A stretch of DNA of 63,326 nt from Chitinispirillales bacterium (GTDB lineage Bacteria; Fibrobacterota; Chitinivibrionia; Chitinivibrionales; Chitinispirillaceae). The notes under the pieces were generated by a model, which saw nothing but the letters and a program-made list of their open reading frames with translations, had not been told where the DNA came from and made no database searches. Location: the NCBI GenBank assembly GCA_031254105.1, contig JAIRVB010000028.1, positions 1 through 63,326 of the forward strand, in the 5' to 3' direction. Of the stretch, positions 1 through 63,326 are shown in pieces. Each line of letters opens with the position of its first letter. Within the stretch, counting starts at the first letter, position 1. A program made the translations under genes and the position numbers.

Positions 1-1
1 C

Positions 2-547
2 CCCCTAGCATTTGTCAATGCAAATCTTGATTTAAACCGCCCTTTAAGTTCTGTAGATTCAACTTGTGCGCCTTCGCATATTAGGTATCCACAGGACACA
101 TCACTTCTCAATGAAGCTCGTGAGAAAGCAGAAGATTTGATTGATGCGTTGTGTTTGCCTAATGAAAAGAAACCACGTACTTATCGCAACATTGCGCATA
201 AAGAGTATGTTAGTTTTGCAAAGACAAAAAAGAAAAGTACAAAGAAGATTCGTAAACAGATCAAGCGTCAGCTTGGATTTCTTTCACGAGATTTGAAACA
301 TGTAAAGCGCTTACAATTGCATGGCAGAAAACTTTCTGATTCTCAAGCACATCAATTAGAAATAATCCAGGATGTCTATAAGCAGCAAAAGAGTAGCTTT
401 TTGCGAATAGAAAATGGTGTCGTTCTGGGATTTACAAAAGATCAAGGCGTAAACTGGTCTATGGCAGAAGTAGATGGAGAATGGTCAAGATGTAAAAGGT
501 ACTGGGGAATGATGGCTGAATTTCCGATTCGCTGCGTCGCGGAATAA
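2..547 (+). pseudogene. IS5-like DDE transposase fragment joined to a FISUMP-like tail
   Basis: The open frame enters from the window edge. It first reads like the middle of an IS5-type transposase: a VDSTCAPSHIRYPQD segment (the usual position of a catalytic Asp), then LLNEAREKAEDLID, then a KPRTYR...RKQIKRQLGFLSRDLKH stretch. Transposase resemblance stops near LEIIQDVYKQQ (about nt 390), where the family normally continues for another 150 or so residues. The remaining residues, ending AEFPIRCVAE, instead resemble the end of a FISUMP domain; compare LSVRCVQE in the next gene. I infer a transposase remnant joined to the 3' end of a disrupted FISUMP gene. The only in-frame start codon in the window is a TTG at 137 with no ribosome site, and it is unlikely to be used. 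The transposase assignment is fairly secure; the FISUMP tail is weaker. Confidence 0.65.
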
Positions 548-591
548 TTATCTCAATCATAAACATTTTTCAAATCTCCAAGGAGGATTAC

Positions 592-2763
592 GTGAACAAA
601 ACAAAATTAACGTTAGTATCAGCGGTCGTTGTCGGCCTTCAGTTTTTTGCTTGTAAAGGCGGTAAAAGTGAAGTGGATTTTTCGTTTGTTCCCGTTAAGG
701 GTTCAAATGGCGAGTATCAGTATATTGATATAAGTCAAAAGGGAAAAATCGCAATCAATCCCCAATTTGAAGAGGCGGGTATATTCAGAGACGGTCTTGC
801 ACTTGTGAAGACTGGCGGTAAAGATGGAAAATGGGGTTACATAGACAAAACAGGCAAGTATGTTATTACCCCTGTTTACAAAGACGCACAGAATTTTAGT
901 AACGGTGTGACGTGGGTACAGATGGAAAACCAATCTCCTATGTTAATAGACAAAAGCGGCAAAACGCTCTTGCAAATAGACTCCTTAGTGTACGCCTATC
1001 CCTTTAGCGATGGTATATCATTAATAGGCGTTTATAGCGAAGGTCAGGAAATCAGTATGTTTATAGACAAAAAAGGAAAATCTGCTGTAACAACGGATCC
1101 GGGGGTTTATAATTATTTTATGCGAGAGGGGCTTTACGCTTTTCAAAACAAGGAGACCGAAAAATGGGGTTATAAAAACAAAAACGGTGAGACTGTTATA
1201 AGTGAGCAGTTTGATATTGCGTCTTATTTTGTTGACGGAATGGCTATTGTTGTAAGCGATGGTAAATGGGGCGTCATAAACAAAAAAGGCGAACTTGTAA
1301 TAAGCCCACAGTACGATATGTTAACGCCTGACGCCAACGGTTTACTTCTGGCGTTAGTTGACAAAAAATACGGTTGGATTAATAAAAAAGGCCAGACGGT
1401 TATAAATCCTCAATTTGACGCAGCTTCTCCGTTTGGGAGGAATAAATTAGCCGCGGTTCAAATGGGCAGCAAATTCGCTTATGTGAACGCAAAGGGACAA
1501 ATAGCTATTAATCCTCAGTTTGATATGGCTTTGCCGTTTTTCGGCGATTACGCTATGATTGTCAGTGGTGGAAAAGTCGGTTTTATAAACCAAAAGGGCG
1601 AATATGTCGTATTGCCTTTATACGATATAAAACCGAAAGGACTTTTTGAATATATTTTCGCAACAGGACAAAATATGTTTAATACGCATGACTATTACTT
1701 GGATAAATATATAAAGAATATAATGAAGAAAGTACTATCAGGACACGGGCGAGAGGCAATGGCGGCTTTGGACTATCAGCCAATCGTGGATTTTTATGAT
1801 TATGATAAGCTGAAGGAAAAGAAAAAAACATACGTGGAGCGCGTGAAGACGGAAAGAGTAGAAAAAATCAGGAACAATCTTCCTCAGTTTACAGATTCTA
1901 GAAACGGTCAAACGTACCGCACGGTAAAAATGGGCGGTAAGGTTTGGATGGCGGATAATTTGAATTACAAGACAGACAATAGTTGGTGTTACGACAACGA
2001 CGAGTCTAATTGCAATAAATACGGCAGGCTTTATGATTGGAATACCGCGATGGACGCTTGCCCGTCCGGTTGGCGCTTATCTACTCGCCGAGATTGGGAT
2101 AGTTTGATTGCGTCAAGCGGCGGTAATACAGCTGGTTCAATGCTTAAGTCAGTAATCGGTTGGGAGAATGACGGCAACGGTAGTGATGATTATGGGTTCT
2201 CGGCTATGCCTGTCGGCATTTTTGTGCAGGATGAAGGTTTCCACCATATCGGCAAGGTCGGCATTTGGTGGACGGCCTCAGAAAGCGGCAATGCCGTCTC
2301 GTTCTATCGGCGCATGCACACCGGCAATAAGTTTGTAGATGAGAACAGAGGCAATAAGAACTTCGGATTATCAGTACGTTGCGTTCAGGAGGAGGCAAAC
2401 ACTGATGTGGCCGCCAGCTGGCCGTCTGCCGCGCTGCTTGCCAAGTATGGCCTTAACGGTATGCAAATGCCCGGCTCTGCTATAGACGTTACTACTAACG
2501 AAGGTTCGGGGAGGCTACAGAACGTTATAAAATTTCGAAACGAATCTACGAGGAATACGGCTGCGGGTAATATCGGCAAATGGTTTACTGATAATAATTG
2601 GGAAGCGTTGGGTGATGCAATGTCATGTATTACCTACTCTAAAGGTGAGATGAAATCGTATTATTCCTCATTCAGTCAAGGTGGTGATCATTATATCATT
2701 TTGAACGCAGGCCGCGATGTTGATTGCTATGGGCGACCAAGATCACGCCGAACACTAAAATAA
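592..2763 (+). CDS. WG-repeat and FISUMP-domain lipoprotein
   Basis: The GTG start at 592 follows AAGGAGG. Residues 1-20 form a signal peptide ending FFA before Cys21, so this is a probable lipoprotein. Residues about 35-345 hold roughly eight WG/beta-repeat units of the type KWGYIDKTGKYVITP, each 35-45 residues. A charged helical linker (about 375-425) leads to a FISUMP domain (about 430-600), with the hallmarks GQTYRTVKMGGKVWMADNLN, YGRLYDWNTAM, CPSGWRLST and FGLSVRCVQE. A last segment of about 120 residues (WPSAALLAKYGLNGMQMPGS onward) is a separate domain I do not recognise. WG repeats and FISUMP are known as exported or surface modules without a defined activity. The gene may be monocistronic, since a GC-rich hairpin follows the stop codon. 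A surface-attached binding or scaffold role is inference only. Confidence 0.85.
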   Translation: MNKTKLTLVSAVVVGLQFFACKGGKSEVDFSFVPVKGSNGEYQYIDISQKGKIAINPQFEEAGIFRDGLALVKTGGKDGKWGYIDKTGKYVITPVYKDAQNFSNGVTWVQMENQSPMLIDKSGKTLLQIDSLVYAYPFSDGISLIGVYSEGQEISMFIDKKGKSAVTTDPGVYNYFMREGLYAFQNKETEKWGYKNKNGETVISEQFDIASYFVDGMAIVVSDGKWGVINKKGELVISPQYDMLTPDANGLLLALVDKKYGWINKKGQTVINPQFDAASPFGRNKLAAVQMGSKFAYVNAKGQIAINPQFDMALPFFGDYAMIVSGGKVGFINQKGEYVVLPLYDIKPKGLFEYIFATGQNMFNTHDYYLDKYIKNIMKKVLSGHGREAMAALDYQPIVDFYDYDKLKEKKKTYVERVKTERVEKIRNNLPQFTDSRNGQTYRTVKMGGKVWMADNLNYKTDNSWCYDNDESNCNKYGRLYDWNTAMDACPSGWRLSTRRDWDSLIASSGGNTAGSMLKSVIGWENDGNGSDDYGFSAMPVGIFVQDEGFHHIGKVGIWWTASESGNAVSFYRRMHTGNKFVDENRGNKNFGLSVRCVQEEANTDVAASWPSAALLAKYGLNGMQMPGSAIDVTTNEGSGRLQNVIKFRNESTRNTAAGNIGKWFTDNNWEALGDAMSCITYSKGEMKSYYSSFSQGGDHYIILNAGRDVDCYGRPRSRRTLK

Positions 2764-2775
2764 AAAAAACGCTTG

Positions 2776-2793
2776 CCCCGCAATAACGCGGGG
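2776..2793. terminator. GC-rich hairpin after the WG/FISUMP gene
   Basis: CCCCGC (2776-2781), a 6-nt loop, then GCGGGG (2788-2793). The A-rich run lies on the 5' side, so the classical T-tract would be on the minus strand. On the plus strand it is an imperfect terminator or a 3'-end-stabilising hairpin. Confidence 0.4.
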
Positions 2794-2838
2794 TTGGCAT
2801 AACAATTAAAATCTCAAAACATGAGGAGGCAGTAAATT

Positions 2839-3456
2839 ATGGATAAGGGAAAGTTGTTGGCAGAAGGTAGCGGTAAGGGGCATAAAGAAATTACTAATGC
2901 CTATATTAGTGGATTGATTATATTAGCCTCAATTATAGCAAGTGTATTCTTTTTTGTGATTAATCCAATAAATTCCGAAATCGCAACAAAAAAGAAACAA
3001 ATAACGCATAAATCCTCATCTCTACCGTACCCCTCTGAGTCGAACATCTCTAAGATTATTTCTGCATCTCTACCGTTGCAGCAGAATGCCTCTGAATTGA
3101 AAAATTCTATTATTAATTCTGCCATAAATGAATTAAAAACTGATAGAAATGTAATAATGTTTGGCGTAGCATTGCTTATTATCGCCGGTATCGTTGCCAT
3201 GTGCCAATATTCAGCAAACATAAGTAAAAATGCTATTAAAGTATATGAGAATAGCATAGAAGGTTCAAGTTATTCGTTCAACATTGCATCAATGTTTAAG
3301 CTTACTGATTTTTTGCTGCCGTATAACCAAATATCATCTGTAGACGTAGAGGGTAATGGCAGATGTTTGGTGGTTAATGGTTCAAATGCCAAATACAAAA
3401 TTTACATGATGAACGCCAAAGAAATTCGTGACGCTATCGCATCACGTAAAGTTTAA
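2839..3456 (+). CDS. Small two-TM membrane protein with PH-like C-terminal domain
   Basis: The start ATG follows GAGGAGG by 9 nt. The 205-residue protein has a hydrophobic segment at about 24-42, a polar Ser/Lys-rich loop with predicted helix (45-100), a second hydrophobic segment at about 104-121, and a 75-residue C-terminal domain. That domain (IKVYENSIEG, FLLPYNQISSVDVEG, KYKIYMMNAKEIRDAI) has the strand-turn-strand-helix order of a bacterial PH-like domain. No family is recognised with certainty. The DNA is noticeably AT-rich compared with the core genes in this window, suggesting an accessory gene. A terminator at 3579 follows. Confidence 0.7.
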   Translation: MDKGKLLAEGSGKGHKEITNAYISGLIILASIIASVFFFVINPINSEIATKKKQITHKSSSLPYPSESNISKIISASLPLQQNASELKNSIINSAINELKTDRNVIMFGVALLIIAGIVAMCQYSANISKNAIKVYENSIEGSSYSFNIASMFKLTDFLLPYNQISSVDVEGNGRCLVVNGSNAKYKIYMMNAKEIRDAIASRKV

Positions 3457-3541
3457 CAAAGCGGCAGCTCTGCTAAATGAGGCGGTTCTGAAAAGTCAGG
3501 CGGGCGCCGTGCAAGAAATGGAAACCGTTTTGGCGAAATGA
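3452..3541 (+). pseudogene. Possible C-terminal remnant of an unknown gene
   Basis: After the preceding stop codon, a second frame reads 29 residues with strongly protein-like helical composition (NKAAALLNEAVLKSQAGAVQ, then EMETVLAK) to a TGA. The next codons in a +1 frame (MKNIADLQ, then stop) read like its continuation. No start codon or ribosome site is present. This is probably the frameshifted 3' end of a deleted gene. Confidence 0.25.
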
Positions 3542-3578
3542 AAAATATTGCGGACTTGCAGTAAGCAGTGTTTACTAC

Positions 3579-3610
3579 GGTTGCGGCGCATACCGCAGCC
3601 TGTTTTTATA
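3579..3610 (+). terminator. Rho-independent terminator
   Basis: The stem GGTTGCGG/CCGCAGCC (3579-3586 and 3593-3600, one G-U pair) with a 6-nt loop is followed directly by TGTTTTTATA. It ends transcription of the upstream membrane-protein gene, just before the next start at 3621. Confidence 0.75.
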
Positions 3611-3620
3611 GGCGCTAAAC

Positions 3621-4712
3621 ATGATTAAAATAAAACTAACCGCTCTTATCCTAACGCTCTGCCTCAGCCTGCCGATATTCTCGCAGGAGCAGACGTCAGC
3701 ACCGTCATCACCCCCGCCCAATCTAACAGAAGCCGCGGATAAAGTGGATAAAAAAATTAAGCTGTTCCGCAGCGACGTATCCGCGGCTTTCGCTTGGTAC
3801 CCTCCCCGCGGGAGCGATAAAAACTTTCAGTCCGATACCGCCGCTCCCTCTTCTCCTCTACAATATGCCCCCGATAATTGTTTTATGATGCAATTAAATA
3901 TGGGATTAAAGCTGTATAAAGATTGGAGCGCTTATGTTGACTTTGGCATAAACGACCAAAACGCGCAAAGGACTATTGATTTTATGGCCAAATTCGGAAA
4001 TAATTTTTTTGATCTGGAGCTTGAGTACTACATGGCCAACGGTAGAATCAAATTTTGGGAAGACACGCCTTTTGGCCAGGCCGCGGATGAGGCGATAAAA
4101 AGCAGACCGCCTGATCAGGTATCGGATTACAAAGAGACTTGGCAGAGGGTCACTTTTCTGCTTAAACGTCCGATTAGGCTTGGAGGCGTTGATGGCGTGC
4201 CTTTTGGCGGTTTTTTCTATTCAAACGCGACAGTTCCGTTAGTCTTCGGTTCCGAAATAGCAGAGGTACACGAACATTTGACTGCCCCCGCGGAGAGCGC
4301 TGCCGCGTTTTTTGATCCTGCCGCCGATGTATTGGCATTAGGAATAAGACTTGGTATGGCGGGGATAACGCAACATGAACCAACATTTAGCCGGCGCATA
4401 GGCGAGGGCGCATTTTACGTGAATATTGGGTTTGGCAGAGTAAGACCCAACAAAAAACTTACCGCGCAAGCTTCCGCTTTAAACCCTGATTTTAAAACTG
4501 CCGCCTTAATCGCGCATTTTGGCGGCAAAATACGTCTTGGCATGGGGTACCAAACTTTTATAACAAGAAGCGCAATATTTTATATGTTAGGCGGTTTGGA
4601 CATGAATGTAAATGTGTATCATTTTCCGTTTAACGATTACTTTTTGGACGTGGACTTCTTACCCAAAACGGGAGGCATCGGACCATATCTTCGCGCGGGA
4701 GTAAAGTTTTAA
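3621..4712 (+). CDS. Exported outer-membrane barrel-like protein
   Basis: Residues 1-21 are a classical Sec signal peptide (Lys-rich N-region, LTALILTLCLSLPIF core, cleavage near FSQ). The mature protein of about 340 residues has no further hydrophobic helix. It contains many alternating aromatic/small strands, such as GLKLYKDWSAYVDFGI, FYVNIGFGRVRP and KIRLGMGYQTFI. It ends in Phe (YLRAGVKF), the typical last residue of an outer-membrane beta-barrel. A proline/serine-rich stretch follows the signal peptide. I do not recognise the family; barrel assignment is inference from pattern. No ribosome site is obvious, and the gene starts 20 nt after a terminator. Confidence 0.75.
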   Translation: MIKIKLTALILTLCLSLPIFSQEQTSAPSSPPPNLTEAADKVDKKIKLFRSDVSAAFAWYPPRGSDKNFQSDTAAPSSPLQYAPDNCFMMQLNMGLKLYKDWSAYVDFGINDQNAQRTIDFMAKFGNNFFDLELEYYMANGRIKFWEDTPFGQAADEAIKSRPPDQVSDYKETWQRVTFLLKRPIRLGGVDGVPFGGFFYSNATVPLVFGSEIAEVHEHLTAPAESAAAFFDPAADVLALGIRLGMAGITQHEPTFSRRIGEGAFYVNIGFGRVRPNKKLTAQASALNPDFKTAALIAHFGGKIRLGMGYQTFITRSAIFYMLGGLDMNVNVYHFPFNDYFLDVDFLPKTGGIGPYLRAGVKF

Positions 4713-4920
4713 CCGCCCCGCATTTTTTCCGGTATTTCCAACTTAGAAAACCTTACTAACTTAATCAGAGACGTTCGAGCAAACGCATACCCGTCAAAAG
4801 CGCGGATTTTCCGGTTTTATGCCGCCCGTTTTTATTTTAAAATTTCCCCCCAATAATAATTGTAGTATATTGTAATAGAGATGGCTGTCCGCATTTTATA
4901 AAGGAATTGGGGAGGTAAAT

Positions 4921-5223
4921 ATGAATTACAAAATATACACAATTGACGAGATAAAAAAACGGTTTGAAAAGGTCGCGAAGAAATACGGGATAGAAGAGGC
5001 GTATCTATTTGGTTCTTACGCCCGCGGCGACGCGACAAAAGAGAGCGATGTGGATTTTTATGTAAAAGCGGATAACGTAAAAGGTTTGTTTGGATTGAGC
5101 GGTTTGTGGCTTGATATAGAGAACGCTATGAAGAAAAAAATAGATGTTATAACAACCGACGCGACTCTTGATAAAAATTTTGAACAGGAGATGAAAAAGG
5201 AGTTAGTCAAAATTTATGGATAA
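4921..5223 (+). CDS. mntA: MntA-type minimal nucleotidyltransferase antitoxin
   Basis: A 100-residue MNT-fold protein with the signature GSX10DXD seen directly (GSYARGDATKESDVD). In the studied HepT/MntA systems this enzyme AMPylates the HEPN toxin and so neutralises it. The ATG follows GGGGAGG. Its 3' end overlaps the next gene by 8 nt, the usual arrangement for translational coupling of the pair. A second, closely similar copy lies at 48530-48832 with a broken partner. The gene is complete in length for the family. Confidence 0.93.
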   Translation: MNYKIYTIDEIKKRFEKVAKKYGIEEAYLFGSYARGDATKESDVDFYVKADNVKGLFGLSGLWLDIENAMKKKIDVITTDATLDKNFEQEMKKELVKIYG

Positions 5224-5575
5224 AACAAAAAGAAACCTGTCTGCTTTAGAACATATTGTAAAGTATTGTGAGGAAATAGAGGAAACCCATAAAAAATTCG
5301 GCGACAAACTTGAAACCCTTAAAGAAGATAAGGATTATTTTAAGTCCGTCACTATGAGTCTGTTTCAAATAGGAGAACTTGCCAATCATTTATCGGAGAG
5401 TTTTATGAATAAATATTCCGATGTTCCGTGGAAAGTGATAATCGGATTGAGAAATATAATAGCCCACGGATACGGGAGTTTGGTTTACGAACGAGTTTGG
5501 GATACTTCCCACGAAGATGCTCCGATTTTACAAAAACGTTGCCTCGAAATTATCAGACTCGAAAAAGAAAGTTAA
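5216..5575 (+). CDS. hepT: HepT-type HEPN ribonuclease toxin (DUF86)
   Basis: 119 residues, all helical. The HEPN catalytic motif RX4HXY is present as RNIIAHGY near residue 80. HEPN proteins of this family are RNases (for HepT, directed at tRNA or mRNA), and the conserved Tyr is the residue AMPylated by MntA in the characterised system. It starts inside the last codons of mntA. All key residues are retained, so the pair appears functional. It sits upstream of a glycan operon with about 100 nt between, with no sign of cotranscription. Confidence 0.93.
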   Translation: MDKTKRNLSALEHIVKYCEEIEETHKKFGDKLETLKEDKDYFKSVTMSLFQIGELANHLSESFMNKYSDVPWKVIIGLRNIIAHGYGSLVYERVWDTSHEDAPILQKRCLEIIRLEKES

Positions 5576-5674
5576 AACCGCGTACTATAGCAGCCCGATT
5601 TACAATGCGCCATTTAATGAATAATAAAAAGCCAGCCGTCCAAACGCTGTCAATTATTATATTTTGAACTGCTT

Positions 5675-6790
5675 ATGATGAATATACTGATACTCAACTG
5701 GCGCGACATGGAGCATCCCGAAGCTGGAGGAGCTGAGGTCCATCTCATTGAATTGTTCAGCAGATTAGTAAACAAGGGATACTCAGTGACTCTTTTGACA
5801 ACCCGCTTCAAAGGCAGCCCCAAAAGTACTATCCAGCGCGGCATTGAGGTGCTCAGGTGGGGGCATACCTATACGTTTAACTGGGAAGCGCCTTTTTTAG
5901 TAAGGAAGCTTCTCAAGAAAAAACGTTACGACTGTATTATTGATGATGTCAATAAACTACCATTCTTCAGCCATCTGTGGTTTCCGTCAATGCGCTGCGG
6001 AGCGTTTTTTCACCATTTACTTGGGAAAACAGTTTTCGGGCTGACAAATCCGCCGATGGCGTTTTATGTTTATCTTATGGAAAGATTTTACCCCTGGGGA
6101 TATAAAGATGTTCCATGCTGTACAGTGTCTAAAAGCACTGCCGCCGAACTCATAGAGAAGGGATTTAAGGAACGCAGCATCTCAATCATCGAAAACAGTA
6201 TTGACACTAACCACTATCACCCAAACAATGCGGTAAAAAAAGAGGATGATCTGCTTCTATATGTCGGCAGACTTAAAAAATATAAACATGTCGATATTAT
6301 TTTTGAAGCCATGGCCGTAATGGATACTCATGGACGCAAAACCAGATTAGTAATTGCCGGAAGCGGAGATGACTTGGCGCGGCTTAAGGAGCGGTGTAAA
6401 GAATTGGAGCTTGAGGATAGAGTTGAGTTTGCCGGATTTATCAGTGAAGAGAAAAAAATTGAGTTTTACAGAAGAGCCTCAATTTTTATTAACACGTCCG
6501 AAAAAGAGGGTTGGGGGATCACCAATGTCGAAGCGGCCGCCTGCGGCACCGCCGTAGTAGCCAACAACGCCCCCGGGCTTCGCGATTCGGTGATTGACAA
6601 CCATACAGGTATACTTTACAAAGAAAACGATGTGCAGTCTCTTGCGTCATCAATAGAAAAACTTCTTGACGATAAGGAGCTTGCGAAAAAATTTGAGGAA
6701 CAGGGACGGATCTGGGCCCAAATGTTTTCCTGGGACGCAAGCGCTCAAAAGGTAGAAAACTGGATTCGGGAAATCGTGTGCGGAAAATAA
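5675..6790 (+). CDS. Glycosyltransferase family 4 (GT-B fold)
   Basis: 371 residues. An N-terminal acceptor domain has the Gly-rich loop HPEAGGAEVHL near residue 13. A C-terminal GT4 domain starts near residue 195 (LLLYVGRLKKYKHVD) and carries the EX7E nucleotide-sugar motif EGWGITNVE (E278, E286). GT4 enzymes are retaining transferases using NDP-sugars. The start is one of two adjacent ATGs (5675 or 5678). It overlaps the next gene by 13 nt and is first in a four-gene operon ending at 10412. The operon context (polytopic membrane protein plus polyprenol-phosphate type GT2) suggests a membrane-linked glycan. Donor and acceptor cannot be read from the sequence. Confidence 0.9.
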   Translation: MMNILILNWRDMEHPEAGGAEVHLIELFSRLVNKGYSVTLLTTRFKGSPKSTIQRGIEVLRWGHTYTFNWEAPFLVRKLLKKKRYDCIIDDVNKLPFFSHLWFPSMRCGAFFHHLLGKTVFGLTNPPMAFYVYLMERFYPWGYKDVPCCTVSKSTAAELIEKGFKERSISIIENSIDTNHYHPNNAVKKEDDLLLYVGRLKKYKHVDIIFEAMAVMDTHGRKTRLVIAGSGDDLARLKERCKELELEDRVEFAGFISEEKKIEFYRRASIFINTSEKEGWGITNVEAAACGTAVVANNAPGLRDSVIDNHTGILYKENDVQSLASSIEKLLDDKELAKKFEEQGRIWAQMFSWDASAQKVENWIREIVCGK

Positions 6791-7737
6791 TTTTTACTGT
6801 TCTAAAACTTCTGGCAACAATTTCAATCATCGCCTTTTTGATTTACAGGCTCGGATGGAGTGATATTGTTAATACAGTAAGCGGCGCGAGCTTTGAATGG
6901 CTTGCCGCGGGCATTCTGGTATTCTTAGTAAGCGGATGGCTTGGCGTCATACAGTGGCGGCTGCTTTTAGGTAACAGAGGCCTTAATATTCCTTTTGTCC
7001 GCGCGTTCAAGCTTTATTTTGTAGGATTGTTTTTTAACAATTTCATTTTTGGGGGCATCGTAGGCGATGCCGTAAAAGTCTCATCCATTCATTCGCAGGA
7101 TGGCAGGGGGCTTGCGGGATTTGCGGCAACCTTCCTTGACCGGTTCGCCGGACTATGGGCGATGTGCGGCTTTGCGATTGTCGGCAGCTTTGTTCTTCTT
7201 AATCAAGGTATGCTTACTCATGGCAATATCACCAATGCTTCGATAGCTCTTTTTGCGGCATTTATTCTTTTTGCGGGTATTATGCTTTTTCTAATATTTA
7301 AACCGTTGCAAAATCTATTTTTTTCTATTTCAGACAGATTACCCCTGACCCGCCGTTTCAAGCTGAAAGAAGTCGTTTCCGAAATGCTTATTGATGCGCG
7401 GGATTACAGGCTTTTGATGTCTGTATCGGGATTATCGGTCTTAATTCAGTTTTTGCGGATTGGCGTACATATTTTAACTGCGGCAGCTTTGGGCTTGTTG
7501 ACAGTTGCAAATTTTCAGTATTTTTTTATATTCGTACCAATTATCGCCATGCTCATGACCATACCGCTGCCTTTCGGGGTGCGCGAAACTGCCGGAGGAG
7601 CGTTGTTCGCCTTAGCCGGATTTCCGCGGGAAGCTGCGTTTGTCATGGGCTTTCTCGCTTCACTCATCGGCATCGCCGCAAGTCTGTTAGGAGGGGTTTT
7701 CTTTGTCACAGGAAAAGTCTACCGCACTGGAAAATAA
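6778..7737 (+). CDS. UPF0104 / lysylphosphatidylglycerol synthase-TM family membrane protein
   Basis: A 319-residue polytopic protein with about eight hydrophobic segments. The family core is GGIVGDAVKVSSIHS followed by FLDRFAGLW (residues about 98-130), where the DRFAGL segment is typical. The C-terminal family motif region includes IPLPFGVRETAGGALF. Members include the membrane half of MprF and AglD-like proteins. They are usually thought to move or present lipid-linked substrates, but most are unassigned. It starts with GTG inside the upstream GT4 and overlaps the following GT2 by 35 nt. A second family member in this window lies at 47022-48122. Confidence 0.88.
   Translation: MRKIIFTVLKLLATISIIAFLIYRLGWSDIVNTVSGASFEWLAAGILVFLVSGWLGVIQWRLLLGNRGLNIPFVRAFKLYFVGLFFNNFIFGGIVGDAVKVSSIHSQDGRGLAGFAATFLDRFAGLWAMCGFAIVGSFVLLNQGMLTHGNITNASIALFAAFILFAGIMLFLIFKPLQNLFFSISDRLPLTRRFKLKEVVSEMLIDARDYRLLMSVSGLSVLIQFLRIGVHILTAAALGLLTVANFQYFFIFVPIIAMLMTIPLPFGVRETAGGALFALAGFPREAAFVMGFLASLIGIAASLLGGVFFVTGKVYRTGK
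7689..7696 (+). promoter_or_regulatory. Shine-Dalgarno site fixing a TTG start
   Basis: AGGAGGGG lies 6 nt before TTG at 7703, inside the 3' end of the upstream gene. The alternative ATG at 7739 has no comparable site, so the GT2 gene most likely starts at the TTG and is translationally coupled. Confidence 0.65.
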
Positions 7738-8662
7738 AATGGACATTTCTATAGTAGTGCCGCTTTACAATGAAAAAGAGAGTCTCCCTTATCTCATGAA
7801 AGCGATCTCTGAAACTCTTGATCCATACGGAAAGAGTTACGAGGTGGTTTTTGTTGATGACGGCAGCAGCGATGGTTCATTTGACGAGCTGCGCGCCCTT
7901 CATAAAACTTATGGCCCTAAAATTAAGGCTATGCGCTTCAGCCGCAACAGCGGTAAATCCGCGGCGCTTAACGCGGGTATTTATCATGCCGCGGGTGATA
8001 TCATAATTACAATGGACGCTGATCTACAGGATGACCCAGCCGCTATTCCTGACATGATTACTAAATTAGAAGAGGGTTGGGATCTGGTGAGCGGATGGAA
8101 GAAAGTGCGTTATGACCCGATAGGCAAAACTTTGCCCTCAAAGGTCTGGAACGCTCTTACCTCATTTTTCTCCGGACTCAAGCTTCACGACTTTAATTGC
8201 GGTTTTAAAGCCTACCGCCGCGACGCCGCGAAGAGTCTTGACATATACGGCGAACGCCACCGCTATCTGCCCGTTCTTGCGCATTGGGATGGTTACAGTG
8301 TAACCGAGGTTGCGGTGCCTCACCACCCGCGCCAGTTCGGTAAATCAAAGTTTGGCGCAGGCCGCATGTTCAACGGCGCAATGGATATGATCACCCTGCT
8401 GTTTTTAAAGCATTACCTGAAAAGCCCGCTGCACTTTTTCGGCTTAGTCGGGCTTATTCTTATTTTAGTTGGTGTGGGTGTGCTTGGATATTTCGGAGTT
8501 GTGTGGGCAATGACAGGATTAATGAGAATCAGGCCGCTTACCATTCTTGCCCTTGGGTCTATGATTATGGGGATACAGTTTATATCGATAGGGTTAATAG
8601 GGGAGATGATAACTCACTCTCAGCAAACCCGTAAACAATTCTCAATCAGAGAAAAACTATAG
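7703..8662 (+). CDS. GT2 glycosyltransferase, DPM1/GtrB-like, with C-terminal TM helices
   Basis: GT-A domain at residues about 13-230, with IVVPLYNEKESL, VFVDDGSSDGS, the metal-binding DMDADLQDDP and the family motif FNCGFKAYRR. Two C-terminal TM helices follow (about 248-270 and 282-305). This architecture matches polyprenyl-phosphate glycosyltransferases (GtrB/ArnC/DPM1 group), which charge undecaprenyl phosphate with a sugar on the cytoplasmic face. A TTG start is favoured by the Shine-Dalgarno at 7689; if ATG 7739 is used, the protein begins 12 residues later, just before the first strand. It is third gene of the operon and supports a lipid-linked sugar pathway. Confidence 0.9.
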   Translation: MSQEKSTALENKMDISIVVPLYNEKESLPYLMKAISETLDPYGKSYEVVFVDDGSSDGSFDELRALHKTYGPKIKAMRFSRNSGKSAALNAGIYHAAGDIIITMDADLQDDPAAIPDMITKLEEGWDLVSGWKKVRYDPIGKTLPSKVWNALTSFFSGLKLHDFNCGFKAYRRDAAKSLDIYGERHRYLPVLAHWDGYSVTEVAVPHHPRQFGKSKFGAGRMFNGAMDMITLLFLKHYLKSPLHFFGLVGLILILVGVGVLGYFGVVWAMTGLMRIRPLTILALGSMIMGIQFISIGLIGEMITHSQQTRKQFSIREKL

Positions 8663-8675
8663 TAAACTGAAAACT

Positions 8676-10412
8676 TTGCCGAAAGTGGTGACAAAGGTGA
8701 GCCTCGGACATCTCCCGATAAAAGTCTGCATTGTAGGATCGGTTTACCCGCGTTTCGATAAGGACACGGAAGTCCCATGGCTAAGAGAAACTGTAAAGCG
8801 CTGCCGGGATAACGGATGTGAAATAGAGGTGTTTGCGCCTTCGTGGCGAGGGCTCAAGTCTCATTATATTGATAATGTAAAGGTTCACCGATTTCGTTAT
8901 GCTCCCGCGTTTCTTGAAGATTTAACCGGTGAAGGCGGCGCGCCGGGTAAAATTCATAAATTGCGTTACAAGCTCCTCACCGTTTCATATATCATTTGCG
9001 GTACGCTGCATTTACTTTACCTTCATGGACAAAAGCGTTACGATATACTGCATATACACTGGCCGTTTCCTCACGGAGTATTTTCCACGGCAGCGCAAGT
9101 TTTTTTTGGAGGTAAAGTAGTACTCAATTTCCACGGAGCGGAGCTGCTTCTCAGCAATAAATATGGATTTGTAAAACGCGCGCTCGCGTTTTTTATAAAA
9201 CGCGCTGACCGAATTATCACAAACTCCTCTTTCACAGCATCCAAAGCGCGCGCTGTTTTCCCAAAGGAGTGTGCGGTCATCCCGTATGGTACTACATTTG
9301 AGCCGATTGAAAATTGTCCCGAAAAAACCCGGCCGCTCGTATTAAGCGTTGGACGGCTTATTGAACGTAAAGGTTTTTCATATTTGATCGAATCGGCAAA
9401 ACAGGTAGTAGAGAAAATACCTGATGCGCGGTTTGTTATTGTTGGAGGAGGCCCTCTGCTTGATTCACTGAGAGAACAGATTCGGGCTTTGGGTCTGGAA
9501 GAATATGTATCCCTGCCTGGTAAAGTAACTCAGGATGAACTGATAAACTTTTACCGGCAGGCGTCTTTGTTTGCGTTGCCGGCCATAAAGGATGACAATG
9601 GTGATACGGAAGGGTTAGGCGTGGTACTCATCGAGGCTCTCAGCTGCGCGATACCTGTAGTTGCAAGTGATGTCGGCGGCATATCGGATATAATCAAAGA
9701 TGGACGCACCGGACTCTTGTTTCCGCAAAAAAACAGTGCGGCTATATCAGATTCAATTATTCGCGTACTACGGGATGATGATCTTAGAAACACCCTTGCT
9801 TCTCAAGGCAATGAGTATGTTCTCACGCAATTTAGTTGGGAATCGGTGATTGAGAAAATAATGACATTGTATAAGAGCGTGATTAACGAAGAAAATGTTA
9901 ATTTTTCCCGCCTTCGCTCAGTCAAAGATATAAACTGGGAAACATGGAAATTTACGGAACAGGCGGTACTTTGTTTTGTACGTAAAGGGAACAAAATCCT
10001 GCTAATTCATAAAAAAACCGGTTTGGGCAAAGGCAAGATAAACGCTCCAGGCGGCAGGATTGAAAAGGATGAAACGCCTTTTGCCGCCGCAATAAGAGAA
10101 ACAAAGGAAGAGACTCACGTAACGCCGTCATTACTTGAATTTGCCGGTGAACTACAGTTCATATTTAAGGATGGTTATTCTCTGAGAGGACACGTGTTTT
10201 TCGCGTCCGGCTGTGAAGGCTCTCCGGTATCGACACCGGAGGCGGATCCGTTCTGGTGCGCGGTTGACGCTATCCCCTACGACAAGATGTGGGCTGACGA
10301 TATACACTGGCTGCCGAGAGTTCTTGCGGGAGAAAAAATTCTGGGCCGCTTTATTTTTGATAAAGATAAGATGGTTGACCTTGAAGTACAAAAAATTAAT
10401 GTGTTGAGTTGA
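8676..10412 (+). CDS. Glycosyltransferase family 4 fused to an MTH1-like Nudix hydrolase
   Basis: One uninterrupted frame of 578 codons. Residues about 14-400 are a GT4 transferase (VCIVGSVYPRF; FHGAELL; LSVGRLIERKGFSYLIES; EX7E as EGLGVVLIE, E312-E320). Residues about 428-575 are a Nudix domain. Its box runs G460-V482 (GGRIEKDETPFA then AIRETKEETHV), with the usual Gly near the end replaced by His. The downstream segment (PYDKMWADDIHWLPRVLAGE, GRFIFD) resembles the substrate-binding end of MTH1/NUDT1 8-oxo-dGTP diphosphatases. Both domains look complete. The TTG start has no clear ribosome site; GTG at 8685 or 8697 is possible. It is last in the glycan operon. I know of no standard pathway needing this fusion; nucleotide-sugar or nucleotide hydrolysis coupled to transfer is speculation. 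Confidence 0.88.
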   Translation: MPKVVTKVSLGHLPIKVCIVGSVYPRFDKDTEVPWLRETVKRCRDNGCEIEVFAPSWRGLKSHYIDNVKVHRFRYAPAFLEDLTGEGGAPGKIHKLRYKLLTVSYIICGTLHLLYLHGQKRYDILHIHWPFPHGVFSTAAQVFFGGKVVLNFHGAELLLSNKYGFVKRALAFFIKRADRIITNSSFTASKARAVFPKECAVIPYGTTFEPIENCPEKTRPLVLSVGRLIERKGFSYLIESAKQVVEKIPDARFVIVGGGPLLDSLREQIRALGLEEYVSLPGKVTQDELINFYRQASLFALPAIKDDNGDTEGLGVVLIEALSCAIPVVASDVGGISDIIKDGRTGLLFPQKNSAAISDSIIRVLRDDDLRNTLASQGNEYVLTQFSWESVIEKIMTLYKSVINEENVNFSRLRSVKDINWETWKFTEQAVLCFVRKGNKILLIHKKTGLGKGKINAPGGRIEKDETPFAAAIRETKEETHVTPSLLEFAGELQFIFKDGYSLRGHVFFASGCEGSPVSTPEADPFWCAVDAIPYDKMWADDIHWLPRVLAGEKILGRFIFDKDKMVDLEVQKINVLS

Positions 10413-10433
10413 CGGTCATGTCATTTACAATAT

Positions 10434-10721
10434 CTATTTTTTGATCTTAATTTTATGCGCCGTAATTATAGTGTAGCTGTGGGCGTTGATTGTTATCACA
10501 CAATCACCTGAACTCACATACCAATTTTTCCCTTTTCTGATAATACCATTCGCCCTGCTGACAGTCTGTTTACACCAAGCCGCAACATCATCGGTTTGCA
10601 GTTCAAGATTTCGTTTTATCCGTTCAACACCCATTTTTGTTGTATGGATTTTTTCGATATTATCTATTAAGCCGCTGCCGCTTTTTGCCCTCTTGAAATC
10701 AGTCTTTGCGAATTTCAGCAA
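10434..10721 (-). CDS. DUF3781 family protein
   Basis: About 95 residues. The family core is recognisable: LIDNIEKIHTTKMGVERIKR, then LQTDDVAAWCK, then RKGKNWYV and INAHSYTIITAHKIK. No function is known for DUF3781. The frame is open back to an ATG at 10772 inside the DAHP synthase gene. A TTG at 10721, overlapping that gene's TGA (TTGCTGA), is the more economical start and would couple the two genes. The tail is Lys-rich. The plus-strand frame across the same region (10486-10782) is an antisense shadow. Confidence 0.75.
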   Translation of the reverse strand: MLKFAKTDFKRAKSGSGLIDNIEKIHTTKMGVERIKRNLELQTDDVAAWCKQTVSRANGIIRKGKNWYVSSGDCVITINAHSYTIITAHKIKIKK

Positions 10722-11743
10722 TTTTCCGCTATCTCGTAAAGAAGCTTCTCCGAATCCTCCCACCCTAAACATGGATCGGTGATTGATTTCCCGTATACAT
10801 CCTCATCCGCTTTTTGCGCGCCCTCTTTGAGGTAGCTTTCGATCATAAGGCCGCGTATCAAATTTTTCAGCGCCGGATCATATTGACGGCTGCGCATAAC
10901 CTCTTTGGCTATTCGCGGTTGTTCCCCAAAACGCTTTCCCGAATTATCATGATTCGTATCAACAAATATCGTAGGGTTCTTCATACTGCGCTGAGTATAG
11001 ACAGCGCTTGCGTCGATCAGATTTTCGTGGTGATAATTTGGACGCGGTCTTCCTGTGCTGCTTACCCATCCCCGCAGGATCAAGTGAGCGTACGGGTTCC
11101 CCGAAGTAGTTACTTCCCAGCCGTTATAAGAGAACGTGTGCGGTATCTGCGCCGCCAAAACCGAATTTAAAGCGACATTTATATCGCCGCTGGTAGGGTT
11201 CTTCATTCCTACCGGAATGTCAAGCCCGCTTGCCGTAAGACGGTGCTGCTGGTTTTCCACAGACCTTGCGCCTATCGCAACATAGCAAATCAGATCATCC
11301 AGATAAGGGTGGTTGTTCGGATAAAGCATCTCATCGGCTGCGCTGAGCTCAGACTGGGAGAAAGAGCGTACATGCATTTTGCGGATAGCAATAATTCCTT
11401 CTGCGATGTTAGGTTCTTTGAGATGATCGGGCTGATGCGCCATACCTTTATAACCCTGGCCGGTAGTTCTTGGCTTATTTGTATAGATTCTGGGAATAAT
11501 GATGAGCTTATCCTTTACCTTTTCCTGTATTGCGGCAAGCCGTGAGACATATTCGCATACAGCTTCTTCATCATGAGCTGAGCATGGCCCGATAACCACG
11601 ATAAACCGGTTGTCCTTTTTCTCAAAAACCGCTTTGATCTCTTCGTCACGCCTGATTTTTTTCTCGCAGAGTTCTTTGGGAAATGGAACGTTTTCCTTGA
11701 TCTCCTCCGGAGTGGGAAGTTGTCTGATCTTTTTGAAACTCAT
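10715..11743 (-). CDS. aroF: Class I 3-deoxy-7-phosphoheptulonate (DAHP) synthase
   Basis: First step of the shikimate pathway: phosphoenolpyruvate + erythrose 4-phosphate to DAHP. Class I (AroF/G/H) motifs are seen: VVIGPCSAHD, RIYTNKPRTTGQGYKG, AIGARSVENQQHR, PVGMKNPTSGD, HLILRG, then IFVDTNHDNSGK and SITDPCLGWED at the C-terminus. The start at 11743 (MSFKKIRQLPTPEEIKENVP) gives 342 residues, the family's normal size. An upstream frame extension to 11836 adds 31 residues without family character. Which of the three feedback types (Phe, Tyr, Trp) it belongs to cannot be told. It is followed in overlap by the DUF3781 gene and converges on the glycan operon. Confidence 0.95.
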   Translation of the reverse strand: MSFKKIRQLPTPEEIKENVPFPKELCEKKIRRDEEIKAVFEKKDNRFIVVIGPCSAHDEEAVCEYVSRLAAIQEKVKDKLIIIPRIYTNKPRTTGQGYKGMAHQPDHLKEPNIAEGIIAIRKMHVRSFSQSELSAADEMLYPNNHPYLDDLICYVAIGARSVENQQHRLTASGLDIPVGMKNPTSGDINVALNSVLAAQIPHTFSYNGWEVTTSGNPYAHLILRGWVSSTGRPRPNYHHENLIDASAVYTQRSMKNPTIFVDTNHDNSGKRFGEQPRIAKEVMRSRQYDPALKNLIRGLMIESYLKEGAQKADEDVYGKSITDPCLGWEDSEKLLYEIAENC

Positions 11744-11875
11744 AGCCGTGAAACTTTCTATAACTTTTGATGGAAATTTTTTAACATACAAAAATGTAGT
11801 TATTCTATTTGAAAATTTACGGTTGTGTGGCGGCATATCTTAGCGGGAGGACGTCAACAACATACGCTTTCGCAC

Positions 11876-11898
11876 AAACAGACTCTTTCAAGTGGAAC
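11876..11898. repeat. Partial copy of a dispersed intergenic repeat
   Basis: AAACAGACTCTTTCAAGT matches, with one inserted base, the right end of the repeats at 24145-24169 and 60005-60030. It lies between the divergent aroF and Cas4-like genes. Confidence 0.4.
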
Positions 11899-11983
11899 TG
11901 CTATAACCATAAAATATAATTTTTTGAACAAACAAAAGTTATGTTGTTTCACATATTTTTATCCTTAATGTATTTTACTATCA

Positions 11984-12877
11984 ATGCAAACCATAGAACT
12001 GAAATTTCCAAACTACCCGTTCACCTCTATTTTAGGCTGGTCGATAAGCCGCTTTGAAATGTTTGATAAGTGCAAGCGGCAGTATTTTTACCAGTACTAC
12101 TCCAAACACGTCAAAGACGTTCCCAACTATAAAATTTCAATACTCAAGGAACTTACCTCTGTGCCTCTTGAGGTAGGAAATGTAGTGCACGACTGTATGG
12201 AAGCGCTTTTGAAGCGGCTGCAGCAATCTGACAGCAAAATAGATGAGGAACGCTTTTTCAGTTTCGCGGATGAAAAGCTTCAGGAATATTTCTCAAAAAA
12301 ATCTTTCATTGAGGTATATTACGGTTATCTTCCATCTGTGGATCCCGCGGCAGCTTCCGAAAGGGTAAGAACCTGTCTGAAAAATTTTATAGGCAGCCCC
12401 TGTTTCAGCTGGATCTATATGAAGGCGATCATTCACAGAACCGGATGGATGATAGAGCCGCCAGGCTTTGGGGAAACAAGGCTTGATGGAATGAAAGCGT
12501 ATTGCAAGATGGATTTTTTATTTCCGGCAGGCGATGAGGTTTACATCCTCGACTGGAAAACCGGCGCAAAAGACCAGGCGAAACACGCTGCTCAGCTTAT
12601 GGGCTACGCTGTTGCGGCCAACAGCAATTTTTCAATCCCCTGGAACCGCATTTTCCCTAAAATTATCTATCTTTACCCATATTATGATGAACTGGAGATC
12701 TCTTTTGGCGAACAGGAATTAACCAATTTTTTCCAGACAATTCGTGAACAAACAGAAGAGATGCAATCTTTTTGTAAAAACGCGGAACAGAATTTACCGC
12801 GCGATATTTCTGAGTTTCCAACTAACCCCTCCCCGGGGCTTTGCCGTAATTGTAAGTTTCAGCAGTTGTGCGGTTGA
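11984..12877 (+). CDS. Cas4/RecB-like PD-(D/E)XK nuclease with four-Cys cluster
   Basis: 297 residues. N-terminal SISRFEMFDKCKRQYFYQYY places Cys30 in the position used by Cas4/AddB-type Fe-S nucleases. The catalytic core is seen as KMDFLF, then ILDWKTG, then the QLMGYAV (QhXXY-like) helix around residues 165-205. The C-terminus has Cys287, Cys290 and Cys296 (CRNCKFQQLCG), completing a likely 4Fe-4S cluster. Family members are DNA exonucleases of recombination or CRISPR adaptation. No cas gene or CRISPR array is nearby, so a stand-alone RecB-like role is more likely. The ATG at 11984 has no strong ribosome site. Confidence 0.85.
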   Translation: MQTIELKFPNYPFTSILGWSISRFEMFDKCKRQYFYQYYSKHVKDVPNYKISILKELTSVPLEVGNVVHDCMEALLKRLQQSDSKIDEERFFSFADEKLQEYFSKKSFIEVYYGYLPSVDPAAASERVRTCLKNFIGSPCFSWIYMKAIIHRTGWMIEPPGFGETRLDGMKAYCKMDFLFPAGDEVYILDWKTGAKDQAKHAAQLMGYAVAANSNFSIPWNRIFPKIIYLYPYYDELEISFGEQELTNFFQTIREQTEEMQSFCKNAEQNLPRDISEFPTNPSPGLCRNCKFQQLCG

Positions 12878-12965
12878 ATTTTTCCGCAGGGGCGAACAGC
12901 TCTGCTGCCCGCTGTTTTATGAATTAAAGTTAACAATAAACACAACACAATAGTATTTTATATCC

Positions 12966-13790
12966 ATGAAAAACGAGATCGTTTTATACCGCCCCAATGA
13001 ACTTACCGAACATATTGAGGTAAGGATTAATGAAGAAACGGTTTGGTTGACACAAGAGCAGATGGGGTTGTTGTTTGGCCGTGAAAGATCAGTTATTACA
13101 AAGCATATCCGAAATATTTTTATGGAAGGGGAGTTGGTCGAAAAAGGTAATGTGCAAAATTTGCACATTCCAAATTCTGACAAACCAGTTATGTTTTATA
13201 ATCTCAATGTTATTATTTCTGTTGGCTACCGCGTGAAATCAAAACAAGGTACGCAATTTCGCATTTGGGCTACTGAAATACTTAAAGACTACCTGCTAAA
13301 AGGCTACGCCATAAACAACCGCATGAACCGCATCGAAGACAATGTACACGCCCTTTCTAAAAAAGTAAACGAAATAGATTTGCAAATAAACACTCAGCTC
13401 ACTCCTACTCAAAGCGTATTTTTTGAAGGTCAAATTTTTGATGCCTACGTTTTTGCCTCAAATCTGATAAAATCAACGAAGAAAACTATTATCCTAATTG
13501 ACAACTATGTTGACGAAACAGTTTTGCTTCTACTGTCAAAACGATCATCAGGAGTCAGCGCAAAAATCCATACAAAGCAAATCTCCGCTCAATTGCAGTT
13601 AGATTTAACGAAGCATAATTCGCAGTACGAACCTATAAGCATCAGCAAAACAACTGCCTGTCATGACCGATTTCTGATTATTGATAATGTTGTTTATCAT
13701 ATAGGCGCGTCCCTTAAAGATTTAGGAAAAAAGCTGTTCGCGTTTTCAAAAATGGGGATGAAACATTCGGAATTGTTGAAGAATATATAG
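12966..13790 (+). CDS. RhuM family protein
   Basis: 274 residues. The N-terminal two-thirds has the RhuM (virulence_RhuM) pattern: EETVWLTQEQMGLLFGRERS, ITKHIRNIFMEGEL, then VISVGYRVKSKQGTQFRIWA and the ILKDYLLKGYAIN helix. A coiled-coil-like stretch follows (NRIEDNVHALSKKVNEIDLQ). The C-terminal part (TIILIDNYVDETVLLLLSKR, then CHDRFLIIDN) resembles a phospholipase-D-like half domain often attached to RhuM proteins. RhuM proteins are common accessory genes on islands and beside restriction or toxin loci. Biochemical function is unknown. Start ATG at 12966. Confidence 0.88.
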   Translation: MKNEIVLYRPNELTEHIEVRINEETVWLTQEQMGLLFGRERSVITKHIRNIFMEGELVEKGNVQNLHIPNSDKPVMFYNLNVIISVGYRVKSKQGTQFRIWATEILKDYLLKGYAINNRMNRIEDNVHALSKKVNEIDLQINTQLTPTQSVFFEGQIFDAYVFASNLIKSTKKTIILIDNYVDETVLLLLSKRSSGVSAKIHTKQISAQLQLDLTKHNSQYEPISISKTTACHDRFLIIDNVVYHIGASLKDLGKKLFAFSKMGMKHSELLKNI

Positions 13791-13959
13791 GTAGGGTGAT
13801 CCGGGTAGGGGATAAGTTTCTGTTGTTGTTGAGTGTTGGCAATCTGCGGTTTTCAATAATCAACGATACTCCAAAAACTTCCTCTATTTTTCTTAAGTCC
13901 CAAAAAACATTATGTAATTTCAGCAGTTATGCAATTAGGTTGTCAATCGTTAATTATGA

Positions 13960-14670
13960 TTAGCCTCTATCTTTTATTTTATTCCCTACAAACCCAAGGC
14001 CTAATCTGATGCCTAAAGAGTGACGTAAATTTATATCCGCAAATCCGCCTTTTTCTTTTACCTCTCTCATAAGATCATTTTCATATTTATTCTTTAATCC
14101 AATACCATACAATATCCCAAAACGAAAATAAATTCCTGAATTATAGCCATTAGACATATCGTATCTGTAATCATTCCAACCGTAGTCTGCGTTCAAACCG
14201 AATCTGAACCATAATCTATTGAAATCACTGGCTTTACTCTTTTTATTCACGCTCTCAGAGTTTGTATAAAGCATTGAATACCTTTTTCCTGAAACGCAAA
14301 TTTCATAATCCATACCCAATACAGGAGATAACCTGACCTTTTCTGATGAAGAAACAGGAAATTTCCCAAGTAAACCAATATTAAAAGCGGGAAAATTTTC
14401 TTTTTCTTCCGGTTCATGAATAAGTTCTAACCACCCAAAACGTATTGTATCTGGTTCGGTTGTGCCGCCGGAAAGCGCAACAAATATCTCAGCATACTTC
14501 AAACCAAAAAAAATAGAGACTCCACTCAGCGCTGACGGACCAAGACCACCATCAAAGGTACCTCCATCATAACTAACCTCACCAAACCACTCACCACCTG
14601 CGGTCATATCAAGCGCAGAAACCGATGAAACCACTATGAATATAATTGCAAAAACCAACGCCTTCCTCAA
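13960..14670 (-). CDS. Exported barrel-like protein, unknown family
   Basis: 236 residues with a clear signal peptide (MRKALVFAIIFIVVSSVSA, then LDMTAGGEWFGE). The mature part is rich in Gly/aromatic strands (GVSIFFGLKYAEIFVALSGG; GIYFRFGILYGIGL; SLGIRLGLGFVG), as in small outer-membrane barrels. The start codon is TTG at 14670, supported by GGAG 8 nt upstream on the minus strand. The protein ends with a short basic tail rather than an aromatic residue. No family recognised. It is separated from the partner-switching operon by the terminator at 14804. Confidence 0.7.
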   Translation of the reverse strand: MRKALVFAIIFIVVSSVSALDMTAGGEWFGEVSYDGGTFDGGLGPSALSGVSIFFGLKYAEIFVALSGGTTEPDTIRFGWLELIHEPEEKENFPAFNIGLLGKFPVSSSEKVRLSPVLGMDYEICVSGKRYSMLYTNSESVNKKSKASDFNRLWFRFGLNADYGWNDYRYDMSNGYNSGIYFRFGILYGIGLKNKYENDLMREVKEKGGFADINLRHSLGIRLGLGFVGNKIKDRG

Positions 14671-14796
14671 ACCACCCGCTCCTTCAAATGAGATACTTTA
14701 AAGAAGAATTTTATTCACTGAATTAGCTGAGATAAGAACAACAGCCCCCGTTTCGCGGTGGTGACGTATTGCATAATTGGATATGTTGTTTTTACA

Positions 14797-14826
14797 ATAA
14801 AAGAGGGCGACCGTACTGGTCGCCCT
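14797..14826 (-). terminator. Rho-independent terminator of the partner-switching operon
   Basis: AGGGCGACC (14804-14812), 5-nt loop, GGTCGCCCT (14818-14826). On the minus strand the perfect 9-bp stem is followed by CTTTTATTGT. It lies 30 nt after the stop of the exported SurA-like gene. Confidence 0.85.
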
Positions 14827-14856
14827 TGCAGATCATAATCAATTTTTATCTTATAG

Positions 14857-16536
14857 TTATTCACTGTCCCCGGCGTCCGCTACAGTCATACCTTCTTCCT
14901 CCTCAAGAAAATCGATCTTGCGTCCCTGACGCAATGACTGAGCCTGAATCTCTTCGATGCTGGTCATCGGTTCATCTAAATGCAGCATCATGAATTCAGC
15001 ATCGGCTACAAGCGCGCAAGCGGGGCTGTTTTGCAGTATCCATCTGTAGTTGGCTTCCGCTAAAGCGAAGTTTTTGAGGTACTCGTCATAAGTAAAACCT
15101 ATCATAAAGAAACTGTTGCACAGGTTATCCTCCTGAGAGTCAAAAATCTGCCCTTTGCGGTAATAATTGATAGCTGAAGAAAGCAGATACCTTTCCTGCC
15201 TTGGGCTTGAATTGTATTTGTCGATCTGAATCTTTGCCATTTCGTTATGAGCCCGCCGGCCTTCTTCGGTAAAGACAAAGCTGTTTATGAGAGTGCGGTA
15301 AGTATTTTCCGCTTCTTCCAGAAGTCTTGAAGCCTCAAGCTGATCCATATCCGCATCGGCGCTTGCCTCTTTCAAAGAGTCAGCTTTAGCAATGAGCAGC
15401 GCCGGATCCGAGTCTTTATCGTCTCTCCAGTCGTTTTGCAGCCACGTTACCTTAACGTTTTTGCGAATATTATGTATTACGCTGTCAACTTTCGCGTTGA
15501 TTCTGGTTTTTACGATGTTTTCCAGTTCCGAATTCAGTCTGAACGTATCCGGCTTATCAATGCGCCCCTGCTGGTCAAACAGGATAAGTGCGGCTAAGCT
15601 TGTGTCGGACTCCTTAGCCGCGGGAGCAAACGAAGGCAATACCTGCTGACTCAAATATTGCTGGGCGCAATCAATGCGCAATGCCCAGTGCAGCATCTCT
15701 TTGTATTCCGAGCCGGAGGCAAGCCCGATACGCGCGGCGTAATCCGAGAAGAGCTGCCATTTAAGAAGCCACTCGACAAGTTCTTTCATGCGCATGGTGT
15801 TCCTGCGGTTTTCAGGCACCCAGGAGCGGATCACGTCAATATCATCAGAAACAATTGGTTTGCCTTCGCCGTAAATCTGCTGCACAGAGTCGGTATACGC
15901 TTCGCCGTATTGCTCTTTGTAGAGGCGGCGCATGTAGAATTCGGGAGGATTGGAACGCGCGTTGTAAATCCAGTGATTCCTGAGCGCCGCACTGTCTTGC
16001 CCCTGCGCTCCAAGTCTTTCTGTAAACGAGCTGTCAGGCTTGTACTTTTCATAAAAAAGCTGATCCGCTACCTGTCTTTTAATATTCTCAAAGGGGGGGA
16101 TAAAACTTGAATCTTGTCCGTCAGCGGTTTGAGATATGACTCTGAAAGTTTCGGGTGATTTTTTATAGAACTCACCAAGTTCCATGTCTGTAAACCCGAG
16201 ATTTTCTCCCATGATATCAAAGAAAAGAGTTGCCGCGAAGAACCTCTTTTTCCACTCCCAATCAAGGCTTGAGCTGATTTTTTCGCTGATCTGGCTTGAT
16301 TTGCCGAACTGATAAACTGCTTCACACTCTACCATGAAACTGACAGGCTGGCGCTGGCTTGGAAAGTAATGAGGAAAAGGCGCGGGATACGCGCGGGCAA
16401 CCTTCTTAAACGCCTCAAAACTTTCGTTTCCGATTGTTATCCTGCCGACCTTTACTACAGGATCCTTGACATTGGAATTCTGACACATCAGAAATGCGGA
16501 TACGCAAATAAGCGCTGCTAAAAACTTGTGGTTCAT
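14857..16536 (-). CDS. Exported SurA/PpiC-like protein with TPR-like C-terminus
   Basis: The ATG at 16536 is preceded by GAGGAG on the minus strand; an in-frame TTG at 16551 is less likely. 559 residues. The signal peptide ends near FLMC; Met at -1 makes lipidation at Cys18 possible but atypical. Residues about 30-300 resemble the chaperone part of SurA/PpiC-type proteins (DPVVKVGRITIGNESFEAFK near the N-terminus, ELGEFYKKSPETFRV). I see no clear parvulin active-site block. The C-terminal 170 residues are helical repeats of TPR type (ENTYRTLINSFVFTEEGRRA; SAINYYRKG; ANYRWILQNSP). It ends in an acidic tail. It is last of five genes in a signalling operon, 20 nt after the STAS gene. Confidence 0.75.
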   Translation of the reverse strand: MNHKFLAALICVSAFLMCQNSNVKDPVVKVGRITIGNESFEAFKKVARAYPAPFPHYFPSQRQPVSFMVECEAVYQFGKSSQISEKISSSLDWEWKKRFFAATLFFDIMGENLGFTDMELGEFYKKSPETFRVISQTADGQDSSFIPPFENIKRQVADQLFYEKYKPDSSFTERLGAQGQDSAALRNHWIYNARSNPPEFYMRRLYKEQYGEAYTDSVQQIYGEGKPIVSDDIDVIRSWVPENRRNTMRMKELVEWLLKWQLFSDYAARIGLASGSEYKEMLHWALRIDCAQQYLSQQVLPSFAPAAKESDTSLAALILFDQQGRIDKPDTFRLNSELENIVKTRINAKVDSVIHNIRKNVKVTWLQNDWRDDKDSDPALLIAKADSLKEASADADMDQLEASRLLEEAENTYRTLINSFVFTEEGRRAHNEMAKIQIDKYNSSPRQERYLLSSAINYYRKGQIFDSQEDNLCNSFFMIGFTYDEYLKNFALAEANYRWILQNSPACALVADAEFMMLHLDEPMTSIEEIQAQSLRQGRKIDFLEEEEGMTVADAGDSE

Positions 16537-16556
16537 CTTACTCCTCACCAAAAAAA

Positions 16557-16913
16557 TTAATTGAGCGCGGAAACCGCTTCATCAAGTTCATCGTAGATCT
16601 CAAGAAGCGAAGTGGCTCCGATAATATCTATTATTTCATACACGTTTTCATTAACATTTACAATTTTAAAACTCCCGCCCTTTTCTTTCGCTGATTTGCT
16701 GAAGTGGAGCAGAATGCCTAATCCGGTACTGTTCACATAGCGCAGATTCTTGAAATCAGCAACTATGTTAACAAGCCCGTCACTGAAAAAATTAAAAACC
16801 TGTTCCATAATATAATCGGTGTTAGTTGCGTCCAAATCGCCGACAAACCGTACAAGCCTGGCGTTGGCTTTGCCGGGGATCTCCTCGCATGTTAGCTGAA
16901 TCTGACTCTCCAT
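16557..16913 (-). CDS. STAS-domain anti-anti-sigma factor (SpoIIAA/RsbV-like)
   Basis: 118 residues, a single STAS domain. The phosphorylation loop reads YVNSTGLGILL, placing Thr63 at the position of the phospho-acceptor Ser of SpoIIAA, with Ser62 beside it. In partner switching the unphosphorylated STAS protein binds the HATPase kinase and frees its target, and phosphorylation reverses this. The ATG at 16913 lies 4 nt beyond the upstream gene's stop, with AGAGGAA as ribosome site. The two kinase-type genes upstream in the operon are its likely partners. Confidence 0.92.
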   Translation of the reverse strand: MESQIQLTCEEIPGKANARLVRFVGDLDATNTDYIMEQVFNFFSDGLVNIVADFKNLRYVNSTGLGILLHFSKSAKEKGGSFKIVNVNENVYEIIDIIGATSLLEIYDELDEAVSALN

Positions 16914-16917
16914 GTTG

Positions 16918-17727
16918 CTATTCCTCTTCTCTTAATTTTATTACACGAACACTGGTACCGGATTCCGTTATATCTACTTTCATATCACTTGATAACATTC
17001 TGATCAGCGCGAGTCCCCTGCCTCTTTTGTGATCGTTTCCGACATGATTGTTCTGTGCCGCGGGCTTGAGCAGCTCTCTGAGCATTTCGACTTTTTCAGG
17101 ATCGCTTTGATTGCTTACAGTTATAGTAAATTTATCCTTATCTATTGCCATGCTGACAGTTATATTGGAACTCTGATCCTTAAGACCGTGATCTACCGCG
17201 TTATTGCATACCTCATCCACAATTGTCTCTATGCGAAACGCGTCTCTTCTGCCGTACCCCTTCTGCTTTGCGAGCCTTGAGGCAAGTTGGCGCACAGGAG
17301 GCACAAGCTTCAGAGACGACGGGATCGCGACAGTCAGCGACTTGCTTTGTTTTTCATAATTCCATTTGTAGGCATTCACCGCTGCGCGCACATCGCTGTA
17401 AAAGGAAAATATTTTGTTTGCTCCCATAAGGGTAAGCTTGGAGCGGATCTCCCTTTTTAATCCCGCAAAAACCAATTCACCGCCTTTTTCGACAAATTTT
17501 TGCCTGTACCCCATGAACTCTCCAAGGGCAGCGGAGCACATCGAGATTACACCGGCCATATCAACAATTACATAGCTGCGGTTTTCGGCGATTATTTTAC
17601 CGAAAAAACCGGAAAGCATGGTGATGCTGGAAAAATCAAGCGCACCGCTAATTTTTAGAACCGTTGCTTCAGAGTTACTTTCATCCGCAGAAATTTCCAT
17701 CGCTAATTTATCTTCCATCTGCTCCAT
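16918..17727 (-). CDS. STAS domain fused to an RsbW-like HATPase domain
   Basis: 269 residues. Residues about 18-115 are STAS; residues about 130-265 are an HATPase_c_2 (RsbW/SpoIIAB) domain with N-box ETIVDEVCNNAVDHGL and G2 segment RGRGLALIRML. Two deviations are visible. The STAS loop reads MCSAALGEF, so by alignment with SpoIIAA (DSSGLG) the acceptor Ser is replaced by Ala66. The G1 box normally DXGXG reads SNQSDPEK, lacking the Asp and both Gly. I infer a fused, possibly catalytically silent, partner-switch protein, perhaps a scaffold or decoy. The start is MEQMED (17727) or the second Met (17718). Confidence 0.88.
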   Translation of the reverse strand: MEQMEDKLAMEISADESNSEATVLKISGALDFSSITMLSGFFGKIIAENRSYVIVDMAGVISMCSAALGEFMGYRQKFVEKGGELVFAGLKREIRSKLTLMGANKIFSFYSDVRAAVNAYKWNYEKQSKSLTVAIPSSLKLVPPVRQLASRLAKQKGYGRRDAFRIETIVDEVCNNAVDHGLKDQSSNITVSMAIDKDKFTITVSNQSDPEKVEMLRELLKPAAQNNHVGNDHKRGRGLALIRMLSSDMKVDITESGTSVRVIKLREEE

Positions 17728-17756
17728 CCCAAAATGGCCGTAAGACAGGCGCTCAC

Positions 17757-18221
17757 TTACGCCTGATCGATCTCCTCTTCACGCTTGCGTACCGCGTGAA
17801 TAGAGGTTACATTGTTTTCGTCAACAGTGAATTCTATGGTTTCCGACAATAGTTTTACTATTTCAAGTCCGAGTCCGGGAGTTTCAAGCTCCAGAGGCAG
17901 TCCAAGCCGGTTTCTGCTGACCGCTTCCTTAAGCCGCTCAGTATGTATCGAAGATCCGCCGTGATCTTTTACCATAACCTCCATACGGTCATCATGTATT
18001 TCACAGGACAGCTCAATCTTCTTGTCGTCACCCTCTCCCTCGCTGCCATAACAGATCGCGTTGTTGCAGATCTCATCAATTATAATTTCAGAACGAAAAG
18101 CGAATTTGGTACTGAACCCCGATACCTGCAGCGTCTCTGAAATGAACTTGCGTATCGAGGGAATGATCTCCAGATCGCTTGGCAGCGTCACGGTTATTTT
18201 GTAAGGAAATGGCAGTTCCAT
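17757..18221 (-). CDS. RsbW/SpoIIAB-like anti-sigma HATPase
   Basis: 154 residues, a single HATPase_c_2 domain. The N-box is FRSEIIIDEICNNAICYG; a G1-like VKDHGGS and the G2 loop ETPGLGLEIVKLL are retained, unlike in the adjacent fusion protein. Known members bind a sigma factor or another target and phosphorylate STAS antagonists. No sigma factor, PP2C phosphatase or RsbU-like gene is seen in this window, so the regulated target is unknown. It lies 3 nt after the 109-residue protein and 29 nt before the fusion gene. Confidence 0.9.
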   Translation of the reverse strand: MELPFPYKITVTLPSDLEIIPSIRKFISETLQVSGFSTKFAFRSEIIIDEICNNAICYGSEGEGDDKKIELSCEIHDDRMEVMVKDHGGSSIHTERLKEAVSRNRLGLPLELETPGLGLEIVKLLSETIEFTVDENNVTSIHAVRKREEEIDQA

Positions 18222-18224
18222 AAA

Positions 18225-18554
18225 TTATTTGTCTCCGTGCAGTATGTAGGCTTCTTCTGAAGAACCGATCATCCCTTTTTTTACCATTGTTTCCACAAGT
18301 CGTGACATAACGGATAGCAAGACGGTAAAGGAGGGGGATTGCAGCCCCGCGATATTTTTGCCAAGGGCCTCTTTTTCCGATGTACCGCGCATGTTGTCAA
18401 GAATGCACTCCATAACAAACATGATCTCGCCATAAGTAAGATTTCCCTGCCGGTAAACCGAAAACTGATGTACAGCGCCCAGAATAAGATCCTGCATTTT
18501 GTTAAACTCATTCTGGTCATCGAACACATTTCTATATCCGCCCAATTCACTCAT
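18225..18554 (-). CDS. Unknown 109-residue helical protein, first gene of the partner-switching operon
   Basis: No family recognised. The protein is soluble and mostly helical with an acidic, Gln/Asn-rich N-terminus (GGYRNVFDDQNEFNKMQDLI). Two Met-rich helices follow: LTYGEIMFVMECILDNMRG and FTVLLSVMSRLVETMVKKGM. The ATG follows GGAGG by about 10 nt. The stop is 3 nt from the RsbW-like gene, so the two are surely cotranscribed. Its position suggests a regulator or target of the switch; this is inference. The overlapping +1 frame (18281-18550) is a shadow. Confidence 0.8.
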   Translation of the reverse strand: MSELGGYRNVFDDQNEFNKMQDLILGAVHQFSVYRQGNLTYGEIMFVMECILDNMRGTSEKEALGKNIAGLQSPSFTVLLSVMSRLVETMVKKGMIGSSEEAYILHGDK

Positions 18555-18823
18555 AACTCAGTATGCCTCCAAGCAGTCCGTCAAACATTTCTGGTGAGAT
18601 TACCTGCAATCATGGATATCATTTCACCAATGAAATATAATCTACAGAACCGCTCATAAACAAAGTTTTTTTAATGATATAGTTGAATGGAGTTTCCGGA
18701 TGCAGGAAAGACAAGCTTCCAGCTGCCGGTTTCCGGAAAAATCGATTGGGGGTTATGTTTCATTCGCGCAGATACGTTATTCAGACTATATTATTCGTTT
18801 ACTGTAAACTGGTAACTTACAAT

Positions 18824-19606
18824 CTACTCCACAGTTACAGCAGCCTCCATACCGCTGTCAGGTTCCTCTTGCCGCGGTTCGCTGTTTTCGGCGTCTTCCA
18901 TCATATCCGCTGCCGGTTCCGCGAACATGTCGGCAACAGAGGGGATCCGGTGTTCTTCCGGCAAAGTATCATTCCGCAAACCTGGTTCCTGTGCGCCCTC
19001 ATGTTTAGCAGATTCATTCATTGAATTAAACACTAAGTAAAAAATGTCAGAAACCGACCTGACCATTTGAGATTGCAGCTGCCCGGTAAGTTCCAAACGG
19101 TCAGCAACGGAAATGTGAACCTTTTTTTGCGCAGACCCAAGGTGCAGAAACCCTTTAAACTTAGACGCTTGCGCCGTAAGTTCTCCGCGGTAGTAAAAAA
19201 CATTATTTTTGAATTCGCCGATAAAAATGTCTATAGTTAAAACAGCATCGGCTTTGCCCCATAAAAGCATAAAATGGCGGGGCCGAATGGATGATTCCTT
19301 AACAACACCCCATATAACAATTGTGGAATCGCCGATTCTGGTTTTAGGCGGCACAAACCGCTCCAGAGGAGTTGTGCCCAACCGCTCTAACTCTCTGAGA
19401 TGGATTTGGGTCTCGGTTGCGCTGACGAGACGAAACTTTGAATCTGCTGAAAGCTCATTTCTGAGAGCCTGTTCTACAGAGGATTCAACATGTTCCCCTT
19501 TTTGGTTAAATAACCCCAAAAAAAGCACATTTTTTGTTTGAACTGATGCCGAAGAGATAAAAAACAGTACTGAAAAGAGGAATATACATACCATTTTTGG
19601 GATCAT
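18824..19606 (-). CDS. Exported CsgG/LpoB-like protein, unknown family
   Basis: The start at Met 19606 (or Met 19594) puts a signal peptide first (KMVCIFLFSVLFFISSASV), giving about 260 residues; the frame extends to 19681 without a plausible start. The mature domain, residues about 25-180, opens with a strand (NVLFLGLFNQKGE) followed by helix (SVEQALRNELSA), strand and a later SVADRLELTGQLQSQM helix. That is the alpha/beta order of CsgG/LpoB/TolB-N-like periplasmic domains. The C-terminal 70 residues are acidic and disordered, rich in Glu/Pro. It lies downstream of the FlhB-like gene on the same strand. Function not assigned. Confidence 0.65.
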   Translation of the reverse strand: MIPKMVCIFLFSVLFFISSASVQTKNVLFLGLFNQKGEHVESSVEQALRNELSADSKFRLVSATETQIHLRELERLGTTPLERFVPPKTRIGDSTIVIWGVVKESSIRPRHFMLLWGKADAVLTIDIFIGEFKNNVFYYRGELTAQASKFKGFLHLGSAQKKVHISVADRLELTGQLQSQMVRSVSDIFYLVFNSMNESAKHEGAQEPGLRNDTLPEEHRIPSVADMFAEPAADMMEDAENSEPRQEEPDSGMEAAVTVE

Positions 19607-19630
19607 AATATTTACAGTTTGATGCAAATC

Positions 19631-19660
19631 ACTCCCGTGAAAGCGGGAGTTTACTGTTCC
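19631..19660. repeat. Dispersed intergenic hairpin repeat
   Basis: ACTCCCG (19631-19637) and CGGGAGT (19644-19650) form a 7-bp stem, followed by TTACTGTTCC. The same CCCGCGAAAGCGGG...ATTGTTCC layout recurs at 24048, 53384 and, inverted, at 24111 and 59962. Confidence 0.55.
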
Positions 19661-19677
19661 AATTTCGTTATTATGTA

Positions 19678-19962
19678 TCACTTTTTCTCCTGTTGTCCCA
19701 ATGAATTACTCGCCTTATAGACAAGAGCCAAAACTTCGGCGACCGCGGCGTAAAGCTGAGGAGGAATCTCCCTGTCTATATCAATTTGAGCCAAAAGCTC
19801 CACAAGAGCGTCATCCTTTTTTACAGGAACGCCGCTTTTAACCGCAAGTTCCCTGATCTTCTCCGCGTTCAGGCCAAAGCCCTTGGCAACCACCTTCGGA
19901 GCGCGGTCTTCCTCTTCATTATAGCGTAAAGCAACAGCGCTGTCGCGAACTTTTTTTGCCAT
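19678..19962 (-). CDS. FlhB C-terminal-domain-like protein (FlhB-related, YlqH-type)
   Basis: The 94-residue product begins MAKKVRDSAVALRYNEEEDR. It matches the cytoplasmic, autocleaved C-terminal domain of the export-switch proteins FlhB/EscU (ALRYNEEEDRAPKVVAKGFG; IRELAVKSGVPVKKDDALVE; DREIPPQLYAAVAEVLALVY). The NPTH cleavage motif and the membrane domain are absent. Stand-alone homologues (YlqH, FlhX-like) exist in flagellated and some non-flagellated bacteria; their role is not settled. The start at 19962 is chosen because the 39 upstream codons lack family character. No other flagellar or type III gene is seen in this window. Confidence 0.88.
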   Translation of the reverse strand: MAKKVRDSAVALRYNEEEDRAPKVVAKGFGLNAEKIRELAVKSGVPVKKDDALVELLAQIDIDREIPPQLYAAVAEVLALVYKASNSLGQQEKK

Positions 19963-20153
19963 TTTATTGCAGCCAAGTCGGTTAAGAGGAATCTTCGTGT
20001 TTGCACTAATTTTTGTCGAACAAATGGTCTGCCTGTTTTTTAAAATACTTTTTTTACAATGGAGTTTAAAAGGGCTCAATTATGGAGTTCAAAATTATCA
20101 ATACGGGTAATAAACGTTCTGTGCTTTTCAACGTTCTGTATTGTATTATTAGT

Positions 20154-21452
20154 TTACTTTTTTAACCACCCCGCCGCGTAAAGCGGAATACTCTTGATTT
20201 CATTCTCAAAGCCGAAGTTTTTAGTTGACACACGAATAGAATATACAGGCTTATAAATTTCCTGATAAACCCGCAGACTTTTGGAGCGTACATTATCGGC
20301 TGACTTTACTTCTAATGGAATGATGTTACCCTGTCTGTCCTGAAAAACAAAATCCACCTCCGCTTTACCGGGGGAACTCCAGTAAAACGGGTTTATACCG
20401 TTAGCGATAAGCGCCTGCATGACATAGTTTTCGGCTAACGCGCCTTTGAAACCATCAAATGCGGGAGTTGTGTGAATTATCACATTCGCCGCAATATCAA
20501 GCTTTGAGCAGAGCAGTCCGGTATCAACCATATACACCTTAAACGATTCATTTTTCGCGTATGCGGAGAGTGGCAATTTACCATCGCTTACAAGAACACA
20601 TTTGTTTATCATTCCGGCAGCTTTCAGCCAATCTAAGGCGGCCTCATAAGCGTTGGCGCGCGCTCCGGGAGCGATAACTTTGTACTGGAATTTGTGGTTT
20701 TCTTTTGAAAGTTGAGCCGGAACCGATGCCCACGCCGCCATAATGCGGGTAGTTTCCTGCGGTGTTGCGTATTTTGCCATATCCGCTATATACGAATCGT
20801 TTAGCGTACGTTGCAGAACAGTAACAAAATCAAAATCCTGTCTGTCTGCATATTCCTGAACAACCCGGGGCATACCACCCACAACAAGATATGTTTTGTA
20901 TAAATCTATTGCTGTCTCGTGAAGAGGGAACTGTTCAAAAGTTTCATAAGACTCACTTATAAGACTGCATAGCCTGTTTTGACCGATTGCCCATAAAAAT
21001 TCCTCAAAATCCATTGGGTAAAGATGAAGCATATCTACTTTACCAACGGGAAACGAAAATTTTTCACGTTTCACCGCCACACCAAGCAGGCTGCCCGCTG
21101 CGGCTATATGATACTGCGGAGTTTTTTCGGCAAAGTATTTAAGTGACGTTAACGCCCGCTCACATGCTTGAATCTCATCAAAAATAACAAGGGTGCTTTC
21201 CGGCAAAATGCTTTGCGTGCTTTGAGCGGCAAGTTCACGAATAATACGCTCCGGGTTCAGATCGCGCTTGAATATACCGGTTATCTCTTTTGATTCCTCC
21301 ATGCTGAAATACGCGACATTCTTGTAGTATTGCTTCCCAAATGACAGCAGAGCATACGTCTTTCCTACCTGCCGCGCTCCCTGCAAAAGCAAAGGCTGCC
21401 TTTTAGGGTTATTTTTCCAGTTCAAAAATGCTTTTACAATTTTACGTTCCAT
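20154..21452 (-). CDS. AAA ATPase with C-terminal DUF4143 nuclease-like domain
   Basis: 432 residues. Walker A GARQVGKT (G25-T32) and Walker B LVIFDEIQ (88-95) lie in an N-terminal AAA_14 domain. Middle segments include YPMDFEEFLWAIG and VVGGMPRVVQEY. The C-terminal DUF4143 region ends with a PD-(D/E)XK-like pattern (YWSSPGKAEVDFVFQD then IIPLEVKSAD). This is a very common prokaryotic family of unknown substrate, often variable between strains. The ATG at 21452 follows GGAG; an inverted repeat overlaps this leader (21454-21474). Confidence 0.92.
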   Translation of the reverse strand: MERKIVKAFLNWKNNPKRQPLLLQGARQVGKTYALLSFGKQYYKNVAYFSMEESKEITGIFKRDLNPERIIRELAAQSTQSILPESTLVIFDEIQACERALTSLKYFAEKTPQYHIAAAGSLLGVAVKREKFSFPVGKVDMLHLYPMDFEEFLWAIGQNRLCSLISESYETFEQFPLHETAIDLYKTYLVVGGMPRVVQEYADRQDFDFVTVLQRTLNDSYIADMAKYATPQETTRIMAAWASVPAQLSKENHKFQYKVIAPGARANAYEAALDWLKAAGMINKCVLVSDGKLPLSAYAKNESFKVYMVDTGLLCSKLDIAANVIIHTTPAFDGFKGALAENYVMQALIANGINPFYWSSPGKAEVDFVFQDRQGNIIPLEVKSADNVRSKSLRVYQEIYKPVYSIRVSTKNFGFENEIKSIPLYAAGWLKK

Positions 21453-21758
21453 AAAGTGTTATCTCCATACACTTATTGTAACATAAAAATGTAATTTGTC
21501 GAGATATTTTAATGTAAAAATTTGCGAAAAAAGTAACCCCACGCCTTTTTTATGACAATTTGCGTTGTCCCAAACGATATTATCTGATCTTTTTCGATGG
21601 ATAATTTTATGCAAAAATGGCAGTCATATACCTGTTTCACATACTTTTATACCAAGGAAAATTTTCATCTTCCGGCATTGCAAAACGTATCTTATTTATA
21701 TAGACAATGTAAAATTTGCCGAATCCCTTGATCTTAGACAATAAAAAGAACAGAAACA
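21453..21758. promoter_or_regulatory. Divergent intergenic region between the AAA and AlbA-type genes
   Basis: 306 nt, AT-rich, with no gene seen. It must hold both promoters. AAGTGT (21454-21459) and ACACTT (21469-21474) form an inverted repeat with a 9-nt spacer overlapping the minus-strand ribosome site, a candidate autoregulatory operator. TGTTTCACATACTTTTAT (21633-21650) nearly repeats the sequence at 11945-11962. Confidence 0.4.
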
Positions 21759-23237
21759 ATGATAAACCTCAACAACCTTAATAAATACCGCGAAGGCAAC
21801 CGTCTTGAAGCTAAGAAAGCCGCCGGAGGATTGCCAAACAGCCTTTGGGCAACCTACTCATCCTTTGCCAACACTAACGGCGGGATGATACTGCTCGGTG
21901 TTGAGGAGACTAACGATAAGTCACTGGTTGCGGTTGGAGTTGACAGTCCAGAAAAGCTGATCTCTGACTTTTGGAATACAGTTAATAGTTCACAAAAAGT
22001 CAGTTTGAATATTTTATTAGACAAGCATGTCCGTATTGAGAATGTTGACGGAAAGCGCATAGTCATTATTGAAGTTCCCCGTGCTGACAGAGCTTTCAAA
22101 CCTGTTTTTTTAAATGAAAAACCTTATGCCGAAACTTACCGCAGAAACGGAGAAGGCGACTATCGTTGTACACGCGAAGTGGTAGAAGCCATGATTCGCG
22201 ATAAGGGTGATAGAACACAGGATATGCTTGTGCTTCTAAAAATGCCGCTTACAGTATTCGATTACGATAGTTTGCACCGTTACCGCAACCGCATGAAAGT
22301 TACACGTCCGGGACACGTTTGGGAAGAATTGGACGATGTGGAATTTCTGCAAAAGCTGGGGGCAATAGGTATAGGCGAGGATGACAAATGGCATCCGACT
22401 GCCGCCGGTCTTCTGATGTTTGGCTCTGAATACGAAATCGTTAGAGAGTATCCGCAGTATTTCCTTGATTATCAAGAACATTTTGACGCTGATGTACGTT
22501 GGACAGACAGAATCACATCCTCTTCCGGCGAATGGAGCGGAAATGTTTTTGACTTCTTCTATAAAACCTACAACAAGCTGATTCAAAACCCAAATATAAA
22601 AATTCCTTTTAAGATGGAGAGCGGACGCGACCGTATAGACGATACGCCGGTGCATAAGGCTTTGCGGGAAGCTCTGGCAAATTGTCTGATTAACGCGGAT
22701 TTTTATGGAACAAGAGGTATCGTTATCCGCAATAACCTTGATGGAATAATAATGGAAAACCCCGGCGACTTCCGGGTCAGCTTTAATGAAGCATTGAGCG
22801 GAGGCGTATCCTCACCGAGAAACTCTGTAATTATCAAGATGTTCAATCTCCTTGATATAGGTGAACGTTCCGGCAGCGGTGTTCCATTAATTTACCACGC
22901 CTGGAAAGAACAGGAATGGAATGAACCCACATATACGGAGCAATTTGAACCGGACAGAACTATTTTAAGACTGTTAATTAAAGCGCAAATTAAAGCCCCA
23001 AATAAAACACGGTTAAAGCGCAATGATTCAAACGATAGCTTCGCTTTAATTGAAAAATCGATTTTAGAATATTTGAGCGAACATCCGGGTGCGACTCAGA
23101 TAGAACTTGCAGCGGCGATTGGCAAATCGCGTAGTGCTGTCCAGGATTCGATTGCTCTGCTAAAAGAAAAAGGTCTGCTTGATCGTGAAGGGGCAAAGAA
23201 AAACGGCCGTTGGATTGTAAAAACGGAATATACATAG
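21759..23237 (+). CDS. AlbA/Schlafen-domain putative transcriptional regulator (COG2865-like)
   Basis: 492 residues. The N-terminal AlbA_2 domain (LEAKKAAGGLPNSLWATYSS, GGMILLGVEE) is typical of RecG-like putative regulators. The middle region (HKALREALANCLINADFYG; GVSSPRNSVIIKMFNLLDIG; ERSGSGVPLIYHAW) is the HATPase_c_4 part. The C-terminus (LEYLSEHPGATQIELAAAIG, KSRSAVQDSIALLKEKGLLD) is a winged helix. These proteins are often called ATP-dependent helicases by mistake. Roles in defence and transcription have been proposed. It is divergent from the AAA/DUF4143 gene. Complete. Confidence 0.93.
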   Translation: MINLNNLNKYREGNRLEAKKAAGGLPNSLWATYSSFANTNGGMILLGVEETNDKSLVAVGVDSPEKLISDFWNTVNSSQKVSLNILLDKHVRIENVDGKRIVIIEVPRADRAFKPVFLNEKPYAETYRRNGEGDYRCTREVVEAMIRDKGDRTQDMLVLLKMPLTVFDYDSLHRYRNRMKVTRPGHVWEELDDVEFLQKLGAIGIGEDDKWHPTAAGLLMFGSEYEIVREYPQYFLDYQEHFDADVRWTDRITSSSGEWSGNVFDFFYKTYNKLIQNPNIKIPFKMESGRDRIDDTPVHKALREALANCLINADFYGTRGIVIRNNLDGIIMENPGDFRVSFNEALSGGVSSPRNSVIIKMFNLLDIGERSGSGVPLIYHAWKEQEWNEPTYTEQFEPDRTILRLLIKAQIKAPNKTRLKRNDSNDSFALIEKSILEYLSEHPGATQIELAAAIGKSRSAVQDSIALLKEKGLLDREGAKKNGRWIVKTEYT

Positions 23238-23254
23238 CTGATTGAACTGAAAGT

Positions 23255-23295
23255 GCCCATTTAAAGCTTCTTTAAAGCCCATTTAAAGCTTCTTT
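23255..23295. repeat. Two-copy 22-nt direct repeat
   Basis: GCCCATTTAAAGCTTCTTT occurs at 23255-23273 and 23277-23295, separated by AAA, directly after the AlbA-type gene. The HindIII-like palindrome AAAGCTT sits in each copy. Confidence 0.6.
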
Positions 23296-23336
23296 TGCCT
23301 GACCAAGCTTTAAACGGCAGCTTTGCGCTTTGCTGC

Positions 23337-24017
23337 TCAAAAAGCTCCGCTTTCCTCCATCTCCTGCGCTTGCTCAAAAGTATGACACTTGCTGTCCTGC
23401 TTCTCAATCAGCAGCTTTTCGTAATTTAAAATGATCCGGGCAGCTTCGTCAACTGTTTTTCCAAGAGCTTCCACACATATTTTTTTAGCTTCATCAAATT
23501 TACCGTTACGGCGCAGGATATCAACAAATAAGATCTGTTCTTCACAAAGAGAGTCGGCGAAAGTTACGTTGCTTTCACGGGTCTTGGTAAAAAAGTCAAA
23601 GGCGAGTTTTCTGCACCGCGCAGCGCTTTCGCTGTATTTGTTGTCATCACAGATCCATGCGGCGTGCAGGGCGCTCCACCCCGCTTCAGACCATTCCCGC
23701 GAATGCCTTAGAAGGAGTGAGCAGCAAAGATAAGCATTTGCCGTTTCGGATTGATCTTTACTGTTGAGCATAGCCCGGTAAGGTTCGCTTTTGACTATCT
23801 CGCGGTATATCTCGTGACCTCCCGATACCTCAAGGTTGCAATACCCGCAGTAAATACAGCGCTGAACTCTCATATAAATATTTGAACGGCCTAAACCGGA
23901 CGGCCTTCCATCCAAATCCCTTGATGAGCCGGCGTCCATTATTGGGCCGGATTGGGGGAAACGGTTTTTTTTGCCGCATACGTAGCAGTCGGTCTCTACC
24001 ATGAAAATGGTTGCCAT
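23337..24017 (-). CDS. Double zinc-ribbon protein with helical repeats, unknown
   Basis: The start ATG at 24017 is supported by GAGGG 8 nt upstream; an in-frame codon at 24038 is not. 226 residues. CYVCGK near residue 11 and CIYCGYCN near residue 55 form a probable zinc-binding pair. The pattern resembles DUF2225-type proteins, which also pair two CxxC knuckles with a TPR-like helical domain. The rest is helical (AYLCCSLLLRHSREWSEAGW; CRKLAFDFF; FDEAKKICVEAL). Cytoplasmic. It is flanked by intergenic repeats. Family assignment is tentative and function unknown. Confidence 0.7.
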   Translation of the reverse strand: MATIFMVETDCYVCGKKNRFPQSGPIMDAGSSRDLDGRPSGLGRSNIYMRVQRCIYCGYCNLEVSGGHEIYREIVKSEPYRAMLNSKDQSETANAYLCCSLLLRHSREWSEAGWSALHAAWICDDNKYSESAARCRKLAFDFFTKTRESNVTFADSLCEEQILFVDILRRNGKFDEAKKICVEALGKTVDEAARIILNYEKLLIEKQDSKCHTFEQAQEMEESGAF

Positions 24018-24047
24018 ATCTATCCCTCTTAACCTCAAATATACACA

Positions 24048-24169
24048 CCGTCATTCCCGCGAAAGCGGCTCCATTGTTCTTATTCCCTGTTTTCAGTCCA
24101 AAAATAAAAACAATAGGCCCCCGCTTTCGTGAGGGTGGTGTCAGAAACAGACTTTTCAAGTAGATCAAC
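24048..24169. repeat. Inverted pair of dispersed repeats
   Basis: A left copy at 24048-24080 (TCATTCCCGCGAAAGCGG, then CCATTGTTC) and a right copy in opposite orientation at 24111-24137 (CAATAGGCCCCCGCTTTC). The right copy is followed by AAACAGACTTTTCAAGTA (24145-24162), which recurs at 60005 and, in part, at 11876. This is a MITE- or REP-like family. Confidence 0.55.
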
Positions 24170-24222
24170 TATATCTATAACTGATTGTACTATTATTGAA
24201 GCCTGAATATCAAGCGGTACCG

Positions 24223-25299
24223 CTATCTATTGGGATCAAGAGCGTCCCGCAGCCCGTCGCCTACGAAATTAAAAGCTATGACTGTCAGGAAAATAAAGAT
24301 ACCGGGCAGCAGAATCCATGGGTGGAGCTGGATTTGAGAAAGGTTCATTGCCGTGCTCAGAAGGTTGCCCCATGAGGCGTGGGGATCTTGAATTCCAAGC
24401 CCTATGAGACTGAGCGCGGATTCGCCAAGAATGTATGAGGGGATGGAGAGAGTCATGGAAACAATCGCGTAGGACATTGTTTGTGGAAGGATATGGCGGG
24501 TGATAATACGCAGATGACCCGCCCCCGAAGCTTTCGCGGCCGTCACAAAATCTCGCTGCCCTATGGAAAGAGACATGCCGCGGATCACGCGCGCAAAACC
24601 AGCCCAGCCAATAAGACTCATTATTACCACAATCAAAAAATAAATTTGTACGCTTGACAGATTTATGGGGAACGCGCTCCTTAAAGCAAGCATAAGAAAA
24701 AATGAGGGCACCAACATAAAACATTCCGCAAAACGCATGAGCAGCCAGTCAAGTTTTCCTCCAAAATACCCCGCGGCGCCGCCAATCAGAAAGCCGAGCA
24801 GACAGGTGATAAAAACTCCGAAAAAACCGATGGTAAGCGATACGCGAGAACCGTAAACTATGCGTGAAAAAAGATCGCGGCCCATAGCGTCGGCGCCCAG
24901 AAGATAGATTCTTGTGTCCTGACTCTCTCCCTTAATCCCGAAGAGGTGCCTTTCTATAGGGATAAATCCAAAAAGTTTCACCTTGTCACCCTTCGCAAAA
25001 AGCGTTACTTTGGAGGGCCTTGACTTATCTTCTATATAAACACGCTCAAAAACTTCATTAAAAGTATAAGACTTTGGATAAACGACCGGCGGAAACGCGA
25101 AGCGTCCGTCGTGAACAAAATGCAGTTTTGAGGGGGGCTGATAGGATTTGCCGCGGTCGGAATTATCGTAGTGGTACGGAGCGATAAACTCGGCGAAAAT
25201 CATGACAAAGTAGAGAACACACAGAGTAACAAGCCCTATCACCGCAAGCGGGTGACGGAAGAATTTACGTTGAGAGCGTTTGTCAATAAAAAATTTCAC
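24223..25299 (-). CDS. Oligopeptide ABC transporter permease (OppC/DppC/YejE-like)
   Basis: 358 residues. An N-terminal TM segment (PLAVIGLVTLCVLYFVMIFA) is followed by a long periplasmic insert of about 100 residues, then five TM helices of the BPD_transp_1 domain. The EAA coupling loop reads VTAAKASGAGHLRIITRHIL. The C-terminus (IAFNFVGDGLRDALDPNR) is the signature end of OppC-type permeases. The start is GTG overlapping the TGA of the upstream permease (GTGA). The enlarged periplasmic insert is like YejE-type permeases. No ATPase gene follows, so the OppD/F subunits must be encoded elsewhere. Confidence 0.93.
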   Translation of the reverse strand: MKFFIDKRSQRKFFRHPLAVIGLVTLCVLYFVMIFAEFIAPYHYDNSDRGKSYQPPSKLHFVHDGRFAFPPVVYPKSYTFNEVFERVYIEDKSRPSKVTLFAKGDKVKLFGFIPIERHLFGIKGESQDTRIYLLGADAMGRDLFSRIVYGSRVSLTIGFFGVFITCLLGFLIGGAAGYFGGKLDWLLMRFAECFMLVPSFFLMLALRSAFPINLSSVQIYFLIVVIMSLIGWAGFARVIRGMSLSIGQRDFVTAAKASGAGHLRIITRHILPQTMSYAIVSMTLSIPSYILGESALSLIGLGIQDPHASWGNLLSTAMNLSQIQLHPWILLPGIFIFLTVIAFNFVGDGLRDALDPNR

Positions 25300-26279
25300 T
25301 GTTTTCGCACCCTCGGATCAGCTGCTGCAAGAAGTATATCGGCGATAAGGTTTCCGGCGATAAGCATAAGCCCGCCAAGGAGGAGGCTGCCCATTACCAA
25401 AAAAGTATCCTGTGTTTGAACCGCGCTTAACATCAGGCTTCCAAGACCCGGCCAGTTCATGATTATCTCAAGAAGCGCGGCGCCGCTGAGAAGCGCGGAA
25501 AACTCAAATCCAAAGAGCGTAATAAGCGGATTCACCGCGTTGCGCAGCGCGTGGCGGTATACTACCCTGTTTTCGGAAAGTCCCTTGGCCCGCGCTGTGA
25601 CTACGTACTGTTTACGCAGCTCTTCAAGCATGTTTCCGCGGCTTATTCTCTGTAAACCGGCAAGAGCCGTAATGGTGAGAACTGTTACGGGGACTATCAT
25701 GTGGAGAGCGCGGTCAACAATTTTTCCGCCAAAACTCAGCTGCTCGTAGTTAGCTGAGATCATGCCGCTTGTCGGGATAAGCGAGATTAAAGGGAGATCA
25801 CGCCCTAAGTAAACAAAGAACATCAACAATAAAGCTACGAAAAAAGTCGGCAGAGACATTCCTAAATATGAGATAAACGACATAATCCGGTCACCCCATG
25901 AATACTGCTTTACAGCCGCGTAAATTCCAAGAGGAATGGCGACTAACCAGGTTATGATTATTGAAAAAAACGAGAGTATAAACGTGTTGAAAAGACGCTC
26001 GGAAATTACGCTTGACACTTCCGCCTGACGGGAGAATGAGTAACCAAGATCACCCTGCACGGCGCGCACAAGCCAGTAACCGTACTGCACAATGACAGGT
26101 TTGTCAAAGTGATATTTGGCTTCTATCTCTTTTACAGACTCTTCACTTATGCGCGGGTCGAAACGATACTGCGCCAAAACATCTCCGGGCGCAAGATCAA
26201 TAAACAAAAATGTAATAAATGACATGAGCAGAAGCTGCGGTATCGAAACCAGCACACGTCTGAGCAGTTCGTCCCTCAT
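25296..26279 (-). CDS. Oligopeptide ABC transporter permease (OppB/YejB-like)
   Basis: 327 residues. The N-terminus (LLRRVLVSIPQLLLMSFITF, then FIDLAPGDVL) is the classical OppB start. Six TM helices follow, and the EAA loop reads VTARAKGLSENRVVYRHALR. It pairs with the downstream OppC-like permease as a heterodimer in the inner membrane. It starts at ATG overlapping the stop of the binding-protein gene (ATGA), and its own stop overlaps the next start, so all three genes are translationally coupled. Complete. Confidence 0.94.
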   Translation of the reverse strand: MRDELLRRVLVSIPQLLLMSFITFLFIDLAPGDVLAQYRFDPRISEESVKEIEAKYHFDKPVIVQYGYWLVRAVQGDLGYSFSRQAEVSSVISERLFNTFILSFFSIIITWLVAIPLGIYAAVKQYSWGDRIMSFISYLGMSLPTFFVALLLMFFVYLGRDLPLISLIPTSGMISANYEQLSFGGKIVDRALHMIVPVTVLTITALAGLQRISRGNMLEELRKQYVVTARAKGLSENRVVYRHALRNAVNPLITLFGFEFSALLSGAALLEIIMNWPGLGSLMLSAVQTQDTFLVMGSLLLGGLMLIAGNLIADILLAAADPRVRKQ

Positions 26280-28060
26280 TTTATGTAAAAATACTCCAGA
26301 TTATGCAGCAGACCGCTGTTCATGTTTGGATTGACATTTTCAAATTTGTTCCAGATGCACTCAATCCGTTCCGCAAGAACGGTATAGATAAACGGTGATT
26401 TTTCAGCCGCTATACGCTGCCATTCGTCATAAAGTTCCTTACGTTTGGCCCTGTCGATCTCCTTTACGCCCAAATCAAATATCGTATCGATACGCGCTTC
26501 CCATGGAGTTGACGGAGTGGTCTGGCGCGGATACCACATGTGAAGCGTTCCGGTTGAGTGCCACACATTTCTTCCGAAGTGCGGCTCCTCTCCTCCGGTA
26601 AGGCCAAGCAGAATACAGTCCCAGTCAAACGGCGGGTTATCCATCTTTTGAATTATGCTGTTAAACTCAAGAACCTGAAAATGCACCTTTATACCGATAT
26701 CCTGAAGGTCTTTACGGATAATCTCCGCGATATTTATTCTTACATTATTGCCGCTGTTGGTTACAAGTGAGAACTCTACAATATTGCCGTTTTTATCTCT
26801 GAGAAACTCATTCTTACTGGCTGGAATCACGAACCCATCCTGGGCGAGAATCTCCAGTGCTTTTTTGGGGTCATAGGGATACTTTACAACATCCGGATTG
26901 TAAAAAAATCCCTCTGCCGGAGTTTTGGGCGAAAGCTGCGGATATCCAAGTCCATTCATGACGATGCGCACCATATTTTCTTTGTCAATTACATGGGCGA
27001 TCGCTTTGCGGAAGTTATCATTGCGGAACCACTCAAGCTTTTGGGGCGATACATAAGGTTTGCCTGTTTTGGGATCCGGCATTAAATTTTGGTTAAATAC
27101 TATAAAACTTGAACCGGTTGAAGGGCCGAGGCGATAGACGGTAAAGCCGCTTGTTTTTTCCGCCCTTTTGAGTTCCGGAAAATTCTCGCCTTTGGCGAAG
27201 AAATAATCGGTTTCTCCCTGCACAAATTTCAGAAGCTCGGCGTTCTGGTCGGCGGCGATCATATAAACAAGCCTGTCAAGGTACGGCAGGCTGTTACCCT
27301 CAGCGTCCTTTTTCCAATACCGCGGATTTCTCTTAAAAATTACCCTTTGCGATGATATATAACTATCAAGTAAAAACGGCCCGTTCACAACCATCTCGGC
27401 GGGCGGGGTTCTTATTGACAGCGAGGTTGGAAATGTCTTTCTCGCCACCGCTTCCGAATGTTTATGTTTCGGCAGGATCTCCTGACTCAATGAGTTTAAA
27501 AACGGGGCGAACGGCACAGGAAGCGTAAAACTTACCTTTGTACTGTCAAGCGCCTTCACAATTATCCTTTTACCGTCAAGCGTAAAAATATCCCGCGACG
27601 AATTAGGAACCACATCTCTATTGTAAATCAGCTCATTAAACGTAAACTCTACATCATACGCGCTCAAAGGCGCGCCGTCAGACCACTCTACCCCTGCCCG
27701 TATAAAGAAAGTCCAGCTAAGTCCGTCTTCGCTTGATTCCCAGCGTTCGGCAATGTTGGGTTCCATCTCTAAAGTCACCCCGTTTTTTCTCAGCAGCCCC
27801 TCGTACATGAGATTTGTAAAATATGTAGTGCTGGTTTCGGTAGATGTTATCGGATTAAACGACTTGGGGTCAGAGATCGTAGAGAGCACAATCTCACCCC
27901 CCGGCTTGCCGGTAGAGGGAACAAAGCTTTCCGCCTGTTTTTGAATCTCCTCATAACTCATCCCACTGCCGCCAGCCGCCCCTTTTGAAGAGCCGGCGCC
28001 GCACCCTGAAAAAATTGCAATAAGAATCCCGCCAAGCACCGGCAAAACCATTTTTTTCAT
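26276..28060 (-). CDS. Family 5 peptide-binding lipoprotein (OppA-like)
   Basis: 594 residues. The signal peptide ends IAIFSG before Cys20, a good lipobox, so it is lipid-anchored. SBP_bac_5 features follow: a Gly/Ser-rich linker, FNPITSTETSTTYFTNLMYE, NIAERWESSEDGLSWTFFIR, WSDGAPLSAYDVEFTFN, NDNFRKAIAHVIDKENMVR and the long second lobe. These proteins bind oligopeptides or, less often, nickel or sugars, and deliver them to the OppBC channel. The ATG follows GGAG. First gene of a three-gene operon without ATPases. Confidence 0.94.
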   Translation of the reverse strand: MKKMVLPVLGGILIAIFSGCGAGSSKGAAGGSGMSYEEIQKQAESFVPSTGKPGGEIVLSTISDPKSFNPITSTETSTTYFTNLMYEGLLRKNGVTLEMEPNIAERWESSEDGLSWTFFIRAGVEWSDGAPLSAYDVEFTFNELIYNRDVVPNSSRDIFTLDGKRIIVKALDSTKVSFTLPVPFAPFLNSLSQEILPKHKHSEAVARKTFPTSLSIRTPPAEMVVNGPFLLDSYISSQRVIFKRNPRYWKKDAEGNSLPYLDRLVYMIAADQNAELLKFVQGETDYFFAKGENFPELKRAEKTSGFTVYRLGPSTGSSFIVFNQNLMPDPKTGKPYVSPQKLEWFRNDNFRKAIAHVIDKENMVRIVMNGLGYPQLSPKTPAEGFFYNPDVVKYPYDPKKALEILAQDGFVIPASKNEFLRDKNGNIVEFSLVTNSGNNVRINIAEIIRKDLQDIGIKVHFQVLEFNSIIQKMDNPPFDWDCILLGLTGGEEPHFGRNVWHSTGTLHMWYPRQTTPSTPWEARIDTIFDLGVKEIDRAKRKELYDEWQRIAAEKSPFIYTVLAERIECIWNKFENVNPNMNSGLLHNLEYFYIK

Positions 28061-28476
28061 CGTACCATTCTCCTGTATCCTTTATATAGCAATGGTTGGA
28101 ACAAGCTGTCTGTTATCCTGATCAGACGATAATTCATAAATATACATAATTGCAGGTTATTCACTGAATTCTGAGTTCGGAACTCGGAATGTGGAGTTAA
28201 AGACGCCGCAAAATCCGCACCATCGATAAAAACAGCTCTCGTGAGAGAAAACTTACGTCTGTGATTACTCTATTATTTTTTCCTTTCAAAATTCCTAACC
28301 GGCTTTGTTGAGTCAAATAATTTCAATATTATTAATTATTCACCCCCCCCTGCCTTTGGTTTATATTTATATATGTGTGTTTATCTCCACTGATGCGAAA
28401 AATGTTTTAATTATGGTTTGGATTTGTATTTATTGGTTTATATTTACAAGTTTAATTTGAAGGATTTAACGGTTTT
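28061..28476. other. Divergent intergenic region without a gene
   Basis: 416 nt between the opp operon and the PilB/GspE gene. No ORF or RNA recognised. It contains a TTCGGAACTCGG motif (28176-28190 area) of a second repeat family, a run of eight C (28343-28350), and an AT-rich stretch just before 28477 that should carry the PilB promoter. Confidence 0.5.
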
Positions 28477-30363
28477 ATGGTACCTGACAAGCGTTACAAA
28501 AAGCTGGGGGAAGTGCTTTTAACTCAGAAGCTTATTACTGAAGAGCAGATGATAGCAGCGCTTAAAGAGTGCAGACGCACGGAAACGAATCTTGGTTCTA
28601 TGCTTGTGCATTTAAAGTATATCAGCCAGGAAGATCTGACCGCTATTCTTGGAGATCAGATTCAGCTTAAGCAGAAAAAGAGGATTGGTGAAATTCTTGT
28701 TGAACAGGGGCTTATTACTCCTGAACAGCTTAATCAGGGCCTTGCGGAGCAGAAGGCAAGCAAGACGCTTCTCGGAAAGTGCCTTGTCAAACTTGGGTTT
28801 ATTACTGAGAGCAAGATTATTGATATACTCAGCGCACAGCTTGAAATTCAGCATGTCGTACTGCAATATTTTAATTTTTCAAAAGAGCTGATCCGGCTTA
28901 TCCCCGAAGATATGGCGCGTAAGCACAAGGTGATCCCCATGTATGAGAATAACGGGGTTCTTACCGTGGCTATGGTTGATCCATCGAATCTGCGCACTTT
29001 CGATCATCTTAAGTTTAAAACCGGTAAAGAGATTGAACCGGTTATAGCTTCCGAAAAAAGTATAATGGAAGCTATAGAGAAAAACTACTCTACCGGTCTC
29101 GAAGAGATGAACCAGATTCTGGGCAGCGCCGCGGATACAAACGCTCTTGATGTTGTAAAGGCTGAAGATGATAATGAGTTATTAACCGATGAAGAGGGCG
29201 CCCAGGTCGTTAAACTTGTAAACCTTTTAGTCAGTCAGGCGATCAGCTCCAAGGCTTCTGATATCCATATTGAACCGCTTGAAAATTACACCAGGCTTCG
29301 CTACAGAATAGACGGCGATCTTGTGGAGCAGAACCCTATCCCGCTTCAGTTGCGCGCGCAGATAACTTCCCGTCTTAAAATCATGTCCGGCATGGACATC
29401 GCCGAAAAGAGGAAGCCGCAGGATGGCCGTTTCAGGATACGTCATGAAGGGCGCGAGATTGATTTGCGTGTTTCTACATTTCCTGTTATGACGCGCCTCA
29501 GGGGTGTGAACGAAAAGATAGTGATGCGTATTTTGGACCCGCAGTCTATGAATATCACTATTGAGATGCTTGGCTTTTTGCCCGCGACAAAGAACGCTTT
29601 TGAAGAGGCTATCGCGAAACCCGATGGCATCGTTCTTGTAACAGGGCCTACGGGAAGCGGAAAAAGCTCTACGCTCTATGCAGCCTTAAAGCGTGTTTAC
29701 AGCGTTGACGTAAACATAGTAACTATGGAAGACCCTGTGGAATTTAACCTTGACGGCGTTGCTCAGGGGCAGATAAATCCGGGCGCCGGATTTACGTTTG
29801 CGGCAGGTATGCGCTCTATATTGCGTCAAGACCCCGACATCGTAATGATAGGAGAGATGCGAGACGCCGAAACTTGCCAAATGGCTATTCAGGCGGCTCT
29901 TACCGGTCACCTTGTGTTTTCTACCCTGCACACAAACGACGCCGCGAGCGCTTACACACGTTTAACCGACATGGGGGTCGAACCGTTTTTGATTACCTCC
30001 TCGGTGGTTGGCATATTGGCTCAGCGTCTTGTACGCAGGCTTTGCAAATGTAAAGAAGCATACAACCCCGACCCCGTTGTTCTTACACGGCTTGGGCTGC
30101 GGCCAGGCTTAACGTTTTACAAAACCAAAGGCTGCAAGCTGTGTAACAGCACAGGCTTTAAAGGCCGTGTGGGCGTTTACGAATTTTTAGTCCCGGATGA
30201 AAATGTTTCCCGCATGGTTATTGAACGCGCGCCCGCAGAGCGGATAAAACAGTATTGCCTGAAGCGGGGTAACTTTGACAGCTTGCGCCGCGATGGTTTA
30301 AAAAAAGTGATTGACGGTACGACCACGATAGAGCAGGTACTTGGAGCGACTCAGAATGACTGA
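28477..30363 (+). CDS. pilB: Type IV pilus / type II secretion assembly ATPase (PilB/GspE family)
   Basis: 628 residues. Two tandem MshEN-type N-terminal modules are visible (KLGEVLLTQKLITEEQMIAA at 7-26 and RIGEILVEQGLITPEQLNQG near 69-88), then the PilB N2 domain and the ATPase. Walker A is GPTGSGKSS, near residue 390. The Asp box and Walker B follow: DPVEFNLDGVAQGQI, then IVMIGEMRDAET, with Met where Ile is usual. A four-Cys zinc site is spread over LCKCKEAYN and GCKLCNSTG. It powers pilin extension or pseudopilus assembly at the inner membrane. PilM/PilN genes at 36.4-38.4 kb favour a type IV pilus. It overlaps uvrD by 8 nt. Confidence 0.94.
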   Translation: MVPDKRYKKLGEVLLTQKLITEEQMIAALKECRRTETNLGSMLVHLKYISQEDLTAILGDQIQLKQKKRIGEILVEQGLITPEQLNQGLAEQKASKTLLGKCLVKLGFITESKIIDILSAQLEIQHVVLQYFNFSKELIRLIPEDMARKHKVIPMYENNGVLTVAMVDPSNLRTFDHLKFKTGKEIEPVIASEKSIMEAIEKNYSTGLEEMNQILGSAADTNALDVVKAEDDNELLTDEEGAQVVKLVNLLVSQAISSKASDIHIEPLENYTRLRYRIDGDLVEQNPIPLQLRAQITSRLKIMSGMDIAEKRKPQDGRFRIRHEGREIDLRVSTFPVMTRLRGVNEKIVMRILDPQSMNITIEMLGFLPATKNAFEEAIAKPDGIVLVTGPTGSGKSSTLYAALKRVYSVDVNIVTMEDPVEFNLDGVAQGQINPGAGFTFAAGMRSILRQDPDIVMIGEMRDAETCQMAIQAALTGHLVFSTLHTNDAASAYTRLTDMGVEPFLITSSVVGILAQRLVRRLCKCKEAYNPDPVVLTRLGLRPGLTFYKTKGCKLCNSTGFKGRVGVYEFLVPDENVSRMVIERAPAERIKQYCLKRGNFDSLRRDGLKKVIDGTTTIEQVLGATQND

Positions 30364-32674
30364 CAGAAGGGGCTCGGTACTTGACAGTATGGTTCTCAAC
30401 AAAGTCCAGGCCGAGGCGGTCGCTTACATTGACGGCCCGGAGCTTGTGTTTGCCGGAGCCGGAACCGGCAAGACTCGGGTACTAACCGCAAAGATCGCTT
30501 ATCTTATTGATCAGGGTTATAATCCGTCAAGAATATTCGCGGCTACATTTACAAATAAAGCTGCCGCCGAGATGCGGGAAAGAGTCGGGAAATTTATTAA
30601 CGCGCCTCTCAGCGGCTTGTGGATAGGCACATTTCACTCTTTGTGCGCGCGTATTTTGAGACGCGAGGCGCAAAGTCTGGGATACCCGTCGGCGTTTACG
30701 ATTTACGATACTGATGATCAGCTTTCGGTAATAAAAAAGTTACTGAGGGAATTTGATATTGATGACCGCACCATGCCGCCAAAGTACCTGCTTTCTATAA
30801 TCTCTTCGCGCAAGTCATCATGCGTAACCCCCGAACAGTTTGAGCAGTCTGCAAACGGATTTAGAGACAGAGAGATCGCAAAGCTTTACAGAGCATACCA
30901 AAAGGCGCTTAAAGACCAGCAGGCGATGGATTTTGACGATCTGATAAGCAATACCGTGTATCTGCTTCGCGGTAACGCTGAGCTGCTTGAAAAATATCAG
31001 GATAAGTTCAGATATGTATTGGTTGACGAATATCAGGACACGAACAAAGCGCAGTTCCTGCTTGTGCACCTTCTTTCCAAATCACATAACAAAATATTTG
31101 CGGTTGGCGATGATGATCAGAGTATTTACGGATGGCGCGGCGCTCTGATTGAAAATATTTTATCTTTTGAAAAAGAGTTTCCGCAAACAAAAGTCTTTAA
31201 ATTAGAAGAAAATTACCGCTCAACTACAGCTATACTAAGCTTTGCCAATGCCGCTATCGTCGCAAACAAGATGCGTTCTCCAAAGGAACTCTGGACAGGC
31301 AGAGCGCAGGGCGTTCCTGTAAAGATAAACCGTTTCAGGGACGACAGACAGGAGGCGGAATATGTTGCGGGTGAATGTGAGAAGCTGCTCCAGAAAATGC
31401 AGGGAACCGCTATCGCCATACTATTCAGAACTAACGCGCAGTCGCGCGTTTTTGAAGAATCATTCCGAAAAAAACGGATCCCTTATGTGTTAGTCGGCGG
31501 AATGAGTTTTTATGAAAGAGCCGAGATAAAAGACTGTATGGCGTATTTGCGGCTTCTTGCCAATGTAAAGGATGATGTTAGCTTTGAGCGCATCATGAAC
31601 GTACCTGCCCGCGGCCTTGGCGATAAGGCAAGAGAATCACTTGTATCAATCGCTAAGGAAAAGAGCGTGTCGATGCTTCAGGCTGTTTTGGCCGGATATG
31701 GTGAAAATCTTGGCGGACGCTCTGTAAAGGGGTTTGCCGATCTGAGGGAAACTTTTGAGATGCTTCTTGACTCTATGGAAAGAAAAATTTCTCCCGCGGA
31801 TATACTAAATGATGTTTTGCAGGCCAGCGGGTATATGGATATGCTCTCCGAACGCGCCGAGGATTCCGAAGAAGCGGCTTCACGGATGGAAAACGTAAAC
31901 GAACTTATGAACGCTTTAAGCGCCTGGCAGGAGGAGAACAGCGGGAAATCATTATCTGATTTTCTTGAAGAGATCTCTCTGGCAAGCGATATAGATGGAT
32001 GGAGCCGCAAAGACAACGCTGTAAATTTTATGACGCTTCACAGCGCAAAAGGGCTTGAGTTTAAATCTGTCTTTTTGGTAGGCGTGGAAGACGGCATACT
32101 CCCCTCCCGCCAAAATATTGACGATGAAGAGAAAGTTGAAGAGGAACGCAGGTTGTTTTATGTAGGCTGTACACGGGCAATGGACGCGCTTGAGTGTTCT
32201 TACGCGGATCAGCGCTTTCGCTTCGGAAATATTCAGCCAAGCGAACCATCCCGCTTTATTGATGAGATACCAAAAGAACGCTACACATTTTCTAATGGTA
32301 CTGTTTTTTTTAGCAGTGATAGAACCGATGCGGGAATTTTTGGCAGTGGTAAAACCAGCGCGGGAGGAAGCGGTGCGTTTTCGCGTTCTTCCTCGTTCAG
32401 AAACAAATCCGCCTTTGGGGCAGCTTCCGGCCGTAAGCGGGAAATTGTTTTTGATGATGATCAACCTGTGCGCAAACGGGAGCCTGTCTATGATGAGTTT
32501 TCTCAGGAGCAGGCTGTACAGTACCGCATGGGTCAGCATGTAACTCATAAGATATACGGCAAAGGCAAGATTGTGAACATAAGCGGTTTGGGTGATGATA
32601 CCAAGCTTACAGTGCTCTTTAATGATGGAGTGAGACGCAAACTTATGGCAAAATTTGCGAAACTGGAAACGTGA
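30356..32674 (+). CDS. uvrD: UvrD/PcrA-type DNA helicase
   Basis: About 772 residues from ATG at 30356 (a TTG at 30341 is also open). All superfamily 1A motifs are readable: AGAGTGKTRV (I), ATFTNKAAAEMRER (Ia), VLVDEYQDTN (II), GDDDQSIYGWRGA (III), LEENYRSTTAIL (IV), TLHSAKGLEFKSVFLVG (V) and RRLFYVGCTRA (VI). A low-complexity Gly/Ser-rich linker (about 670-720) leads to a PcrA-like Tudor end (GQHVTHKIYGKGKIVNISGL) that in PcrA contacts RNA polymerase. It acts in 3'-5' unwinding in excision and mismatch repair. It overlaps the pilB stop by 8 nt, so it is coupled despite the unrelated function. Confidence 0.96.
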   Translation: MTDRRGSVLDSMVLNKVQAEAVAYIDGPELVFAGAGTGKTRVLTAKIAYLIDQGYNPSRIFAATFTNKAAAEMRERVGKFINAPLSGLWIGTFHSLCARILRREAQSLGYPSAFTIYDTDDQLSVIKKLLREFDIDDRTMPPKYLLSIISSRKSSCVTPEQFEQSANGFRDREIAKLYRAYQKALKDQQAMDFDDLISNTVYLLRGNAELLEKYQDKFRYVLVDEYQDTNKAQFLLVHLLSKSHNKIFAVGDDDQSIYGWRGALIENILSFEKEFPQTKVFKLEENYRSTTAILSFANAAIVANKMRSPKELWTGRAQGVPVKINRFRDDRQEAEYVAGECEKLLQKMQGTAIAILFRTNAQSRVFEESFRKKRIPYVLVGGMSFYERAEIKDCMAYLRLLANVKDDVSFERIMNVPARGLGDKARESLVSIAKEKSVSMLQAVLAGYGENLGGRSVKGFADLRETFEMLLDSMERKISPADILNDVLQASGYMDMLSERAEDSEEAASRMENVNELMNALSAWQEENSGKSLSDFLEEISLASDIDGWSRKDNAVNFMTLHSAKGLEFKSVFLVGVEDGILPSRQNIDDEEKVEEERRLFYVGCTRAMDALECSYADQRFRFGNIQPSEPSRFIDEIPKERYTFSNGTVFFSSDRTDAGIFGSGKTSAGGSGAFSRSSSFRNKSAFGAASGRKREIVFDDDQPVRKREPVYDEFSQEQAVQYRMGQHVTHKIYGKGKIVNISGLGDDTKLTVLFNDGVRRKLMAKFAKLET

Positions 32675-32709
32675 TGTATTGATGTGTTTAATTATAAAGG
32701 TCATAATGT

Positions 32710-32742
32710 CCATCATCCCCGCCTTTGCGGGAATGACGGATG
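32710..32742. repeat. Dispersed intergenic hairpin repeat
   Basis: CATCATCCCCGCCTTTGCGG then GAATGACGGATG forms a hairpin (CCCCGC/GCGGG core). The flank CATTCCCGC/GAATGACGG matches the copy at 24048. It lies in the 130-nt gap between uvrD and gatC and could also act as a weak terminator. Confidence 0.5.
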
Positions 32743-32804
32743 AAACGTGAACAACAAGCGCCTTTTGTTACGTTCTAAGTTATGTATAAAAGGAGAAATT
32801 ATAT

Positions 32805-33089
32805 ATGATAACCAAAGAAGATACCCAACGTATCGCCAGTGTAGCAAAAATAAAACTCTCTGATGAAGAAACAGAAAAAATCACCGCTCAACTCGGATCA
32901 ATTCTAAAATATGCCGGTCAGCTCAAAGAAGTTGATACCGGTGATGCGGAGCCTGCTTTTTCGGTTGTTGTTTTACGTGATTCTCTTCGGGAAGATGTAG
33001 AAGCGGTTTCGCTCAGCCCTGAAGAGGCTCTTGCGAACGGGCCGAGTGTCAAAAAAGGACATTTCGCTATACCCAAGATAATCGGTTAA
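32805..33089 (+). CDS. gatC: Aspartyl/glutamyl-tRNA amidotransferase subunit C
   Basis: 94 residues, the normal size. The pattern ITKEDTQRIASVAKIKLSDE, then GSILKYAGQLKEVDT and the C-terminal KKGHFAIPKIIG is that of GatC, the small stabilising subunit of the GatCAB complex, which converts Glu-tRNA(Gln) to Gln-tRNA(Gln) (or Asp-tRNA(Asn)). GatA and GatB are not in this window. The ATG follows AAAGGAG. It leads directly into kdsB (18 nt). Confidence 0.94.
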   Translation: MITKEDTQRIASVAKIKLSDEETEKITAQLGSILKYAGQLKEVDTGDAEPAFSVVVLRDSLREDVEAVSLSPEEALANGPSVKKGHFAIPKIIG

Positions 33090-33106
33090 GGGAAGCAATT
33101 ATAAAG

Positions 33107-33832
33107 ATGCAAAAGAAAGTATTATGCGTCATACCCGCCCGCTATGGTTCGACCCGCTTGCCCGCAAAGCCGCTTTTAGAGATACGCGGCTTACCGCTTG
33201 TCATGTGGGCATATAACCGCGCGGTTGAATCAGGCGTTTTTAGTAACGTTTGCGTCGCTACCGATGATCAGCGGATTATAGACGCGGTGGAGCGGTTTGG
33301 CGGGGTTAGTCTTATGACCTCTAAGGATCATGAGCGGGGCAGTGACAGGGTATGCGAGACGGCAAGCCGTTTTGATTGTTCTTATGTGGTTAATTTGCAG
33401 GGTGATGAACCTGACGTTCCCGTTAATATTATAAAGGATTTTGTTTCTTCACTTGATATTATCAATGATAATAGTTTACTTACCGTTGTTTCGCGTTGTA
33501 ACTTTGAAGAAGCGCAAAACCCGCATGTTGTAAAGGCTGTACTTGACAATAACGGCCGGGCTCTTTACTTTTCACGCTCTCTTATTCCGTTTGACAGGGA
33601 TAACGGAGATGGAAAATATTACTACAAGCATCTTGGAATTTATGGGTTTACAAAGGGTGGATTATCGAAATTCTGCTCTTTTGCTCAGGGGATACTTGAA
33701 AAGAGAGAGAGTCTTGAACAGCTCAGAGCGCTTGAGCGCGGCATGACAATACATACGCTTATACGGGATTTTATTTCGGTTGGAATAGATACGCCTGAAG
33801 ATTTTGAACGATTCGCATCCATGAACAAATAG
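33107..33832 (+). CDS. kdsB: 3-deoxy-manno-octulosonate cytidylyltransferase
   Basis: 241 residues. Makes CMP-Kdo for the lipopolysaccharide inner core. Motifs seen: VIPARYGSTRLPAKPLL, VATDDQRI, MTSKDHERGSDR, VVNLQGDEP, ALYFSRSLIPF and YYKHLGIYGF, and the SVGIDTPEDFERF end. All key residues are retained. It is evidence that the organism makes Kdo-containing LPS and so has an outer membrane. It lies between gatC and a two-domain response regulator, with 16-18 nt spacings that suggest one transcript. Confidence 0.96.
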   Translation: MQKKVLCVIPARYGSTRLPAKPLLEIRGLPLVMWAYNRAVESGVFSNVCVATDDQRIIDAVERFGGVSLMTSKDHERGSDRVCETASRFDCSYVVNLQGDEPDVPVNIIKDFVSSLDIINDNSLLTVVSRCNFEEAQNPHVVKAVLDNNGRALYFSRSLIPFDRDNGDGKYYYKHLGIYGFTKGGLSKFCSFAQGILEKRESLEQLRALERGMTIHTLIRDFISVGIDTPEDFERFASMNK

Positions 33833-33848
33833 CGGAACAGGTTTACAT

Positions 33849-35288
33849 ATGGAAGCAAAGCATCTTCTTATAGTTGATGATGAAAAGACACTCTGCGGTT
33901 TACTTGGGAAATATTTGAGTACGTTGGGTTATAAAGTATCCCAGGCGTTCAGCGGCGAGCAGGCAATGAGTATTTTGCAATCTCAGCCTATAGATTTGGT
34001 GATCTCTGATATTGAGATGCCGGGTATCTCCGGCGTGGATCTGCTTAAATGGATGCAGGATTCCAATTTCGATATACCGGTTCTGATCACTACAGGGCAT
34101 CCCACGCTGGATACTGCCATAGGCGCTCTCAAAAGCGGAGCTCAGGATTACTTTACAAAGCCGTTTCATCTTGATGAGATCGCTGAAAAAGTTTCCCGCG
34201 CGCTCAAGGAAAAACGTCTTGAGGAGGAGAATTTAGTTCTCACCAAACTTGTGTCTCTCCATGACATTACAAAAACGCTTGCTTCTGTGGAGAGCGCTTC
34301 AGGGCTTGTCAAAAAGCTGCTTGAATTCTCTCTTAACATGGTTAAAGCGGACAGCGGCGCGGTTCTTCTGGCAGATGGTAAATCCCGCTTTGCGGTATCG
34401 CAAACATCCGGCGCGTTTATTGACTACCAGTTCTGGCGTTCCAGGGCATTTACCATTGCGTGCGGATGGGTTCAGAGTAATAACAAGGCAATTATCATAG
34501 GTTCTGAGGAGAGGGAGCGCGCTGCCGGGCTGGAGAAAATTCCAGATGGACTGCGCTGCTGCATGGCGCTGCCACTAGCCGCAAATGATAAATTTTTAGG
34601 AACCCTGCTGCTTGTGCGCAAGTCTGGAAACAGTTCGTTTTCAAACCTTGACCTTCAGATTGTAAACGCTCTTACCATGCAGGCAAGTATCTTTGTCGAA
34701 AATATCAAGCTTTACGAAAACATCCGCAACAACTATCTGTCTACAATCCGCGCTTTCGCTCACGCCGTAGAAGCCAAGGATGAATACACTCACGGTCACA
34801 GTGAAAACGTAATGAAGTATACAGTCGCTCTTGGAAAGTTTATGGGGATCTCCGAACAGGAGCTTGAGCATATAAAATACGCGGGTCTTCTTCATGATAT
34901 CGGTAAAATCGGCATAAGCGAGTCTATTCTCAATAAGCCCAGCAAACTCACTGACGAAGAGTATAATCAGATAATGCGGCATCCGGAGCTCGGCGCGAGA
35001 ATTATATCGAATATTCCGTTTCTATCACCTTTGGCTGCTTTAGTTCAACATCATCATGAATTTTACAACGGCAAGGGCTATCCTTTCGGTTTATCCGGCG
35101 AGGAGATTCCTTTAGGAGCAAGGATGCTGAGCGTTTCCGACACATATGAGGCTATGACATCAAACCGTCCCTACCGTAAAGCGATGCCGCAGGAGACTGC
35201 TTTTAAAATTTTGGTTGAGGAGAAGGGCAGGCAATTCGATCCGGTGATAGTGGATGCGTTCTTAAAAGTTATGAAGGATGGGGTTTGA
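33849..35288 (+). CDS. REC-GAF-HD-GYP response regulator
   Basis: 479 residues. REC domain 1-120 with phospho-acceptor Asp54 (ISDIEMPG) and Lys in the YFTKPF loop. GAF domain about 150-300. C-terminal HD-GYP domain with H349-D350 (LLHDIGKIGIS), HHHEFYNGKGYP (GYP at 410-412) and SVSDTYEAMTSNRPYRKAM. HD-GYP enzymes degrade cyclic di-GMP. No sensor kinase is adjacent. The stop overlaps the ComEA-like gene start. A second GAF-HD-GYP protein without REC is at 40482-41732. The nearby pilus genes make motility control a plausible output, by inference. Confidence 0.93.
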   Translation: MEAKHLLIVDDEKTLCGLLGKYLSTLGYKVSQAFSGEQAMSILQSQPIDLVISDIEMPGISGVDLLKWMQDSNFDIPVLITTGHPTLDTAIGALKSGAQDYFTKPFHLDEIAEKVSRALKEKRLEEENLVLTKLVSLHDITKTLASVESASGLVKKLLEFSLNMVKADSGAVLLADGKSRFAVSQTSGAFIDYQFWRSRAFTIACGWVQSNNKAIIIGSEERERAAGLEKIPDGLRCCMALPLAANDKFLGTLLLVRKSGNSSFSNLDLQIVNALTMQASIFVENIKLYENIRNNYLSTIRAFAHAVEAKDEYTHGHSENVMKYTVALGKFMGISEQELEHIKYAGLLHDIGKIGISESILNKPSKLTDEEYNQIMRHPELGARIISNIPFLSPLAALVQHHHEFYNGKGYPFGLSGEEIPLGARMLSVSDTYEAMTSNRPYRKAMPQETAFKILVEEKGRQFDPVIVDAFLKVMKDGV

Positions 35289-35731
35289 AGTGGCAAAACT
35301 TAGCCGCTATTCTCCTTTGGGCGCTTAGCGGCGCGTTTTTTATAATTTCCGCACTTAACAATAATAATTCCGGAAAAGAGAGCGGCGGCATCAAAGCTGT
35401 TGGAACGAATGGAGAAGTGTTTTTGCTTGATACTCTGCTGGGACGGCAGGAGATAGGGCTTTTAGTAAACGGGGTGGATTTACAGAGTAATAATAAGGGT
35501 GATGGCGCTGAAGCCGCTCAATCTTCGCGGCAGGGTGTTCCATGTGTAAATATTAACAGCGCCACCGAAGAGCAGTTTCTTTCGCTGAAAGGGGTGGGGC
35601 CGGTTATGGCTTCCAGAATAGTGGAGTACCGTATACAAAAGGGCAGGTTCCGCAAGAAGGAAGATCTTTTGAATGTTAAGGGAATCGGGCCTGCCAAGTT
35701 TAACAAGATGGTTGATCAGATCTGTTTTTGA
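35285..35731 (+). CDS. comEA: ComEA-like helix-hairpin-helix DNA-binding protein
   Basis: 148 residues starting at TTG 35285, overlapping the upstream TGA. An N-terminal signal anchor (LAAILLWALSGAFFIISAL), a Ser/Asn/Gly-rich linker, then a ComEA-type double HhH domain: VNINSATEEQFLSLKGVGPV, then MASRIVEYRIQKGRFRKKED and GIGPAKFNKMVD. ComEA binds incoming double-stranded DNA in the periplasm during transformation. A type IV pilus-type ATPase and PilMN in the same window are consistent with DNA uptake, but ComEC is not seen here. Short HhH proteins of this kind are sometimes only structural. Confidence 0.9.
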   Translation: MKWQNLAAILLWALSGAFFIISALNNNNSGKESGGIKAVGTNGEVFLLDTLLGRQEIGLLVNGVDLQSNNKGDGAEAAQSSRQGVPCVNINSATEEQFLSLKGVGPVMASRIVEYRIQKGRFRKKEDLLNVKGIGPAKFNKMVDQICF

Positions 35732-35755
35732 TGTTAGGAAAGGATATCTATAATT

Positions 35756-35956
35756 ATGCGGTCAGCGAGAATTGATAGAAAAAAGATTATCATTGCTAAA
35801 AACGATGAGCTTGAACGCCATGATATTGAATATTGGAAGCATGCGTCAATAAAGGAAAAATTACAAACAATAACATATTTGAGGGAATGTTTTTATGGCG
35901 CTGAAGCAACTGCCGGAAGACTTCAAAGATTTCATACGGTGCTTAAACTCAAATAA
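35756..35956 (+). CDS. Small partner protein of a nucleotidyltransferase cassette
   Basis: 66 residues. The central pattern HDIEYWKHASIKEKLQTITY, then LRECFYG, ending with a basic LQRFHTVLKLK, is a common small protein encoded just before AbiEii/DUF6036-like nucleotidyltransferases. No function is established. AGGA precedes the ATG by 10 nt. It overlaps the following nucleotidyltransferase start by 62 nt. The partner is broken, so this gene may be decaying. Confidence 0.65.
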   Translation: MRSARIDRKKIIIAKNDELERHDIEYWKHASIKEKLQTITYLRECFYGAEATAGRLQRFHTVLKLK

Positions 35957-36146
35957 TGTCCGCTACCTGCTTGTTGGAGGTTGGGCGGTTGGGATTTATG
36001 GAAATCCAGGAGCTACGGAAGATATCGATTTTTTAGTTGCAATAGACAGCGAAAACTTATCAAAATTACAAAACGCTTTGATTAAAAACAAAAAAGCGAG
36101 TGGAAGAAGTATGGATATAGCGGATGCGGAGAAACTTGAAAAATAG
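35895..36146 (+). pseudogene. Nucleotidyltransferase (AbiEii/DUF6036-like) with internal deletion
   Basis: 83 residues. The first 60 read like a complete N-terminus (FKDFIRCLNSNNVRYLLVGG, WAVGIYGNPGATEDIDFLV), with the GG...DXD catalytic block. The last 20 (IKNKKASGRSMDIADAEKLE) match the normal extreme C-terminus of the family, LIxNKxATGRPKDLADxExLE. The intervening 60-80 residues found in relatives are missing without loss of frame. I infer an in-frame internal deletion giving a non-functional protein. The ATG has GGGAATG upstream. Confidence 0.7.
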
Positions 36147-36255
36147 CAAAATAAGCAAATTGTTATCCATAGCCGTACCTGAGTCGCGGATATGAATTTT
36201 CTATATACGAATTGCCTTTATGGCTGTACGAAAACCATATTTATATATACGGGAT

Positions 36256-36296
36256 GCGGGCGAAGTACCGGGTGCGGGCTAACCATGTGTTCGCCC
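36256..36296. repeat. Inverted repeat in the gap before pilM
   Basis: GGGCGAA (36258-36264) and TTCGCCC (36290-36296) flank a GTACCGGGTGCGGGC segment in a 240-nt gene-free stretch. No T-tract follows, so it is more likely a dispersed repeat than a terminator. Confidence 0.4.
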
Positions 36297-36386
36297 TGTC
36301 TCTCTCTAAAATACTATCACCAAAATAATATTAAGCCCGTAAATATATAAAAACTTAACATCGAAAGCTGTTTGTGGTATAAATTT

Positions 36387-37307
36387 ATGACTAAGCCTCT
36401 TGGCATTAACGCTCTGGATATCCAGAAAGATTATATAAGCGTTGCGCAGGTAGATCTTGCGGATAACTCCGTGCAGCAGATTGTAATACAACCGCTCTCT
36501 GAGAACGATGACAGCGACTCATACTGGAACGCAGTCTCCGCTGAACTTAAAGCGCTGAAAAAAAAGTTTCGTTTCACCAGAAACGATGTCGCCTGTTCCA
36601 TACCTTCCGATATGGCAGTTGTAAAGATACTTGAGGTAGAGAGCGATGAAAGAGAGCAGCATAATATTTTGCGCTGGGAGCTTGGCGCTCATCTTATGGG
36701 GCCTGTTGAGGATTACGCTTTTGATTTTTACGAAGTAGCTCCCGGCCGGCAAGCGGACTACCGCCGGTATTTAGCTGCCGCCGTGCGCCGTGAAACTGTC
36801 GCAAAACTTAAAAAAGCTGTGAAAGGCGTAAACCTGAGTCCGGTTATTATGGATCTTGACCTGTTTGCGCTTACAAATGTTTTTCAGGCTAATTACCGTG
36901 AACGGCTTTCTGATGCGTCAATTTTAGTACATGGAGAAAACACACGTACAAAAATGACGCTTGTATGTAACTCTTCTTTTGTTGATTACAGTATCGTTGG
37001 CTTTGAGGCGGATATGCTGGACAAAGCTGGGTACGTTGCGATGCTGCAGTCGGAAATTTCCCTTCTGATTTCACAAAACAGCAGTATCTCACCGGCGGGA
37101 CAAGTTTCTGTGTACCTGGCAGGATCTCTGTTTTCCAACAGCCAGCTTGCCTACGCCGTAACACATGGCATCCCGTCCTGTGAGCTTTTAGATCCGTTTA
37201 GAAAACTTACATGTATGGCAGACATGGATGAAGAACAGCTGAAAACATGTTCCCCGCAACTCGCGGTTTCGATAGGACTTGCTCTAAGAGGGGATGAAAA
37301 CAGATAA
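36387..37307 (+). CDS. pilM: PilM-like type IV pilus assembly protein
   Basis: About 306 residues from ATG 36387 (a TTG at 36372 is less likely). Actin-like PilM/EpsL cytoplasmic fold: N-terminal PLGINALDIQKDYISVAQVD, then DVACSIPSDMAVVKILEVES, LRWELGAHLMGPVEDYAFDF, and LKKAVKGVNLSPVIMDLDLF with the strand-turn pattern of PilM. It is followed 2 nt later by a PilN-like gene, the standard order. In type IV pili PilM binds the N-terminal tail of PilN at the inner membrane. Divergent but supported by context. No PilO, PilP or PilQ gene follows. Confidence 0.82.
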   Translation: MTKPLGINALDIQKDYISVAQVDLADNSVQQIVIQPLSENDDSDSYWNAVSAELKALKKKFRFTRNDVACSIPSDMAVVKILEVESDEREQHNILRWELGAHLMGPVEDYAFDFYEVAPGRQADYRRYLAAAVRRETVAKLKKAVKGVNLSPVIMDLDLFALTNVFQANYRERLSDASILVHGENTRTKMTLVCNSSFVDYSIVGFEADMLDKAGYVAMLQSEISLLISQNSSISPAGQVSVYLAGSLFSNSQLAYAVTHGIPSCELLDPFRKLTCMADMDEEQLKTCSPQLAVSIGLALRGDENR

Positions 37308-37309
37308 CG

Positions 37310-38422
37310 ATGATTAGAATTAATCTTATAAAGCCGGGTTCACCGGACTCAAAAGACGGCGCTCCAAAAGTATCAGGAAAATTGATTTCACTCATAATCA
37401 CCGTTTTTTTAGTTGGCGGCGCGGGTTATGGCGTGTATTATATGATGTCAACAGGCATACTTACAGAGATGCTTGCATCCTCTGATAAAAGCGAGGCAAA
37501 ACCTGATGACAAACGCGAAACTGGAATTACTGAAAAACCGGAAATCAGCCCTGATGATAAGCGTGAAGCCAGTGTTGATACAAAAACAGATGTCAAACCG
37601 CAGGATAAATCGATGGTAGTTGCGGCTGCGCCGGTTTCCGTTCCGGCGCCTTCGCCGGCGGCTGTACCTGCAGCCGTGCCGTTGGCGGCAAAAGCTCCCG
37701 CTCCTCAGCCATCCTCTCTTGTTCGCACAAACATGATAGAAAATGTGGTAAGGGAACTTGGAAACGAAAGCCGCGCAGTAAAGAAGTTTGACGCCGCTTA
37801 CGAGGATATGAATACTGTCGAAAAGATAAATTACGAAGTTCTCTTCGGGCGCAACGCTTTTGAACTGATAACCCGTGCGGTTCCGCCTGGGGTAAGGCTT
37901 AAAACCATTGAAATAGAAAACTTTCAGACAATTTACACAAGCGGCGCGGGTGCTTCAAGGGAGATGGTTCAGGAACTTTTTTCCGCGTTCAGGCGCGATA
38001 AGGGCGAACTTTTACCAAAGCCTCTTTCTCATATAAAAGATGACGCATCGGGCGGTTATCAGTTTGTTGTAACAGCTAAACCCCGCTTCGGACTCGAACT
38101 TGACGATCCTTTTCAGGCGCTTGACCACCTTGGTTTTAAAGAAAGTCTTGCGGTTCATCTGAGAAATTTTTCACGTCTTGCCGGTGAAAACGGTTTTAAA
38201 TTAGCTGCGCAGCCAGGCCAGATCGCCGTGGAACGTGCCGGGAGCTACAGACGCGTTGTGTATAAAGCTCAAGGCGAGTCAACGTACAGAGATTTTCATA
38301 AATTTGTGCTCGCTCTTTACGACCAAAAGGTACCCTGCGCTTTCAAAAAGGTAACGCTAACAGCCAAAAATGATAATAATCTCCGGGTGGCAACGGAAAT
38401 TTTGTTCACGGTCAAAGAATAA
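37310..38422 (+). CDS. pilN: PilN-like inner-membrane alignment protein
   Basis: 370 residues. It begins MIRINLIKPGSPD, the characteristic PilN tail that docks into PilM. One TM helix (LISLIITVFLVGGAGYGVYY, about 28-47) follows, then a long Lys/Asp/Pro/Ala-rich linker (60-150, including SVPAPSPAAVPAAVPLAAKA), much longer than in typical PilN. A periplasmic alpha/beta part includes INYEVLFGRNAFELITRAVP and PGVRLKTIEIEN. The final 130 residues may represent a second ferredoxin-like (PilO-type) lobe, which would explain why pilO is absent; this is inference. Confidence 0.75.
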   Translation: MIRINLIKPGSPDSKDGAPKVSGKLISLIITVFLVGGAGYGVYYMMSTGILTEMLASSDKSEAKPDDKRETGITEKPEISPDDKREASVDTKTDVKPQDKSMVVAAAPVSVPAPSPAAVPAAVPLAAKAPAPQPSSLVRTNMIENVVRELGNESRAVKKFDAAYEDMNTVEKINYEVLFGRNAFELITRAVPPGVRLKTIEIENFQTIYTSGAGASREMVQELFSAFRRDKGELLPKPLSHIKDDASGGYQFVVTAKPRFGLELDDPFQALDHLGFKESLAVHLRNFSRLAGENGFKLAAQPGQIAVERAGSYRRVVYKAQGESTYRDFHKFVLALYDQKVPCAFKKVTLTAKNDNNLRVATEILFTVKE

Positions 38423-38487
38423 AAGGCAAATTACAAATTATAATGTACAATGTACAAATAAAACAAACGGTGAAATGTTATTCGTAT

Positions 38488-38508
38488 GGGCGGCCCTCGC
38501 GGTTGCCC
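38488..38508. terminator. Hairpin downstream of pilN
   Basis: GGGCGGCC (38488-38495), CTCGC loop, GGTTGCCC (38501-38508), fully paired with two G-U pairs. It is not followed by a strong T-run. It may be a weak terminator or a dispersed GGGCGACC-type repeat like the stem at 14804. Confidence 0.4.
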
Positions 38509-38592
38509 CCGAATCACAAATAAAAAAGGGCAATGGCGGCATAATATAAAAATCAATTATTGCCCATTATTCACAGACCAGAAAATTTCCCA

Positions 38593-39192
38593 ATGAAGCT
38601 ACGCATTATATCCGGTGAGTTGAAAGGCAGATACATTATTGTTCCGGACAGTATTGGTTTTCGGCCTACGCTTGAGCGTACGAGAGAATCTGTCGCTGAG
38701 ATCCTCAAAAAGCGCTTAAGGTGCGGTGTAAAAGCGGCGGACTTCTGCGCAGGAAGCGGATGCTTTGGATTTGAAATGTTAAGCCGTGGAGCGGTAAGCG
38801 TAGACTTTGTTGAGCGGGATAAAGCGGCAGCGTCGCAAATCAATAAAAACGCCGAACGGATTGGTGTTGAGGAGCGAATAAAGGTAACGCAGAGTGATGT
38901 GCGTAAATTTGCCGATGGTAAATCAAGCATGTACGATCTGATTTTTTATGATCCGCCTTATGCGGACACTGAACTTGCCGGGTTTGCGCCGAAACTTTTA
39001 GAGCTGCTCAGGGATGGCGGAATACTGGTTTACGAACGGCAGAGACGTCCCGGTGAAAAAAAAACGGCGCTTGCGGACGGCAAGCCTAATATGTTTGACA
39101 TTCGGATTTTTGCGGATACCGTCATTGAATTTTATACCAAAGAAGGAAACCTTACTAAAAATGTCTGTTGCGCTTTATCCGGGGACCTTTGA
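38593..39192 (+). CDS. rsmD: 16S rRNA (guanine(966)-N(2))-methyltransferase
   Basis: 199 residues from ATG 38593; the upstream TTG extension lacks family character. Motifs: KLRIISGELKGRYI, FRPTLERTRESVAEIL, SAM loop ADFCAGSGCFGFEMLSRG, and the catalytic IFYDPPYAD block. RsmD methylates the 2-amino group of G966 in helix 31 of 16S rRNA. The stop lies 32 nt inside coaD, the common rsmD-coaD arrangement. Full length for the family. Confidence 0.95.
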   Translation: MKLRIISGELKGRYIIVPDSIGFRPTLERTRESVAEILKKRLRCGVKAADFCAGSGCFGFEMLSRGAVSVDFVERDKAAASQINKNAERIGVEERIKVTQSDVRKFADGKSSMYDLIFYDPPYADTELAGFAPKLLELLRDGGILVYERQRRPGEKKTALADGKPNMFDIRIFADTVIEFYTKEGNLTKNVCCALSGDL

Positions 39193-39640
39193 TCCTATTA
39201 CGTTTGGACACATTGATATTGCGGTGAGGGCTTCGCGGATTTTTCGCAAAGTTATTGCTGTGGTGGCCACAAACCCGTCCAAAAATCCACTTTTTAAGCC
39301 TGAGGAACGGGTGGAACTTGCGCGGGAGTCTCTCAAGAATGTAGATGGTATTGAAGTAATAAGCTATTCGGGACTTATTGTTGATTGCGTACGTGAGTAT
39401 CAGGCTACAGCGATAATAAGAGGTTTGCGCGCGGTTTCAGATTTTGATTATGAATTTCAGATGGCATTCACTAATAGAAATATGCTTGAGACAGCTGAGA
39501 CCATTTTTCTCATGCCAAGCGCTGAGTATACATATCTTAACTCTACTCTTGTAAAACAGATAGGCCGCCACGGCGGAGAAATCGGGCATTTTGTACCCGA
39601 TTGTGTTAAACAACGTGTTTTGGAGAAACTTGCCGTATGA
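39161..39640 (+). CDS. coaD: Phosphopantetheine adenylyltransferase
   Basis: 159 residues beginning MSVALYPGTFDPITFGHIDI, the canonical start. Motifs: (H/T)xGH as TFGH, NPSKNPLFKPEERVEL, and IIRGLRAVSDFDYEFQMAFT and the YTYLNSTLVKQI end. Catalyses ATP + 4'-phosphopantetheine to dephospho-CoA in CoA synthesis. The frame is open upstream to 39014 but that part is rsmD shadow. It overlaps rsmD by 32 nt and the rhomboid gene by 4 nt (ATGA). Confidence 0.97.
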   Translation: MSVALYPGTFDPITFGHIDIAVRASRIFRKVIAVVATNPSKNPLFKPEERVELARESLKNVDGIEVISYSGLIVDCVREYQATAIIRGLRAVSDFDYEFQMAFTNRNMLETAETIFLMPSAEYTYLNSTLVKQIGRHGGEIGHFVPDCVKQRVLEKLAV

Positions 39641-40473
39641 GAGGATACTCCGGCTCCGGCTATTTTAATATTTCGCCGGCTGTAAAAGGGCTTATCATAG
39701 CCAATGTTGTGTTGTTTATATTTCAGATGCTCCCCCGCGTAGGACCGTTTGTAACTGCCTGGGGGGCTTTGAGTCCTATAGACACTTTTTTACATATGCA
39801 GTTCTGGCGTCTCTTTTCCTATATGTTTCTGCACTCAACGCAGCAGCTTTTCCATATACTTTTTAATATGCTCGCTCTGTGGTGGTTTGGGGCTGAACTT
39901 GAGGAGATCTGGGGCAGAAGAAAATTTTTAACCTTTTATTTTATCTGCGGAGTCGGGGCCGGACTGTTCTCTATTTTAAACCTGATAACAAATCCCTATG
40001 TTCTTGTGATAGGCGCTTCGGGAGCGGTTCTTGGGGTGCTGACAGCTTACGCGCATTATTATCCGAATAGACAGGTGCTGCTCTTTTTTATAATACCTGT
40101 AAAGGTGCGGACGCTTGTAATCGGGTATGCCGTTCTCTCCGTATTCATGGTATCATTTCAGGCCGGCGGGACAATATCACATCTGACTCATCTGGGAGGA
40201 ATCGCGGTTGCCTGGGTTTATTTGAGATACGCGTCTCGGGTTGAAGCTGTAATAAACAGGCATATTTATTCGTGGGAAACTAAAAAACAACGCGCCAAAG
40301 CTGCGCGGGCGCTCAACCGCAAACGCTACTTTGAGCAGGAGATAGATCCGATACTTGATAAAATAGCCAAGAACGGTATGGATTCGTTAACTAAAGCAGA
40401 AAAGAAAATTCTTAAAAAAGCGTCAAAAGATAAGGATCAATTTTCCAAGCGCAAGATACTGCCGTTTCAGTAA
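39637..40473 (+). CDS. Rhomboid family intramembrane serine protease
   Basis: 278 residues. Six TM segments in the first 205 residues. Rhomboid signatures: FWRLFSYMFLHSTQQLFHIL, NMLALWWFGAELEEIWG, the catalytic serine in VIGASGAVLGVL and the catalytic His in LTHLGGIAVAW. The 75-residue C-terminal extension is cytoplasmic, highly basic (KKQRAKAARALNRKRYFEQE) and ends KRKILPFQ; such DUF-like tails recur in some rhomboids. It cleaves transmembrane substrates. The substrate is not predictable. Coupled to coaD by ATGA. It converges on the HD-GYP gene 8 nt downstream. Confidence 0.94.
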   Translation: MRGYSGSGYFNISPAVKGLIIANVVLFIFQMLPRVGPFVTAWGALSPIDTFLHMQFWRLFSYMFLHSTQQLFHILFNMLALWWFGAELEEIWGRRKFLTFYFICGVGAGLFSILNLITNPYVLVIGASGAVLGVLTAYAHYYPNRQVLLFFIIPVKVRTLVIGYAVLSVFMVSFQAGGTISHLTHLGGIAVAWVYLRYASRVEAVINRHIYSWETKKQRAKAARALNRKRYFEQEIDPILDKIAKNGMDSLTKAEKKILKKASKDKDQFSKRKILPFQ

Positions 40474-40481
40474 TCGCACGC

Positions 40482-41732
40482 CTACTGCTCCGGGTACAAC
40501 TCCTGAATTTGCTTAATAACAGGCAGTATCTCAAAGAAAATATCCATAAGCTCAGGATCAAACTTAGTGCCTGTCATTTTTCTCATTTCCGCGAGCGCTT
40601 TTTCTATATCCCATGCTTCTTTGTAAACTCTTTTTGAGCAAAGCGCGTCAAACACATCGGCAATCGCTACTATACGGCCGGTTAAGGGTATCTCCACACC
40701 TTTCCTGCCAAGAACTTTACTGTTTTCATCTGTTCTTATAGGGGTGCCTGATTCCGGATCAATCCAACCTGGATAGCCGGTGCCGTCCCAGTTCTCATGG
40801 TGAGTAAGGGCGACCTCTTTTGCCATAATATCGAAGGGCGACTGGGGGTCGCTGAAAAGCGCGGCGCCCAGCTGGGAGTGCTGCTGCATTACCGCAAATT
40901 CTTCGGAAGTAAAGCGGCCGGGTTTTTTAAGGATAGTGTCAGAAATCGCTACTTTCCCCACATCGTGCAGCATAGAACCAATCTTCAGCCAATCACGAAA
41001 TCTTTCCCGTTCATGGTTTGGAACATTGTGGTTATACGCCCAACGATCATAAATTTCGACAGAATAACTGGCGACACGGTTTACATGAGCGCCGGTTTCC
41101 TTTGGATCCCTGAGTTCTGACATTTTTATCATTCGTAAAACCATCGCTCTGTTTACATAGGCGCGCTGCAGAGCGACAGTCGCGTGCGTGACAAAATGGG
41201 TGACAAGGAACTCATCATCCTTTGTAAACGGAACAATATCTCCTCTGTCATCCCTGCCGTTAATTACCTGAATGACGCCAAGCAGCCGTCCATCCGCGGT
41301 GTTAAGCGGAAAGGTCAGAGCCGAAATGGTTTTGTATCCGGCAGCTTTGTCGATATCTGAATTAAAGGAGTACGGCGCGTTGGGCGCTATATCGTACATG
41401 TCCGGTATATTAATAATTTTATTGCTGAGAGCGCAGTAGCCGGCAATAGAAGTTTCATCAATCGGTATTGTGTAAACCGAATAGAGCATCTTTTGACCGG
41501 GCGGCAAAGTTCTTTCGATAGTATCGTTTTGAGCGTATTTTATTGAGAGCGTGTCTTCATACCCCCCCTTATCATAAATCGGCCGCTTGACATATATGGA
41601 GCCGGCATCTGCGCGGACCGCTTTGCGGGCCTCAAATAAAATACGCTCAAGTAGCAGGTCGAGATCCTGGATTTTGTTGAGTTCCGAATTCAGGCTGATA
41701 ATTGATTTAAAATCTGTCTCTTTAGTTAGCAC
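40482..41732 (-). CDS. GAF-HD-GYP cyclic di-GMP phosphodiesterase
   Basis: 416 residues. The start is GTG at 41732 with GAGG 6 nt upstream on the minus strand. The GAF domain occupies about 15-165 (LLLERILFEARKAVRADAGS; FPLNTADGRLLGVIQVINGR). The HD-GYP domain runs about 195-410: MLHDVGKVAISDTILKKPGR, HHENWDGTGYPGW, IVAIADVFDALCSKRVYKEA. An insert after GYP (DPESGTPIRTDENSKVLG) adds about 25 residues. No REC or membrane domain, so it probably senses a cytoplasmic ligand via GAF. Convergent with the rhomboid gene, divergent from the CDGSH gene. Confidence 0.93.
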   Translation of the reverse strand: MLTKETDFKSIISLNSELNKIQDLDLLLERILFEARKAVRADAGSIYVKRPIYDKGGYEDTLSIKYAQNDTIERTLPPGQKMLYSVYTIPIDETSIAGYCALSNKIINIPDMYDIAPNAPYSFNSDIDKAAGYKTISALTFPLNTADGRLLGVIQVINGRDDRGDIVPFTKDDEFLVTHFVTHATVALQRAYVNRAMVLRMIKMSELRDPKETGAHVNRVASYSVEIYDRWAYNHNVPNHERERFRDWLKIGSMLHDVGKVAISDTILKKPGRFTSEEFAVMQQHSQLGAALFSDPQSPFDIMAKEVALTHHENWDGTGYPGWIDPESGTPIRTDENSKVLGRKGVEIPLTGRIVAIADVFDALCSKRVYKEAWDIEKALAEMRKMTGTKFDPELMDIFFEILPVIKQIQELYPEQ

Positions 41733-42215
41733 AAAAACCTCACTTCTTTAATACCGGAAATACTAATATATAAAGGCGCCTCTAAAAACCTGACGCAACC
41801 TCTACCGGCCCTTTTCCAACATCCCGCATATATTTCTTGCAAATGCTTTAAAGCGTTTGTTGCAAAATCTACCCTGGCTGACAAAAAATTCTGCCGTATC
41901 TCACAACATCGGGATTTTTAGAGATGTCTTTTAATATAAATATATCAGGGCCAGTTTCAAAGAATTAAATTAACTGATCTCTATAATGGATGTTGAATTC
42001 GGAGCGCGAAATTCGGAATTATGCAAGTATACAATTTTTCATTATTTTTGATAGCGCGAAAAGATAAGGCGCTCACGACTCAAAAAACATGGCGAAATTG
42101 AAGTCATACTCTCTTCCATACTTTTTGGTTGATTTTTTGCAGGTGAATAGCTATTCGAAAATATCTTTTTAACGCACTCTTCCTAACTAAAAATCAATAA
42201 CAGCAAAGGGGAACC
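41733..42215. promoter_or_regulatory. Divergent intergenic region
   Basis: 483 nt with no gene. Notable elements: near-palindrome CAAATGC-TTTAAA-GCGTTTG (41840-41859) flanked by TTG/TTGCAA; complementary segments CTCTAAAAACC (41779 area) and GGATTTTTAGAG (41912 area); and a TTCGGAGCGCGAAATTCGGA motif near 41997-42016, shared with other gaps. It must contain promoters for both flanking genes. Confidence 0.45.
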
Positions 42216-42905
42216 ATGAACAAGGAAATTTATGTTAAAGTAACAAATGACGGGCCTTATCTCGTTTATGGTATTCCTAAAATAGAACAAAAAATTATTG
42301 AGGCAGATGAACATGGTATATCAATAAGATATGGTAACGGCAAAACATTTGAGATTAAGTCTGACCCGTCCGCCCTTTGCCGTTGCGGAAAATCCCAAAA
42401 CGCGCCATTTTGCGATTCAACACACATAAAAGTCAAATTTAAAGGCAAAGAAACCACCGGGTTTGAACCTATTCTTGATGGCGCTGAAGAGTTCGATGGC
42501 CCAAACCTGACCCTTGCCGACAATCAGGATTTTTGCGCTTATGCCCGGTTTTGCGATGCCAAGGGAAGTATTTGGAAATTAATTTTTGAGGGCACTAAAG
42601 AATCGGATGACCAAACCGTAAAAGAAGCAAACAATTGTCCTTCCGGTAGACTGTTGCTCTTTAATAAGGAAGGCAAGCCGGTTGAACATGATCTGTCCCA
42701 ATCAATCGCAGCCATAGAGGACAGGGGCCTAGGGATCAGCGGTCCGCTTTGGATTCAGGGCAAGATAAGAGTAGAGAGCGAAGATGGCCAGAGTTATGAG
42801 ATCAGAAACCGCCAAACCCTTTGCCGCTGCGGCGCATCGGCCAGAAAACCTTTTTGCAGCGGATCGCACGCTTCTGTGGAGTTTAAGGCGCATTATCCGA
42901 AATAA
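42216..42905 (+). CDS. Double CDGSH iron-sulfur protein
   Basis: 229 residues. Two CDGSH-type 2Fe-2S sites. The first is CRCGKSQNAPFCDSTH (C55, C57, C66, H70); the second is CRCGASARKPFCSGSH (C203, C205, C214, H218). Both keep the three-Cys-one-His ligand set, though the D-G of CDGSH is altered in each (DS and SG). Between them, FCAYARFCD and ANNCPSGRLLLF are the divergent Fer4_19-like segment that accompanies such tandem CDGSH proteins. Predicted cytoplasmic redox or cluster-transfer protein. The start ATG follows AAAGGGGAA. Monocistronic by spacing. Confidence 0.93.
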   Translation: MNKEIYVKVTNDGPYLVYGIPKIEQKIIEADEHGISIRYGNGKTFEIKSDPSALCRCGKSQNAPFCDSTHIKVKFKGKETTGFEPILDGAEEFDGPNLTLADNQDFCAYARFCDAKGSIWKLIFEGTKESDDQTVKEANNCPSGRLLLFNKEGKPVEHDLSQSIAAIEDRGLGISGPLWIQGKIRVESEDGQSYEIRNRQTLCRCGASARKPFCSGSHASVEFKAHYPK

Positions 42906-43083
42906 TCATTTTTTCGCTTCCGAAGCCGCTTTATTACCCACTTCCAATGGAAATGACGTATTTTTATTATCTGCTCAGGTTACGATTGGCAGTAGCCAGC
43001 AAACAGATGTTGTACGCGAATTACTGCCTTATCACAGTTAAAGCCCTCAAAAATGAGTTTGGGGGTAGATTTCAGATGTTTTC

Positions 43084-43089
43084 GGAGGT
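43084..43089 (+). promoter_or_regulatory. Shine-Dalgarno site fixing a GTG start
   Basis: GGAGGT lies 8 nt before GTG 43098. The longer frame from ATG 43053 has no ribosome site, and its 15 extra residues lack family character. Confidence 0.6.
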
Positions 43090-43097
43090 GGATCTTA

Positions 43098-44366
43098 GTG
43101 TTGGAATGTATGTTAGGAAGTAGTATTGCGCTGAAAGTCCTTTTTTTCGCAGGCGCGTTTGTGGTAACAGGCGATTTTGCGGCGACACTGTTTACGATTC
43201 TTTACCAAAAAATTATCTACCGTAATATCAGATCAAAGTTCAACGCGTCTTACGCTCCCATGTGCAGCATTATCGTTCCGTGCAAGGGAATTCCTAAAAA
43301 CTTCGGAAACAATCTGCGCGGATTTCTTCAGCTTGAGTACTCAAACTATGAAGTAATATATGTTACCGAAAGCGCAAAGGATTCCGCCGTGCCGGAGATC
43401 CGTAAGATACTGACAGAAGACAAACGGGCAAAGTTTACAGTTGCGGGACTCGCGGAGTCCTGCGCGCAGAAAAATTACAACCTTCTTGCCGCCCTTAAAT
43501 TAGCCAGCGGTTCCTCTGAAGTTTTTGTGTTCGCGGACTCCGACATAAAGCCCGCAAAAGAGTGGCTTAAGGAGATCGTTCTTCCTCTTCAGAATAATAA
43601 AGTAACTGTAACCACCGGTTTCAGATGGCTAACTTCTACTGCGGGATCGGTTGGAGAATTGTGTCATTCATACATAAATATTTTCATATACACCTGTTTT
43701 TGCGCAGCCTGTTATTTTGGGGGTGTAGGGCTGTGGGGCGGATCCATGGCTATCAGGCGTAAAGATTTTGAAGAGCTTGCGGTAGCGGAAAAGTGGGCGA
43801 GCGCGGCTGTTGACGATATGAGTCTGTCGGCAGTGGCGTTCAAAAACAGACGCAAAGCGATGGTCGTGCCAAACTGCGTGACAGTCAGCGATGATCTGAT
43901 AGAAACAATGAGCGGCGCGACATCCTGGTTTGAAAGACAAATTATGTATTTAAAAGCATACCAGAAAGGGTTGTGGATCTTTACGCTTTCCTTAGTTACC
44001 ACGGCCGCTTTACTTCTTTGTCTGCTTCCCGCGGCAGTGTTGGGGGCGTTTTTGACCAATAATACCAATATGTTCTGGACTCTTGGCGGAGGTGTTTCAC
44101 TGTTTTTTATCGCAGGACATACTTTGGTTGCGATGCTCTACCCGCTCCTGGGGAAGATGCCGTACTTTGGCCGTTTTTTACTGATACAGCCTGTACTGCG
44201 CATGACCCATGTTATAGCTTACCTTAAAACATGGTTTACACACACGATTACATGGGCGGGTATCAAATATCAATTGTCATCTAACGGCGATGTTAAGAAA
44301 CTTGAACGTCCGCAGCCACAAGAGGTCGTTGAAAACGCTGTATTACCTGTAGAAGGGATATCGTAA
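43098..44366 (+). CDS. Membrane glycosyltransferase family 2/21 (ceramide-glucosyltransferase/HpnI-like)
   Basis: 422 residues. N-terminal TM (IALKVLFFAGAFVVTGDFAA), then a GT-A domain: SIIVPCKGIPKNFGNNLRGF, LEYSNYEVIYVTES, VFADSDIKP (DXD), LWGGSMAIRRKDFE and AVDDMSLSAVA. The Q/RXXRW element appears only as FERQIMYLK. Several C-terminal TM helices follow (FTLSLVTTAALLLCLLPAAV; FFIAGHTLVAML). This is the GT21-like plan of enzymes that glycosylate lipids such as ceramide or hopanoids. The actual acceptor is unknown. It begins an operon with purN, rnhB, a DUF1015 gene and a UPF0104 membrane protein. Confidence 0.85.
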   Translation: MLECMLGSSIALKVLFFAGAFVVTGDFAATLFTILYQKIIYRNIRSKFNASYAPMCSIIVPCKGIPKNFGNNLRGFLQLEYSNYEVIYVTESAKDSAVPEIRKILTEDKRAKFTVAGLAESCAQKNYNLLAALKLASGSSEVFVFADSDIKPAKEWLKEIVLPLQNNKVTVTTGFRWLTSTAGSVGELCHSYINIFIYTCFCAACYFGGVGLWGGSMAIRRKDFEELAVAEKWASAAVDDMSLSAVAFKNRRKAMVVPNCVTVSDDLIETMSGATSWFERQIMYLKAYQKGLWIFTLSLVTTAALLLCLLPAAVLGAFLTNNTNMFWTLGGGVSLFFIAGHTLVAMLYPLLGKMPYFGRFLLIQPVLRMTHVIAYLKTWFTHTITWAGIKYQLSSNGDVKKLERPQPQEVVENAVLPVEGIS

Positions 44367-45065
44367 ATGGCATTACGCTGCGCCGTATTCGCCTCAGGCG
44401 GCGGGAGCAACTTTCAGGCGCTGCTTGACCGCAGGACAAAGGGCGATCTGCATGTTGATTTTGTTTTGATGATAGGTAACAATAGCAAAGCTGCCGCTTT
44501 TGACCGGGCGCGGTCAAACAATATTCCCGCCCTGCATTTGGCGCCCTCTCATTTTGATGATGAAGAAAGTTACGCGCAGGCATTGACTGATGCGTTGGTC
44601 GAAGCAAAAGTCGAGCTAATTGTTTTAGCTGGTTACATGAAAAAGTTTCCCTCTCGGATTGTTAAAGAATACCATAACCGTATTGTCAATATTCATCCTG
44701 CTCTGCTTCCCGCTTTCGGCGGTAAAGGGATGTATGGCATTAATGTACACAAAGCAGTGCTTGAGTACGGCGCGAAGGTCTCAGGTATCACAGTGCATTT
44801 TGTTGATGAGGAATATGATCACGGCCCTGTGATAATGCAGGCGGCTGTGCCTGTTCTTGATGATGACAATGTTGAGACGCTGGCGGCACGTGTTCTTGAG
44901 GCGGAACATCAAAACTACTGGGTAGCTGTAGAGGCTATCGCTCAGGGACAGATTCGTGTCATCGGCAGGGAAGTTGTACATACAAAATTACGGATCTATC
45001 CTTACGAAAAGTCTGTTCCTTCTATGGCCGCCGAAAAGCAAAGTGTGTATGAAAAATACAAGTGA
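44367..45065 (+). CDS. purN: Phosphoribosylglycinamide formyltransferase
   Basis: 232 residues, slightly longer than E. coli PurN. It transfers the formyl group of 10-formyl-THF to GAR in purine synthesis. Motifs: AVFASGGGSNFQALLD, NNSKAAAFDRA, VLAGYMKKF, and the catalytic block NIHPALLPAFGGKGMYG, HFVDEEYDHGPVIMQ (catalytic Asn, His and Asp all present). The start codon follows the upstream TAA with no gap. The enlarged C-terminus (about 25 residues, basic) is not family-typical but intact. Confidence 0.96.
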   Translation: MALRCAVFASGGGSNFQALLDRRTKGDLHVDFVLMIGNNSKAAAFDRARSNNIPALHLAPSHFDDEESYAQALTDALVEAKVELIVLAGYMKKFPSRIVKEYHNRIVNIHPALLPAFGGKGMYGINVHKAVLEYGAKVSGITVHFVDEEYDHGPVIMQAAVPVLDDDNVETLAARVLEAEHQNYWVAVEAIAQGQIRVIGREVVHTKLRIYPYEKSVPSMAAEKQSVYEKYK

Positions 45066-45068
45066 GAT

Positions 45069-45704
45069 ATGAACAGCTTATACGAGTACGACATCACCGC
45101 CGCTCAAGGCACTCTAAGGGTAGCAGGAGTAGATGAAGTTGGGCGCGGCCCCCTGGCCGGCCCCGTAGTAGCAGCGGCAGTGATTCTCGATCTGAGTTCT
45201 CCTATTGACGGAATAAACGATTCAAAAAAGCTGAAACCAAAACGCAGGGATGAGCTTTACGAAAAAATTATCGCAAGCGGCTGCGTTTATGGCGTAGGAA
45301 TAGTAAGCCCGGAAGAGATTGATAAAATAAACATCCTGCAAGCTACTTTCCGCGCCATGAAACGGGCGCTTGAAAAACTTGAGGTTTTTTTTGATCTGCT
45401 GTTAGTTGATGGGAACCAATTAATAGCGGGGGTTGACAAAAATTTACAAAAAACTGTGGTAGGCGGCGACGCGGCAAGCGCGAATATCGCAGCTGCGTCA
45501 ATCGTCGCAAAAGTTACCCGCGACCGAATTATGGAAGAGCTGCACGAACAATATCCGGTTTATGATTTTGGCGGAAATAAAGGTTACGGTACAGAGCGGC
45601 ATAGGACCGCAATTACAGAGCATGGTTTGAGTCCTGTTCACCGCAAAACTTTTTGTGGTAACGGCGCGATACAAATGGATCTTTTTCATAGAGGAGTTAA
45701 GTAA
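45069..45704 (+). CDS. rnhB: Ribonuclease HII
   Basis: 211 residues. Removes RNA from RNA-DNA hybrids, including single ribonucleotides. The signature GVDEVGRGPLAGP holds catalytic Asp22 and Glu23. The other acidic ligands are in LLLVDGN and KVTRDRIM; INDSKKLKPKRRDELY and YGTERHRTAI are also typical. It starts 3 nt after purN stops and ends 2 nt before the DUF1015 gene, so it is cotranscribed. Full length. Confidence 0.97.
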   Translation: MNSLYEYDITAAQGTLRVAGVDEVGRGPLAGPVVAAAVILDLSSPIDGINDSKKLKPKRRDELYEKIIASGCVYGVGIVSPEEIDKINILQATFRAMKRALEKLEVFFDLLLVDGNQLIAGVDKNLQKTVVGGDAASANIAAASIVAKVTRDRIMEELHEQYPVYDFGGNKGYGTERHRTAITEHGLSPVHRKTFCGNGAIQMDLFHRGVK

Positions 45705-45706
45705 AA

Positions 45707-47017
45707 ATGGCTGATGTGAAAGCATTTAGGGGGTATCGGTTCGCAATTAACAAAGCGGATGAGCTTGGGGCGCATTGTGCGCCTCCATATGATATGATTG
45801 ACGAAGCGTTGATCGATACGCTCTACGCTAAAGATCCGCATAATGTTGTGAGAATTACACAAAACCGAAAAGAAACCTCTGACAGCGCCAATAAAGACCG
45901 CCACGTGAGAGCAGCAGCCTTTTTAAAAGAATGGATTGATAAAAAAATTATTGTTCAGGACGACAGCGATTCCGTTTATATATACAGGCAGCAATTTACG
46001 GCCGAACAAAACGGACAAATCGTTTCGCATGAACGCACAGGTATCTGCGTACTTGTGAAATTAGTTGATTTTGAAGAACAGGTTGTGCTTCCGCACGAAT
46101 ATACTCTTTCCGGGCCAAAACAGGACCGCTACGAGCTAATGGAAACTACCAACGCCAACACAGGACTGATTTTTGGACTTGCCACAGATGACAATGGTGA
46201 GTTTTATACAATGATCCGCAAGATAATGGACTCCGCTTCTCTTGCGGGAACATTTACCGATGAAAACGGTGTTGTTCACACTCTTTACCGCAACGTCGAT
46301 ACAGCGCTTATCTCTCAAACAGCCGCGTTGATGAAGAGCCGCAGTATCCTGATCGCCGATGGTCATCACAGATATGAAACCGCTCTCAGGTTTTACAGAG
46401 ACCGGAAAAATGAAGCTTTCTCACATGTCATGATGACGCTTGTATCTATGGCTGATCCCGGCCTTGTGATTCGGCCCTTTCACCGTTTAGTGCGCAAGAG
46501 TAATCAGGGCAGAGTTGTAAACGATATGAAAAGTGAACTTGCCAAATACTTTGATTTGGAACCATTAGGAAAAATATCAACTGAAATTGTTAACGAAACC
46601 ATTGCGAAAAAAGCCGCAACTGAAATTGTCTTTTGGGACAGCGCGTCAGGTGATTTAACGGGCTTGCGCCTTAATGTCGGCGGCGAAGAATTTTTGTCAA
46701 AGACTATGCCGGAACGCTCCGGCAACTGGAAACGCCTCGATGTATCTAAGATAAACGCGATCATCATAAACGGAATTCTGGAGCTTCCTCTTGACGGTCA
46801 TGTACTTCATGACATTGTAAACTACGCAAATGATGTCAGCTCCGGCGCGCTGCCGCTTACAAAACAGGCAAACGATTTTTATGGAGGGTTTTTTATCAGA
46901 CCTGTTTCCATATCCGTAATAAACGAAACTGTAAAAGGCGGAGAGCGGATGCCGCAAAAATCAACCAACTTTTTCCCTAAGCTTTATTCAGGCCTTGTTT
47001 TTAACAAAATGATGTGA
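45707..47017 (+). CDS. DUF1015 family protein
   Basis: 436 residues. The DUF1015 pattern is clear: GYRFAINKADELGAHCAPPY, NVVRITQNRKE, the ADGHHRYETALRFYR block and a C-terminal TMPERSGNWKRLDVSKINAI. Homologues are annotated as HTH/ParB-like or phosphatase-like, but the function is not settled. The His-rich ADGHHRYET motif hints at a metal or nucleotide site. GAGGAG precedes the ATG. It is in an operon with rnhB and the UPF0104 protein. Confidence 0.93.
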   Translation: MADVKAFRGYRFAINKADELGAHCAPPYDMIDEALIDTLYAKDPHNVVRITQNRKETSDSANKDRHVRAAAFLKEWIDKKIIVQDDSDSVYIYRQQFTAEQNGQIVSHERTGICVLVKLVDFEEQVVLPHEYTLSGPKQDRYELMETTNANTGLIFGLATDDNGEFYTMIRKIMDSASLAGTFTDENGVVHTLYRNVDTALISQTAALMKSRSILIADGHHRYETALRFYRDRKNEAFSHVMMTLVSMADPGLVIRPFHRLVRKSNQGRVVNDMKSELAKYFDLEPLGKISTEIVNETIAKKAATEIVFWDSASGDLTGLRLNVGGEEFLSKTMPERSGNWKRLDVSKINAIIINGILELPLDGHVLHDIVNYANDVSSGALPLTKQANDFYGGFFIRPVSISVINETVKGGERMPQKSTNFFPKLYSGLVFNKMM

Positions 47018-47021
47018 GAAA

Positions 47022-48122
47022 ATGAGCATTATCAAAAAATATTCGAAATTTTTTCAGCTTGGCGCCGGATTCGTTTTGGCAGGGGCCGGTCTTTACATTT
47101 TCTTCGGTAAATCGGGTGAAGGTGAAGACGCGGTACTTCCCTCGCTTATGCGGGAACTTTCAAACACCAGTATTGCCGCCATAGCCATTTGCGCTATTTT
47201 GTCTATCGTCACTTTGTGGCTGAGAGCGTTAAGGTGGCATATTATGCTTCCGGAAAATGAAGCGGGCGCTCACAAACGCGGACTATTCCCGATTGTTACA
47301 ATAGCGTTTATGGTAAATAATATTCTCCCCGCGCGTCTTGGCGAGGCGGCGCGTGTTGTGCTGTTATGGAAACGAAACGGGTTCCCGGTTGCAACAAGTA
47401 TCGGCTCGTTGATCCTTGAAAGACTGCTTGATGTTATGGTATACGCCTCGTTTTTTTTCATTCCGGTATTTCTTTCGCCGCAAATCGCAGCCAAACTGCA
47501 AAGTGAAGTTCACCCCGCCGCGATGCTTGTTGCCGCAGGCGCGGCTGCCGGATTTGCGGCTGCTGCCGGGCTGCTGTTTCTCTACGTTCTTAAACCACAA
47601 TGGTGGCGGTCTGCGGCAGGAAAATTCGGCGGCCGGTTACCCTCAAAAATCAGTTCTAAGGGCGCAAGTATCGGTTCGCAGCTTCAATCGAATCTTGATT
47701 GGGCGTTTTCTAAACGTAAAGTTATAAAAGTAACGTTTCTTTCTTATGCCGTAGGATTTTGCTACAGCGCAATACTTTTTGTGCTTGCGTCACAATGGAA
47801 AACATTTGGAATTTTAGAAAGCATGTTCGGGCAGGCCTTTGCCTCTTTTGGTTCGGCGATTCCGCTTGCGCCCGGATTTGTCGGTACGCTCCATGCCGCT
47901 TTAAAAATGGGACTCACCCTCACAGGCATTGATCCGGGCAAAGCGATGGCAATGGCTGTACTTTATCATGCTCTGCCTTATGTCGTCACTGTAGCGGCAG
48001 GTCTCTTTTTTCTGTTTAGTCTGAATATCAAATTTAAGGATATTACTCAAAAACCGGTTAATGAACCGCAGAATGTAAACCCGGAGGCTCAGGCAAGGGG
48101 ACAAGCAGAGAATCCTGAATAA
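47022..48122 (+). CDS. UPF0104 / lysylphosphatidylglycerol synthase-TM family membrane protein
   Basis: 366 residues, eight or nine TM segments. Family signatures: WLRALRWHIMLP near residue 65, NILPARLGEAARVVLLWKRN, and SLILERLLDVMVY. The late segment SFGSAIPLAPGFVGTLHAAL matches the conserved PxxPGxxG block. Better conserved than the paralogue at 6778. It is the last gene of the operon that begins with a GT21-like enzyme, so both UPF0104 proteins in this window are linked to a glycosyltransferase. The C-terminal 35 residues are hydrophilic, Asn/Pro/Glu-rich. Confidence 0.92.
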   Translation: MSIIKKYSKFFQLGAGFVLAGAGLYIFFGKSGEGEDAVLPSLMRELSNTSIAAIAICAILSIVTLWLRALRWHIMLPENEAGAHKRGLFPIVTIAFMVNNILPARLGEAARVVLLWKRNGFPVATSIGSLILERLLDVMVYASFFFIPVFLSPQIAAKLQSEVHPAAMLVAAGAAAGFAAAAGLLFLYVLKPQWWRSAAGKFGGRLPSKISSKGASIGSQLQSNLDWAFSKRKVIKVTFLSYAVGFCYSAILFVLASQWKTFGILESMFGQAFASFGSAIPLAPGFVGTLHAALKMGLTLTGIDPGKAMAMAVLYHALPYVVTVAAGLFFLFSLNIKFKDITQKPVNEPQNVNPEAQARGQAENPE

Positions 48123-48450
48123 CAATATGCTGTATATATAGTTTCTTATAGAAAATTCAACTCTCCGCCCCAAACATAACTATCAAATCTCGCGCTTTTT
48201 TGAGAGCCGGTAACGCGGATATTCGTTATGTTTAGTTTTTGCGCGTATCAGTCAAGAGCGGTCAGGTCTGCGTTTGTTGGAGTTTCCTCTATTGAGCAGC
48301 TTTTTCAATGCAGAGTCAGAGGTCACTTTCTATGCATTGCATAAAATGTTCCTTTTTTATAATGCGTACTTTGCAAGAAAGTATACTTTTTTGCTATCCG
48401 TACCTTACAATATAGTTTTTTGGTGTCTGAAGTAAGAAACTTTTTTGCAA
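48123..48450. other. Intergenic region without a gene
   Basis: 328 nt between the UPF0104 gene and the broken toxin locus. No coding frame of note. It holds the 12-bp palindrome AAAGTATACTTT (48378-48389) within a longer imperfect repeat (GTACTTTGCAA...TTGCTATCCGTAC), resembling an operator half-orphaned by decay. Confidence 0.4.
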
Positions 48451-48537
48451 TTATTCGTCAAAAACAACGGCAATATCTATATCGCTGTGTTCTATCATAT
48501 GTCGTAAAATATTTTCATCTCTGCCGGATTTAACCAT
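48451..48537 (-). pseudogene. Truncated HepT-like reading frame with an MNT-like end
   Basis: 28 codons on the minus strand. They overlap the stop of the MNT gene by 8 nt, exactly as hepT overlaps mntA at 5216. The N-terminus (MVKSGRDENILRHMIEH) reads like the start of a DUF86/HepT protein. The remainder (SDIDIAVVFDE) is instead the metal-binding strand of a nucleotidyltransferase, then stop. It is probably a recombination or deletion product. No HEPN motif remains. Confidence 0.5.
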
Positions 48538-48832
48538 ATATTTTCAATAACTCCTTTTTGATGCTTTTCTCAAAACTTGTGTTATCGCTGTCTTCTACAA
48601 CAACATCTATCTCCTTGTTCAGAGCGTCTTGGACTTCCAAACGGAAACCGCATAACTGGAGAAGCGTTTGTATCTTCTTGCCCTCTTTGATAAAAATATC
48701 TATATCACTTTCAGCCGTCGCGTCACCACGAGCATATGAACCAAATAAATATGCTTCCTCTATTTCGTATTTGTCAGCAATTTTTTCAAATAGCTGTTTA
48801 ATCTCGGCGATTGAGTATATTTTGCTGCCCAC
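48530..48832 (-). CDS. mntA: MntA-type nucleotidyltransferase, orphan copy
   Basis: 100 residues with the intact GSX10DXD signature (GSYARGDATAESDID). It is clearly paralogous to the copy at 4921: same length, same opening (KIYSIAEIKQLFEK versus KIYTIDEIKKRFEK) and same ending LKIYG/VKIYG. The partner HepT is reduced to 28 codons. An antitoxin without its toxin is harmless and may persist as a remnant or could act against the other HepT. It lies in an AT-rich patch. Confidence 0.88.
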   Translation of the reverse strand: MGSKIYSIAEIKQLFEKIADKYEIEEAYLFGSYARGDATAESDIDIFIKEGKKIQTLLQLCGFRLEVQDALNKEIDVVVEDSDNTSFEKSIKKELLKIYG

Positions 48833-49534
48833 AATTAATTACCTCATATCCTCTATCGTGTTTATAATTACGCCTGTTTCTGTGTAATAAAATATAATAG
48901 AATGGTACTTGAACTTGATGCTGTATTTTTATGAATATGGATGGGCAAATAACTTTTGCTGTTAACTTTTGAGATTGAAAAGATGCCGTTTTAAGCAGAC
49001 AGGTTTCAGCCTGTCCGCAAGCAAACCCGCATGCCTTGCTTCTACATTGAGAGGATTCAAGTATTCGATAAACTTTCATTGTTCAGCGGAAAGTTTATTT
49101 TCCAAATCTGCAGTTTTTGCTAATTTTAATAAGTCACGTATTTTGGACGGTATTTTTTCTTATTTCGACATACGGCAACAATGTGCTTTCAGGGCTTTTT
49201 CCACTACTTGATGACATTGAAAGCCAGCGTGTACATAAAGTTTCATTTTCAGCATTCCATGTGCGGCTTTTAAATCTGCATCGCGCCATTCGAGCCAATT
49301 GTTCAAGGTGCTTACTGGGCATTTCGCGTCTCAAGGCTAAAATATTCTTTTTATCAAAATAATTGATGCCGTTATGCTTACGCATGCATTGATGTTGATA
49401 GAAAGATGCAACTTGCGCGGACGGGTACCGTCCGTGGAGTGGGTGTTTGATCGAACGGCTCTTGTTGTTGACTTTTGGTTTCTGCAAGCCGAATATTTGA
49501 TGCGGTGAAGAGGATTTGAAGTATTATATACTTG
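48833..49534. other. Gene-poor region with hairpin repeat and unconvincing ORFs
   Basis: 702 nt. Short frames on both strands overlap here, and I support none as a gene. A perfect hairpin GACAGG-TTTCAG-CCTGTC lies at 48998-49015; a minus-strand reading through it (VEARHAGLLADRLKPVCLKR) looks like spill-over of a degraded repeat-bearing gene. A minus-strand frame at 49134-49487 has some protein-like character but no ribosome site or recognised domain. Probably the scar of lost genes. Confidence 0.4.
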
Positions 49535-50362
49535 CTACGCTTGTTTTTCGCACACAATGAATAAATAGTCGCCCAAACCACTACTATCATACTCTGGTTT
49601 GTTGATAATATTTTCCACTTCGCCACTTGAGCAATCCTGTCTTAATTTATTAAGACCTTTTTGAATATCTTCTTTGTCAGTAGCTTTAACTCTAAATAAT
49701 GACATATTGCTGCGAAAATTGTCATCAAGGTATTCTGAGGGATTGTGTTTTTGGCAATAAAGAAACTTATCTTTCAAGTCGCTACTGATTTCATATGGCT
49801 CAATTTTTAAGATTTTAAAACCGACTTTTTGAAGATTAGATTCAACAATATTAATATCGGATTTATAGCTTTTTAATTTTTCTATAGCTTTTGGGAAATA
49901 ATAGTTAAGCCAGTACCTGTCTATTTGAGCATGGGAGTTAGTAAATATAACAAACCGCCCACCATTGCGTAAAACATAAAATATTTTACTAAAAGCTACC
50001 AACCTCATTGTTCTCTCAATGTGATGAAGTGCGTTGATACAAAAAACACCGTCAAAAGAAGCTTCGAGAGATGGGGTATTTTCTGCTTTGCAATGTATCC
50101 AATCGTTAGGTTTCCTTTTTATCCCATTGGCTTTACATTTTTCACGCGCTTTTTCTAACATTACTTCCGATGGATCTAAGCTTACAATATTTTTATATCC
50201 AGCCCCAAGTAACCCTATGGTATAGTTGCCTGTACCGCAGCCTATTTCCAAATAATGACCAGATTCAATTGCATTTAAGAGGTTAATGACTCTTCCGAGA
50301 ATGTAACCATCTGCACATCTGGTATCATCATAATTGTGTCCTATATTATCATATAATTCCAC
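49535..50362 (-). CDS. Class I SAM-dependent methyltransferase
   Basis: 275 residues, starting at GTG 50362 with GGGAG upstream. The SAM-binding core is seen: YLEIGCGTGNYTIGLL (motif I), VSLDPSEVMLEKAREK (motif II acidic), FDGVFCINALHHI and VLRNGGRFVIFTNSHAQ. It belongs to the UbiE/Methyltransf_11/25 group. The C-terminal 100 residues are unusual for a small-molecule enzyme and could bind the substrate. The DNA is AT-rich with codon use unlike the core genes, suggesting acquisition. It lies 82 nt downstream of a membrane-protein gene on the same strand; the pairing is not one I recognise. Confidence 0.87.
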   Translation of the reverse strand: MELYDNIGHNYDDTRCADGYILGRVINLLNAIESGHYLEIGCGTGNYTIGLLGAGYKNIVSLDPSEVMLEKAREKCKANGIKRKPNDWIHCKAENTPSLEASFDGVFCINALHHIERTMRLVAFSKIFYVLRNGGRFVIFTNSHAQIDRYWLNYYFPKAIEKLKSYKSDINIVESNLQKVGFKILKIEPYEISSDLKDKFLYCQKHNPSEYLDDNFRSNMSLFRVKATDKEDIQKGLNKLRQDCSSGEVENIINKPEYDSSGLGDYLFIVCEKQA

Positions 50363-50444
50363 AAAAACACTCCCTAGATCATTTACTTATGTATATTGAA
50401 CATTAATAAAGAATGAACAAGGTTAAAAACGACCCTTGTATCAT

Positions 50445-51305
50445 TTATGCACTCTGACCGACTTGAGCTGAGTTAAAGGAAAAATTATGTTTAAAATGGT
50501 TTTCGCGATCTTCGCGAGTCTGTTCATCACGATGACTTCTGTCAAGATGTATGAACATTTTTAGTAAATTATCCCCTGCAGTACCATCATGAGCGGGCAT
50601 TATCTTTTTATATAATCCTTCAATTATGTATTTGTTATTTATAATAGCATAATGATTCGCAGAAAAAAGGTCACATCGGTTAATTTCTACATTTTGACAC
50701 AGTTTTTCTCCATTTTTATTTTTCATTTCACTCCACCCACTTTTAAATTCCAAGTGATGCTTCTTTAGGATTTCGTCTTGGGGTACTAAAATTCTTAATT
50801 TACCTATTTTGTTAATTTTAAGTTTAGTTAAATCACCAAGTCCAAGTCGTTCTTTTAAGTTGGAGTTTATCATATCATCATGAAAAGAGTACTCTACCAT
50901 ACGTTCAATACATTCGTAATACATTTTAGTTGTTCTTGCAAAAATATCAATGCTTTTTATTTTACCATCCCTTTTTAAGGCATAAGCAAATGCTAAATAT
51001 ATAGCATAACTAAATTCAAAACATTCAATAAAATTTATACTATCAATGGCATTATTGGTTTTCCTAAAGTTTTCCTTAGACCTCATCATGTATACATCAA
51101 ACTTAATGTACATAAAAAAGAATACCATGGAAAAAAAGAAAATTATCGTTGCTAAAAGCTTTGGATCATTATTATCTACGAAAGGAAGATAATTGCTAAT
51201 CCATGAAAAAAATTTTGGAAAAAACGATATTACAAGCACTAAACTTAAAACAGAATATACAAATACCTTTTGAAGTATGTTCCATGCTGCTTTTAGTTTA
51301 CTCAT
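50445..51305 (-). CDS. Two-TM membrane protein with large cytoplasmic domain, unknown
   Basis: 286 residues; the ATG follows AAAGGAGG. Two TM helices near the N-terminus (KVFVYSVLSLVLVISFFPKF about 13-33, LATIIFFFSMVFFFMYIKF about 50-68), then about 215 residues of soluble mixed fold (AYALKRDGKIKSIDIFARTT, KLRILVPQDEILKKHH). Its overall plan resembles small accessory membrane effectors or sensors (two TM plus ligand domain), but no family is recognised. AT-rich like its neighbour; possibly an operon with the methyltransferase, both on an acquired patch. Confidence 0.7.
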   Translation of the reverse strand: MSKLKAAWNILQKVFVYSVLSLVLVISFFPKFFSWISNYLPFVDNNDPKLLATIIFFFSMVFFFMYIKFDVYMMRSKENFRKTNNAIDSINFIECFEFSYAIYLAFAYALKRDGKIKSIDIFARTTKMYYECIERMVEYSFHDDMINSNLKERLGLGDLTKLKINKIGKLRILVPQDEILKKHHLEFKSGWSEMKNKNGEKLCQNVEINRCDLFSANHYAIINNKYIIEGLYKKIMPAHDGTAGDNLLKMFIHLDRSHRDEQTREDRENHFKHNFSFNSAQVGQSA

Positions 51306-51651
51306 AATATAATGCCTCCTTTATTAGGAAATGGCTTATTCTTTGACAGTCTATCTTCTCATGCTACTATAACATGGATTCTATAAGATAATTCTTTACA
51401 AGATAATTGTAAAGTAAAAAGTTACTCATATAAATGACGCATCGCAAAGAGGTATGAAATCACCTATCCACCTTATCCCATTACCACTCACATTAATTCT
51501 CTTTTTCCGTGCACTTCCCCATTTCGTATATTATCATATATATTATATATGCATCGCACTATGGTATATATATCTGTATCAAATAAAATAACCAAAGCCG
51601 AGAACCACCAGACAAACCATTAACTTAACCTTCTCACCAGGAGCATCCAGT
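51306..51651. promoter_or_regulatory. Divergent AT-rich intergenic region
   Basis: 346 nt without a gene. It contains alternating TA-rich stretches (51535-51560) likely to hold promoters for the minus-strand membrane protein and the plus-strand lipoprotein. No clear operator or RNA seen. Confidence 0.4.
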
Positions 51652-52524
51652 ATGAAAATTAAAAGAGTACTATCTCTAACCATCACCGCCGCCCTCCTTT
51701 CCCTAGGCTGCGGCAGCAAGGTCTCAATCGAAGAGGGCAAGGCAAAAATTGAGGAACTCGCGGCGAGAGGCGTCCCTGACAGAGAGATGTCGACTCTTAA
51801 AATGTACATCGTTCATATGGAAGGGGCTAAAAGAATCGGCAACAGCTCAACTTTCAAGATCTACCAGGATTCGCTGACCACCGCTCTTGGTGAGTTTGAG
51901 GGTAAAATGAATGTTCTTCTTGAGAGCGCCGGGCCGTTTATAGATTCTGTCAAAAAAGTAAACGACGAAAAGACGGCAACCCTCAAGGGTCTGCATCTCA
52001 AGGAAGCTGAGAAGGGCGCAAAGATTGTAGACTCCATAATGAATACGAATCAGAAGCTTATGGCAAGAGCGCGTATTGAGTCGTTTTCGCTTGACCTTGA
52101 CACTCTTATACAGCAGCAGAAAACCGCTGATTCTCTGCGCAATCAATTTGTGGGGATTTGGGTAATGGAGCAGGAGTCTGCGGACAGAAGATTTAAACTT
52201 GTGGAGAGGACGGAGATACACATGCGTCCCGATGGTTCGCTTTACATCATGGAAGGCAAGAAGGGCGACACGAGCGAAGACTCAAGGGAAGACTGGGTAT
52301 TTCAGTCAACCGGAACATGGGATCTTATGGGTGACGTAGCGCATCATTATATTACAAATGAAAAACGTGTCAAGCAGGATTTCAGCTTCCGTGACGCTAG
52401 CGGAAAGTGGACTAAAAAATCGGAAAAACCTTATGATTCCACTATCACAAACGGTTCCAAAGACCGCTATGCGGCGTGGGAAAGTTTAAATAAGGATTAT
52501 AAGAGATTTCCAATCAAAAGATAG
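51652..52524 (+). CDS. Helical lipoprotein, unknown family
   Basis: 290 residues; AGGAG precedes the ATG. The signal peptide ends LLSLG before Cys20, a strong lipobox. Residues 25-165 are long charged helices (IEEGKAKIEELAARG; FEGKMNVLLESAGPF; LHLKEAEKGAKIVDSIMN), probably coiled-coil. The C-terminal 120 residues have strands (FVGIWVMEQESADRRFKLVE, VFQSTGTWDLMGDVAHHYIT) like a lipocalin- or NTF2-type small barrel. Function unknown. Two 9-12 nt TGCGGAATGCGG repeats follow in the gap downstream. Confidence 0.75.
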   Translation: MKIKRVLSLTITAALLSLGCGSKVSIEEGKAKIEELAARGVPDREMSTLKMYIVHMEGAKRIGNSSTFKIYQDSLTTALGEFEGKMNVLLESAGPFIDSVKKVNDEKTATLKGLHLKEAEKGAKIVDSIMNTNQKLMARARIESFSLDLDTLIQQQKTADSLRNQFVGIWVMEQESADRRFKLVERTEIHMRPDGSLYIMEGKKGDTSEDSREDWVFQSTGTWDLMGDVAHHYITNEKRVKQDFSFRDASGKWTKKSEKPYDSTITNGSKDRYAAWESLNKDYKRFPIKR

Positions 52525-52546
52525 CTGCTTTAAAATAATAATGTAA

Positions 52547-52566
52547 GATGCGGAATGCGGAAATAA
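52547..52566. repeat. Second dispersed motif family, copy a
   Basis: ATGCGGAATGCGGAAATAA here is matched in reverse orientation by CCGCATTCCGCATTATTATT at 55803-55822, followed by a third unit TTTCCGCATT. Related half motifs lie at 28176, 41997 and 55707. All are intergenic. Confidence 0.4.
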
Positions 52567-52757
52567 AGAAACTGATATATGAGATGGTTTCTTACGGTAC
52601 TAAAAATGTTTTTAATATTTCTGTATTCTGCATTTTTTCTTTTGGATGTACTAACCCGCGCACACCAGTCAAACAGATGTTTACCTGATGAAAGTTTTCT
52701 GTTGTTTAACCGAAACGGTTTCTCCTAATAGCCATTTCTCTAATAGCTTCCTTAAGA

Positions 52758-53291
52758 TCACCCATAAGATTTGTGAAGACCGTTTTCTGTCCTTGTCAGC
52801 TCAATGCTGTTTACTACTTTCATTTTTAGGTCATAAACAGCCGCGCTCACCTCACGGTCAAGAACGGTGAGAATTCCAAATGTCGGAGGCATGTTTCTGT
52901 CAAGCGGCCCCTTAAGATGCCCCGGGTTCATAAAAAGATGCCCATCGTCAAGGCGCAGCTCCGCTATGTGCGTATGGCCGTGCAAAATTATGTCTGCTCT
53001 GAACAGGTCACTATCAGCAGCATCTTTGTCGATACTGTGTACAAGAAGAATGTTAATGCCAAGCACAGTTTCGGTAATTTTTGCGGGAAGGGATTTGTTT
53101 CTGTAACCTTCATCATAGGTGCCCGGAACCTGAGCTATTTCGATGTGGTAATCTTCCAGCGCCTTAACATCATCATAATCATCACCCAGGTGGTAGATCG
53201 CGCTGACGTTTTGCTTTTTGACGAGAAATTGAACGGCCTTCTCAATATATTCGTGATTTCGGTGCGTATCACTGATAACCCCTATCTTCAT
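52758..53291 (-). CDS. YfcE/MJ0936-type metallophosphoesterase
   Basis: 177 residues; GGAGG precedes the ATG by 5 nt. Calcineurin-like motifs: ISDTHRNH (D-X-H), YHLGDDYDD (GD), LLVHSID, LHGHTHIAEL (GHTH) and MNPGH. The family holds two Mn/Zn ions and hydrolyses phosphodiesters in vitro; the physiological substrate is unknown. A usual GNHD segment is replaced by QVPGTYDEG. It is convergent with the lipoprotein gene and upstream of tkt on the same strand. Confidence 0.93.
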   Translation of the reverse strand: MKIGVISDTHRNHEYIEKAVQFLVKKQNVSAIYHLGDDYDDVKALEDYHIEIAQVPGTYDEGYRNKSLPAKITETVLGINILLVHSIDKDAADSDLFRADIILHGHTHIAELRLDDGHLFMNPGHLKGPLDRNMPPTFGILTVLDREVSAAVYDLKMKVVNSIELTRTENGLHKSYG

Positions 53292-53383
53292 AATGCCTCC
53301 ATATGTAAAGTTTAAATTTTTCAGTGAGAATGTTTTGGAGAGGTAAACCGGCGTAAGAGAAAACTCAAACTGTCCGTGTGCCG

Positions 53384-53412
53384 CCCCCGCGAAATGGGGA
53401 GTCTATTGTTCC
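53384..53412. repeat. Dispersed intergenic hairpin repeat
   Basis: CCCCCGCGAAATGGGGAGTC then TATTGTTCC, the same layout as at 19631 (CTCCCGTGAAAGCGGGAGTT then TACTGTTCC). It lies between the phosphoesterase and tkt genes. Confidence 0.5.
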
Positions 53413-53470
53413 TAATTTTTGTAACAGAGCGGTCAATAACCGTTCCCTGCGCGGGAGGACAGGCGGAAAA

Positions 53471-55573
53471 TTATAAATCCCGCGTTCTATTTCTCTTAGC
53501 TGACAATGAAATAAAGCTGTCCACAGCCGCCGAGTACTCTTTTAAGTACGCGCCGACCTGTTTAACGACATTTTCAATCGTAAACCCAAACTTCTCCTCA
53601 AGCACTTTAGAGGGAGCGGACGCTCCAAAACGCTCTAATCCAATGACCTTGCCGAATGGGCCAACCATCTCAATAAAATTTACGGGAAGTCCCGCTGTTA
53701 CCGCTAAAACCGGTGTTGCGGAAGGTATCAGTTTCTCTTTGTAGTCAGCGTTTTGCTCTTTAAAGAGTCCCGAAGATATCGCGCTGATCACCCGTATTTT
53801 AAGCCCCTTCTCCTTCTCTAAAATTTCAGCGGCTTTAACGCAGGTAATAACTTCCGCGCCGTTTGCGACAAGTACCAAATCCGGTTTATCGCAATTAACT
53901 ACCGCGTAGGCTCCATGCTCAGATCCCTGACTGGCTAAGAAACGTGTTGATTCGCCTGTCTTTACAGGAATATCTTCCATTACCTGACGGCTGAGAAGAA
54001 GCGCGGTAGGAGTGCTGAAATTTTCAAGTGCGAGTTTCCATGCAACCGTTGTTTCAGCCGCGTCCGCCGGACGCAGTACAAGCATGCCGCGGTGTCCGTG
54101 GAGATTTGATATCTTCTCTAAAAGCCTTATCTGCGTTTCGTGTTCTACCGGCTGATGCGTCGGGCCGTCTTCCCCGACTCTGAAGGTGTCGTGCGACCAT
54201 ATGTATTTTACCGGAAGTTCCATGAGCGCGGCCAGGCGCGTCGCTGGCTTCATGTAATCTGAAAACGCGAAAAACGTCCCGCACACCGCAAACACACCGC
54301 CGTGCGAGGCGATACCGTTCATTACAGCGGCCATCGTAAGCTCCGATACGCCGGCCTGTAAAAATCCGCCTGAGAAGTCGCCTTTTTTGAAAAATTTTGA
54401 TGACTTGAGAAAACCATCGGTCATGTCGCTGTTGGCAAGGTCTGCGGATGAAACTATCATGTTGCCGATTTTGTGTGCGAACTCGCCTAAAATAACGCCT
54501 GACGCCGCGCGGCTCGCGATGTTTGGTTTATGCTGAATTTCTTCCCAGTTTATTTTTGGCAAATCATGATTCATGAATGAGGCAAACTTTTTGGCAAGAT
54601 CAGGATTTTCCGTTTCCCATTCAGCCTGTTCTTTCTTTTTCTCCTGAGCGTCCTTTCTCTTTTTGTCAAGAACCTGAGAATAATAAGCGGATACCTCAGG
54701 AAAAACCGCAAACGGTTCTGACGGGTCTCCGCCTAAATTTTTTATTGTTTGCTCGATACACGCGCCCGCGTTTGTGAGCGGTTGTCCGTGAGTAGAAACT
54801 TTGCGCTCAAATGAGGAACAATCCTTGCCCAAAGCGCCCTTACCCATCACGGTATTGCCGATTATGAGCGTTGGACGCTCCTTTTCAGCTCCCGCCTTGC
54901 TCAAAGCTTCGCGGATCTGGTTTTGATCGTTGCCGTTTATTGTTATAACGCTCCAGCCCCAAGCTTTATACTTGCCTGCCGTATCTTCGCTTGTAACATC
55001 ACCGGTAGTTGTTGAGAGCTGAATACCATTGGAATCAAAAAACATAATAAAATTAGAGAGCCCCAGATGTCCGGCTAACCGTCCGACACCCTGAGAGATC
55101 TCCTCCTGAATACCGCCGTCAGAGATGTAAGCATAAGTCTTATGCGCCATCCACTCCCCAAAACGCGCGGCGAGAAACCGTTCTGCAATCGCGGCTCCAA
55201 GCCCCATCGCGTGACCCTGTCCCAGGGGGCCGGAGGTGTTTTCTATCATGTGTTTTGAGGAACGTTCAGGATGTCCGGGGGTAGGGCTGCCCCATTGCCT
55301 GAAATTTTTGATATCTTCTATAGAAAGAAGTCCGCAAAGAGTAAGCTGCGAGTACAGCATCGGAGACATGTGTCCGGGATCCAAATAAAAGCGGTCTCTG
55401 TTGACCCAGGCGAGATCATCGGGATCCCAGTTGAGAAATTCGCTGTAAAGCACATTGATAAAATCCGCCCCGCCCATAGCGCCTCCGGGATGCCCCGATT
55501 TGGCGCGCTCAACTATCGCCGCGCTTAAAATGCGGATATTATCTGCGGCACGGTCAACAATCCTGAAATCCAT
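53471..55573 (-). CDS. tkt: Transketolase
   Basis: 700 residues. ThDP-dependent ketol transfer in the pentose phosphate pathway. Seen: AKSGHPGGAMGG (N-terminal His), GPLGQGHAMGLG, the ThDP motif as YISDGGIQEEISQG (Ser where GDG is usual) with NGIQLSTTTGDV, and the Pyr-domain end HDTFRVGEDGPTHQP. An insert of about 45 highly charged residues (KKRKDAQEKKKEQAEWETEN) separates the PP and Pyr domains and is longer than usual. Erythrose 4-phosphate made here supplies the DAHP synthase at 10.7 kb. The ATG has AGGAG 12 nt upstream. Confidence 0.95.
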   Translation of the reverse strand: MDFRIVDRAADNIRILSAAIVERAKSGHPGGAMGGADFINVLYSEFLNWDPDDLAWVNRDRFYLDPGHMSPMLYSQLTLCGLLSIEDIKNFRQWGSPTPGHPERSSKHMIENTSGPLGQGHAMGLGAAIAERFLAARFGEWMAHKTYAYISDGGIQEEISQGVGRLAGHLGLSNFIMFFDSNGIQLSTTTGDVTSEDTAGKYKAWGWSVITINGNDQNQIREALSKAGAEKERPTLIIGNTVMGKGALGKDCSSFERKVSTHGQPLTNAGACIEQTIKNLGGDPSEPFAVFPEVSAYYSQVLDKKRKDAQEKKKEQAEWETENPDLAKKFASFMNHDLPKINWEEIQHKPNIASRAASGVILGEFAHKIGNMIVSSADLANSDMTDGFLKSSKFFKKGDFSGGFLQAGVSELTMAAVMNGIASHGGVFAVCGTFFAFSDYMKPATRLAALMELPVKYIWSHDTFRVGEDGPTHQPVEHETQIRLLEKISNLHGHRGMLVLRPADAAETTVAWKLALENFSTPTALLLSRQVMEDIPVKTGESTRFLASQGSEHGAYAVVNCDKPDLVLVANGAEVITCVKAAEILEKEKGLKIRVISAISSGLFKEQNADYKEKLIPSATPVLAVTAGLPVNFIEMVGPFGKVIGLERFGASAPSKVLEEKFGFTIENVVKQVGAYLKEYSAAVDSFISLSAKRNRTRDL

Positions 55574-55815
55574 ACTCTTCCGAAGCTCCTTGATTTTGCG
55601 AGAGAAAGACAGCTGTAAATTTAGCGATTACAGCGGAAAACTACAAAGTATCTTCTAAAAGTCCGCTCATTTATGAACATACAAAATAATTTGTGGACAG
55701 GGACATAATGCGGAAATAAAATTTTAAAAACATAGAACAATTGAGAAATAAAAATATGTAACGTTTTTGCTAAGCGAAACTAATTCAGCTGTTTTGATCC
55801 CCGCATTCCGCATTA

Positions 55816-56397
55816 TTATTTCCGCATTGGCTTTAAAATATTGCATCCCCAAAAATTGCCGTCAAAAAATGGGCTGGATGCTTTCCATTTATGCTTCTGA
55901 AGCGCTCTGAAAATCATATTATTCATAGAGGAATGGCCGACTAAAAGAACTGTTCCATACTGCTTAGCGGAGTTTATAAGAAACGCCGCCGCGTTTTCGG
56001 CGCGGGCTTTGGCTTTTTCCGCGGATTCACAATTAATGGAATAACCAAAAAACCAGCCGATTTTGCTTATTACAAACCACAGCGCGAGCGGCAGCCTCGT
56101 TTTTTTCCAGAACCCATAAGGTACTTGCGGTTCTACAAACATGGGGTTGTGGATGAGCTGGGATTGTACTCCAAGCGCTGAGGCGGTCTCAACTGTGCGC
56201 CTCAGCCCGCTGCAATACGCCACGCCAACTCCTTTAGCCGCGTCAACAGAACGTTTAGGCGGATTAGAATCAGGCAGAATGCCGGATTTTTTGTAGTCCG
56301 CCAATGCGATTCCTACCTCATCTCCCGAAAGTACGGTGAAAGGCTCATAGTTCTCCCAAAACTGCGGTTTACCATGACGAATCAGACGGATTTCCAT
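55816..56397 (-). CDS. Histidine phosphatase superfamily protein
   Basis: 193 residues; GGAG precedes the ATG by 10 nt. The first catalytic motif LIRHGKP starts at residue 5, followed by the conserved Arg region YCSGLRRTVETASALG and the second His in VGHSSMNN. This is branch-1 phosphoglycerate-mutase-like; it may act on sugar phosphates or phosphoproteins. No distinctive specificity residues can be assigned. It sits between tkt and dus on the same strand, with gaps of over 100 nt. Confidence 0.9.
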   Translation of the reverse strand: MEIRLIRHGKPQFWENYEPFTVLSGDEVGIALADYKKSGILPDSNPPKRSVDAAKGVGVAYCSGLRRTVETASALGVQSQLIHNPMFVEPQVPYGFWKKTRLPLALWFVISKIGWFFGYSINCESAEKAKARAENAAAFLINSAKQYGTVLLVGHSSMNNMIFRALQKHKWKASSPFFDGNFWGCNILKPMRK

Positions 56398-56498
56398 AGT
56401 TTAAACTCCGTAAGAACAGTTTCTGCGCGACCCGGAAGTTTCTCCTCCTAATATAAAGATATAGTAAATTAAGGTTTTGCGCAAATAAAAAATGAATT

Positions 56499-57425
56499 TT
56501 ATCGAAAAAAATCATCCACCGTTTTCTGGTATTCCGTTAAAGAAGCGCAGTGCAGGATTTTTTCACTAAGTTTGCCGCTTTCATCAAGACCGCGGCCAAG
56601 AAATCTCCACATCTCTTTCATCTTGCCCAGAACGTTTTTCTGGGGAAGTATGTTTTTGTTGACCACAAGCAGTTCTTCCAGAAATTCGCGCGGTTTTGTT
56701 TCCGGTGATTCAATCACCTGCCCTTTTAGCGCTGAGAGCAGGTTAGGGTTAATGATAACGCCTCTGCCGATCATCCATCTGCTTACTGCGGGAAAACGGT
56801 TTGAAAGAAGGCTGAAGAATTCTACTGTTTGTATATCGCCATTGTAAACTACAGGATGTTTGCATATTTCAAAATATTTTTGAAAAGCGTCTATGTCAAC
56901 CGTACCTCCGTAAAGCTGACGTCCGGTGCGCGGGTGTATTATTATCTCTTTTATCGGATAATTGTTGAAGATGGGGATGAGCGCGCCGAGATCATCTTTA
57001 TTTTCCAGACCAAGCCGTACTTTGATTGATAAGGGGATGGGGAGTTTCGGCAGCGTTTGATCGAGAAACCTTTCGATGATCTCTTTATGAGGGAGAAGCC
57101 CGCTGCCCCGTTTTTTGCGGGTGATGAGAGGCGCCGGGCAGCCAAGATTCCAGTTTACCGATAAAAAACCGGACTGCGCGTATCTATGACTCAGAAGTAT
57201 AAACCCATCGCTTTCCGAACCGATAATTTGGGGGATAACTCTTTTAATGTCGTTATTTTGCGGCAGCGTATCTTTAAAATAACAACCGTTTACGCGGTTT
57301 CCCCGCACGGTAGAGACAAACGGCGTAACTATATAATCAAACTTGCCGAAATGTTTTTCGTAAACAGAGCGGAAGATATGGTCGGTTATTCCCCGAAGCG
57401 GAGCTAAATAAAATTGGTGGTCCAT
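56499..57425 (-). CDS. dus: tRNA-dihydrouridine synthase
   Basis: 308 residues. An FMN-dependent enzyme reducing uridines in the tRNA D-loop. Seen: FYLAPLRGITDHIFR, NWNLGCPAPLITRKKRGSGL (catalytic Cys in GCP), IPLSIKVRLGLEN, EIIIHPRTGRQLYGG, PVVYNGDIQTVEFF and WMIGRGVIINPNLL. The order of the C-terminal helices fits the shorter DusB/C-like group. All active-site segments are intact. A relatively weak ribosome site precedes the ATG. Confidence 0.95.
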   Translation of the reverse strand: MDHQFYLAPLRGITDHIFRSVYEKHFGKFDYIVTPFVSTVRGNRVNGCYFKDTLPQNNDIKRVIPQIIGSESDGFILLSHRYAQSGFLSVNWNLGCPAPLITRKKRGSGLLPHKEIIERFLDQTLPKLPIPLSIKVRLGLENKDDLGALIPIFNNYPIKEIIIHPRTGRQLYGGTVDIDAFQKYFEICKHPVVYNGDIQTVEFFSLLSNRFPAVSRWMIGRGVIINPNLLSALKGQVIESPETKPREFLEELLVVNKNILPQKNVLGKMKEMWRFLGRGLDESGKLSEKILHCASLTEYQKTVDDFFR

Positions 57426-57534
57426 GTCATAAGTTTGTTAGGTTTTTATAGTTGCAATTTGCTAATTAACGCGGAAATAGAAAGCACTTAATTATACAAA
57501 CCGGTCATATTTCAAATTTTTATTTTTTGCGTTT

Positions 57535-58503
57535 TCATAATCGCCATCTAACCCCAAACTCTACAAGCCTATCCTTGCTGAACAAGGGCATCAGCCGTTT
57601 AGGGCCGCTGAGGCCGGTTGACTTTGAGTATTCAGTCGGATCGTACATCGGCATGAGACGGGGAAATTCGTAATTGTAGTTGATAAAAAATCCAAGAGCG
57701 TGCTTGCGGCTGTAAACATCCGCGCTTAGTTCAAGTTCACCTGACCAGTAGGGTACGCCCGCGGTATCGCAATAAAGAGAGGTTTTGTGCCTTGCTCCAA
57801 TCAGCCATGACTTGCTTTTAAGGAAATAATAGCGCGCGTCAAATTTCGCGCTGCTGCCCCAGGGGTGAAATCCATTTAGAAGCGATTTATCCATATTACC
57901 GAATTCCCTCACGAAATATCCGATCTCAAACAGCCACGCTATTCTATCAAAAAAGTCCCATCGGTTACTTTCAAGGAGCTGTTTTCTTTGAAGCTGATAC
58001 CTGTAATTGCCGGACGCGATCCGGAGATAGGGTACGTTCCAGTAAGGAGTTTCCCGCTCCTTACGGTCTACCTGATGAAAGCAGCGGTGGTCGAGTCCGG
58101 TCTGGTAGGATATTCTGTTATGCCGAAACTCAAAAAACGGCTTTAAGGTATAATTCACATCTCTCGGACTAAAAAGAATTGACGCGTTCTGCCTGCCCAT
58201 ACCTATGTAATTACTGTATATCGCGCCCAAGAAAAATCTTTTTTCATAAGATACGAACATCGCTTCAAATTCCGTGTTGCCTGATACTAAGAAAGATTCC
58301 TTGAACTCCTCATTTTTGTAGTTTGAGTACCAGCGCATGTCCTGCTCTAAATAATACTCCGGGAGCGCCTCAAAGCGGTTAATAATCTTTTTGAAGCTGG
58401 ATTTATTATCAGCGAATATTGTGAAACAGAGCGCAAAGGCGATGAGGCAGCAGAATGCTTTCCTGAGACAGCTGTGAGAACTCGATTTAACTAACGTAAT
58501 CAC
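57535..58503 (-). CDS. Exported outer-membrane barrel-like protein
   Basis: 322 residues starting at GTG 58503. Signal peptide SCLRKAFCCLIAFALCFTIF, then a mature domain of alternating strands: YKNEEFKESFLVSGNTEFEA, LGAIYSNYIGMGRQNASILF, FFEFRHNRISYQTGLDHRCF, GELELSADVYSRKHALGFFI and a final aromatic-rich FGVRWRL. The pattern fits a 12-14-strand barrel (phospholipase A1- or DUF1207-like size); I do not assign a family. The conserved Tyr/Arg and an internal HRCFHQ are notable. Downstream of dus on the same strand is a free gap, so no operon is evident. Confidence 0.72.
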   Translation of the reverse strand: MITLVKSSSHSCLRKAFCCLIAFALCFTIFADNKSSFKKIINRFEALPEYYLEQDMRWYSNYKNEEFKESFLVSGNTEFEAMFVSYEKRFFLGAIYSNYIGMGRQNASILFSPRDVNYTLKPFFEFRHNRISYQTGLDHRCFHQVDRKERETPYWNVPYLRIASGNYRYQLQRKQLLESNRWDFFDRIAWLFEIGYFVREFGNMDKSLLNGFHPWGSSAKFDARYYFLKSKSWLIGARHKTSLYCDTAGVPYWSGELELSADVYSRKHALGFFINYNYEFPRLMPMYDPTEYSKSTGLSGPKRLMPLFSKDRLVEFGVRWRL

Positions 58504-58592
58504 TGGTTCCCGCTTTCATTGGAGCGTGTTTTATGAATGAATCTGTCCGGTCAAATTAAAAATATATCAGGGGAGGATGAGGAAGGTTAAGC

Positions 58593-59858
58593 CTAAACTG
58601 CCTCCCGAACAATCTCCCTCAGTCCAAAACGCACCCCTGTCTCCGAAAGCGTTTCCAGGTCCTCTGCCGTTTTAATAACCGCGTACATACCTGGCTCAAC
58701 GGTAAGAATAAGCGGCCGCTTTGCTAAGGGTAAAATATCTGTGGCGGCGTAGCCGATTTTAGGACTACGGGGCAGATCGGGCAGAACTTCTTTGGGAGGG
58801 GTTGCGTAATCCGGTAAATTATTGTTTTGCAAAAGTCCGCAATCTATCGCGTAAATCCCTGTGTTGGACGGCAGGAACGCGCCGCTGTTTTTGTCTGTAA
58901 TAGACCTCGTAACATCATTGCGTATCTCCTGCTCAATGATGCGGGTAGCGGTGCGGCCATCTTTTTCAATAGTCACAAATGTACCGAAAGGGTCGGATAC
59001 ATCAAAACTTAGCCGCGGGATTCCAATACCGACACAGTCATGCTCTTTTGCCGCGGCTGCCATAAGAGAGGGCATAGCCGGTTCATAAATGGCAGTTCCC
59101 TGAACTGTTAAAATCTTATCGCACCCAAGAGAGGAGAGCCATTCCAGAGCGGATGGAGTATTCGCGTCCGGTTTTTGCTTTAACTTCATTAAAGGGCCGC
59201 CGGTCTCATCGGGCTGGGTGATGGGAAACGGGCTGCCATCAATAATTTGAAAGGCGGCTTGTTCCTCCGCGGTGAAATGCAATCTCTCATCCTGGCTAAT
59301 AATACGCAAGTTTTTAAGACCGAAGTTTTGATGTTCTTTTAAAATTTTTGGGATCACTCTGTAGGTGATAGAATTTTGCGGACCGGTAGTAACTATAACC
59401 GGAATGTCAAGCCCGGTTTTACCGCATATCCAGCGAACCATCGCGAGATTTATTTGCAAAGCCCCAAAATCTCTGAAGAAATTTTTGAGCGGATAAGTAG
59501 CTTTGGTAAAATCGCGCAGGTTGTCAGCAGAAACCCCCTTTTTAAGCAGGCTAAGCCGCAGTCTCTCACCTTCACCGCCGGCTGTGAAGACTATACCGAA
59601 CCCGTTCAGAGAATCAAACGAACTCCTAATACTGCGATGGTTCAAAACATCAGGAAAGCTTTGAACCGCTCCCTCAAGAAGATTCTTTGAGGTTTGGGTG
59701 TTTTTAATAGCTGCTTTACGCTTATTAAGGTGTTCCTGAAAAACAGCCGGGGGAAAATGCCGGTTCATAAATTCAAGAAGTGAGGCGCCTTGAGCCGCGT
59801 CAAGAGAGCTCCAGTTGTAAAAAACATCTTTTAATGCGCTAATTGTCCAGTTGTTCAT
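58593..59858 (-). CDS. UDPGP-family nucleotidyltransferase (UDP-sugar pyrophosphorylase)
   Basis: 421 residues. The nucleotide-binding loop FTAGGEGERLRLS corresponds to GGxGTRLG, with variant residues. A following TYPLKNFFRDFGALQINLAM, GPQNSITYR, TQPDETGGPLMKLK and VQGTAIYEPAMPSLMAAAAK (central metal/sugar site) follow the UAP1/UGP2 type, not the GalU type. It probably makes UDP-glucose, UDP-GlcNAc or another UDP-sugar for the glycosyltransferases in this window. The C-terminal left-handed beta-helix of larger homologues is absent or minimal. GGAG-type ribosome site is weak. Confidence 0.85.
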   Translation of the reverse strand: MNNWTISALKDVFYNWSSLDAAQGASLLEFMNRHFPPAVFQEHLNKRKAAIKNTQTSKNLLEGAVQSFPDVLNHRSIRSSFDSLNGFGIVFTAGGEGERLRLSLLKKGVSADNLRDFTKATYPLKNFFRDFGALQINLAMVRWICGKTGLDIPVIVTTGPQNSITYRVIPKILKEHQNFGLKNLRIISQDERLHFTAEEQAAFQIIDGSPFPITQPDETGGPLMKLKQKPDANTPSALEWLSSLGCDKILTVQGTAIYEPAMPSLMAAAAKEHDCVGIGIPRLSFDVSDPFGTFVTIEKDGRTATRIIEQEIRNDVTRSITDKNSGAFLPSNTGIYAIDCGLLQNNNLPDYATPPKEVLPDLPRSPKIGYAATDILPLAKRPLILTVEPGMYAVIKTAEDLETLSETGVRFGLREIVREAV

Positions 59859-60224
59859 AGAAGCCCTTTTTAGTCTATTTACGGATTAATTACAAAATAC
59901 ACTCCGCAAAGAGTGTGCAACAGAAAAATTGGCACGCGGATGGCAAACATCTATTAAAAGAGACGGCAGGAACAATAGATCTCCGTCATTGCGAAGGTGA
60001 CGTAAAACAGACCTTTTCAAGTAAATCAACGGGCGTGTAAATGATATTCTGTAAATTTGCTTATAAATGCGCAAATAAAATTGCGGAGTGTAAAAATAAA
60101 GATGCAATAGAGTCCTCGTTGTATTATTTAATGTTTTCTATTTTTGCGTTTATTTTTAGGTTTGAATTTACAGAGAAATTTTAAAGGATCAAATCAACTA
60201 CAGTATTAAAGTATGGAGCGGTTT
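59859..60224. other. Divergent intergenic region with repeat
   Basis: 366 nt. A repeat at 59962-60030 (AACAATAGATCTCCGTCATT, then GCGAAGG and later AAACAGACCTTTTCAAGT) is the inverted form of the family at 24048-24169. Nothing coding. The AT-rich end (60115-60195, ATTTTTAGGTTTGAATTTAC) resembles the leader of pilB (28430 area) and may hold the UspA promoter. Confidence 0.45.
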
Positions 60225-61082
60225 ATGGATGAACAAAAACACATACCGGCAAACCAGGGTGCGGATCAATCCTCTGATGGATTAAAAGTAATTTTCCCCG
60301 TTTATGGAGAGACAAACTTGCAAGCCCCTTTTGCCCACGCTCTGAAGCTGGCTCAGGCCTCGCGCGGGGAACTTGAGATAGTGGATGTGAGAGATGAAGA
60401 GGAAGCGACCCTGCATATAGGGGTCAGAGAGCTGCTCGAAAGATGGAAGATACTGCTCCCCGGAGCTCACAGGAGCGACCTTGAAGATATTGGGTTAAAC
60501 ATCAAAAAAGTAGTTAGATCGGGCAACAAGCGCAAGGAGATACTGAGGCGCATGGCAAAAAGAACCCACGATATACTTGTTTTGGGAACAGAAAAATATT
60601 CCATGTTTCCTTTTTTATTTAGAAACCTATCTGAAAAAGTCGCGGCAAGCTTTACAGAAACAATTCTTTACATCCCTCCGGATGGAAAAACCATCATAAA
60701 TGAGCACACCGGTCAGTTAACACTAAGAACCATACTGCTGCCCGTAAAAGACAAAAACTCCTGCGCTGCCGCCCTGGAACATCTTAAGCGGCTGCTCTCT
60801 CTTTTCTCTCCGGTAAAACCTGCGGTAATCGGGCTGCATGCTGGCGTAAGATTTCCCGCTGTCGGCAAACCGTATTCGAATACATGCCAGTGGCTTCAAA
60901 CAGTGAGAGATGAAACTCTGGAAGACGCAATACTTAACAGCGCGAAAATTTATAATCCCGATCTGATAATCATGCCGTCCAGAAAGAAGACAAAACTGAC
61001 TCGCTTTACCAAAGGAACTCTAATTGAGCGCGTGGCGCGGCAGGCCAAATGTCCGGTTTTAAAAGCGGTTCACAATTCATAA
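60225..61082 (+). CDS. Tandem universal stress protein (two UspA domains)
   Basis: 285 residues from ATG 60225 (GGAG 6 nt upstream); another ATG is at 60213. First UspA domain about 20-145: VIFPVYGETNLQAPFAHALK, LKIVVRSGNKRKEILR-like KKVVRSGNKRKEILRRMAKR, THDILVLGTEKYSM. Second domain about 155-280: TILLPVKDKNSCAAALEHLK, LIIMPSRKKTKLTRFTKGTL, VARQAKCPVLKAV. Ends with the G-2X-G-9X-G-like loop replaced by the Lys/Thr-rich version, so ATP binding in that domain is uncertain. Such proteins are usually stress-induced. Divergent from the UDPGP gene. Confidence 0.88.
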   Translation: MDEQKHIPANQGADQSSDGLKVIFPVYGETNLQAPFAHALKLAQASRGELEIVDVRDEEEATLHIGVRELLERWKILLPGAHRSDLEDIGLNIKKVVRSGNKRKEILRRMAKRTHDILVLGTEKYSMFPFLFRNLSEKVAASFTETILYIPPDGKTIINEHTGQLTLRTILLPVKDKNSCAAALEHLKRLLSLFSPVKPAVIGLHAGVRFPAVGKPYSNTCQWLQTVRDETLEDAILNSAKIYNPDLIIMPSRKKTKLTRFTKGTLIERVARQAKCPVLKAVHNS

Positions 61083-61133
61083 TGCTTTATATTGAAAATA
61101 AGTTTGATTGATGGCGTTTACTATATTCCTGTT

Positions 61134-61994
61134 ATGAAACAAAAACGCACATTAGTATCCTTTGACTGGGCCGCAAAGAATTTATTGCGCCGTAAAGCTA
61201 ATTATGTGATTTTAGAGGGCTTCTTGACCACGCTCCTAGGCAAAGATATTAAGATTAAAACCATAAAAGACAGCGAAAGCAATAAAGACGCGCAAGAGCA
61301 AAAGTACAATCGTGTTGACATAATAGCAGAGGAAGAAAACGGTGCCTTAACAATAATAGAACTTCAATTCACGCCCGAAATAGATTATTTCCACAGAATG
61401 CTCTTTGGTTCAAGCAAAGCGGTTACAGAGTATCTAAGCAAGGGAATGTCTTATTCCATGGTTAGAAAAGTCTACTCCATAAACATAGTCTACTTTGATT
61501 TGGGCGTTGGCAAAGATTACATATATCACGGCACAACTAACTTTAAAGGTCTGCACTACAACGATGAACTTAAACTCTCTCCCAGCCAAAAAGAGGAGTT
61601 CGCCAGAATAGAAATAAAAGACATTTACCCTGAGTTTTACCTTCTCAAGGTAGACCGTTTCAATAATGATGTAAAAGACAAGTTAGACGAGTGGATGTAT
61701 CTGTTCAAAAACTCCGCGGTGGAGCCGGATTTTAAAGCCCCCGGTTTAATGGAAGCAAGCGAGACTTTGGAATATTGCAACTTGAGTCCTGAGGAACAAG
61801 AGCGGTACGACAAGTATGTTGACATAAGGCGCAGTAATGAAAGCAGCCTTCACACAGCAAAATTAGAAGGCAGAATAGAAGGTAGTGCCGAAACTCAACG
61901 CAAAATCGCTAAAGAGATGAAAATTGATGGATTTGCAATACCTAAAATCGCGAAAATTACAGGATTGAGCGAGGAAGAGATTGGGAAACTATAA
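61134..61994 (+). CDS. Rpn/PD-(D/E)XK nuclease-family protein
   Basis: About 286 residues from ATG 61134 (MKQKRTLVSFDWAAKNLLRR), the typical opening of one Rpn subgroup; a further upstream extension is not family-like. Nuclease core: YNRVDIIAEEENG then LTIIELQF (D...E-X-Q form of PD-(D/E)XK). Middle: RMLFGSSKAVTEYLSKGMSY, VYSINIVYFDLG. C-terminus: IAKEMKIDGFAIPKIAKITG, LSEEEIGKL, the usual helical tail. Rpn proteins are annotated as transposases but act as DNA endonucleases promoting recombination. First of three family genes in tandem. Confidence 0.9.
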   Translation: MKQKRTLVSFDWAAKNLLRRKANYVILEGFLTTLLGKDIKIKTIKDSESNKDAQEQKYNRVDIIAEEENGALTIIELQFTPEIDYFHRMLFGSSKAVTEYLSKGMSYSMVRKVYSINIVYFDLGVGKDYIYHGTTNFKGLHYNDELKLSPSQKEEFARIEIKDIYPEFYLLKVDRFNNDVKDKLDEWMYLFKNSAVEPDFKAPGLMEASETLEYCNLSPEEQERYDKYVDIRRSNESSLHTAKLEGRIEGSAETQRKIAKEMKIDGFAIPKIAKITGLSEEEIGKL

Positions 61995-61998
61995 AATC

Positions 61999-62026
61999 CA
62001 CATCTCACATCTCACATCTCACACCT
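61999..62026. repeat. Four-copy heptamer tandem repeat
   Basis: CACATCT occurs at 61999, 62006 and 62013 and as CACACCT at 62020, starting 5 nt after the stop codon of the first Rpn gene. A short array of this kind is prone to slippage. Confidence 0.7.
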
Positions 62027-62153
62027 CAACGCTCTCAATGTTCTCTGTTTTGATAAATGTAAACAGCAGGACACATATGAACATCTTAAAAATAGTGATA
62101 AAATAACGCGTTTGAAACAGTCGTCTAATGTTCCTGCCAAATACAGCCTTATC

Positions 62154-62268
62154 GGTAAATTCACCCACTATTTTACATATTTGTACTTAAGCAAAACGTA
62201 TTTTATTAATAAGCGCAATTCTGCCGCTTTGATAAGGTCGGTTTAATGCATCATAAAAAGGGATTGCT
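62154..62268 (+). repeat. Duplicated upstream region, copy 1
   Basis: This leader (AAACGTATTTTATTAATAA, then GCGCAATTCTGCCGC and AAAAAGGGATTGCT before ATG) is repeated at 63149-63264 with about 20 percent divergence. The duplicated unit therefore includes the probable promoter and ribosome site of the Rpn gene. Confidence 0.75.
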
Positions 62269-63111
62269 ATGCCAAAGAAATATCTCGACCCTAAAAACGA
62301 TTTAATGTTCAAAAAAGTTTTTGGCGAACACAAGCATTTGTGCATCAGCCTGCTTAACTCCCTTCTCAAATTTAAGGGCGACAGGCTGATTGAGTCAATT
62401 GAATACGAAACCAATGAGCTTCTTCCCGACCTGCCCCCATTCGATAAATACGGCGTCGTTGACGTTCGCTGCAAGGACAGGGCGGGGCGGCGGTTTATTG
62501 TTGAGATGCAGTTGAATTGGACTACATGGTTCCAAACCAGAGTGCTTTTTAACGCAAGCAAGGCTTATGTAAGACAGGTAAAAAAGGGAACAAGTTATAA
62601 ATTAGCGCAGCCAGTTTATCTGCTTAGTTTAGTGAATGACGTATTTGAAAAAGATCCCGCTATGAAAGATGTTTTTTATCACCATTACAAGATCGTGAAT
62701 ATAGAAAATACCGATAAACAGATAAAAGGTCTTGAGTTTGTATTTGTAGAGCTTCCCAAGTATAAACCCTGCGACAGAAAAGAGCAGGACTATTTTGATT
62801 TGTGGCTTAGGTACTTTACAGAAATTCACAGCGAGACTCAGGAGATACCTGCCGACCTGCTTAAAAATAAAGAGTTAAGCGAAGCTGTTGAATACGTTTT
62901 GGAAAGCTCTCTGACTCCTGAAGAGCGCGATGCGTATGACGCAATCTTGGACGCGCAAATGACGGAACATGCGCTTATTGAAGGCTCCAAGTATGACGCT
63001 AAAGAAGAGGGTAAGGAAATAGGCAGAAAAGAAGGCGCCAAAAAACTTGCCGAACTCATTGAAAAAGGGGTGTCTTTGTCCGAAGCTTTGAAAAAACTTG
63101 GTATTAATTGA
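62269..63111 (+). CDS. Rpn/PD-(D/E)XK nuclease-family protein, tandem copy 1
   Basis: 280 residues. Opening MPKKYLDPKNDLMFKKVFGE is the classical Rpn (PD-(D/E)XK nuclease family transposase) start. Core: KYGVVDVRCKDRAGR then FIVEMQLN (D...EXQ), and WFQTRVLFNASKAYVRQVKK, VYLLSLVNDVF, FVFVELPKY. The C-terminus is a charged helical tail (EEGKEIGRKEGAKKLAELIE). AAAGGGA precedes the ATG. A second copy with the same leader and first 20 residues starts at 63265. Confidence 0.93.
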   Translation: MPKKYLDPKNDLMFKKVFGEHKHLCISLLNSLLKFKGDRLIESIEYETNELLPDLPPFDKYGVVDVRCKDRAGRRFIVEMQLNWTTWFQTRVLFNASKAYVRQVKKGTSYKLAQPVYLLSLVNDVFEKDPAMKDVFYHHYKIVNIENTDKQIKGLEFVFVELPKYKPCDRKEQDYFDLWLRYFTEIHSETQEIPADLLKNKELSEAVEYVLESSLTPEERDAYDAILDAQMTEHALIEGSKYDAKEEGKEIGRKEGAKKLAELIEKGVSLSEALKKLGIN

Positions 63112-63148
63112 GGCAAAAAATATTACTTTACTCCAAACCGTCTCTCGC

Positions 63149-63264
63149 GGTAAATTTAACCGCTATTTTACCTGCTTATACGTAGCGAAACGTATTTTAT
63201 TAATAATAGCGCAATTCCGCCGTTTTGATAGAATTGATTTAATATATCATAAAAAGGGGTTATT
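63149..63264 (+). repeat. Duplicated upstream region, copy 2
   Basis: Matches 62154-62268, with identical AAACGTATTTTATTAATAA and ATCATAAAAAGG blocks. It places the second Rpn start 996 nt after the first, showing a tandem duplication of gene plus leader. Confidence 0.75.
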
Positions 63265-63326
63265 ATGCCAAGAAAATATCTCGACCCTAAAAATGATCTC
63301 ACTTTCAAACGGATATTTGGTGAACA
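63265..63326 (+). CDS. Rpn/PD-(D/E)XK nuclease-family protein, tandem copy 2 (runs off the window)
   Basis: Only 20 codons are inside the window (MPRKYLDPKNDLTFKRIFGE). They differ from copy 1 at four positions, with several silent changes (for example GATCTCACT against GATTTAATG), so the duplication is not fresh. AAAGGGG precedes the ATG. Confidence 0.85.
   Translation, partial: MPRKYLDPKNDLTFKRIFGE

Follow-up and report, generated by a model that had tools for sequence, protein, structure and literature searches.

An in-frame fusion of a GT4 glycosyltransferase and an MTH1-type Nudix domain found in a single Fibrobacterota genome

Introduction

In a Chitinispirillales genome, a glycosyltransferase gene at the end of a run of glycan synthesis genes continues without a stop codon into a Nudix hydrolase domain. 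This raises two questions: whether such a two-headed protein is real, and whether its Nudix half serves glycan synthesis or keeps an activity of its own. A preliminary description of the locus had proposed the fusion and guessed at roles for it in sugar chemistry. Here, we analyzed the window (the whole stretch of 63,326 nucleotides, contig C46 of the source genome) and compared its fused protein with relatives in a phylum sample of 168 genomes, source genome included, and in other bacterial phyla.

Results and Discussion

The fused reading frame and its gene run

The ORF at positions 8676 to 10412 is real and unbroken: a single stop-free frame of 578 aa contains both Pfam domains, so the in-frame GT4-Nudix protein is genuine. 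It is the last of four genes, in the order GT4, PF03706 flippase-like protein, GT2 and fusion, whose neighbors overlap or lie 13 bases apart. The proposed placement at the end of a lipid-linked glycan run, downstream of GT4, flippase-like and GT2 genes, therefore holds. The features are as follows.

5675 to 6790, plus strand: GT4 glycosyltransferase, first of the gene run (ORF list, Pfam)
6778 to 7737, plus strand: flippase-like membrane protein, PF03706 / LPG_synthase_TM (Pfam, synteny)
7703 to 8662, plus strand: GT2, ArnC/PgfS-like polyprenyl-phosphate sugar transferase (similarity, below family cut-offs; synteny)
8676 to 10412, plus strand: whole fused ORF, 578 aa; TTG is the first in-frame start, putative
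8676 to 9890, plus strand: GT4 glycosyltransferase half, aa 1-405 (Pfam PF00534, 2.5e-44; orthologs end at about aa 402-405)
9609 to 9635, plus strand: EX7E motif of the GT4 half, E312...E320
9891 to 9911, plus strand: junction of about 7 codons, coding frame stop-free
9912 to 10409, plus strand: MTH1-type Nudix half, aa 413-578, including the N-terminal xxVxDxxWExW segment of the stand-alone family
10053 to 10121, plus strand: Nudix box G460-V482, with catalytic E475, E478 and E479 and the final Gly replaced by His481
10287 to 10310, plus strand: MWADDIHW, equivalents of MTH1 W117, D119, D120 and W123

GT4 orthologs align with the fused ORF only from about aa 15, which makes its true start uncertain. 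The GT4 half is complete, as had been claimed: it contains PF13439 and PF00534, the two halves of the GT-B fold (aa 37-379; Glycos_transf_1, 2.5e-44), with an intact EX7E motif, and retains 87 of the 95 positions invariant among eight stand-alone orthologs. The closest stand-alone orthologs, three of them syntenic, are 44-51% identical to this half and share both GT-B halves and the motif; unlike them, the fused protein carries a C-terminal Nudix extension, a complete domain (aa ~413-578) attached almost without a linker.

Two other ORFs of the window may be mentioned. Directly 3' of the fusion, on the minus strand (10434 to 10772), lies a 112-aa ORF that overlaps the end of a DAHP synthase ORF (10715 to 11836) and presumably resembles DUF3781 proteins. 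Further upstream, the ORF at 592 to 2763 (plus strand) contains, by eye, WG-type repeats and, after them, a paralogous domain that resembles Fibrobacter 'FISUMP'.

The Nudix half is of the MTH1 type by sequence and predicted fold

Pfam detects the NUDIX domain at aa 429-548 (8.7e-17). It had been described as MTH1-like rather than related to ADP-sugar Nudix enzymes, and our comparisons support this assignment. In a phmmer search of the PDB, the best matches were MTH1 from zebrafish (4.1e-24) and human (3e-22), then mouse and dog; the next match, E. coli MutT, reached only 1.3e-6. An AlphaFold2 model of the Nudix half (pLDDT 93.4) retrieved MTH1 as all 50 matches listed by Foldseek, with a TM-score of about 0.92 normalized to the MTH1 target and an rmsd mostly of 1.1-1.8. 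By both sequence and predicted fold, the nearest proteins are thus MTH1 and not MutT or another Nudix enzyme.

MTH1 (NUDT1; PDB 5otn, 5ghi, 6qvo) is an oxidized purine nucleoside triphosphatase, and its human-type sequence is identical to the Nudix half at 50 of 144 residues. In the phmmer alignment these include K23, N33, G36, G37, E52, E55, E56, F72, F74, E100, W117, D119, D120 and W123 of MTH1, so that all listed catalytic and base-pocket residues are shared. The pocket residues N33, F72, F74, W117, D119 and D120 correspond to N456, F495, F497, W539, D541 and D542; substitutions are found at F27 (L450) and K38 (R461). The Nudix half differs from MTH1 in being bacterial, in its C-terminal position on a glycosyltransferase and in an extra N-terminal WxxW segment.

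The Nudix box reads G460-x5-E466-x7-R474-E475-T-K-E478-E479-T-H481-V482. Compared with the PF00293 box GX5EX7REUXEEXGU, all Glu and the Arg are kept, T476 occupies the U position and H481 takes the place of the final G. Loss of metal-binding residues had been raised as a possibility for this family, as had a comparison of the pocket with that of MTH1: both the metal-binding Glu and the base-reading residues are retained. Across 150 bacterial homologs, no variation occurs at F72, F74, E52, E55, E56, E100, W117, D119, D120 or W123, and 147 of the homologs have N33. The final position of the box is more variable (G in 101, C in 18, H in 11, R in 8). The His noted there in the preliminary description is therefore present but is no anomaly, and these family counts rule it out as a sign of lost function.

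The fusion appears to be private to the source genome

The fusion is absent from the 167 other genomes of the phylum sample. The Nudix domain occurs in 15 of them at 52-66% identity, every copy unfused and about 165-200 aa long (one has a longer upstream frame, probably spurious); named relatives nearest to it include Chitinispirillum, Chitinispirillaceae and Fibrobacteria MAGs. The GT4 orthologs are free-standing in nine genomes and, where their ends lie on the contig, stop at about aa 402-405 of the fused ORF. Separate genes for the two domains in relatives, named beforehand as one part of a case against the fusion, are what every relative examined shows; one genome (G019) carries both, on separate contigs. 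Conservation of operon order was found in part: the order flippase, GT2, GT4 is kept in two genomes (G035, G036) and GT2, GT4 in a third (G034), and the gene that follows is unrelated in all three, with no Nudix domain joined there. The one same-genus genome (88% complete) yielded neither the GT4 ortholog nor the Nudix domain at the thresholds used. We also sought in the source genome the FKBP-like neighbor of the relatives' Nudix gene, as a mark of the ancestral site, and obtained no match.

The fusion was likewise absent from the sampled Myxococcota (72 genomes), Spirochaetota (65) and Verrucomicrobiota (110). A GT4-Nudix protein requires a frame of at least about 540 aa; only six frames among the matches in these phyla reach this length. 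All six belong to Myxococcota, and reading each of them revealed no GT4 domain. Large frames in GC-rich Myxococcota (up to 951 aa) were considered as candidate GT4 fusions and proved to be mostly spurious upstream extensions. None of the 80 Nudix loci that we read on genome contigs is fused to a GT4, and no second GT4 fusion of this Nudix family was found among about 1,300 genomes. Stand-alone MTH1-type Nudix genes of Fibrobacterota, Spirochaetota, Verrucomicrobiota and Myxococcota are about 48-66% identical to the fused domain and share its conserved columns; in our sample they stand as genes of their own or with other partners, never with a GT4. The fusion is thus known from one genome and a single species, and from the genomes compared it appears private to that source. 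Our literature search, which mostly did not extend to subscription journals, found no paper on a glycosyltransferase-Nudix fusion, in agreement with the earlier statement that the pair has no described precedent. Relative to the literature searched, GT4-Nudix is a new domain architecture made of two halves of already known kinds.

Other fusion partners of this Nudix family

Elsewhere, this MTH1-type Nudix family is joined to at least five unrelated partners. In about 20 Spirochaetota frames that we read (L063, L060, L062, L165, L186 and others), the Nudix domain follows two to three transmembrane helices and a zinc ribbon with two CxxC motifs. It is combined with a class I methyltransferase in L064:2293-3480 and L108:2179-3492 (Myxococcales), with an aminoacyl-tRNA editing domain at the C-terminus in L204:1833-2960, L207:1908-2984 and L208:1503-2621 (Myxococcota; PF04073, E 1e-25 to 2e-29), with a C-terminal GDSL hydrolase in L131:2989-4080 and L193 (Spirochaetia) and in L194 and L195, and with DUF429 in L189 by Pfam and in L190-192 by resemblance. 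DUF429-NUDIX fusions of Spirochaetes have already been reported (PMC3985635). Like the GT4-Nudix protein, they have an N-terminal partner on an MTH1-type Nudix domain; they differ in that this partner is RNase H-like, that they occur in several species and that they include no glycosyltransferase. Since these partners share no pathway, being fused to a glycosyltransferase carries less weight as an argument for a role in glycan synthesis.

The N-terminus of the Spirochaetota membrane/zinc-ribbon proteins has no Pfam family, and these are candidate membrane-anchored nucleotide sanitizers. The Nudix-PF04073 proteins would combine two quality-control enzymes on one chain.

A second, unfused copy has lost the base pocket

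The source genome encodes a second, unfused Nudix protein of the same family on contig C11 (G000:C11:805-1371; L031, L160), next to genes that by inspection resemble archease, shikimate kinase and chorismate synthase. Our tree groups this copy and the fused domain as sisters (SH-aLRT 95); its branch measures 0.88, that of the fused copy 0.21. Relative-rate counts against 13 outgroups gave 2-9 unique changes for the fused copy and 21-33 for the paralog, about 3-14 times more (p 8e-3 to 2e-6). Of 42 conserved columns, each kept in at least 90% of homologs, the fused domain keeps all 42 and the paralog 36. The paralog's losses are, in MTH1 numbering of the alignment, F72Y, F74S, D119R and D120Y, plus two neighbors; its Nudix box and all metal-binding Glu are intact. 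Because base-pocket residues were lost while the metal-binding Glu stayed, the paralog has probably changed substrate, and by this alignment only the fused sister has an intact MTH1 pocket. The genome also encodes a MutT/NudG-like Nudix enzyme (L005), so that the fusion need not be its only defense against 8-oxo-dGTP.

How the fusion may be read

An assembly or sequencing error that merged adjacent GT4 and Nudix genes, through a missed stop or a gained or lost base, would explain why no relative has the fusion and why the junction, almost free of linker, sits precisely where one complete gene ends and the next begins. We nevertheless judge it unlikely: the error would have to fall within about 10-20 codons, a chance below 1e-3 (the usual assembly error rate is about 1e-5 per base), the genome (3.68 Mb, 56 contigs) is 100% complete and 1.5% contaminated, and both halves have the same GC content of 0.458. 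It is just as improbable that the ORF is real and the Nudix protein is made mainly on its own, leaving the fusion physiologically minor. An in-frame ATG at 9861 and a GTG at 9879, just 5' of the Nudix half, would yield proteins of 183 and 177 aa, near the size of stand-alone orthologs; however, neither is preceded by a good Shine-Dalgarno sequence, and with no stop between the halves any translation of the operon must yield the long product as well. The presence of the C11 paralog and the MutT/NudG-like enzyme could suggest that the Nudix half is a decaying, inactive passenger, but conserved residues are being lost from the unfused copy, while the fused one keeps every conserved column on a short branch, and we regard decay as very unlikely.

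Two guesses at a role in glycan synthesis, that the Nudix half clears away the NDP released by the glycosyltransferase or that it breaks down an incorrect or damaged nucleotide-sugar donor, draw on the place of this half in the same polypeptide and operon as GT4, GT2 and flippase genes, and on the existence of Nudix enzymes that act on NDP-sugars, such as the E. coli GDP-sugar hydrolases NudD and Gmm (PMC5389931). Those enzymes have an altered box, GX5EX7RLX2AEXGU (PMC5389931), whereas the fused protein reads RETKEE at this place, with REtxEE intact instead of RLxxAE. Its purine-reading MTH1 pocket is fully conserved, free-standing orthologs have unrelated neighbors in the loci read (one is an FKBP-like protein gene), and the other fusion partners of the family are unrelated to glycans. 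We therefore disfavor both guesses and consider such a role doubtful. As the operon is shared, a functional link with glycan synthesis could also take another form: the MTH1-type domain, tethered to the membrane-side GT4, might protect or regulate the pathway by clearing purine nucleotides that are damaged or modified, such as modified GTP on its way into the pool of GDP-sugar donors. The family's repeated fusions to other partners might then be similar 'local sanitizers'. This too we hold to be rather improbable.

We favor as the probable explanation a species-private fusion that places two independently working enzymes, a GT4 and a housekeeping nucleotide sanitizer, on one chain. An MTH1-type Nudix gene would have come to sit directly behind the GT4, the last gene of a flippase-GT2-GT4 operon, and the two reading frames would then have been joined end to end into a two-headed protein. 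The GT4 half would transfer sugar in lipid-linked glycan synthesis, and the Nudix half would convert damaged purine NTPs (8-oxo-dGTP, 2-OH-dATP, possibly methylated dGTP or dATP) to monophosphate and pyrophosphate. The latter probably does the usual nucleotide-cleaning job of its family and not new sugar chemistry; the fusion may provide only co-expression and tethering or a shared location, with no shared reaction.

Implications

As this Nudix family has been joined repeatedly to unrelated proteins, a Nudix fusion alone is a poor guide to the pathway of its partner. The intact pocket of the fused copy and the lost pocket of the free copy, in one genome, offer a clean natural case for the role of the pocket residues. 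Several bacterial phyla commonly encode proteins whose MTH1 pocket is complete. A 2018 study in which E. coli MutT was the only bacterial enzyme tested placed the origin of O6-methyl-dGTP activity after the separation of the domains of life (PMC6237811). The bacterial MTH1-type proteins make this inference testable, and their frequency runs against a conclusion drawn from E. coli MutT alone.
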